Shown here piece after piece: positions 1 through 33,519 of a stretch of 33,519 nucleotides of DNA. The translations under genes were made by a program, and so were the position numbers. The DNA is from an uncultured Bacilli bacterium. GTDB lineage: Bacteria > Bacillota_I > Bacilli_A > RF39 > UBA660. The first letter of the stretch is position 1. Each line of letters begins with the position of its first letter. Under the pieces are notes generated by a model. The model was not told the origin of the DNA and ran no database searches. It saw nothing but the letters and a program-made list of their open reading frames with translations. The stretch spans positions 1 through 33,519 of the forward strand of contig CALVQQ010000006.1 of NCBI GenBank assembly GCA_944358255.1, read 5' to 3'.

Positions 1-9
1 AAAAATTAG

Positions 10-1494
<1,485 letters not shown>

Positions 1495-1504
<10 letters not shown>

Positions 1505-1525
1505 AATTTTAACTTATCTTTTTTT
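1495..1525 (+). terminator. Rho-independent terminator after the tgt operon
   Basis: Perfect 8-bp arms AGATAAGT (1495-1502) and ACTTATCT (1512-1519) with a 9-base loop are followed by a run of T on the plus strand. The hairpin covers the stop codon of the 1202-1504 gene and the end of the convergent gene at 1514-1873. Confidence 0.8.
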
Positions 1526-1873
1526 ATGATTTATTCCAAATATTCCTCCTGTTATACTAGAAAGCATTAATATAAAATAATATAGTAGACTAATTAATGA
1601 TAATTTAGAAAATATTAGTGATAATATAATTAGAAAAAATATATTTATAGTTCCCATTAATGCACCTATTAAATATCCTTTTTGCTCGCTATGTTTTGCA
1701 AGATAATATCCACTAAAAAGTGACACGATGATAAGAACGATAAATGATATTATATAAACTGATTTGTACCCAATTACATCAAAATAATTAAGAGTTGAAG
1801 TTAAAACAAGTATTATTAATAAAGAAACAATAAAATATAAAAAACCTTTTAAAATGTATTTATAATTTGGCAT
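1514..1873 (-). CDS. TIGR04086-family (YrzE-like) four-helix membrane protein
   Basis: A 119-residue, almost entirely hydrophobic protein with four predicted membrane helices (about residues 8-28, 39-60, 66-90, 92-113) and a short basic tail. Helix count, length, glycine-rich ends (SGYYLAK; GGIFGI) and position next to tgt, DUF421 and spoVB genes match the TIGR04086 family, which includes B. subtilis YrzE. Its molecular role is unknown. The start ATG at 1873 follows AAGGT. It lies convergent to the tgt operon and divergent from the DUF421 gene, so unlike in Bacillus it is on the opposite strand from tgt. The family call rests on pattern and synteny rather than a search. Confidence 0.7.
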   Translation of the reverse strand: MPNYKYILKGFLYFIVSLLIILVLTSTLNYFDVIGYKSVYIISFIVLIIVSLFSGYYLAKHSEQKGYLIGALMGTINIFFLIILSLIFSKLSLISLLYYFILMLSSITGGIFGINHKKR

Positions 1874-1954
1874 TTATTTAACCTTCTTTCTATATTAATT
1901 GTATTTATTGTTTAAAAAAATATGATTGTTCTCATAATAGTTATAGGTGATTTT

Positions 1955-2608
1955 ATGGAACTATTTATTGTAATATATAGAACTATCTTTTTCTACTTAT
2001 TTATTTTGATTATATTTAGAGTAATGGGTAAAAGGGAAGTGGGACAACTTAGTATTCAAGACTTAGTTGTAAGTATTTTAATTGCTGAATTAGTTGCTAT
2101 AAGTATAGAAGAAATAGAGGAAAGTTTATGGTTTACTGTTATTCCTATTATGATTTTAGTTGTTTTTGAATTGATTGCTGCTTTTATGTCTTTAAAGTTT
2201 AATAAGTTTAGAAATATAATGGAAGGTAAACCAGCACTTATAATTAATCAAGGTAAAATTAATTTTAAGGAAATGGTAAAACAAAGATATACTCTTGATG
2301 ATTTATTAGTCCATCTTCGTAGTAAGGATATAAAAAGTATAAATGATGTTGAATATGCTATACTTGAGAATAACGGTAATTTGAGTGTATTTAAATATAA
2401 TTTTTTAAGAATGAAAAGCGAGAATCCGTTTCCTTTAATTTTAGATGGTATAATTCAACATGATACTTTAAGATATTTAAAAAAAGATGACAAATGGCTT
2501 AAAGAATTGATTAGAAAAGAAAATACATCTATTGATGAGATATTTTATGCATTTTATAAAAATCAAAAAGCATATATTATAAAAAAAAGTGATTTGGTAA
2601 GGTTCTAA
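1955..2608 (+). CDS. YetF/YrbG-like DUF421 membrane protein
   Basis: A 217-residue protein with three N-terminal membrane helices and a cytoplasmic alpha/beta C-terminal domain, as in the YetF family. Recognisable segments are RVMGKREVGQLS followed by QDLVVSILIAEL after helix 1, then YTLDDLLVHLRSKDI and VEYAILENNGNLSV in the soluble domain. The start is the ATG at 1955 with GGTGA at 1946-1950; the longer frame from 1922 adds 11 residues with no ribosome-binding site. The 3' end overlaps the last 4 bases of convergent spoVB. B. subtilis YrbG sits in the same place beside spoVB. YetF-family proteins have been linked to spore membranes, but the function here is not shown. Confidence 0.85.
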   Translation: MELFIVIYRTIFFYLFILIIFRVMGKREVGQLSIQDLVVSILIAELVAISIEEIEESLWFTVIPIMILVVFELIAAFMSLKFNKFRNIMEGKPALIINQGKINFKEMVKQRYTLDDLLVHLRSKDIKSINDVEYAILENNGNLSVFKYNFLRMKSENPFPLILDGIIQHDTLRYLKKDDKWLKELIRKENTSIDEIFYAFYKNQKAYIIKKSDLVRF

Positions 2609-2623
2609 TATAGAACTTTTTTT
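2602..2623 (+). terminator. Terminator of the DUF421 gene, inside the spoVB 3' end
   Basis: GTTCTA (2602-2607), loop ATA and TAGAAC (2611-2616) are followed by seven T residues. The arms overlap the DUF421 stop codon and the spoVB stop codon on the other strand. Confidence 0.65.
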
Positions 2624-3909
2624 ATTGTCTTTATATAACATAATGTACTGAATAATAAACTAACTATAATTGATATGATAAGTGAATACATTCCGATTTT
2701 AAAGAAAGACGTGATAAAAATAATTAAAAGCTTAATAACTGAACTTCCTATTGTTATATACATACTTTCTTTAGATTTATCTAGTGCCTGTAATGAATTT
2801 GATAATGGCATATCTATAAAATACATTAACATGAATGGGGCTAATACTTTTATGTAATTTACTCCTAAATTTGTGTTATAAATTAAATTTAAAAAATAGT
2901 TTGGAAAAAGATATATTATAATTGTAGATACTAATCCAATAAGTAGACTCAATGAAACGATTTGTTTAATTCTTGTTATACATTTTTTCTTATTTCCAAT
3001 GTAAAAATACTTTGATAGTTCTGGTATTAATGCTGTAGAAATTGATTGAGTAAAAAACTGTGGAATAAGTAGTAAACCTAGTACATAACCATTTATAATT
3101 CCATATTCAGTTAAGATAAAATTTTTTGAATATCCAACATATAATAAAACATTCGTTAAAATTATTGGTTCAAAAAAGTGTGCTAAACTACCTACAACTT
3201 TACTTGAAGTCGATGGAACACTTATATTTAATACATCTTTTATATCTCTTTTATTTGGTTTTATATCTTCTTTTTGTATTTTTACTCCTTTTGGAAGGCC
3301 AAGAAGCATTACTACAACTGAAAAGCTTTCACTTAATATATTTACTAATATTATTACTGATATTGTTAGTTCAACGCTTATTTCTATACATTTTGGAATA
3401 CATATTATTAAAATTGCAAGTCTTAAGATTTGTTCACTTATATTTGATAAAATATATGGAAGCATTCTTTGTTTACCCCAAAAATATCCTTTAATTATAC
3501 TTGAAAGGCCAATAAATGGTAATGTAAAACCAATACATATTATTGGATAAATAAGTCTCCCTTCTTTTAAAAATATTGTTGCAAGTGGTCTTGATATTAT
3601 AAATAATATTATAATTGTTATAATGTTAAATAATAATGATACTGGTATGATTGAAAAAATAACTTTTTTGCTGCTTCGTTTTGGTATTGCAACTAATTTA
3701 CTTATTGCAATCGGAAAAGATAATGTTGCAATTACAATAAATAATGAAAAAGTAGGCATTAATAAACTATATAAGCCTAAGCCTTCGGTACCTAAATATC
3801 TTGAAATAATTATTCTTAAAATAAATCCTAAAAATTTTGATAAAAAGCCCCCAGTTAATAAAATAAATGTTGAAGCAAAAAATTTGTTTTTAAATAACTT
3901 TTTAATCAT
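2605..3909 (-). CDS. spoVB: SpoVB-like MATE/MOP-superfamily flippase
   Basis: A membrane protein of about 434 residues with roughly 12-14 hydrophobic helices and the N-terminal pattern of the polysaccharide/lipid exporter family (FLSKFLGFILRIIISRYLG, then GLYSLLMP). SpoVB of B. subtilis is needed for spore cortex formation and is thought to flip a lipid-linked cell wall precursor; MurJ and other MOP exporters are related. The position beside the DUF421 and TIGR04086 genes copies the Bacillus spoVB neighbourhood and favours SpoVB over a general MurJ. The start is uncertain: ATG 3909 gives the family-like start MIKKLFKNK, while ATG 3933 would add 8 residues; neither has a good ribosome-binding site. 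It is divergent from hisS. Confidence 0.85.
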   Translation of the reverse strand: MIKKLFKNKFFASTFILLTGGFLSKFLGFILRIIISRYLGTEGLGLYSLLMPTFSLFIVIATLSFPIAISKLVAIPKRSSKKVIFSIIPVSLLFNIITIIILFIISRPLATIFLKEGRLIYPIICIGFTLPFIGLSSIIKGYFWGKQRMLPYILSNISEQILRLAILIICIPKCIEISVELTISVIILVNILSESFSVVVMLLGLPKGVKIQKEDIKPNKRDIKDVLNISVPSTSSKVVGSLAHFFEPIILTNVLLYVGYSKNFILTEYGIINGYVLGLLLIPQFFTQSISTALIPELSKYFYIGNKKKCITRIKQIVSLSLLIGLVSTIIIYLFPNYFLNLIYNTNLGVNYIKVLAPFMLMYFIDMPLSNSLQALDKSKESMYITIGSSVIKLLIIFITSFFKIGMYSLIISIIVSLLFSTLCYIKTIKKVLY

Positions 3910-3940
3910 ATTTAAATATATGAGAAAATACATAAAAAAA

Positions 3941-3969
3941 TTTACTTATATTTTGATGAGTGTTATAAT
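3941..3969 (+). promoter_or_regulatory. Sigma-A promoter for hisS-aspS
   Basis: TTTACT (3941-3946) and TATAAT (3964-3969) are separated by exactly 17 bp. The predicted start near 3976 leaves a leader of under 20 bases, so there is no room for the T-box found upstream of many Bacillus synthetase genes. Confidence 0.7.
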
Positions 3970-3993
3970 AAAAGAAATTTAGGAGTGATTTTT

Positions 3994-5247
3994 ATGATAC
4001 AAAAGCCTAAGGGAACTATTGATTTATTTGGTGAAAAGGGGAAGATTTTTAATAACATTGAGATGTATACTCATGATTTTATGAAACTTAATAATTTTGA
4101 GTATGTAAAAGTTCCTACTTTTGAATCAAGTAATTTGTATAAAAGGGGTGTAGGTGAGAGTACCGATATCGTTAATAAGGAAACTTATGATTTTGTAGAT
4201 AAAGGCGGAAGAGAAATGACTCTTAGACCTGAATTTACGGCTGGCATTGTTAGAAGTTATATTGAAAATAAAGAGTATTCTTATAATAGACTTAAAAAAT
4301 ATTATTATTTTGGTTCTTGCTTTAGATATGAAAGACCACAAAACGGAAGATTTAGAGAATTTACTCAGTTTGGTGTTGAAGTTATTGGGGCTAAAAATGC
4401 TCGTTTAGATGCGGATATAATTTATATGGCTTATAAGTATTTAGAAGGTATTGGTATTAAAAATTTAAAAGTCAAGATTAATACTTTGGGTGATAACGAG
4501 AGTAGAAATAAATATAAAGAGATTTTAAAAGAATATATTAGTAAGGATTATGACAATTTGTGTGATTTGTGTAAAGATAGATTTGATAGAAATCCTCTAC
4601 GTATTTTAGATTGTAAATATGATGGAAGTAGGGATTACATAAAAAATGCGCCAAAGACAATTGATTATTTAAATGAAGATAGTATAAACTATTTTAATAG
4701 TGTTAAAGATAGTTTGAATGAGTTAGGAATTGATTATGAAGTTGATACTACATTAGTGAGAGGTCTTGATTATTATACTCATACTGTTTTTGAAATAATT
4801 TCTTCCGATGAAAGATTAGGTTTAGCTAGTACTATATGCGGTGGTGGAAGATATGATAATTTAGTTCGTATGTTAGATGGGCCAGATACTGCTGCTATTG
4901 GTTTTGCTATCGGAATTGAAAGAATAATAACTGTTTTAGAAAGCGATGAAGAGTTTAAGATAGAAAATGATATTGATATTTATGTGATGAATTTAACGAA
5001 TGATGCGTTTGCTTATAAATTAAATAATGATTTGAGAAGCAATGGGTACGTATCTGAAATATGTTATGAAAACAAAAATATGAAACAACAATGGAAAATA
5101 GTTGACGAATTAAATCCTAGTTTTGTCGTTATAATTGGAGAAGATGAGATTGCTAGTGGTTATGTAACTATTAAAGATAATAAGACAAAAGAACAAATAA
5201 ATGTTAAAAATGAAGATATAATTGAATACTTTAATACTTATTATTAG
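3994..5247 (+). CDS. hisS: Histidyl-tRNA synthetase
   Basis: Charges tRNA-His; a class II synthetase of 417 residues, normal for the bacterial enzyme. Visible motifs are TLRPEFTAGIVR early on, motif 2 (FRYERPQ then GRFREFTQFGVE), the histidine-specific RGLDYYTHTVFE and CGGGRYDNLV, and motif 3 (AIGFAIGIERI). A C-terminal anticodon-binding domain (IDIYVMNL to EQINVKN) follows. I start at ATG 3994, 8 bases after AGGAG at 3981-3985; the GTG at 3985 lies inside the ribosome-binding site. aspS follows after 8 bases, so the pair forms an operon as in Bacillus. The promoter at 3941-3969 serves both. Confidence 0.97.
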   Translation: MIQKPKGTIDLFGEKGKIFNNIEMYTHDFMKLNNFEYVKVPTFESSNLYKRGVGESTDIVNKETYDFVDKGGREMTLRPEFTAGIVRSYIENKEYSYNRLKKYYYFGSCFRYERPQNGRFREFTQFGVEVIGAKNARLDADIIYMAYKYLEGIGIKNLKVKINTLGDNESRNKYKEILKEYISKDYDNLCDLCKDRFDRNPLRILDCKYDGSRDYIKNAPKTIDYLNEDSINYFNSVKDSLNELGIDYEVDTTLVRGLDYYTHTVFEIISSDERLGLASTICGGGRYDNLVRMLDGPDTAAIGFAIGIERIITVLESDEEFKIENDIDIYVMNLTNDAFAYKLNNDLRSNGYVSEICYENKNMKQQWKIVDELNPSFVVIIGEDEIASGYVTIKDNKTKEQINVKNEDIIEYFNTYY

Positions 5248-5255
5248 GAGGATAT

Positions 5256-6965
5256 ATGAAAAAAATAAGTAATACTCAGTTCAACGTAAAAAATGTTGGC
5301 GAAACGGTTGAACTTTATGGCTGGGCGAGTAAGATAAGAAAACTTGGTAATTTGATTTTTATTGATTTAAGAGATAGATCAGGAATTATACAATTAGTTG
5401 TAAATAGTGATAATGCTAATTACGAAAAGGCTTTAGAAATAAAAAATGAGTATGTTTTAAAAGTAAATGGAACTATTGTTAAAAGAAGTAACCCTAATAC
5501 TGAAATTCCTACTGGTGAAATTGAAATAGATGTTACTAATCTTGAAATTTTAAATACATCTATGCCTTTGCCTTTTGATATTAAAAGTGATAATGTTAGT
5601 GAAGAATTAAGATTAAAATATAGATATTTAGATTTAAGAAAAGAAGAGTTACAAAGTTATTTAATTACTAGACACAAAATAACTCAAAGTGTAAGAAAAT
5701 ATCTAGATAATTTAGGTTTTGTTGAAGTTGAAACACCTATATTAACTGCTACTAGCCCTGAAGGTGCTAGAGACTATTTGGTTCCCTCTAGAATACAAAA
5801 AGGAACGTTCTATGCTTTACCACAATCTCCTCAGTTATTCAAACAATTATTGATGGTTGCTGGTTTTGAAAAATATTACCAAATTGCAAGATGTTTTAGA
5901 GATGAAGATTTAAGAGCTGATAGACAACCTGAGTTTACTCAAATAGATATTGAAATGTCTTTTGTAAATGAAGAAGATATCTTTGGAGTGGTTGAAGGAA
6001 TGTTTAAAGAGGTAATGAAAAATGTTAAAAATATTGATTTGGAAATTCCTTTTAGAAGAATGACTTATGCTGATGCTATTAATAATTATGGTACTGATAA
6101 ACCTGATACTAGATTTGATATGTTAATTAGTGATATAACTAATATTTTACATGAAAATAAATTGTCTTTGTTACAAAAAGATTTTATAGGTGCGATTGTT
6201 GCTAAAAAAAGTGATGCAATGTTTTCTAGAAAAAAAGTTGATGAGTTAGCTATTGACTTAAAAAATTATAAAATCGATAATTTATTCTTCGTTAAATATA
6301 ATAATGAATTTACAGGTAATATTGCGAATTCTTTGTCTGATAATGAAAAAGATAGTATTAAGAATTATCTTGGATTAGAGGATGGCGATATTGTATTTAT
6401 TATTGCAGGTGATAAGAATAGGGTTTTACAGGCTTTAGGTGCATTAAGAATAAATGTGGCAAGATATTTAGATATTATTCCTAAAGATAAATTTAATTTT
6501 CTATGGATTACGGATTTTCCTATGTTTGAATGGAGTGAAGAAGAAAATAGATACGTGTCTGCCCATCATCCGTTTACAATGCCTAAAGATGTTAATGCTT
6601 TAGATGATCCAGAAAATTGTTATGCTAGAAGTTATGATATTGTTTTAAATGGTTATGAACTAGCAAGTGGAAGTATAAGAATTCATGATAAAAATATTCA
6701 AAGTAAAGTTTTTGAAAAATTAGGTATAAGCGAAGAAGAAGCTCAAAGAAAATTTGGCTATTTGTTAGAAGCATTTAAGTATGGTGCTCCTCCTCATGGT
6801 GGTATTGCTCCAGGACTTGATAGAATTACAATGATTCTTTGTGGTACTGATAATATTAAAGATGTTGTTGCGTTTCCTAAAACACAAAGTGCTTCTTGTT
6901 TGATGACTAATGCTCCAAGTAAAGCTAATGATAAGCAATTAAAAGAGTTGGGTATAAAATTTTAA
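5256..6965 (+). CDS. aspS: Aspartyl-tRNA synthetase
   Basis: A class IIb synthetase of 569 residues, near the usual bacterial length of about 590. In order it has an N-terminal OB-fold anticodon domain (ELYGWASKIRKLGNLIFIDL), motif 1 region (GFVEVETPILTATSPEGARD), motif 2 (RCFRDEDLRADRQPEFTQID), the bacterial GAD insertion (about residues 280-410) and motif 3 (GGIAPGLDRI). The ribosome-binding site AGGAGGAT lies at 5246-5253 and overlaps the hisS stop codon, so translation of the two is coupled. Whether it also charges tRNA-Asn cannot be decided here. No clear terminator is seen right after the stop codon. Confidence 0.97.
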   Translation: MKKISNTQFNVKNVGETVELYGWASKIRKLGNLIFIDLRDRSGIIQLVVNSDNANYEKALEIKNEYVLKVNGTIVKRSNPNTEIPTGEIEIDVTNLEILNTSMPLPFDIKSDNVSEELRLKYRYLDLRKEELQSYLITRHKITQSVRKYLDNLGFVEVETPILTATSPEGARDYLVPSRIQKGTFYALPQSPQLFKQLLMVAGFEKYYQIARCFRDEDLRADRQPEFTQIDIEMSFVNEEDIFGVVEGMFKEVMKNVKNIDLEIPFRRMTYADAINNYGTDKPDTRFDMLISDITNILHENKLSLLQKDFIGAIVAKKSDAMFSRKKVDELAIDLKNYKIDNLFFVKYNNEFTGNIANSLSDNEKDSIKNYLGLEDGDIVFIIAGDKNRVLQALGALRINVARYLDIIPKDKFNFLWITDFPMFEWSEEENRYVSAHHPFTMPKDVNALDDPENCYARSYDIVLNGYELASGSIRIHDKNIQSKVFEKLGISEEEAQRKFGYLLEAFKYGAPPHGGIAPGLDRITMILCGTDNIKDVVAFPKTQSASCLMTNAPSKANDKQLKELGIKF

Positions 6966-6974
6966 GTGGATTTT

Positions 6975-7138
6975 ATGTTAGATTGTAGTTGTGCTGTGCT
7001 AATGCAAGGGTAGTTAGAGAAGATAAAATTCATTTTATTCCCGTTCATGTTTGTATTGGTAAATATGATAGAAAAAATAATTTGTTTTATGATTACATTT
7101 CTAATTCAGTAATATTTAATATTTCAAATAGTGCCTAA
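6975..7138 (+). pseudogene. Possible remnant of a small gene after aspS
   Basis: The 306 bases between aspS and the TtcA-like gene hold no intact gene. A 49-codon open stretch (6989-7138) reads as plausible protein (VREDKIHFIPVHVC, then IGKYDRKNNLFYDYI) but lacks an ATG start. An ATG at 6975 in another frame gives MLDCSCAVLMQG before stopping at 7013. A single indel near 7005 could join the two into a protein of about 54 residues. I do not recognise the family, and it may be chance. The rest (7139-7260) is AT-rich, with a TATAAT at 7139-7144 but no good -35 element, and probably carries the promoter of the next gene. Confidence 0.3.
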
Positions 7139-7271
7139 TATAATAGTTGGGAAATTTTTTAAAAAATGTTTTTTATAAAATTTTTGATAATTATAAACGA
7201 ATAGAACTTTTAGTTTGTTTGAAGTGATGAAGATGGAATAAAATTAGAGTAAAGAAAAGGGGGGAAAAAAT

Positions 7272-8048
7272 ATGAAAGAAGTGCAGCAGAAGGTAGAAAA
7301 TAGCATTATAAAAAAATATAGAAAAGAAATATGGCGTAATTTTGTTAAGGCTGTTCAAGAATTTAATTTGATAGAAGATGGTGACAAAATTGCTGTTTGT
7401 ATTAGTGGTGGTAAAGATTCTTTTTTGCTAGCAAAATGTATGGAAGAGTTACAGAAACATGGCAAAATTAGTTTTGAACTTTGCTATATTTTGATGAATC
7501 CAGGATATAGAGAAAAACATTTGGATTTAATACATCAAAATGCAACTAAACTTAATTTAAAGTTACATATATTTAATAGCAATATTTTTGACCAGATAGA
7601 TGGCGAAAAAGATATATGTTATTTATGTGCAAGAAAAAGAAGAGGGGCTTTATATAGTGAAGCTATGAAATTAGGTTGTAATAAGATTGCTTTAGGGCAC
7701 CATTTTGATGATGTTATTGAAACAGTACTTATGTCTATGATTTATAATGGCGAATTTAAAACTATGATGCCAATTTTATCATCAGTTAATTTTAAGCCTA
7801 TTAAACTTATTAGACCTCTTTATTACGTTAGAGAAAAAGATATAATATCATGGGTAAACTATAATAATTTAACTTTCCTCGATTGCGCATGCAAGGTAAC
7901 TGAAAAGAATATGGGCAAAAGGAATGAAATGAAAAAGCTAATAACTGAATTAAATGAGTTATATAAAGGCGCGGACGTTAATATTATGAATAGTACTAAG
8001 AATGTTAATTTAAATACTATTATTAGTTATTATAGTAAAAAAGAATAA
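7272..8048 (+). CDS. TtcA-family PP-loop tRNA thiolation protein
   Basis: A 258-residue member of the PP-loop ATPases closest in pattern to TtcA, which thiolates cytidine 32 of tRNA with an iron-sulfur cluster. It has the ATP-binding loop SGGKDS at residues 45-50, the cysteine pair C116-x-x-C119 (CYLC) and a C-terminal CAC (C205, C207) that would give the third cluster ligand, plus LGHHFDD at 141-147. This arrangement favours TtcA over TilS or MnmA. The start ATG follows AGGGGGG, a strong ribosome-binding site. It stands alone between aspS and the 6S RNA gene, a position where Bacillus has no such gene, so it looks like a lineage-specific insertion. The exact tRNA target is inferred only. Confidence 0.85.
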   Translation: MKEVQQKVENSIIKKYRKEIWRNFVKAVQEFNLIEDGDKIAVCISGGKDSFLLAKCMEELQKHGKISFELCYILMNPGYREKHLDLIHQNATKLNLKLHIFNSNIFDQIDGEKDICYLCARKRRGALYSEAMKLGCNKIALGHHFDDVIETVLMSMIYNGEFKTMMPILSSVNFKPIKLIRPLYYVREKDIISWVNYNNLTFLDCACKVTEKNMGKRNEMKKLITELNELYKGADVNIMNSTKNVNLNTIISYYSKKE

Positions 8049-8092
8049 TGTAAAGATTTTACGCTTTAAGTATATTTTTTATAAATATATGG

Positions 8093-8098
8093 TATAAT
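8093..8098 (+). promoter_or_regulatory. -10 element of the 6S RNA promoter
   Basis: A consensus TATAAT lies 7-12 bases upstream of the closing stem of the 6S RNA, which puts the start near 8105. No good -35 hexamer is seen at 17 bp; the spacer is very AT-rich. Confidence 0.6.
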
Positions 8099-8104
8099 AA
8101 AATT

Positions 8105-8280
8105 ACCTGAAGATAATGATTGTCGTAACAAATAAACCGACTATTTAATTTTCTTGGGAGCATAATTAATGTGCTGTGTTGAATGCTTAGTTTACTAAGA
8201 ATCCTAATGGCATTATGTTGCTTACCACCTCGTCTACGGCGAGATTTATTTAAACGGCAGTCGTATCTTTGGGCTTTTTT
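8105..8280 (+). ncRNA. ssrS: 6S RNA (SsrS/BsrA type)
   Basis: A non-coding stretch of about 175 bases with the 6S layout. A long closing stem pairs AAGATA (8110-8115) with TATCTT (8264-8269) and GATTGTCGT (8118-8126) with ACGGCAGTC (8254-8262). An upper stem joins AGCAT/AATG near 8159-8172 to the strand around 8209-8223. The apical hairpin is CTTAG (8186-8190)/CTAAG (8195-8199), and a small hairpin CTCG/CGAG (8229-8243) lies in the 3' side of the central bubble. It ends in a T run after GGGC. 6S RNA mimics an open promoter and binds housekeeping RNA polymerase. In B. subtilis the bsrA gene also lies between aspS and yrvM (tcdA), so structure and synteny agree. Confidence 0.85.
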
Positions 8281-8296
8281 ATGATTTGGAGTACGT

Positions 8297-8974
8297 ATGA
8301 ATTTAGATAGATTAGAAAGTCTTATTGGAAAAGAAAATTTAAATAAATTACAAAATATTAAAATTGCTATTGTAGGTATTGGTGGAGTGGGTGGCTATGT
8401 TTTAGAAGGACTCGTTAGATCTGGAGTTATGAATATTACTTTAATTGATGGTGATAAAATTGACCCTACAAACTTAAATAGGCAAATAATATCCACATCA
8501 AACAATATAGGTGAACTTAAGGTTAATGAAGCTGCTAAAAGAGTGATACAAATTAATCCTAATGTAATTGTAAATAAATTTTCTATTTTTTTAACTAAGG
8601 AAAATATACAAGAAATTATAGATAATGATTTTGATTACGTTATTGATGCTTGTGATGATGTTGCTGCAAAAATTGAACTTATAAAGTTTTGTTATAAAAA
8701 TAATATTAAAATTATTTCGTCTATGGGTACAGCAAAAAAATTAGATGGTAATAAATTTAAAATTGATACTTTGAATAATACAAAATATTGTCCTTTAGCG
8801 AAGAAAATTAGGAAGAGTTTATCACTAGATGAACAAAAATATACTACTGTTGTTTATAGTGAAGAAGTACAAAAAGATATTAATGTCTTAGGCTCAATAT
8901 CTTATGTCCCAGCTATAGCTGGCTTATTAATTTGTAATGCAATTATTAATGATATAATAAAAATAGAAAATTAA
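8297..8974 (+). CDS. tcdA: tRNA threonylcarbamoyladenosine dehydratase TcdA (YrvM)
   Basis: An E1-like, ATP-dependent enzyme that cyclises t6A at position 37 of ANN-decoding tRNAs to ct6A. The 225-residue protein has the nucleotide-binding loop GIGGVGGYV near residue 27, LIDGDKIDPTNLNRQ, and the ThiF-family DACDD segment. The usual late CxxC zinc motif of larger E1 enzymes is absent, as is common for TcdA. The start ATG follows GGAG at 8288-8291, just 17 bases after the 6S RNA ends. I see no separate promoter, so transcripts reading through the 6S terminator may feed it. It is convergent with rarA, as with the Bacillus yrvM/yrvN gene pair. Confidence 0.9.
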   Translation: MNLDRLESLIGKENLNKLQNIKIAIVGIGGVGGYVLEGLVRSGVMNITLIDGDKIDPTNLNRQIISTSNNIGELKVNEAAKRVIQINPNVIVNKFSIFLTKENIQEIIDNDFDYVIDACDDVAAKIELIKFCYKNNIKIISSMGTAKKLDGNKFKIDTLNNTKYCPLAKKIRKSLSLDEQKYTTVVYSEEVQKDINVLGSISYVPAIAGLLICNAIINDIIKIEN

Positions 8975-8992
8975 ATTTCTATTTATTGTTTT
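8961..8992. terminator. Shared bidirectional terminator of tcdA and rarA
   Basis: AAATAGAAA (8961-8969) and TTTCTATTT (8976-8984) form a 9-bp stem with a 6-base loop, A-rich before and T-rich after. The stop codons of both convergent genes lie within it. Confidence 0.6.
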
Positions 8993-10178
8993 CAGTTATC
9001 TTTTTGTGGTAATTATTTAATTCGGTTTCATATTTATTATCTCCAGGAATATAATAAATACTATTTTTTATGTTGTCTGGAAGATATTGTTGATTTACCC
9101 AGTGATTTGGGTAATTATGTGGATATTTATAATCTTTACTTGTAGTTGTTATATGTCTTGGAACTCTGCCAATTCCTCCTTTATTTAACTCGTTTCTAGC
9201 ATTATTCATAGCAGTTTCAACTGAATTACTTTTTGGACTTAAAGCCATATCTATAACTACACAGGCAAGTGGTTTATATAATTCAGGCAAACCTAATCTT
9301 TCACTTGCTTCTATAGCCGATAAAACTCTTGATGGTAAACTTGGATTAGCTAAACCTATGTCTTCGTATGCAATGACAAGCATTCTTCTATATAAGATAT
9401 CAAAGTCTCCAACTTCAATTAATCTTGCTAGATAATGTAATGCTGCATTTACGTCACTTCCTCTGATACTTTTTTGAAATGCACTGATAACATCATAATA
9501 CCCATCTTCATTTTTATCATAATAGAATTTGGAGTTCGAATTTACTTCTTCAATTTGATCTATAGAAAATTCTGGACCAAAACTATAATAACAAAATTCT
9601 ACTAAATTATAAGCACTTCTTAAATCACCATTTGAAATATGTGCAATATGTTTTATTGTTTTTTCATCAATGTTTAAATCTTTATAAACTTTTTTAATGT
9701 TTTTTATTGCTAGAACTATGTCTTCTTCTTCAATATTTTTGAGTTCAATTAGTTCACATCTACTTCTAATCGCAGGGTTTATACTATGAAAAGGGTTAGA
9801 TGAAGTTAAACCAATCAAAATTATTAAACCACTTTCAATGTAACTTAGCAAAAGATCTTGTTTGTCTTTATTCATTCTATGTATCTCATCTACAATAAGT
9901 ACTAGTTCACCATACATCTTTGCTTCTTCAAATACAACTTCAAAATCTTTTTTACTGTTAATTGTCGCATTTAACATTCTATATCTAAAACCTAGATCGT
10001 TTATTAAACATAATGCAATAGTGGTTTTTCCAATGCCACTTTTTCCATATAAAATTATGTTAAATAATTTCTTGTTTTTTACTAAATTACTTAACATTTT
10101 TCCTTCGCCAATCAAATGTTTTTGGCCTATAACATCTTTTAATGTCTTTGGTCTTAATTCATTTTGTAGTAGTTCCAT
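8979..10178 (-). CDS. rarA: Replication-associated recombination protein RarA (MgsA), AAA+ ATPase
   Basis: A clamp-loader-like ATPase acting at stalled replication forks. The 399-residue protein has Walker A GKSGIGKTT at residues 45-53, Walker B LVLIVDEIH at 92-100, sensor 1 TSSNP at 125-129 and AIRSRCE with the arginine finger near residues 138-140. The C-terminal tetramerisation region shows the RarA signatures RGSDVNAALHYLARL, EDIGLANPSLP and the late GGIGRVPRH segment. The start ATG follows AAGGAG. It is divergent from xerD and convergent with tcdA. Function is well supported by the full motif set and by synteny with Bacillus yrvN. Confidence 0.95.
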   Translation of the reverse strand: MELLQNELRPKTLKDVIGQKHLIGEGKMLSNLVKNKKLFNIILYGKSGIGKTTIALCLINDLGFRYRMLNATINSKKDFEVVFEEAKMYGELVLIVDEIHRMNKDKQDLLLSYIESGLIILIGLTSSNPFHSINPAIRSRCELIELKNIEEEDIVLAIKNIKKVYKDLNIDEKTIKHIAHISNGDLRSAYNLVEFCYYSFGPEFSIDQIEEVNSNSKFYYDKNEDGYYDVISAFQKSIRGSDVNAALHYLARLIEVGDFDILYRRMLVIAYEDIGLANPSLPSRVLSAIEASERLGLPELYKPLACVVIDMALSPKSNSVETAMNNARNELNKGGIGRVPRHITTTSKDYKYPHNYPNHWVNQQYLPDNIKNSIYYIPGDNKYETELNNYHKKITENNK

Positions 10179-10233
10179 ATAATCTCCTTAAATATATTTT
10201 AACATAAAAACGTAAACATAAAAACAGTCAAAT

Positions 10234-10262
10234 TTGATAAAAACAAGCATTTGTGTTATATT
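10234..10262 (+). promoter_or_regulatory. Sigma-A promoter for xerD-deoB
   Basis: TTGATA (10234-10239) is followed after 17 bp by TATATT (10257-10262). It lies just upstream of the chosen xerD start at 10277, which supports that start over the GTG at 10253. Confidence 0.55.
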
Positions 10263-10276
10263 TAAGTAGGGTAGAT

Positions 10277-11143
10277 ATGAGTAAAGAGATAATTGATTTT
10301 TTAGATTACTTAAGAATTGAAAGAAAAATGAGTAATAATACTGTTGAAAGTTATATGTATACTTTAAATAAACTTGAAAAAGAATCTAAAAAAGATTTGA
10401 TTTTATCTAGTAAAAGTGATTTGAAAAATATTTTGATTGATAATAAAAAATCAGAAAAAGCAAAAAGTTTAAATCATGAAATAACTATTATAAGGAAGTT
10501 TTTTGCTTATTATAATAAAGAAAGTGTTGTGAAGGATATTGATTTACTCAAGTTGGAAAAAGCTTTGCCTAAATATTTGACAAAGGAAGAAGTTGAAAGG
10601 CTTTTAAATATTCCTTTAATAACTCCTTTGGATTATAGAAATAAGGCTATGCTTGAATTAATTTATGCCACCGGTCTTAGAGTTAGTGAATTAGTTAATT
10701 TAAAAGTAAATGATATTGATTTTGAAATGTGTACTTTAAGAGTTTTAGGTAAGGGAAATAAAGAAAGAATTGTACCGATTGGTTCTGTGGCACTAAAATA
10801 TAATAAAATTTATATTGAAGAGTATAGGTCAAAAATACTAAAAAATAATATAATTGATGAGATTTATCCCAATAATTTTGGTAGAAAAATGACTAGGAAT
10901 GGTTTTAATTATATATTAAATGAATTAAAGAAAAAATGTGATATTAAAGCCTATTTAACTCCTCATGTTTTGAGGCATAGTTTTGCAACTCATCTTCTTA
11001 TAGGTGGTGCTGATTTAAGAAGTATTCAGTTGTTACTTGGTCACGAAAATATAAATACTACAAATATTTATACTCATATTGTAAATCGTGAATTAAAGGA
11101 TAATTATATTGCATTTCATAGTAGAAGTAAGAAAGGAAAATAG
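10277..11143 (+). CDS. xerD: Tyrosine recombinase XerD/XerC-like
   Basis: A site-specific tyrosine recombinase that resolves chromosome dimers at dif. The 288-residue protein has the N-terminal SAM-like core-binding domain and a catalytic domain with R135 (ATGLRVSE), K159 (GKGNKE), H230 and R233 (TPHVLRHSF), H256 (LLGHENI) and nucleophile Y265 (IYTH). I start at ATG 10277; the open frame begins at GTG 10253, but that start overlaps the -10 element. deoB follows after 3 bases, giving the xerD-deoB order of Bacillus ripX-drm. This context favours a housekeeping Xer protein over an integrase of a mobile element. Whether it is the XerC or XerD partner cannot be told for certain. Confidence 0.92.
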   Translation: MSKEIIDFLDYLRIERKMSNNTVESYMYTLNKLEKESKKDLILSSKSDLKNILIDNKKSEKAKSLNHEITIIRKFFAYYNKESVVKDIDLLKLEKALPKYLTKEEVERLLNIPLITPLDYRNKAMLELIYATGLRVSELVNLKVNDIDFEMCTLRVLGKGNKERIVPIGSVALKYNKIYIEEYRSKILKNNIIDEIYPNNFGRKMTRNGFNYILNELKKKCDIKAYLTPHVLRHSFATHLLIGGADLRSIQLLLGHENINTTNIYTHIVNRELKDNYIAFHSRSKKGK

Positions 11144-11146
11144 TTT

Positions 11147-12304
11147 ATGTACGATAGGATTTTTTTAATAGTTTTAGATAGTTTGGGTGTTGGAGCGACT
11201 GCTGATGCTGTAAAGTATGGTGATGAAGGAGCCAATACTCTCGGTCATATTATTGAAAAGGGTAATTATAATTTAAATGTTTTGGAAAAATTAGGTTTTT
11301 TAAATTTAGTTGGTGTGAATAAAGAACGTACGATTGGTTACAGAACTATAATGAAACCTAAGAATTTGGCAAAGGATACATTAAATGGACATTATGAGAT
11401 GATGGGATTGATTGAAGAAAAGCCTTTTCAAACTTATCCTGATGGTTTTCCTTTGGAATTAATTAGTGAAGTGCAACACGCGGTTGGTAGAGAAGTAATT
11501 GGTAATATTGTAGCTTCTGGTACGGAAATAATTGAAGAATTAGGTGAAATGCATATGAAAACTGGAGCAATTATTATTTATACTTCTGCTGATTCTGTTC
11601 TTCAGGTTGCAGCACATGAGTCTATTGTTCCTGTTCAGGAATTATACAATATTTGTAAAAAAATTAGTGAAATTGTCTTAACTGATAAATATAAGATAGG
11701 TAGGGTAATAGCAAGACCATTTATTGGCAAGCCTGGAGAATTTGTGAGAACTCCTAAAAGAAAAGATTTTACTGTTGTTCCGAAAGAAAATTACCTTGAT
11801 TTGTTATTTAGAAATAGGGTTGAAGTATTGGCTTTAGGTAAAATAGGAGATATATTTGCTAATAAAAGCATTACTACATCTATTAAAACATCTAATAATA
11901 TAGATGGGCTAATGAAGTTAATTGATGTTGCTAAAAGTGATTTTAAAGGACTTTGTTTTTTAAATTTAAATGATTTTGATACATTATATGGTCATAGAAG
12001 GGATAGAGATGGTTATTTAAGGGCATTAGAAGAACTTAATTATTATTTGCCTATTTTCTTAAATAGATTAAAACCAACAGATTTGGTTATTTTTACTGCT
12101 GACCATGGTAATGATCCTACATATACTGGTACTGATCATACTAGAGAAAATGTCCCTATGATAGCTTATAGTACTAGTATGAAATCGAGTGGTGAACTTG
12201 AGCCTAGAGATACTTTCGCAGATATAGGGGCAACTATTATTGATAATTTTAATATTGAAGATACATTAAAAACTGGAGTTAGTTTTTTAGAATTATTGCA
12301 TTAA
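11147..12304 (+). CDS. deoB: Phosphopentomutase DeoB
   Basis: Interconverts (deoxy)ribose 1-phosphate and 5-phosphate in nucleoside salvage. The 385-residue protein belongs to the alkaline phosphatase superfamily and shows the manganese-site segments FLIVLDSLGVGA near the start, GANTLGH, a GHYEMMG segment and the C-terminal FTADHGNDPTYTGTDHTRE. Length is normal for the family (about 390). It starts 3 bases after xerD, with an AGAAAGGA ribosome-binding site inside the xerD end, so the two are co-transcribed. No purine nucleoside phosphorylase follows, unlike the Bacillus drm-pupG operon. Confidence 0.95.
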   Translation: MYDRIFLIVLDSLGVGATADAVKYGDEGANTLGHIIEKGNYNLNVLEKLGFLNLVGVNKERTIGYRTIMKPKNLAKDTLNGHYEMMGLIEEKPFQTYPDGFPLELISEVQHAVGREVIGNIVASGTEIIEELGEMHMKTGAIIIYTSADSVLQVAAHESIVPVQELYNICKKISEIVLTDKYKIGRVIARPFIGKPGEFVRTPKRKDFTVVPKENYLDLLFRNRVEVLALGKIGDIFANKSITTSIKTSNNIDGLMKLIDVAKSDFKGLCFLNLNDFDTLYGHRRDRDGYLRALEELNYYLPIFLNRLKPTDLVIFTADHGNDPTYTGTDHTRENVPMIAYSTSMKSSGELEPRDTFADIGATIIDNFNIEDTLKTGVSFLELLH

Positions 12305-12328
12305 AAAAGAGACATTAACCCGTCTCTT
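12303..12328 (-). terminator. Terminator after the NSSR-repeat gene, facing deoB
   Basis: AAGAGAC (12307-12313) and GTCTCTT (12322-12328) form a 7-bp stem with an 8-base loop. On the minus strand the stem is followed by six T residues (plus-strand A 12303-12308). The deoB stop codon is adjacent, so it may act for both directions, but the T run favours the minus strand. Confidence 0.65.
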
Positions 12329-12337
12329 ATAAAATGA

Positions 12338-12487
12338 CTATTTACATGAATTTTTACTACTGTTTCTAGAACTATTCCTACTTGAGTTTCTAGAACTATT
12401 TCTACTACTATTTCTAGAAGAATTTCTGCTAGTATTTCTACTAGTGTTTCTACTTGTATTTCTAGAACTATTTCTGCTATTAGCCAT
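12338..12487 (-). CDS. NSSR tetrapeptide-repeat small basic protein
   Basis: A 49-residue protein of almost pure repeat. After MANSR come eleven tetrapeptides: NSSR or NTSR nine times, then NSSK and NSCK. It carries about one positive charge per four residues and no acidic residue, and is probably unfolded. It is a real gene candidate because the ATG at 12487 is preceded by GGTGGTGAT at a good distance and a terminator follows the stop. An open frame reaches back to 12520 without a better start. I do not recognise the family. Composition recalls Ser/Arg/Lys-rich spore-coat repeats or a nucleic-acid-binding tail; both are inference. The single cysteine near the end could cross-link. Confidence 0.65.
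   Translation of the reverse strand: MANSRNSSRNTSRNTSRNTSRNSSRNSSRNSSRNSSRNSSRNSSKNSCK
12353..12478. repeat. 12-bp coding tandem repeat
   Basis: About eleven units of 12 bp, variants of TTTCTAGAACTA read on the plus strand, encode the NSSR/NTSR tetrapeptides. Codon wobble between units (AGT/AGC, AGA, AAT/AAC) suggests the array is kept as protein rather than freshly expanded. Confidence 0.7.
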
Positions 12488-12565
12488 TATTTTATCACCA
12501 CCTGTTATTATTATTGTCATTAACTTTTTAATAATACTTAAATAACTTTTTATTTTATGGAAATA

Positions 12566-12617
12566 ATTGGGTTATAATTGGGTTATATTTGTATATAATA
12601 ATTAATTATTGTATAAT
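12566..12617 (+). promoter_or_regulatory. Promoter and two 11-bp direct repeats before the P-type ATPase
   Basis: ATTGGGTTATA occurs twice in direct tandem (12566-12576 and 12577-12587), one helical turn apart. A likely promoter follows directly: TTGTAT (12589-12594), a 17-bp spacer and TATAAT (12612-12617). The repeats are placed where an activator or metal-responsive regulator could bind; that role is inference. Confidence 0.45.
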
Positions 12618-12640
12618 TGGTATTATAGGATGGTAAAATT

Positions 12641-15229
12641 ATGAAAGAAATATATCAAAAAACTATTGAAGAACTTTACTTAGAGTTTAATTCTTCATAT
12701 AAAGGATTGAATTCATCAAAATATAAGAAATTGATAAAAAAATATGGTAAAAACGTTTTAGTGGAACAAAATAAAAAGACAAAATTAGAATTGTTTATTA
12801 AGCAATTTAAGAATATTATGATAATTCTTTTATTGGTTGTTGGTTTTTTGTCGCTTATTTATTCTATTATTAATAAAAGTGATTTTTTAGAACCTATAGT
12901 TATTCTTGGAACGTCTATAATTAATTGTTTTATGGGTTTTTTGCAAGAGTCTAAGGCGGAAGACGCTATTGGAAAATTGAAAAAGTATACTACAAATTAT
13001 GTTTCTGTTAAAAGAAATAATAAGTTTAAGAAAATAGACGCTAAGAATCTTGTAGTAGGGGATATTATCTTATTAGAGGCTGGTGATAAAGTTCCTGCTG
13101 ATGCTAGAATTATTGAGAGTTACTATGCTAAAACTGATGAATCTATTTTAACTGGTGAAAGTTTAAATGTTGATAAAAATAACGATGTTATTTTAAAAAA
13201 AGTATCGATTTCTGAAAGAACTAATATGGTTTTTAGCGGTACTATTTTAGTTGCTGGAAAGGTTCAAGCAATTGTTATTGCAACTGGTATGAATACTGAA
13301 CTTGGCAAAATCGCAAAAGTTATTGATACTGATGAGGAACCTCTTACACCATTACAACTAAAAGTTGAGAAGATTAGTAAGTTTATTACTATTATTGCTA
13401 GTATTTTGGTTACTTTTGTTTTAATTTATGGTTTAATAAATAATTATACAATTTTAAATATTGTTATGTTGTGCGTTTCTATGATAGTTGCAAGTGTTCC
13501 TGAATGTTTGCCTATCGCAATTACTGCCACATTATCTATTGGTGTAAGCGAGATGGCTAAGAAAAAATCGATTGTAAGAAATTTGGCGGCGATTGAAACA
13601 CTTGGTGCTACAGATGTTATTTGTACTGATAAAACAGGAACTATTACAGAAAATAAGTTGGAAGTTATTGATGTATTTTGTTTTAATTCTACTAAATCTT
13701 TAAAAGAAAATATGGTTTTAGTTCAGATTATGAATGTGTGTAATAGTGCTCATAAAAATGATGAAAATGTATATTATGGTGATTCTGTAGATGTTGCAAT
13801 TAAAAATTATTTAAATAAATTTGGGTTTGATAATTTGAATTTTGATGTTATTCATGAATTACCTTTTGATTCTAATAGAAAAATGATGAGTGTCGTTTGT
13901 AATATTAGTGATAAAACTTTTATTTATACTAAAGGTAGTTTTGAATCACTTTTAAAAAAATCAACTTATGCTTTAATTAATGATAAAGTTGTTAAATTAG
14001 ATAAGAATGTAAAAGAAAAATATGCTGAAGCAGAGAAGATTATGGCTAGTAATGGTTTAAAAGTGTTGGCTTTTGCATATAAGGAGTTACCTGATACTAA
14101 AGATTATTTTAATGAAGAAAACGAACTGATTTTAGTAGGATTAATTGGCTTAAAAGATCCTGTTAGAGAAAATATTGCTCTTGCGATAAATACTTGTAAA
14201 AAAGCTAAAATTAGACCAATTATGCTTACCGGTGACAATTTAGAAACTGCTATTAGTATTGCTAAAGAAGTAGGTATATGTAAAAGCGAGAAAGAATGCA
14301 TTAACGCTTCTCAATTGGATCATTTAAGTGATGATGAACTTATAAAGTATGTTAATGATTATTCTGTTTTTGCTAGAGTAAGTCCTGAACATAAATTAAA
14401 AATTGTTAAAGTTTTGCAAAGTGAAGGCAAAGTGGTTGCCATGACTGGAGATGGCGTTAATGATGCTCCTGCGATTAAGCTTGCTAATGTTGGTATTGGA
14501 ATGGGGAAGAGTGGTACAGATGTTACAAAAGATGTTTCAGACATAATTTTACTAGATGATAGTTATAATACTATTACAACTGCCGTGAGTGAGGGAAGAA
14601 GAATTTATGATAATGTTATTACAAATATTTTGTATAATTTATCAAGTAATTTTACTGAAATTGTTATTATTTTAATTGGAATGCTAACTGGAAATACTAT
14701 TATATCAGCTATTCATGTTTTGTATATTGACTTGATTGCTGATACTATTCCTTCAATTACATTGGCTTTTGAAAGTGCTTCTAAGAATATTATGGATAGA
14801 AAGCCAAATGGTTTAAATAAAAGGATTTTCACTAAGTATTTTACTGCTTTTTTGGTTATGTCCGTAATTTTGGAAGCTGGAATTAGTTTAATTGTTTATT
14901 ATCATTTTACTCAGTATGGTAAAGATATAGCTCAAACTCTTGCTTTATTAAGTGTAGTTATTAATGAGTTTGTTTTTGTATATAATTGTAGAAGTTTAAA
15001 AGAGCAGATTTACAAAAAAGGCATATTTTCTAATAAATATTTAAATATTGGTGTTTTAGCATTAATGATAGTTCAAATTCTAGTGTTTTTTACTCCTATT
15101 GGTAAATTGTTTGGGTTAGTTGTAATAAATTGGTCTCAATTTTTCTATGTTATTGTAATTAATATTATTTCTTTTGTTGTTATAGAACTTTTAAAACCTT
15201 TTATAGTAAAAAAATTTAGTGATGAATAG
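12641..15229 (+). CDS. P2-type cation-transporting ATPase (Ca2+/Na+-type)
   Basis: An 862-residue P-type ATPase that would export a cation at the cost of ATP. It has the actuator loop TGES at 171-174, the phosphorylation motif DKTGTIT with D330, KGSFE in the nucleotide domain, MLTGDN and GDGVNDAPA. There are about ten membrane helices, and an N-terminal cation-ATPase domain is present. Ion-site residues relative to SERCA are E288 (E309), N670 (N768), E673 (E771), D697 (N796), A700 (T799) and D701 (D800). TM4 reads PECLP instead of PEGLP. TM6 IDLIADTIPSITLAFE resembles Na,K-ATPase more than SERCA. So the ion is uncertain. The start ATG follows AGGATGG. Confidence 0.9.
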   Translation: MKEIYQKTIEELYLEFNSSYKGLNSSKYKKLIKKYGKNVLVEQNKKTKLELFIKQFKNIMIILLLVVGFLSLIYSIINKSDFLEPIVILGTSIINCFMGFLQESKAEDAIGKLKKYTTNYVSVKRNNKFKKIDAKNLVVGDIILLEAGDKVPADARIIESYYAKTDESILTGESLNVDKNNDVILKKVSISERTNMVFSGTILVAGKVQAIVIATGMNTELGKIAKVIDTDEEPLTPLQLKVEKISKFITIIASILVTFVLIYGLINNYTILNIVMLCVSMIVASVPECLPIAITATLSIGVSEMAKKKSIVRNLAAIETLGATDVICTDKTGTITENKLEVIDVFCFNSTKSLKENMVLVQIMNVCNSAHKNDENVYYGDSVDVAIKNYLNKFGFDNLNFDVIHELPFDSNRKMMSVVCNISDKTFIYTKGSFESLLKKSTYALINDKVVKLDKNVKEKYAEAEKIMASNGLKVLAFAYKELPDTKDYFNEENELILVGLIGLKDPVRENIALAINTCKKAKIRPIMLTGDNLETAISIAKEVGICKSEKECINASQLDHLSDDELIKYVNDYSVFARVSPEHKLKIVKVLQSEGKVVAMTGDGVNDAPAIKLANVGIGMGKSGTDVTKDVSDIILLDDSYNTITTAVSEGRRIYDNVITNILYNLSSNFTEIVIILIGMLTGNTIISAIHVLYIDLIADTIPSITLAFESASKNIMDRKPNGLNKRIFTKYFTAFLVMSVILEAGISLIVYYHFTQYGKDIAQTLALLSVVINEFVFVYNCRSLKEQIYKKGIFSNKYLNIGVLALMIVQILVFFTPIGKLFGLVVINWSQFFYVIVINIISFVVIELLKPFIVKKFSDE

Positions 15230-15308
15230 TTAACAAAAAGTTCAATTTAAATATTATAAATTTAATATGGTAGTGTAATTATTTTGTTTAAGTTAAATAA
15301 TATTAAAT

Positions 15309-16058
15309 ATGAGAGAATTTATTGCATTAATAATAACTACTATAGCTGGATTGTCTACCGTATTGGGCGGTTGTATTGTATTTTTTAAGATAAAGAATAG
15401 GGAGAAATTTATTTCTTTTTGCTTGAGCTTTTCTTTGAGTGTTATGATTACTATTTCAGTTATTGATTTAGTTCCCTCTTCTTTTATTGAATTAAATAAT
15501 AGTTTTAGTTTACTAAAAAGTATTTTTATAACTATTTTATTATTTGTAGTAGGGGCTATTTTGGTTAATATTTTAGATAGAAATATAAAGGTTAGTAAAA
15601 GTAAAAATTCTAATTTGTATAAATTAGGTATTTTAAATATGATTGCTTTAATGTTGCATAATTTTCCAGAAGGTATCGCTACGTTTATGACTTCCTATAG
15701 TGATTTGAGTATTGGTATAAGCCTTAGTTTAGCTATTATGATGCATAATATACCTGAAGGGATTAGCATAGCTGTTCCACTCTACTATTCTACGGGTAAA
15801 AAGGGGAGGGGTATACTTTATACGTTTATCTCTGCTTTAGCTGAACCTTTAGGGGCTATAGTAGCATTTCTTTTTTTGAAACAATATATAAATATGCTTA
15901 CAATAAGTTATGTATTAATAATAGTTGCTGGAATTATGATAACAATTTCTATAAATGAATTGTTTCCAGAAGCTATTAAATATAAAGAAAGTAAGCAAAT
16001 TAAGTTGGGTATGTTGCTTGGAGTAGTGGTAATATTAATAAATCATTTTTTGTTTTAG
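15309..16058 (+). CDS. ZIP-family metal transporter (ZupT-like)
   Basis: A 249-residue, eight-helix membrane protein importing divalent metals such as zinc, manganese or iron. The paired metal-site signatures are clear: HNFPEGIATF in helix 4 and HNIPEGISIAVPLYYSTG in helix 5, with AEPLGA after them. The cytoplasmic loop between helices 3 and 4 is short and lacks a histidine-rich stretch, as in bacterial ZupT. The only ATG in the right place (15309) has no visible ribosome-binding site, and the bases before it are AT-rich, so the start may be weak or leaderless. It follows the cation ATPase by 79 bases and may share regulation with it. Confidence 0.92.
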   Translation: MREFIALIITTIAGLSTVLGGCIVFFKIKNREKFISFCLSFSLSVMITISVIDLVPSSFIELNNSFSLLKSIFITILLFVVGAILVNILDRNIKVSKSKNSNLYKLGILNMIALMLHNFPEGIATFMTSYSDLSIGISLSLAIMMHNIPEGISIAVPLYYSTGKKGRGILYTFISALAEPLGAIVAFLFLKQYINMLTISYVLIIVAGIMITISINELFPEAIKYKESKQIKLGMLLGVVVILINHFLF

Positions 16059-16111
16059 ATGCAACTTAACATAATATATATTATCGGAAGTTATAAAAAA
16101 CAAAAAAAAGG

Positions 16112-16897
16112 TTATTTATTTACCACTTTTCTTGTTTCAATCTCAGCTATTTTATTTAAAACTTCTTGAGCATTTTCACTTGTTAATGACGTATAACCCA
16201 GTTCTCTTAATGCCTGTAGTTTTATAGTATTTATTTGTTGAGTACGACTTAAAGCTTCTTCTTTTTTACTTTCAATTTCTTGCACAAATCTATCATGTGA
16301 TGCAATTAATTTGCTTTTAGTTGCCCCGCCATTATTATATAAATTCATAGCTGTAAATACTATACTTTCTAAAATAAATTGTGAGTTCTCATCAAACTTA
16401 TATTCATTTGGATCTGTAAATCCTAAAGTTTTACTTAAATATGCAAATATGTATTTAATTTCAGGTATATTATCAATTGATTGCAATACATGGTACAAAT
16501 ATAAAAATTCATAATACGTATCTTTATTTTTTTCATCACTAAATTTTTCTTTAATTAAGAAAATAAGATCATTTATTAATACATGTTCCTCTTTTGATAA
16601 ATCACTCATATTAAAATAAATATCAGTATTATCCGAACTTCTATTTGCCGCATCCAACCTTGTTTCAATATCTTCCATTAACTCAGCAGTAACTTTTAAT
16701 TTTTCCAAACCTTCATCAGGTTTTTCTTCATCAATGCCTAATAATTTACAAATAAGAATTCTTTTTTCACTTGGCCAATTATCAATACTATTTAATTCCA
16801 AATAATTATATACCATTTGTCTAGATACTCCTAAATATTTAGCCAATTTAACTTTAGAAACTCCTGCTTCTTGTAATAATTCACTTAATTTTTTCAT
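16112..16897 (-). CDS. XRE-type helix-turn-helix protein with long helical C-terminus
   Basis: A 261-residue protein. Residues 3-50 form an XRE/Cro-like helix-turn-helix (KLAKYLGVSRQMVYNYL is the recognition unit), and the remaining 210 residues are mostly predicted helix with no enzyme motif. The end (about residues 200-258) is charged and coiled-coil-like. The start ATG follows AGAGGATA, and a consensus sigma-A promoter at 16924-16953 lies just upstream. That promoter sits in a perfect 10-bp inverted repeat, so autoregulation is plausible. I do not recognise the family of the C-terminal part, and the targets are unknown. Confidence 0.8.
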   Translation of the reverse strand: MKKLSELLQEAGVSKVKLAKYLGVSRQMVYNYLELNSIDNWPSEKRILICKLLGIDEEKPDEGLEKLKVTAELMEDIETRLDAANRSSDNTDIYFNMSDLSKEEHVLINDLIFLIKEKFSDEKNKDTYYEFLYLYHVLQSIDNIPEIKYIFAYLSKTLGFTDPNEYKFDENSQFILESIVFTAMNLYNNGGATKSKLIASHDRFVQEIESKKEEALSRTQQINTIKLQALRELGYTSLTSENAQEVLNKIAEIETRKVVNK

Positions 16898-16923
16898 TAT
16901 CCTCTAACCTCTTTACTATATTA

Positions 16924-16953
16924 ATTATAAAACACTTGACAAATAACTGTCAA
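16924..16953 (-). promoter_or_regulatory. Sigma-A promoter of the XRE gene with operator-like palindrome
   Basis: Read on the minus strand, TTGACA (16953-16948) is followed after 18 bp by TATAAT (16929-16924). The -35 hexamer is part of a perfect inverted repeat with arms ACACTTGACA and TGTCAAGTGT (16932-16957). Confidence 0.7.
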
Positions 16954-16957
16954 GTGT
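16928..16957 (-). terminator. Hairpin terminator of mnmA
   Basis: The same 10-bp palindrome (arms 16948-16957 and 16932-16941, loop of 6) lies 12 bases after the mnmA stop and is followed on the minus strand by TTTTA, as expected of an intrinsic terminator. Confidence 0.55.
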
Positions 16958-16969
16958 AAATTTACATTA

Positions 16970-18061
16970 CTATAGATACCAAAGTTTTTCTCCGTTTTTC
17001 CTTACTTCTTTAATAATTCCACCGCCAATACATTCATTACCAAGATATACAACACACGCTTGCCCTGGGGTCACTGCTTTTGCAGAACTATATTTTACTA
17101 TTATTTCGTTGCCATTAATATACTCAATTCTTATCGGTACATCCTCTCCCCTATATCTAAATTTACAAGTTGCAAATGTAGGTTTTTCACTACTTATATA
17201 ATTCATTTCTTCTATAACTGCTTCATCACTCATAAGATATTTATTATCTTCTCCATATGCAACATATAATATGTTTTTCTCAACATTTTTACCGCACACA
17301 TAATGTCTTTTATCATCGCCGCTTAAGCCAACATTTCTTCTTTGACCAATTGTGTAATTCATTAAACCACTATGTTTACCAACTACTTTGTTAGTTTCAA
17401 CATCGATAATATCTCCTTCTTTTCCTTTTATATAATTTTGAACAAATTTCTGATAATGCCTTTCTCCAATAAAACATATTCCTGTACTATCTTTTTTAGT
17501 TGCAACATTTAATCCTATTTCTTGTGCAATTTTTCTAACTTCTGGTTTAGTTAAATGGCCTATTGGAAATAAAATATCTTTAAAATTATCAACTTTTACT
17601 TGTGATAAAAAATATGTTTGGTCTTTATTTAAATCAACTGCACGCAATAATTTATTACCTTCTTTTCTTGCATAATGCCCCGTAGCTATTTTATCACCAC
17701 CTAATTTTTTAGCTTCTTTTAAAAACAGGTCAAATTTTATATATTTATTACACATAATATCGGGATTAGGAGTTCTGCCCTTTTCTAATTCTTTTAAAAA
17801 ATATGTAAAAACGTAATCCCAATATTCTTTAATAAAATCTACTCTGTACAGTGGTATACCTAAAATGTCACATGCATTTTTAGCGTCTATAAAATCTTGC
17901 TCTTGCGGACATATATCTTCTGTCATTCCTTCTGGATCATTATTTATATTACTATCCCAATTTTTCATGAATAGTCCTACCACATCATATCCTTCTTTTA
18001 TAAGTAGGTATGCTGCAACAGCACTATCTACTCCACCACTTATTCCAACCACAACTTTCAT
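16970..18061 (-). CDS. mnmA: tRNA-specific 2-thiouridylase MnmA
   Basis: Thiolates uridine 34 in tRNA for Lys, Glu and Gln, taking sulfur from a cysteine desulfurase. The 363-residue protein has the PP-loop SGGVDS at residues 8-13, the catalytic cysteines C104 (NPDIMCNKYIKF) and C196 (TGICFIGER), the GHYA segment near 128-131 and a C-terminal beta-barrel ending in GGGII. Length is normal. The start ATG at 18061 follows AGGTGAT. A desulfurase gene, often adjacent in Bacillus (yrvO), is not present here. A hairpin terminator follows. Confidence 0.96.
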   Translation of the reverse strand: MKVVVGISGGVDSAVAAYLLIKEGYDVVGLFMKNWDSNINNDPEGMTEDICPQEQDFIDAKNACDILGIPLYRVDFIKEYWDYVFTYFLKELEKGRTPNPDIMCNKYIKFDLFLKEAKKLGGDKIATGHYARKEGNKLLRAVDLNKDQTYFLSQVKVDNFKDILFPIGHLTKPEVRKIAQEIGLNVATKKDSTGICFIGERHYQKFVQNYIKGKEGDIIDVETNKVVGKHSGLMNYTIGQRRNVGLSGDDKRHYVCGKNVEKNILYVAYGEDNKYLMSDEAVIEEMNYISSEKPTFATCKFRYRGEDVPIRIEYINGNEIIVKYSSAKAVTPGQACVVYLGNECIGGGIIKEVRKNGEKLWYL

Positions 18062-18093
18062 AAGTCAAATCACCTAACAAAAGTATAGCATAT

Positions 18094-18681
18094 TTAGAAA
18101 AAAATACCTAATATAAAGTGATTTAAATAAATTTCTAATATACTACTTAATAATAACACTACTAGAAATGATATATACAAAATAAACACTTTTTTACAAA
18201 AAATTCTCAAATTTATTGTATCGTTATTATATATGGATCTCATTATTTTGTAACTTATTGATACCATTATTATTGAGAAAAGTATAAAAACCACTATGTT
18301 TATTATTTCATGTGGAAATGTAAATATTAAACTATATATAAAACCTTTTATGCCAAATATCATTATAAAACTACTCATTAAAAAGCCTGTTAAAAATCCC
18401 TTATAAAAAATAACAAAAAATATAATTGGTGTAAATATAATTGTAATTGAAGATACCCAAATTATCGTTAAATATAGTAAGTTATTCTTAAAACTATTTA
18501 AAATTGAATTTAAAGTGTTACTAGAACTACTTACTAAACTCAAATATTCTTCTATTTCTGATTTTATAATAAGTTTGTCCACTTCACTAATAAAAAATAA
18601 AAATATTATTCCAAAAACTATTCCAATTAAAAATGTTACAATTACTGGTAAATTAAATTTTTTATTAATTATTTTTTTCAT
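18094..18681 (-). CDS. spoIIM: Stage II sporulation protein M (SpoIIM)
   Basis: A 195-residue integral membrane protein, close to the length of B. subtilis SpoIIM (about 214). It has one N-terminal helix (residues 11-31), an extracytoplasmic loop, then four more helices. The family's conserved core FYKGFLTGFLMSSFIMIFG followed by FTFPHEIINI (glycines, then a Pro-His-Glu near a helix start) is present. In spore formers SpoIIM joins SpoIID and SpoIIP in the engulfment complex that remodels peptidoglycan. The related DUF95 proteins are the alternative. It is divergent from the 35-residue ORF at 18745 and lies upstream of mnmA on the same strand. The ribosome-binding site is weak. Confidence 0.85.
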   Translation of the reverse strand: MKKIINKKFNLPVIVTFLIGIVFGIIFLFFISEVDKLIIKSEIEEYLSLVSSSSNTLNSILNSFKNNLLYLTIIWVSSITIIFTPIIFFVIFYKGFLTGFLMSSFIMIFGIKGFIYSLIFTFPHEIINIVVFILFSIIMVSISYKIMRSIYNNDTINLRIFCKKVFILYISFLVVLLLSSILEIYLNHFILGIFF

Positions 18682-18744
18682 ACTTAATTATATTTATCTA
18701 TTTAAAAACTATGCAAAATATATTATAATTATTTTGGTGATTAT

Positions 18745-18852
18745 ATGAAAAAGAAAACTAAAAAGAAATTATTACGAGTATGTACTTGGGGTTTTGTTTT
18801 ACTTTTAACTCTTGGAATGTTATCAAGTATTATAATGTTATTATTTTTATAA
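18745..18852 (+). CDS. 35-residue membrane peptide, DUF4044-like
   Basis: A small open frame with a good GGTGAT ribosome-binding site 5 bases before its ATG and a terminator directly after the stop. The product has a Lys/Arg-rich start (MKKKTKKKLLR) and one membrane helix (about residues 12-35). Size and layout match the DUF4044 peptides common in Bacillota, but this is recognition by pattern only. Function is unknown. It faces uppS and is divergent from spoIIM. Confidence 0.65.
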   Translation: MKKKTKKKLLRVCTWGFVLLLTLGMLSSIIMLLFL

Positions 18853-18886
18853 AAAAAATAGTTTTAAAATCCAAACTATTTTTTTA
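18851..18886. terminator. Bidirectional terminator between the small ORF and uppS
   Basis: AAATAGTTT (18856-18864) pairs with AAACTATTT (18873-18881), extended by flanking A and T runs. It can serve both the 35-residue ORF on the plus strand and uppS on the minus strand. Confidence 0.75.
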
Positions 18887-18889
18887 TTA

Positions 18890-19603
18890 CTATTTTTTTA
18901 TTCCTCCAAAACGTCTATCCCTTTTGTTATATACTTTTAAAGCAATATCAAATTCTTTTTCATCAAAATCTGGAAAATATACTTTCGGAAAATACATTTC
19001 AGCATAAGCTATTTGGTATAACATAAAGTTGCTTACTCTTACTTCCCCACTAGTTCTAATCATAAAATCAATTGGTGGCAAATCTTGAAATAAGTAATGG
19101 TTAAAACTTTCTGTGTTTATGTCTTCAATACTTATGTTTTTATTTATTACATCATTAACTATTTTTTTAGTGGCTTCTACTATTTCGCTTTGCCCGCCGT
19201 AATTTAATAGTATATTAAATGTTCCGCCGTTGTTGTTTTTTGTCATTTCACTAATTTCTTGCATACTTTCCCAAACGTCACTTCTTAAAGGCTCTCTTAA
19301 TCCAGAAAATACTACTTTTATATTTTTTTTCATAAAATAGTCTTTTTCTTCTTTAAATTTGCTAACAAATAAATTCATCAAATAATCTACTTCTTCTACA
19401 TCTCTTTTAAAATTTTCTGTTGAGAATGCATATACTGATAAATATTTTACTCCCTTATTTAATATATGCACTGCTAACTTTTTTAATGTTTTGTATCCTG
19501 CACTATGTCCAGCACTTCTTTTAAGCCCTCGTTCAGTTGCCCATCTACCATTTCCATCCATTATTATTCCTACATGGTTTGGTATTTTATATTCGTTACT
19601 CAT
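18890..19603 (-). CDS. uppS: Undecaprenyl diphosphate synthase (cis-prenyltransferase)
   Basis: Builds the C55 lipid carrier for cell wall synthesis from farnesyl and isopentenyl diphosphate. The 237-residue protein has the catalytic MDGNGRWA with D16, the SVYAFSTENF helix and the C-terminal IRTSGEVRVSNF with FPD near the end. Length is normal. Usual family sequence is RTGGE or RTSGE with R-x-SNF, so this one is intact. The start ATG follows AAGGAG. It is not beside cdsA or dxr here, unlike in Bacillus. Confidence 0.96.
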   Translation of the reverse strand: MSNEYKIPNHVGIIMDGNGRWATERGLKRSAGHSAGYKTLKKLAVHILNKGVKYLSVYAFSTENFKRDVEEVDYLMNLFVSKFKEEKDYFMKKNIKVVFSGLREPLRSDVWESMQEISEMTKNNNGGTFNILLNYGGQSEIVEATKKIVNDVINKNISIEDINTESFNHYLFQDLPPIDFMIRTSGEVRVSNFMLYQIAYAEMYFPKVYFPDFDEKEFDIALKVYNKRDRRFGGIKK

Positions 19604-19676
19604 AATAATCTCCTTTGCCTATGTATTATATCATAATAATATCATATTTATATATATATTGTATAATGTTTTACAC

Positions 19677-19701
19677 ATTAAAAAAGGCTAATTTTCGCCT
19701 T
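19677..19701 (-). terminator. Terminator at the end of spoIVB
   Basis: AAGGC (19684-19688) and GCCTT (19697-19701) form a short stem overlapping the spoIVB stop codon, followed on the minus strand by a T run (plus-strand A from 19680). Confidence 0.5.
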
Positions 19702-20662
19702 CTTCTAACATTGTTCTAATAAATATTGCATAACCTTTTGTAACATCATCTACTACTACGTGAGTTACCGCACCTATTATTTTATTATTTTGTATTATAG
19801 GGCTTCCGCTCATTCCTTGTACTACGCCTCCGGTTTCTTCAAGCAATTTTTCATCGGTAATTTTAAAGCTTATTGCTTTAGAAGTATCTATGCTTCTTTC
19901 TTCTTTTTTTGTAATTTCTATTTCATATTTTTCTTTGTCCTCTCCATCTATTGTAGTATATATATATGCTTTTCCTATTTCTATTTCATCAAAGGCTGCA
20001 ACCTTTAATGGTTCAGTATTTGGCATATTCACTTCATAACTACCGAATATTCCTTTTTTTGTGTTTTCAACAATAGTTCCTAATGTACTTTTAAAATCAA
20101 TTGTTGCATTTTTACTTCCTACAGTTCCATTAGCACTTCTATCTACGCTATTTACATAGCTTTCATAAATGTTACCTGATCTTACTTCTACTATATTATT
20201 TGTCTCATTCATAGTTATTTCATGTCCTAAAGCTCCATAGATTTTAGTCACTGGATCTATATATGTAAGAGTTCCTACTCCGTTTATTTTTTCTTTAATG
20301 TATAATCCAGTTTTAAATACACTTCCTTCTTTTATAATGTTTAAATATGTTTCAATTGTTTTACCATTTCGCTCTATTGTTATGTTTATTTTTTCATCTT
20401 TGATGTTTGAAGATATCGTTTTAGTCATTTCATCGATAGAAGTTACTTCACTCCCTTCTATTTTTGTAATTATATCTCCTACTTTAAGTGTTTCTTTTCC
20501 AATATATTTATCATCGACTTTATAAAAACCTACTACTGTTAAACCTTTAGAATTTATAGTTATTCCGATGTTTTCTCCACCAGGTATTATATATTCTGAA
20601 TAAGCAAGTAGTTCTAATGGCATAATTATGGCTAATAGAAGTGATATCATAATTTTTTTCAT
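19688..20662 (-). CDS. spoIVB: SpoIVB serine peptidase (S55 family)
   Basis: In Bacillus this secreted protease, made in the forespore, signals to the mother cell by cleaving SpoIVFA so that pro-sigma-K is processed. The 324-residue protein has an N-terminal signal/anchor helix (residues 3-20), a PDZ domain (about 35-110) and the S55 peptidase core with catalytic H147 (GALGHE) and S285 (GMSGSPII, in a G-x-S-G-x-P context). It is shorter than B. subtilis SpoIVB (about 425) but keeps all key parts. recN and spo0A, its neighbours in Bacillus, are absent. It lies between uppS and the accessory block, separated from the latter by a hairpin. Confidence 0.92.
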   Translation of the reverse strand: MKKIMISLLLAIIMPLELLAYSEYIIPGGENIGITINSKGLTVVGFYKVDDKYIGKETLKVGDIITKIEGSEVTSIDEMTKTISSNIKDEKINITIERNGKTIETYLNIIKEGSVFKTGLYIKEKINGVGTLTYIDPVTKIYGALGHEITMNETNNIVEVRSGNIYESYVNSVDRSANGTVGSKNATIDFKSTLGTIVENTKKGIFGSYEVNMPNTEPLKVAAFDEIEIGKAYIYTTIDGEDKEKYEIEITKKEERSIDTSKAISFKITDEKLLEETGGVVQGMSGSPIIQNNKIIGAVTHVVVDDVTKGYAIFIRTMLEEGEN

Positions 20663-20695
20663 TAATTTAACACCTCACTATTAATATTTACAATA

Positions 20696-20729
20696 AAAAA
20701 ACTAATACTTTGGAAATTTAAGTATTAGT
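20696..20729 (-). terminator. Terminator hairpin, left copy of a 34-bp repeat
   Basis: ACTAATACTT (20701-20710) and AAGTATTAGT (20720-20729) form a perfect 10-bp stem, followed on the minus strand by a run of T. The 34 bases 20696-20729 differ from 25690-25723 at only two positions. It lies about 140 bases after the gene that ends at 20873; the stretch between (20730-20872) holds no gene that I can see. Confidence 0.7.
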
Positions 20730-20872
20730 AATTTTTGCCATTTTTTGTTTTAATAGATTATTTATTTTCATTACATGACTTAATATTAAGTTATTTTATT
20801 GCTTCATATTTTGTATTTTTAATAAATGCATCAAAAAGGAAATAAATGTAAAAAATAATAACGGAAAAGACA

Positions 20873-21334
20873 TTAACTATATTTATCCAATATTTTTTTT
20901 AATGTTTCATTTTCAATATAGTAATAATCTTCTATTATATTTTCATTCTTATTATCTTCATTCACAAACCTAGCATAACAATACTTTTCACTATTGCTAA
21001 TCGTAACATATATATTAACTGATGTAATCAAAATTTTTTCTTCATCATATAGATGCACCCATAATAGACTTTTTTTCCATGTAATATCTTCGCTAATTTT
21101 TGTTTTGTCATGAATAAGGGTGTTTATTATTTCGTTTATATCTCCGTTATCATTTATGAAAATAGTACTATCTTCTGTCTCTAATACTATATGTGCGGTG
21201 TTCTTTAATTCTTGCTGCATTGTCTCATTAATAACTGTCCCAATGTCCGTTTCAATTTAATATATATTCTCATTTTTATTGCAACAAGTTAAAATTATAC
21301 TAATTATTAATAGCAATACAAACTTTGCTTTCAT
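20873..21334 (-). pseudogene. Lipoprotein gene interrupted by an in-frame stop
   Basis: An ATG at 21334 with GAGGAGA before it starts a signal peptide MKAKFVLLLIISIILTCC, with a lipobox-like cysteine at residue 17 or 18. The frame meets TAA at 21259-21257 after 25 codons. The same frame then stays open for 127 codons to 20873, giving a soluble domain (ATG 21220 is internal, with no ribosome-binding site). So the parts fit one 150-residue lipoprotein gene broken by a single nonsense codon, or a sequencing error. The soluble part (AHIVLETEDSTIFIND, EEKILITSVNIYVTISN) is not recognised. It lies beside an ABC transporter gene, where lipoproteins are common. Confidence 0.7.
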
Positions 21335-21433
21335 TGCATTCTCCTCTAGGTTATTATAATAAGTTTCTAATGTAAAGTCTTTAGTACTTTAACAAAAAGT
21401 TCAGGTTTGATGGTAATTGAAATTTAATAATTA

Positions 21434-21458
21434 AATTAAAACAAGGATTTTCCCTTGC
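21434..21458 (-). terminator. Terminator after the 406-residue protein gene
   Basis: CAAGG (21442-21446) and CCTTG (21453-21457), with a wobble extension, form a hairpin followed on the minus strand by TTTTAATTT. It lies 38 bases after the stop at 21496. Confidence 0.6.
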
Positions 21459-21495
21459 TTTACATTTATTCTACTTTTTGAAAATATTATTACAT

Positions 21496-22716
21496 TTAAT
21501 TTATTGAAACAACATATATGTTTTTATCCTTTTTATTTTCCAATATTAATGTATTGTTTCCAGTCGATATATAAAAAGGCATATAATCATTAGCATTTAT
21601 ATTAAATTTTTTTATATAAGCATTTTTTGTTGTAGAAAATATAGTAAATGATTTATTACTATTTATAACAAAATCATCATTAATATTTAATAATCTAGAG
21701 ATTTTATATCCATTAGCATTAGTTATATTTATCACGTTATTTTTTTTGGAAATATTGATGATTTTGCCTTTTAAATCAGTGTCTTTTGATATCTGAGTTA
21801 TAAAATAAGCTTCATTACCAATTTGAACTTCAGATATTTGCCAATTATCTAAATCTTCATTTGTATAAATAGTTTTTGTTTTATTTGTTGAAAGATTTAA
21901 AATTTTTATTTTTTCATCATCATAGTATGATACTTCACAATAACTTAATTCATTGTTGTAAACTTTGAATGTATAAGTTGCTTGACATGAAAATGTTCCA
22001 GTCTTTTCTGAATGACTTCCAGAATTTTCAACTAATATTTTTAGTTCGTCATTTTCTAATAAACTAATTTGAAATGTACTTTTTATTATTTCCGTTTCAT
22101 TTACAATTTCGTCATTTACTGTATAAACATACACTTTATCTGTTATTTGATCAATTGCAAATATTGGCGCATCTAATGGAGAAGATACTTTTCCATTTTT
22201 TATTACAATTTTATTTTCAAAGTTTAAATCTGATTTTATTAAAGACCATTCATATACGTTATCTTCAAATTTTTCTTTTAATTCAACATAGTATATGTAA
22301 TTATCAGTTATATATATATCCCAAATTCGTGAGTCTGCGAGATAATTATAGTAGTTAAAAGTTTTGGTTTCAATGTTATAACTCCATACACCTTTAGTTA
22401 ATAAAGTAATATTCATTAATTCCTTTGATATATATGTTCCATAAAGTATATTTTTATGGATATATTCTGGATTTATGTCGTATTCTCCATATTTTAATAA
22501 TTCTTCATATATTATAGTTTTTTCAGCGTTAATATTTTCAACTGCTAGTTCATCTTCTAAAGTGTAATAGTCAACTGTTGTTTCGTTGATTTTTGGCTCT
22601 TCATTGTCTGTTTTTTTGTTTACATTTAATTCATAAACAGTAAATATTAATATTCCTATTATTGCAATTATAGCTATAATTAATATGATATATATATTTA
22701 TTTTTTTACTTCTCAT
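21496..22716 (-). CDS. Membrane-anchored extracytoplasmic protein, beta-rich, unknown
   Basis: A 406-residue protein with a short basic start, one membrane helix (about residues 7-27) and a long extracytoplasmic domain. This domain has many tyrosine-rich beta-strand segments spaced 40-50 residues apart (for example IWDIYITDNYIYYVEL, FAIDQITDKVYVYTV, NEAYFITQI), which suggests a beta-propeller such as the DUF5050 type. No catalytic motif is seen. It follows the ABC transporter gene by 97 bases and probably shares its transcript. The frame stays open upstream of ATG 22716 for 21 more codons (to 22779) that look coding (DEEDWHITSKYVRKEKF), then hits TAA. A strong ribosome-binding site lies beyond that, so the original start may be lost. 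Confidence 0.75.
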   Translation of the reverse strand: MRSKKINIYIILIIAIIAIIGILIFTVYELNVNKKTDNEEPKINETTVDYYTLEDELAVENINAEKTIIYEELLKYGEYDINPEYIHKNILYGTYISKELMNITLLTKGVWSYNIETKTFNYYNYLADSRIWDIYITDNYIYYVELKEKFEDNVYEWSLIKSDLNFENKIVIKNGKVSSPLDAPIFAIDQITDKVYVYTVNDEIVNETEIIKSTFQISLLENDELKILVENSGSHSEKTGTFSCQATYTFKVYNNELSYCEVSYYDDEKIKILNLSTNKTKTIYTNEDLDNWQISEVQIGNEAYFITQISKDTDLKGKIINISKKNNVINITNANGYKISRLLNINDDFVINSNKSFTIFSTTKNAYIKKFNINANDYMPFYISTGNNTLILENKKDKNIYVVSIN

Positions 22717-22813
22717 TATATTAAATTTTTCCTTTCTAACATATTTTGAAGTAATATGCCAATCTTCCTCATCTTGTTTTTAAACTTCTATATTTACTAT
22801 CACCTCCATTATA

Positions 22814-25486
22814 TCACTTACTGCTAATTAAATCTATTGGTTTCATTTTTGATATTTTTAATAAAGGTATAACAAATGAAATAATTGTGAGACACATTAA
22901 TACTATAAATAAAACATAAATTGTATCAATTCTAAACATTACTGGTTTAATATGGATAAATAAATTTGAAGAGATAATATTATTAACAATTAATACTGAA
23001 AAATAGCTGATTACATTAGAAATAACAAATGCAAATAGACCAACTATAAATATTTCTAAATAAAATATTTTATAAATATCACTTGTTTTAGCGCCTAGTG
23101 CTCTTAATATTCCTATTTCTCTTTTATTATTACTGATACTATTTAGTGCAAAGTATAAGAATAAAATTATTGAAAATATTAATGCAAAAATTGAAAAATA
23201 AAATGCAATTTTTGAAATTTTATCTACAACTTTATTAACACTATCAATAGTTTCAGTAAATAATGTTTTAATTTTGTATTTATCTTCATTTTCAAATTTG
23301 TCTAAAATTGTTTCTATTTCATTTTTATTATATGCATCAAAATACATTGAAATTATTTCAACATTATCACGCATATATTCGTTAAAAACAGAATCTTTGG
23401 AAAAATAATTATAAATTTCTTCGTTAGAATAACCAACAATTATAAAATCGTTGTAAGTTTTAGTTGTATCATTTTGTGTTCTTAAATATAAATCATTGAC
23501 TTCTACTGAAATAGTTTTACCAATTAAACCTTTTTCATTTATAAAATTTTGAGTAAATTCTTCTATCAGTTTATTAGTATCCAAAGGTGAAATTTCTTCA
23601 GGGTATTCATAAACATATTCAGGATTTATTTCAAGTTGTTTTTCTATTTCTAAAATTTGCTGTTCTCTTTCCTTTACTTTTAAATCATATTCGTTTTTCT
23701 TTTCAGCTATATACTCTAATAATTTATTAGAATACTCATTATCATATAGTTCATCTAACATTCCAGTACCCAGTACTAGTTCATTATCTGCTAAACTATT
23801 TATTTTTTTTATTTCATTTCCATTATAGATAGTTATCTCTTTATATAATAAAGCCGTATTAGAAGTTGGATAAAATCTATTAGAATTAAAAACATAAGCA
23901 ATTTTATAAAAGTCATTTGACATCACAAAATTTTCCTGTAAATTTAAACTTTCAAAAAAATTATCATTTACAATTACTTCTGATAGTTTTGATGTGTATT
24001 TTGTCTTAAATTCGTTAAATAATTCGCTAGGTTTTATTTGAATATCATCATACAAAGTATTTTTTAAACTTTCATATTTAGACATATCTTCATCAATAAT
24101 ACCTACTATGTTTAAATAACTACTTCCAAAAATTATCTTTACATTAGAAGCAATTAATTCATCATAACTTGTAGGAAAATATTCTTTTTGTATAATGTTT
24201 CCATTTTTGTCATTAGTAATTATTAGGATACCATTTTTTATAATATAATCTGCATAGACTTTATTGATTATTATTTCATGACTATTAATTGGCATTCTAC
24301 CTAATAAATCCAATTCTTTTAATTGTTCTTCATTATAAGTAACAAACAATGTTGTTGAAGTGTCTAGCTGATAATAAGCATAATTATTGGTATCATCATT
24401 GTTTGGATTAAAACTATAAGCGTATGAAATTTCTAAATAATTATTATCTTCAACTACCTTATTGATTTCAACCATATCATAATTGATTTTAGATTTAACT
24501 TCATTGACTTCACTATTAGTAAATGTTATCACGGGAGATGCTGTTGTAAAATTTTGATCTTTAATAACTTTTGTTATTTCCATACGTGTTTCATTTTGAT
24601 TAACCATTGTTTGCGCATGTGTTTTATTTATATCATATTTTATTAGTTGAAAAAAGAAAGCAAATGAAGATAATGATAAAGTTATAAGTATTGCTATAAC
24701 GGCTAATTTTATTTTTTTCTTTTTTAAATTAGCAAATGCTAATGATAATGATTTAATAAAAGATAATTTAGATTTTACTAATAAAAATTTGCTATTGGAT
24801 GTATAGATATCTTCAGATCTAGCAATAACGTTTGCTATATTACCATCTTTCATCTCAATTATTTTATCTGCATACTTATTAGCATATTCAGTATTATGAG
24901 TTACTACTATAACAAGTCTAGTTTTAGAAATAATTTTTAATAATTCAAATATTTGCTCACTGTTAGCACTATCTAGGTTACCAGTTGGTTCATCTGCCAA
25001 AATAATATGTGGATTTTTAATTAATGCTCTAGCAATTGCTACTCTTTGTCTTTGACCACCTGATAGTTCACTAATTTTTCTTTTTTCTAAACCACTCAAT
25101 CCAACCAATGCTAATACATCTTTTATATCTTGGGAATAATTTTTTCTCTTTTGTAAATCTAATGCAAGAGCCACATTTTTACCAACATCATATTTGCTTA
25201 TTAAATTATACTCTTGAAAAACAAATCCTACATAAGTATTTCTATAATAGTCAATTTCTTTTTGTTTGAACTTATTGATACATTTACTATCAACAACAAT
25301 TTCTCCTTTATCTGGTTTATCAAGTAAACCAATCAAGTTTAATAATGTAGTTTTTCCACTCCCACTCTCTCCAACAATAAATACTATGCCTTTGTCTGGA
25401 AACCTTAATGACACATTTTTTAAAGCTTCAACATTATTTTTTTTATTAATGTTATAAGTTTTATCAACACTTCTTAATTCAATCAC
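22814..25486 (-). CDS. Fused ABC transporter ATPase-permease (MacB/FtsX type)
   Basis: An 890-residue protein joining an ABC ATPase and an FtsX-type permease. The ATPase part (1-225) has Walker A GESGSGKTT at 39-47, LSGGQ at 141-145 and Walker B ILADEPTG at 162-169, all of the LolD/MacB class. A membrane helix follows near residues 260-282, then a large extracytoplasmic domain (about 285-765) and three C-terminal helices with the FtsX signature NKREIGILRALGA. Such proteins act as mechanotransmitters or export peptides and lipoproteins rather than small solutes. The start is a GTG at 25486 with GGAGG; the stop is TGA. Downstream genes 21496 and 20873 look like its cell-surface partners. The substrate is unknown. 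Confidence 0.9.
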   Translation of the reverse strand: MIELRSVDKTYNINKKNNVEALKNVSLRFPDKGIVFIVGESGSGKTTLLNLIGLLDKPDKGEIVVDSKCINKFKQKEIDYYRNTYVGFVFQEYNLISKYDVGKNVALALDLQKRKNYSQDIKDVLALVGLSGLEKRKISELSGGQRQRVAIARALIKNPHIILADEPTGNLDSANSEQIFELLKIISKTRLVIVVTHNTEYANKYADKIIEMKDGNIANVIARSEDIYTSNSKFLLVKSKLSFIKSLSLAFANLKKKKIKLAVIAILITLSLSSFAFFFQLIKYDINKTHAQTMVNQNETRMEITKVIKDQNFTTASPVITFTNSEVNEVKSKINYDMVEINKVVEDNNYLEISYAYSFNPNNDDTNNYAYYQLDTSTTLFVTYNEEQLKELDLLGRMPINSHEIIINKVYADYIIKNGILIITNDKNGNIIQKEYFPTSYDELIASNVKIIFGSSYLNIVGIIDEDMSKYESLKNTLYDDIQIKPSELFNEFKTKYTSKLSEVIVNDNFFESLNLQENFVMSNDFYKIAYVFNSNRFYPTSNTALLYKEITIYNGNEIKKINSLADNELVLGTGMLDELYDNEYSNKLLEYIAEKKNEYDLKVKEREQQILEIEKQLEINPEYVYEYPEEISPLDTNKLIEEFTQNFINEKGLIGKTISVEVNDLYLRTQNDTTKTYNDFIIVGYSNEEIYNYFSKDSVFNEYMRDNVEIISMYFDAYNKNEIETILDKFENEDKYKIKTLFTETIDSVNKVVDKISKIAFYFSIFALIFSIILFLYFALNSISNNKREIGILRALGAKTSDIYKIFYLEIFIVGLFAFVISNVISYFSVLIVNNIISSNLFIHIKPVMFRIDTIYVLFIVLMCLTIISFVIPLLKISKMKPIDLISSK

Positions 25487-25689
25487 AATTTTCCTCCAAA
25501 ACTAAAATAAATATAGATAATGCCCTACTCTTTCTATGATTCTAAATATATTTTATCATAACTTTTTATATAAAACTATAATAAATATTATTGATTTTAA
25601 ATATTTTAATTTTTATTGCTTTTTATATATAGTTTAGAAGTAAGAATTGCTAAATAAGGCATATATTCTTTTGTATAAATTATATATAT

Positions 25690-25726
25690 AAAAAACTAAT
25701 ACTTTGTAAATTAAAGTATTAGTTTT
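25690..25726. terminator. Strong terminator of the nusB operon, right copy of the 34-bp repeat
   Basis: Perfect 14-bp arms AAAACTAATACTTT (25692-25705) and AAAGTATTAGTTTT (25713-25726) with a 7-base loop and T runs on both sides. It ends the nusB-xseA-xseB-pyrophosphatase operon. Between it and the ABC gene (25487-25689) the DNA is AT-rich, holds no gene, and must carry the transporter's promoter. Confidence 0.8.
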
Positions 25727-25732
25727 GCTTTT

Positions 25733-26080
25733 TTATTTTCTAATTATAATTGAGTTAAAAAATCTTTCTTGAAATTCTGTAAGTGCTTTTATAGCGTCAT
25801 CAGAATAATTAATATTTTTTGGAGCTACGATTAATTTATCATCTTCATCGTTAGTTCTATGAATAATAGCAATTACTTTTCCTTCAAATTCTTCAATGGG
25901 TTCGTAAACTCCTAATACGTATGCATCTAATTCTTCACCGTCTCCGCTTATAGTATTATGAATATAACCATAATTTAACGTGTAAATAAATCCGTGCTTC
26001 GGATGCTTTGAGCCAAGCTTTCTATCAATTTTCACTAGTACGTCCTTGTTTAAATAGTCATTTGAATTTACTTTATCCAC
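25733..26080 (-). CDS. Small family I inorganic pyrophosphatase-like protein
   Basis: A 115-residue protein resembling the core of soluble family I pyrophosphatases. It has VKIDRKLGSKHPKHG, then YGYIHNTISGDGEELDAYVLG, which matches the E. coli metal-site stretch GFINNTLSEDGDPVDVLV, and a later strand with the acidic RTNDEDDKLIVA. It is much shorter than standard family I enzymes (about 175), so it lacks the C-terminal part. Short homologues are annotated as inorganic diphosphatase, but activity should not be assumed. The start is GTG 26080 with AAGGAG. It is the last gene of the nusB operon, 36 bases after xseB. Confidence 0.8.
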   Translation of the reverse strand: MDKVNSNDYLNKDVLVKIDRKLGSKHPKHGFIYTLNYGYIHNTISGDGEELDAYVLGVYEPIEEFEGKVIAIIHRTNDEDDKLIVAPKNINYSDDAIKALTEFQERFFNSIIIRK

Positions 26081-26116
26081 TTTTTTCTCCTTAAATTTTA
26101 TAAATTAATTCTTTTG

Positions 26117-26338
26117 TTATTCGTTAGTATTGAAATCTTCAAAAGTTCCATCTTCTTTTAATATTTTATTTACTGTTTCTTGTGCATTTTTTAGTTTATC
26201 ACTACAAAAGTTTACAAGTGTTGTTGCTTCTTTATATTTATCTAAACTTTTGTCTAAATCAATTTCTCCACTTTCTAGTTCTCTTATTATGTCTTCTAAT
26301 TTTAATAATGCACTTTCAAATGTTTCGTTTTCCATCAT
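26117..26338 (-). CDS. xseB: Exodeoxyribonuclease VII small subunit
   Basis: The 73-residue small subunit binds the XseA coiled coil to form the single-strand exonuclease VII complex. The family pattern is clear: TFESALLKLEDIIRELESGEIDLDKSLDKYKEA followed in turn by a final helix around NAQETVNKIL. The gene starts at ATGATG 26338, overlapping the xseA TGA stop in an ATGA arrangement, so translation is coupled. Either ATG could serve; AGGAG precedes both. Confidence 0.95.
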   Translation of the reverse strand: MMENETFESALLKLEDIIRELESGEIDLDKSLDKYKEATTLVNFCSDKLKNAQETVNKILKEDGTFEDFNTNE

Positions 26339-27660
26339 TTCACTCCTTTTACTTCACTATTTATTATTCCGTCTTTTAAAATTATATCTAAGTTATCACT
26401 TATTTTTACATCATTTTTACTTTTTATAATTTTGTCATTTATTTTTATTATTGAATAACCTTTATCTAATATATTAGTTGGATTTAATAATTCTATTTTT
26501 GTTTGTGAATTTGTTAGTTCTTTGCTTTTGAATTTAATTATGTTATTCATGGAATTATTTAAATTTTTTTCTAGTCGTTTTATTTTTTCTATATTATAAT
26601 CAATTTTTTCACTAGGACTTAATCCTTTTATTTTTATTAATAACTGATTTAATTTATTTGTATTATAACTAATTTTATTATTAATTAGTCCATTTAATTT
26701 ATCAATTAATATGTCGAGTTTTTGTTCTTTTGGTGAATACAAACTTAGTATGTTTTTGAGTATAAAACTATTTGCAGTTGAACTTAATTTTTCATTTGCC
26801 CTTTTTAGTTTGTTATTTAATACATTTGTAATTCTGCCTTTATATTCGTTTAAATATCGCATTATTTCGTATTGATCCGGCACTGCCATTAATGCTGCTC
26901 CTGTTGGTGTTGGGGCTCTTAAGTCTGCAACAAAGTCACTTATTGTAAAGTCAATTTCATGGCCTACAGCACTGATAATAGGTATCTTACTATTATATAT
27001 ACTTCTTGCTACTATCTCTTCATTAAATGCCCATAAGTCTTCGATTGATCCGCCACCACGTCCTAGTATTATTAGGTCTACGTCTGTTTCGTTAGCTTTT
27101 TCTATCATTTTAACTATATTTTCTTTTGCTCCATCTCCTTGTACTAAAGTTGGAAAAATTAATATTTCACATAATGGATATCTTTTGTTAATCGTACTTA
27201 TAATATCTTTTACTGCTGCTCCTGTTGGTGCTGTGATAACTCCTATTTTTTTAGGTATCCTTGGTAATTTTTGTTTATGTGTTTCATCAAAAAGGCCTTC
27301 ATTGTTTAATCGCTTTTTTAGTTCTTCAAATAATTGGTATAAGTTTCCTACTCCATCATTAGTCATTTCATTTACATATATTTGATAACTACCACTTGCT
27401 TCATATACGTTTACTCTACCTTTTACTTTTACACTCATTCCATCGCTTAATTCAAAAGAAACTTTTGGAGCATAATTAAACATTACACAATTAATTTTAC
27501 TGTTTTCGTCTTTTAAACTGAAATATAAATGCCCTCTTCCATGAATTTTCAGATTACTTATTTCTCCTTTTACGGTAACATTATTTAAAAATCCATCAAT
27601 TGTAAAAAGATCTTTTATATATCTGTTGACGTCAGTTACACTTAGAATTTGTTCATTCAT
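26335..27660 (-). CDS. xseA: Exodeoxyribonuclease VII large subunit
   Basis: Catalytic subunit of exonuclease VII, which degrades single-stranded DNA. The 441-residue protein has an N-terminal OB-fold (TVKGEISNLKIHGRGHLYFSL), the catalytic domain with GVITAPTGAAVKDI, LGRGGGSIEDLWAFNEE and SAVGHEIDFTISDFVADLRA, and a long C-terminal coiled coil (about residues 270-400) that carries XseB. It overlaps nusB upstream (start inside the nusB end) and xseB downstream, both through TGA stops, which also shows UGA is not read as tryptophan here. Confidence 0.96.
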   Translation of the reverse strand: MNEQILSVTDVNRYIKDLFTIDGFLNNVTVKGEISNLKIHGRGHLYFSLKDENSKINCVMFNYAPKVSFELSDGMSVKVKGRVNVYEASGSYQIYVNEMTNDGVGNLYQLFEELKKRLNNEGLFDETHKQKLPRIPKKIGVITAPTGAAVKDIISTINKRYPLCEILIFPTLVQGDGAKENIVKMIEKANETDVDLIILGRGGGSIEDLWAFNEEIVARSIYNSKIPIISAVGHEIDFTISDFVADLRAPTPTGAALMAVPDQYEIMRYLNEYKGRITNVLNNKLKRANEKLSSTANSFILKNILSLYSPKEQKLDILIDKLNGLINNKISYNTNKLNQLLIKIKGLSPSEKIDYNIEKIKRLEKNLNNSMNNIIKFKSKELTNSQTKIELLNPTNILDKGYSIIKINDKIIKSKNDVKISDNLDIILKDGIINSEVKGVK

Positions 27661-28063
27661 CTTTTACCTCTAAGTCATATATTTTGTCAAGTACACTATT
27701 TAAAAGACCAGTTACTTTTTCATCACTATATTTTTTGCAAAGTTCTATTCCTTCATTAATGCATACTATATTAGGAGTGTCATAATATAATAATTCATAT
27801 ACACTCATTCTAAAGATTGCCTGGTCAATATTTCCAAGCCTTTTTGTTGTCCAATCTATCATGTATTTGTCTATTAAGTTATCAAGTTCTTTTTCTTTCT
27901 CAAGAACTCCATTGACTATTGTATTGACAAATTCATTATCTATCTCAACATTTTCTTTTATAACATCATTTAAATTGAATTTAATGTTATCTTTTCTATA
28001 AATATATATTTGATATAAAATTGTCATTATTTTTTCTCTAAGTAATGATCTATTAATTCTCAC
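27653..28063 (-). CDS. nusB: Transcription antitermination factor NusB
   Basis: A 136-residue RNA-binding protein that with NusE binds boxA of rRNA leaders. It shows the all-helical NusB pattern: LLREKIMTILYQIYIY at the start, then DNLIDKYMIDWTTKRLGNIDQAIFRMSVYELLY and IVCINEGIELCKKYSDEKVTGLLNSVLDKI. The start is GTG 28063 with GGTGG upstream; the internal ATG at codon 13 would cut into the first helix. It heads an operon with xseA and xseB, as in Bacillus, with a clear promoter 18-46 bases upstream. Confidence 0.93.
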   Translation of the reverse strand: MRINRSLLREKIMTILYQIYIYRKDNIKFNLNDVIKENVEIDNEFVNTIVNGVLEKEKELDNLIDKYMIDWTTKRLGNIDQAIFRMSVYELLYYDTPNIVCINEGIELCKKYSDEKVTGLLNSVLDKIYDLEVKDE

Positions 28064-28080
28064 TATGTACCACCAATTAC

Positions 28081-28109
28081 ATTATATATTCAAAAATATA
28101 AAACAGCAA
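28081..28109 (-). promoter_or_regulatory. Sigma-A promoter of the nusB operon
   Basis: Read on the minus strand, TTGCTG (28109-28104) and TATAAT (28086-28081) are separated by 17 bp, just upstream of the nusB GTG. Confidence 0.7.
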
Positions 28110-28196
28110 GTATTTTAATGTAAGTTATTAAAGGACTATTCAATAAAACATTATGTCTCTTCCAAATACTTTTTACCAGCAATTATTTTGAAACAA

Positions 28197-28853
28197 TTAT
28201 ATTACATATAAGAATATTGAAAAAAAGTGTAATATGCTTGCTGCTAGTACAAAAAGATGAAACATTCCATGCATGTATTTATGTTTTTTCCCGATTCCAT
28301 AGAAAATCGCACCTATGGTATAAATGATCCCGCCACTTAAAAGTAGCCATAATCCTCTTATATCTAGCGCATTACATAAGGGTTTGATTGCTGCAATAAT
28401 AACCCAACCCATGAGTAAATACATTATCATTGATATAACTTTAAATTTTTTTATGTCGATGGCATTTAATATTATTCCAATAATTGCTGCACCCCAAACA
28501 ATTCCAAAAAATATCCAGCCTAAAGCGCCATTTAAAGTGACTAAAGTATATGGAGTGTATGTCCCTGCAATCAATAAATAAATACTACAATGATCTATTA
28601 TTCTTAATACTTTTTTACCTTTATTGACTTTTAAAGAATGATATATTGTAGACATTGTATATAGTATTATTAAGGTTGAACCATATATTGCTGAAGCTAC
28701 TACTGCCCATGGGTTTCCGTGAATCGCACTAAAAACTACGGTTAACACCAACGCTGCAACCGATAGTAGACTTCCTATTCCATGAGTAATTCCATTAATA
28801 ATTTCTTCGCTTAAACTATATTTTGGTATTTCAATTTTATCTAATTTTCCCAC
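28197..28853 (-). CDS. Hemolysin III / PAQR-family membrane protein
   Basis: A 218-residue, seven-helix membrane protein. The family motifs with their metal-site residues are present: NGITHGIGSLLS near the start, STIYHSL, the RIIDHCSIYLLIAGTYTP segment and the final HGMFHLFVLAASILHFFSI with two histidines. These resemble the zinc-dependent hydrolase-like site of PAQR receptors. Despite the name, haemolysis is not established for most members; a membrane-lipid role is thought likely. The start is GTG 28853 with GAGGAAAGA. It follows holA by 7 bases and ends the minus-strand uvrC cluster. The 133 bases before nusB hold the nusB promoter and no clear terminator. Confidence 0.92.
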   Translation of the reverse strand: MGKLDKIEIPKYSLSEEIINGITHGIGSLLSVAALVLTVVFSAIHGNPWAVVASAIYGSTLIILYTMSTIYHSLKVNKGKKVLRIIDHCSIYLLIAGTYTPYTLVTLNGALGWIFFGIVWGAAIIGIILNAIDIKKFKVISMIMYLLMGWVIIAAIKPLCNALDIRGLWLLLSGGIIYTIGAIFYGIGKKHKYMHGMFHLFVLAASILHFFSIFLYVI

Positions 28854-28860
28854 TCTTTCC

Positions 28861-29799
28861 TCACATTTCTAATAAAAACATTTCTAAAGAATTGTTTTCG
28901 CATATTTCTCCAGTTTTTTTACTTTTATCTATTTCATATAATTTTTCTAAATAATTTATCAATTCCTTTTTTTTGAATTTTGTCGATTCTTTTATTCCTA
29001 GTTGTATTCTATAAGGGTGTTCTTTTAGTATTTCATTAATTTCATATTGATTCTTCCCGTCTTCTAAAAGAACTTTAATTGAAAGAAATAATCTAAATTG
29101 GCTTTCAAGTAATCCAATTATTATAAATTCATCAGTTTTACTTTCTAATAGTTCTCTGTATATTCTAAATATTTCATTTTTGTTTTTATCTGATATTGCA
29201 TTTGTTAATTTATAAATATTGTTTTCTAATGATTTTGGGACTACTATAGTAATATCATCTAATTTTATTTTTTTATCGTGTATTTTATACATTTTTAATT
29301 TTTCTAGTTCATTTAATATTGTATCTTTGTTATTTTCGCATCTAATTAATAATTCGTTTAATGCGGCTGATTCTATATCATAGTTTTCTTTATTTAAATT
29401 CTCCATAATTATAGAAATTATATTTTTATTATCTTTTTTATTGAATGCAAAAACTTCACAACATTTTTTTAATTCTTTTGTTATTTTTTTTCTTTCATCT
29501 AGTTTTTCTTCATTAAGACTAAAAATTATTATTGTTTTTTCATTTGGATTTTTAATATATCTAAGTAATTTATCTATATTTATAGAATCTTTTTCTTTGC
29601 TAGTTAAAAATATACAATCACTAATAACTATACATTTTTTGTCATCAAACATGCTAAAATAACAGGCATCTTCTAATATTAAGTCTATGTCAGTTTCTGT
29701 GTAATTATATTTAATCACGTTATTTGTATTAATAGTTTCTATGATTTTATTTATTTTTTCTTTTATTTCTACTAAACTATTGCCATATACTAAATACAT
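28861..29799 (-). CDS. holA: DNA polymerase III delta subunit
   Basis: Clamp-loader subunit that opens the beta ring. The 312-residue protein has the HolA layout: an N-terminal AAA+-like domain without a Walker A motif (MYLVYGNSLVEIKEKIN, then a KKCIVISDCIFL strand), the middle lid domain (VPKSLENNIYKLTNAISDKN) and a C-terminal collar domain (IIGLLESQFRLFLSIK, HPYRIQLGIKES). The degenerate ATP site is normal for delta. The start ATG at 29799 follows GGTGG. It begins 8 bases after the RnfC-like gene and lies just before the hemolysin III gene. Confidence 0.9.
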   Translation of the reverse strand: MYLVYGNSLVEIKEKINKIIETINTNNVIKYNYTETDIDLILEDACYFSMFDDKKCIVISDCIFLTSKEKDSINIDKLLRYIKNPNEKTIIIFSLNEEKLDERKKITKELKKCCEVFAFNKKDNKNIISIIMENLNKENYDIESAALNELLIRCENNKDTILNELEKLKMYKIHDKKIKLDDITIVVPKSLENNIYKLTNAISDKNKNEIFRIYRELLESKTDEFIIIGLLESQFRLFLSIKVLLEDGKNQYEINEILKEHPYRIQLGIKESTKFKKKELINYLEKLYEIDKSKKTGEICENNSLEMFLLEM

Positions 29800-29807
29800 A
29801 AAACCAC

Positions 29808-30635
29808 CTATTTTATTATTATTGTTCTAATATCCCCATTTAAAACTTCTAAATCGTTGAGTTTGTTTTTGTTTATGTCATATACATTGTTACTTGTAAT
29901 ATTTAATGCAACTAAAAGTTCTTTTAATGTTACATATTTTTTTGTTTTTACTAGATATACTAGACCTTTATTATTTATAGTTAAGTATATATATCTGCTT
30001 CTCGCTTTTATTTTAAAAATATTATTTAAGTTTACTATTTCTTCTACATTAAAACTTGAATGTTCGATTTTTAATTTTTTAACTAAATCTATATTTAAAT
30101 ATGTGCCTAGATAGTTTAAAAATTCATCTCTTACTGCTTTATCTTTTTTATTTACTACTAAATATATGTGTTTAATGTCATAACCATATGCAATTTTATC
30201 TAGTGTCTCTAATATATCATTTGCATATTCTTTTACTAATAAATAATCGCTTTCATCATAATTTTTTTTAAATTTTATTTCTAGTACGATTGGATCCATT
30301 TTTGACTTTTCTAATTTATTTTCTTTCAATATATTTCTTATATCGTTTTTACCATAGTCAAAAAATGATTTGCTCTTAACAACTTCTCTTTTTAAATCTC
30401 TAAAATCATTTTCTATCGCTATAGCATTTATTAGTTTATTATTTAAATATACATTACTACTTCCTAATATTTTTCCTGATACTGAACTTGTAATCGTTTT
30501 TCCATTGTATGTTGAAATTTCTGTACTCACTAAAACATTTCCATCAGCCGGAATTTTTACGCTTTCCTTACTTTCATAAGGTAAATAAACATATTTTGGT
30601 TGATCATAATTAAAAATTTTTCTATCTTTTTTCAT
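29808..30635 (-). CDS. RnfC-like protein lacking iron-sulfur motifs
   Basis: A 275-residue soluble protein. The N-terminal 70 residues read like the barrel-sandwich domain of RnfC (QPKYVYLPYESKES, VLVSTEISTYNGKTITSSVSGKIL), followed by IENDF where RnfC has its conserved END. The middle (DPIVLEIKFKKNYDESDYLL, then LDKIAYGYDIKHIYLVVNKKDKAVRDEF) follows the RnfC order of strand, acidic segment and Ed-NK-like helix. The GGAGFP nucleotide loop and all CxxCxxC cluster motifs are missing, and there are no cysteines at all. So it cannot be an electron carrier. The start is ATG 30635 with AGGT; the frame opens at TTG 30653. It sits between uvrC and holA. The relationship is inferred by eye. Confidence 0.6.
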   Translation of the reverse strand: MKKDRKIFNYDQPKYVYLPYESKESVKIPADGNVLVSTEISTYNGKTITSSVSGKILGSSNVYLNNKLINAIAIENDFRDLKREVVKSKSFFDYGKNDIRNILKENKLEKSKMDPIVLEIKFKKNYDESDYLLVKEYANDILETLDKIAYGYDIKHIYLVVNKKDKAVRDEFLNYLGTYLNIDLVKKLKIEHSSFNVEEIVNLNNIFKIKARSRYIYLTINNKGLVYLVKTKKYVTLKELLVALNITSNNVYDINKNKLNDLEVLNGDIRTIIIK

Positions 30636-30674
30636 ATACCTATTATACAACAAGTTGTAATTTTTTTAAATAAA

Positions 30675-32429
30675 TTATTTGCTTTTTAAGAAATTGTACA
30701 GTGTTAATGCAACTTTCTTTGGCACTATTTTTTCTATATCTTCTAAACTTGCTTCTTTTAGTTTTTTTAATGATCCAAATTCTTTCATTAATTCTTTTTT
30801 TCTCACAGACCCTAGCCCTTCAACTTCGTCTAATAAGCTGTTTAAATTGCTTTTGCTTCTAATTGCTCGATGATAATTTATTGTAAATCTGTGTACTTCA
30901 TCACTTATTCTTGTTAAAAGGAAAAACACATTATCGTTTTTTTCAATATTAATTTCTTTTAATGTATCACCATCTACCAAAGCACATATTTTATGATGTT
31001 TATCTTTTTTTAAACCACATACTTTTATTTTTAAATTTAAATCGTATAATACACTTTTAGTTGCATTTATTTGATTAATTGCTCCATCTACTAGTATTAA
31101 ATCGGGTTTTCTTAAATTATTCATTAGCACTTTAAAATATCTTCTATATATTACTTCTTTCATGCTTCCTACATCGTCGTTACCTTCAAAACTGATTTTA
31201 AACTTTCTATAATCTTTTTTTGAGGGTATTCCATCTATAAATGTTACCATTGCTGAAACAGTAAATGTTCCAAATAAGTTTGAGTTATCAAATGCTTCTA
31301 TTACATGCAAGTTTTTAATTCCAAGAATTTTTCCTAAATTAGTATTTGCATCGTAGTTTCTTTCTTCGTTTCTATATATTAGTTCTATTGACGTTTCAAA
31401 GTTTATTTTTGCATTTTCATATGCCATGTCAAATATTCGTTTTTTTGTTCCTTTTTGTACATTTATTACTTTAGTTTCTAGTATTTTCCCTAACATTTCT
31501 GTATTGACTACATCTGGAACTATGACTTCTTTAGGCGCGATGTTTTTCTTTGAATAAAAGTCAACTATATAGTATTCAAGTGTTTCTTTTTCGTCGCTTA
31601 TGATCGGAAGTATTTTGTTATTTCCGCCTACTAATTTACCGTTTCTTAAAAAGAATGATTCAATACTTATGTATCCTTTATCTGTGTAATGGTTAAATAT
31701 GTCTCTATTTATTCCGTCATTTAATTCAACTTTTTGCTTTTCAAATACTACTTTTATGTAGTCTAGTTCTTTTTTTAATTCAAGTGCTTGCTCATAATTC
31801 ATGTTTTCTGAGTGTTTGTTAATTTTATCATATAATTTGTTTATTAATATTTCGTCATTGCCATTTAATATTTGTTTTATTTCGTTTAACATTTCAGTTA
31901 TATCTAAATCTTTGTGTATGCAGTATCCTAAACATTCTTCAATGTGATAATATAAACATTCTTTTTTGGGCATTTTATCACATTTTTTTAATGGGTATAA
32001 TCTATTTATTAGGTTAACTAATCTTCTTGCTGCATATACGTTTGGATACGGGCCATATAAATCGCTTTTCTTTTTATTTATATTTATTTCTCTTTTTACT
32101 ATTAATCTTGGATATTTTTCGTTTGTTAGTTCAATGTATGGGTAACTTTTATCATCTTTTAAAAGTATATTATATTTTGGATCGTATTTTTTTATTAAAT
32201 TTATTTCTAATATAAATGCTTCTAATTCACTGCCTGTAACTATGTATTCAAAGTCTACAATTTCACTAACTAATTTTTTTGTTTTGCCAGTGACTCTGCC
32301 AGTAAAATAACTTTTTACACGATTGAATAAGTTTTTTGCTTTTCCAACATATATAACTACTCCTTCGCTATTTTTCATTAAATAACAGCCACTTTTTTTA
32401 GGCAATAATTTTAATTTTTCTTTTATCAT
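30675..32429 (-). CDS. uvrC: Excinuclease ABC subunit C
   Basis: Makes both incisions in nucleotide excision repair. The 584-residue protein has the GIY-YIG domain at the start (GCYLMKNSEGVVIYVGKAKN), four cysteines near residues 154-178 (KKCDK, KECLYYHIEECLGYC) that match the UvrC iron-sulfur site, a UVR domain (NMNYEQALELKKELDYI), the RNase H-like nuclease domain (IEAFDNSNLFG, LILVDGAINQINAT) and C-terminal helix-hairpin-helix motifs (LDEVEGLGSVRKKELM). The start is ATG 32429 with AGTGAT; the GTG at 32438 is part of that ribosome-binding site. It leads the minus-strand cluster. Confidence 0.96.
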   Translation of the reverse strand: MIKEKLKLLPKKSGCYLMKNSEGVVIYVGKAKNLFNRVKSYFTGRVTGKTKKLVSEIVDFEYIVTGSELEAFILEINLIKKYDPKYNILLKDDKSYPYIELTNEKYPRLIVKREININKKKSDLYGPYPNVYAARRLVNLINRLYPLKKCDKMPKKECLYYHIEECLGYCIHKDLDITEMLNEIKQILNGNDEILINKLYDKINKHSENMNYEQALELKKELDYIKVVFEKQKVELNDGINRDIFNHYTDKGYISIESFFLRNGKLVGGNNKILPIISDEKETLEYYIVDFYSKKNIAPKEVIVPDVVNTEMLGKILETKVINVQKGTKKRIFDMAYENAKINFETSIELIYRNEERNYDANTNLGKILGIKNLHVIEAFDNSNLFGTFTVSAMVTFIDGIPSKKDYRKFKISFEGNDDVGSMKEVIYRRYFKVLMNNLRKPDLILVDGAINQINATKSVLYDLNLKIKVCGLKKDKHHKICALVDGDTLKEINIEKNDNVFFLLTRISDEVHRFTINYHRAIRSKSNLNSLLDEVEGLGSVRKKELMKEFGSLKKLKEASLEDIEKIVPKKVALTLYNFLKSK

Positions 32430-32566
32430 AAAAATCACTATATAAATTATACATTATTTATTGTTAATTTTAAATAAGTATTATTTTAAATATTTTGCTA
32501 TTTTTAACTGGATTAATTATAGTTTAAGTGTTAAAATAAAGAATATTTTATTGGAGGAATATATCT

Positions 32567-33519
32567 ATGTTATTTGTTGAAAAAAATTTACCAAAGCCAC
32601 TTGATGATAAAGAGATTTTAGAATATTTTATTAGATTTCAAAATGGTGATTTAAAATCTAGAGAAATTATTATAAACCATAATATTAAATTAGTATTATA
32701 TAGAGTTACTGGTAAATTTTCTTCTTATCCATACGATATGGACGAGTTGGTTTCAATTGGATTAATGGGTTTAATAAAAGCAGTAGATACTTTTGATATA
32801 AATAAAGAAGTTAAGTTTTCTACCTATGCTATGAAATGTATAGATAATGAGATTTTATTGTTCATACGAAAAAATAAAACACATAAAGAACATGTTAGTT
32901 TATCTTCTCCTATTTCTACAAATAAAGATGGTAGTGAATTGTTTCTAAAAGATGTATTATTGACTTCCGATGAAGATTTTGTATCTTCAATTGAAGAAAG
33001 AGAATTATGTGAAAAAATGAAAAAAGTAATTGAAAATTTGCCTGATCGTGAAAAGCAAATTATTACTTTATATTTTGGTTTTAATTGTAATCCTCTTACT
33101 CAAGAAAAAATTGGTATTCAATTGGGGTTATCTAGGTCACATATTTCAAGAATCATAACCGACACTTTAAAAACAATAAAATTGCAATTAGAAAATAAGG
33201 AGTCTGAAAATAAAAGAAGATTAAAAACTATATATGAATATTTTAGTGATTTTTCAAAAGAAGAAATAGACAATATGTTATCACAACTTAATGAAAATGA
33301 GAAAGAATTAGTAAGAATGCGCTACGGCGATGATTTAGAACATCCTGTTACTGATCCATCTTGGACTAGAGAAAATAGCTATATCTTTTATCGTTCCTTA
33401 GTTCCAAAAATGAAAAGATTACTAAAAAATACGACTAAACCTATTTATAAAAATAGAAAATTGAAAACTATTTATGAATATTTTAGTGATTTTTCAAAAG
33501 AAGAAATAGATAATATGTT
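32567..33519 (+). CDS. Sigma-E/K-like sigma factor with C-terminal tandem repeats (partial)
   Basis: A sigma-70-family factor that runs off the window after 317 codons. Region 2 (about 35-105) has ELVSIGLMGLIKAVDTFD and KFSTYAMKCIDNEILLFIR, the pattern of sporulation factors sigma-E and sigma-K. Region 4 (about 153-205) has LPDREKQIITLYFG and a helix-turn-helix ending SRSHISRI. Normal factors end there. Here an extension follows: residue 219 starts TIYEYFSDFSKEEIDNML with LNENEKELVRMRYGDDLEHPVT, and residue 299 starts a second copy exactly 80 residues later, cut off by the window end. The start ATG has TTGGAGGA upstream. Sigma-E normally has a membrane pro-sequence; none is present. Confidence 0.88.
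   Translation, partial: MLFVEKNLPKPLDDKEILEYFIRFQNGDLKSREIIINHNIKLVLYRVTGKFSSYPYDMDELVSIGLMGLIKAVDTFDINKEVKFSTYAMKCIDNEILLFIRKNKTHKEHVSLSSPISTNKDGSELFLKDVLLTSDEDFVSSIEERELCEKMKKVIENLPDREKQIITLYFGFNCNPLTQEKIGIQLGLSRSHISRIITDTLKTIKLQLENKESENKRRLKTIYEYFSDFSKEEIDNMLSQLNENEKELVRMRYGDDLEHPVTDPSWTRENSYIFYRSLVPKMKRLLKNTTKPIYKNRKLKTIYEYFSDFSKEEIDNM
33221..33519 (+). repeat. 240-bp in-frame tandem repeat in the sigma gene
   Basis: Bases 33221-33279 and 33461-33519 match at 56 of 59 positions, all three differences being single substitutions. The period of 240 bp equals 80 codons. The second copy is cut by the window end, so the true number of copies is unknown. Confidence 0.85.

Follow-up and report, generated by a model that had tools for sequence, protein, structure and literature searches.

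We describe a sigma factor in which a complete core is followed by a tail of tandem 80-residue units, and in which profile comparison gives good support to the derivation of these units from sigma region 4. The gene (32567–33519, + strand) stands at the end of the window – the whole stretch of DNA that was analysed, 33,519 nucleotides in length – and the window is in turn the entire contig C6, one of the 52 that make up an 878-kb draft genome. By its sequence the protein is of the SigE/SigK type, an accessory and seventh sigma factor in a Bacilli bacterium that keeps its sporulation sigma set. Sigma factors are among the best studied of bacterial proteins, and we found no paper that describes region 4 serially duplicated into a tail. 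An earlier, sequence-only reading of the window knew of no characterised sigma factor of such build; one with a tandem or duplicated region 4 was likewise not found in the open-access literature, which is weak evidence of absence.

A sigma factor gene divided between two contigs

The reading frame is a genuine gene: it opens with ATG, is preceded by a ribosome-binding site read from the sequence (GGAGG, 32553–32557, + strand, nine bases 5′ of the start codon) and meets no stop before the window ends. Farther upstream, in an AT-rich region, a putative housekeeping promoter can be made out by eye (TTGCTA–17 bp–TATAGT, 32495–32523); the candidate is retained in G003, a congener and sister species.

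Pfam places the protein in the sigma-70 family, both diagnostic regions lying above their cut-offs. Region 2 (residues 44–104; 32696–32878, + strand) matches PF04542 at 50.9 bits against a cut-off of 24, and the whole window protein matches PF04545 at 62.7 bits against 24.1, the best of two stretches being the canonical region 4 (residues 155–205; 33029–33181, + strand). The complete regions 2 and 4 of the earlier reading are thereby borne out. SigK and SigE are the best NCBIfam matches, but the protein falls below both cut-offs for SigK (TIGR02846, 185.8 against 298.65; NF004471, 201.2 against 252) and both for SigE (TIGR02835, 159.1 against 348.6; NF006158, 174.8 against 339). The same genome encodes six other sigma factors, identified by best model and gene context as RpoD, SigH, SigF, SigE, SigG and SigK. 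Among its sporulation factors SigK alone, encoded on contig C12, passes its own equivalog cut-off (305.1 against 298.65 for TIGR02846); the rest were named by best match and gene order, for example spoIIGA-sigE-sigG. Being nearest to SigK and SigE yet far under the cut-offs of both, the window factor is an extra, seventh member of the set. Its region 2.4 and the recognition helix of its region 4 resemble those of SigE and SigK, and it would be expected to recognise SigE/SigK-like promoters. Elsewhere in the window, genes resembling SpoVB, SpoIIM and SpoIVB by eye (2605–3933, 18094–18681 and 19688–20662) fit a retained sporulation set. The obgE gene is apparently split between contigs C30 and C12 (L005 8856–9530 and L148 2–694), which would probably put sigK roughly 10 kb from the repeat-bearing sigma gene.

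Like SigK and SigE, the window factor has a core of sigma2 and sigma4 with no region 3; unlike them it carries a long repeat tail, and the genome has a separate SigK. Another structural analogy is offered by the ECF sigma factors with C-terminal extensions, in which a part is likewise added behind a sigma2–sigma4 core; in ECF42 and ECF57 this part consists of repeat proteins (TPR, WD40) (PMC8999054). The ECF extensions are nonetheless unrelated folds, whereas the tail described here consists of sigma4 relatives on cores that are SigE/K- or RpoD-like and not ECF. Pfam searches of the window protein and of its orthologue gave no domain of the TPR, WD40, SnoaL or Cys-rich type.

The repeats begin after residue 218 with a period of exactly 240 nucleotides, or 80 residues. 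The window holds the whole of unit 1 (residues 219–298; 33221–33460, + strand), which sequence comparison, hhalign and structure prediction describe as a sigma4-derived bead plus a basic linker, and the first 59 nucleotides (19 residues) of unit 2 (33461–33519, + strand). The frame does not stop there. Contig C30 opens with 77 bases identical to the end of C6 (33443–33519, + strand), a sequence that is repeated inside the gene and at which the assembly broke, and the frame runs on in C30 to base 804. Unit 2 is completed at C30 19–258; it shares 237 of 240 nucleotides and all 80 residues with unit 1, from which it departs by three synonymous changes only. A third, diverged copy (205 of 240 nucleotides identical) precedes about 100 C-terminal residues and a stop. 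The joined protein is thus at least 559 residues long, with sigma2 and sigma4 followed by three or more units and by a C-terminal domain; the exact 80-residue repeat in at least two copies, noticed in the window, is confirmed and extended. The join is sound, since G003 carries the gene uninterrupted on one 94-kb contig (four units, 639 residues), with uvrC to one side of it and yigZ, spoIIP and gpr to the other, as here. The 77-mer at which the assembly broke occurs at least twice in the gene, and three units is therefore a lower bound for the present genome and not a fixed number.

Descent of the repeat unit from region 4

On iteration a cap profile became mixed with true sigma region 4, and pure sets were therefore rebuilt for the hhalign tests, unit and true region 4 sequences being drawn from non-overlapping places. 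A profile of 108 units matched one of 58 true region 4 sequences with a probability of 94.8 and a score of 39.6; sixty column shuffles reached a maximum score of 13.8 (probability at most 1.8%), and comparison of the unit profile with region 2 or another helix-turn-helix scored about 8. When a units-only profile was run over whole genomes of a class sample, the six matches outside the family at E ≤ 1e-4 were all to sigma factors: one was ECF-like, and the other five were RpoD-like and matched in region 4. NusA (L182), matched by the first unit profile, was a false positive.

A third line of evidence comes from a related protein of 1850 residues at locus L175, in which a complete sigma-70 is succeeded by extra copies whose alignment with region 4 extends through the helix-turn-helix (46, 22, 18, 24, 26, 13 and 25 bits), with unit-type matches between them. 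The gene (L175 2752–8304) encodes a graded run from full sigma4 copies to units, and from this gradation the case for serial duplication of region 4, followed by decay, is good. The profile match, the restriction of outside matches to sigma factors and the L175 intermediates together make the derivation of the unit from region 4 well supported. The family shows a DNA-reading domain in the course of becoming another module, and at L175 the intermediates can still be seen.

The unit and the C-terminal domain are homologous to the Pfam region 4 families (PF04545, PF08281) by profile comparison, but a single unit lies under the cut-offs of both (16.9 against 24.1 and 17.3 against 25.7, respectively). 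Pfam, NCBIfam, PHROGs and PADLOC matched the unit to sigma region 4 models or to noise only, and comparison with PDB sequences gave no significant match. Pfam side matches on the repeats – FakA-like_C, PARG_cat_N, p16-Arc, Peptidase_U32 and Wolframin – were judged repeat noise.

An AlphaFold2 model of the unit (42 units) has a mean pLDDT of 90.5 and helices at 15–23, 27–37 and 52–74. It keeps two 4.1-type helices; a loop (38–51) replaces the first helix of the helix-turn-helix, and 52–74 forms one long helix, so that the predicted unit is without a helix-turn-helix for the −35 element. These results refine the proposal that the extension is serial copies of half of region 4. The alignment of residues 241–262 with 158–178 on which that proposal was built corresponds to the region 4.1 part of the homology, and the region 4 origin stands. 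"Half" is not quite right: the unit has conserved features of its own, IYEY at the N-terminus and PKMKRLL in the last helix, and the model gives it one long helix where the helix-turn-helix would be. Sigma region 4 structures rank first in Foldseek searches with the unit model, although weakly (E about 1, TM 0.3–0.5); homology is accordingly argued from sequence, and the fold has moved away.

Nor does the tail consist of units only. Its C-terminal domain matches sigma4 in hhalign with a probability of 98.0 over 62 columns, helix-turn-helix included, and the full-length G003 model places helices there at 581–591, 601–608 and 612–623 with moderate confidence. By profile and model this domain is a second, separate sigma4 relative that keeps the helix-turn-helix order. 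In the same model, built on a 14-row alignment and with a pTM of 0.25, the units are separate, compact helical beads, and the linkers that join them, below pLDDT 50, are predicted to be flexible.

Distribution, host proteins and evolution

Within the data searched, the module is confined to a single family of uncultured Bacilli. Of 241 genomes sampled from the same order, which may be GTDB RF39, all of them in that family, 90 match at E ≤ 1e-4, the weaker matches including ordinary region 4, and about 65 (counted from the table) at E ≤ 1e-6. Nothing outside the family matched at 1e-6 among 392 genomes of the phylum, and searches of viral contigs, phages and plasmids gave no relatives of the unit. 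All 40 named loci are metagenome-assembled or otherwise uncultured (Bacilli, Bacillota/Firmicutes, Tenericutes, Erysipelotrichaceae or simply bacterium). Proteins with the module carry between 1 and 16 units each, and a looser cut-off calls up to 19.

The main build is sigma2–sigma4–units–C-terminal domain, on SigE/K-like and RpoD-like cores alike. The unit is not peculiar to sigma factors: units without sigma2 occur at the N-terminus of metallophosphoesterases, on a TPR protein and as bare arrays, the longest of 1864 residues, and the same sigma4-derived module has moved onto other types of protein. Two genomes, G082 and G141, both incomplete, yielded the phosphoesterase form alone and no sigma-borne unit. 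Nine loci (L110, L111, L112, L121, L130, L132, L133, L139 and L141) have an N-terminal unit on proteins of about 410–470 residues without sigma2; the two that were scanned, L111 and L130, have a calcineurin-like phosphoesterase domain, and L130 also a weak helix-turn-helix match. At L173 (3069–13456) two adjoining giant genes, of 1864 and 1568 residues, consist almost wholly of units, about 14–19 in each, without a sigma core, and at L076 (4039–11057) four long sigma-factor paralogues stand in tandem, two with units and two without. The RpoD-like members (residues 1–200 of the L119 protein, and relatives) have in common an N-terminal domain of about 200 residues with no Pfam match; the idea that it is a decayed sigma2 was rejected, hhalign giving 14.0 against a shuffled maximum of 14.7.

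The repeat-bearing sigma gene evolves fast, judging by the sequences compared. The sigma cores of G000 and G003 share 84% identity at an omega of 0.45, whereas six of the seven neighbours tested are 95–98% identical with omega 0.04–0.13; the seventh, a transglutaminase-like gene, is 86% identical (omega 0.37). The gene is also accessory, for two congeners are without it at the same locus: in G001 and G002 the same flanking sequence encloses uvrC–yigZ gaps of 91 and 82 bases (L192 5971–6061 and L193 6238–6319), and profile searches found no unit elsewhere in either genome. Units group by protein, 35 of 64 having their closest relative within the same protein against at most 8 in shuffles, which makes their expansion look repeated and partly recent.

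A conserved neighbouring anti-sigma gene or operon partner was searched for and none was found. A tyrosine recombinase (Phage_integrase) stands immediately 5′ of the gene with units, on the same strand, at five further loci (L105 2208–3305, L109 3803–4909, L111 4658–5752, L112 3238–4332 and L139 4706–5812); it adjoins sigma-type and phosphoesterase-type unit genes alike.

What the tail may do

Our favoured though tentative reading, at a little short of even confidence, is that the sigma factor is otherwise competent and that its tail is a tethered, multivalent array for docking proteins. In region 4 of sigma70, contact with the beta-flap is made by residues in or near H1, H2 and H5, recognition of the −35 element being left to the helix-turn-helix; AsiA turns that helix-turn-helix into one continuous helix unable to bind DNA (PMC2988021). 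The beads keep the 4.1-type helices that normally hold the beta-flap, and it is this that suggests docking. The tail would have arisen by serial duplication and decay of region 4; the core would still load onto RNA polymerase and read SigE/SigK-like promoters, while the beads, as sigma4 fixed in a shape that does not read DNA but retains the 4.1 side, would dock on RNA polymerase, perhaps at the beta-flap, or on a sigma4-recognising partner. The same bead would bring the phosphoesterase and TPR proteins that carry it to the same target. Recombination between near-identical 240-bp repeats can alter copy number in frame, and this would tune the strength of docking. Against this, the weak Foldseek likeness means that contact with the beta-flap cannot be assumed, and the most conserved residues include the unit-specific IYEY and PKMKRLL, so that the unit may have a surface of its own. 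If the beads do bind RNA polymerase or sigma4-attacking proteins, they would constitute a natural, length-tunable handle on bacterial transcription; the tail is in any event a testable case of copy-number variation within a transcription factor.

The tail might instead be autoinhibitory, its beads vying with the sigma4 of the core for the beta-flap, or masking sigma2 and sigma4, until freed by a signal or a partner, in the manner of C-terminal extensions in several ECF sigma factors. ECF41 is known to have C-terminal extensions that inhibit (PMC8999054), the beads resemble sigma4, and the lack of a recurrent anti-sigma neighbour makes regulation in cis plausible. We nonetheless think autoinhibition unlikely. 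Units on sigma2-less proteins and in bare arrays have no sigma core to inhibit, and their occurrence in G082 and G141 favours a general target over a unit–unit partnership and argues against pure autoinhibition; in the full-length model, itself weak, the tail does not pack against the core. Less probable again, and distinctly doubtful, is the broader proposal that the unit is a new portable domain – sigma4 minus its DNA-reading helix, a polymerase- or anti-sigma-binding bead – expanded by lineages as a docking or decoy device of variable length, whether on sigma factors, on phosphoesterases or in bare arrays, possibly against phage proteins that attack sigma4.

Could the repeats be an unstable expansion with little function, tolerated on a dispensable gene? 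The raised omega (0.45) extends to the core, presence is patchy, two congeners lack the gene and the L175 copies span a range of decay. The idea is hard to credit, however, when omega stays below 1 (0.2–0.5 between diverged units), frames of up to 1864 residues remain open and conservation of the unit motifs reaches across many genera and other types of protein.

A role in contacting upstream promoter DNA, through the basic last helix of the beads or through the C-terminal sigma4-type domain, has in its favour the basic second half of the unit (mean net charge +3.4), the basic linkers (+4) and the helix-turn-helix order retained in the C-terminal domain. We regard it as improbable, because the unit, acidic in its first half (−4.1), is about neutral as a whole and the predicted bead has no helix-turn-helix.

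Least probable is that the beads are decoys that soak up sigma4-binding proteins of phage or host, such as AsiA, and so spare the essential sigma factors: the accessory, fast-evolving gene with its clean empty site in congeners, the recombinase beside unit genes, the many-copy arrays without a sigma core and the capacity of phage AsiA to bind and remodel region 4 (PMC2988021) all lean towards it, but most members keep an intact sigma core that a decoy does not need, no defence neighbours were identified, and the match to a defence model is limited to the generic sigma core. That model is MzaA of the MZA anti-phage system, also a large protein with a sigma-70 core, which NCBIfam and PADLOC models match; the window protein reaches 75.7 bits with NF041931 against a cut-off of 800, and the neighbours of its gene are uvrC and yigZ.
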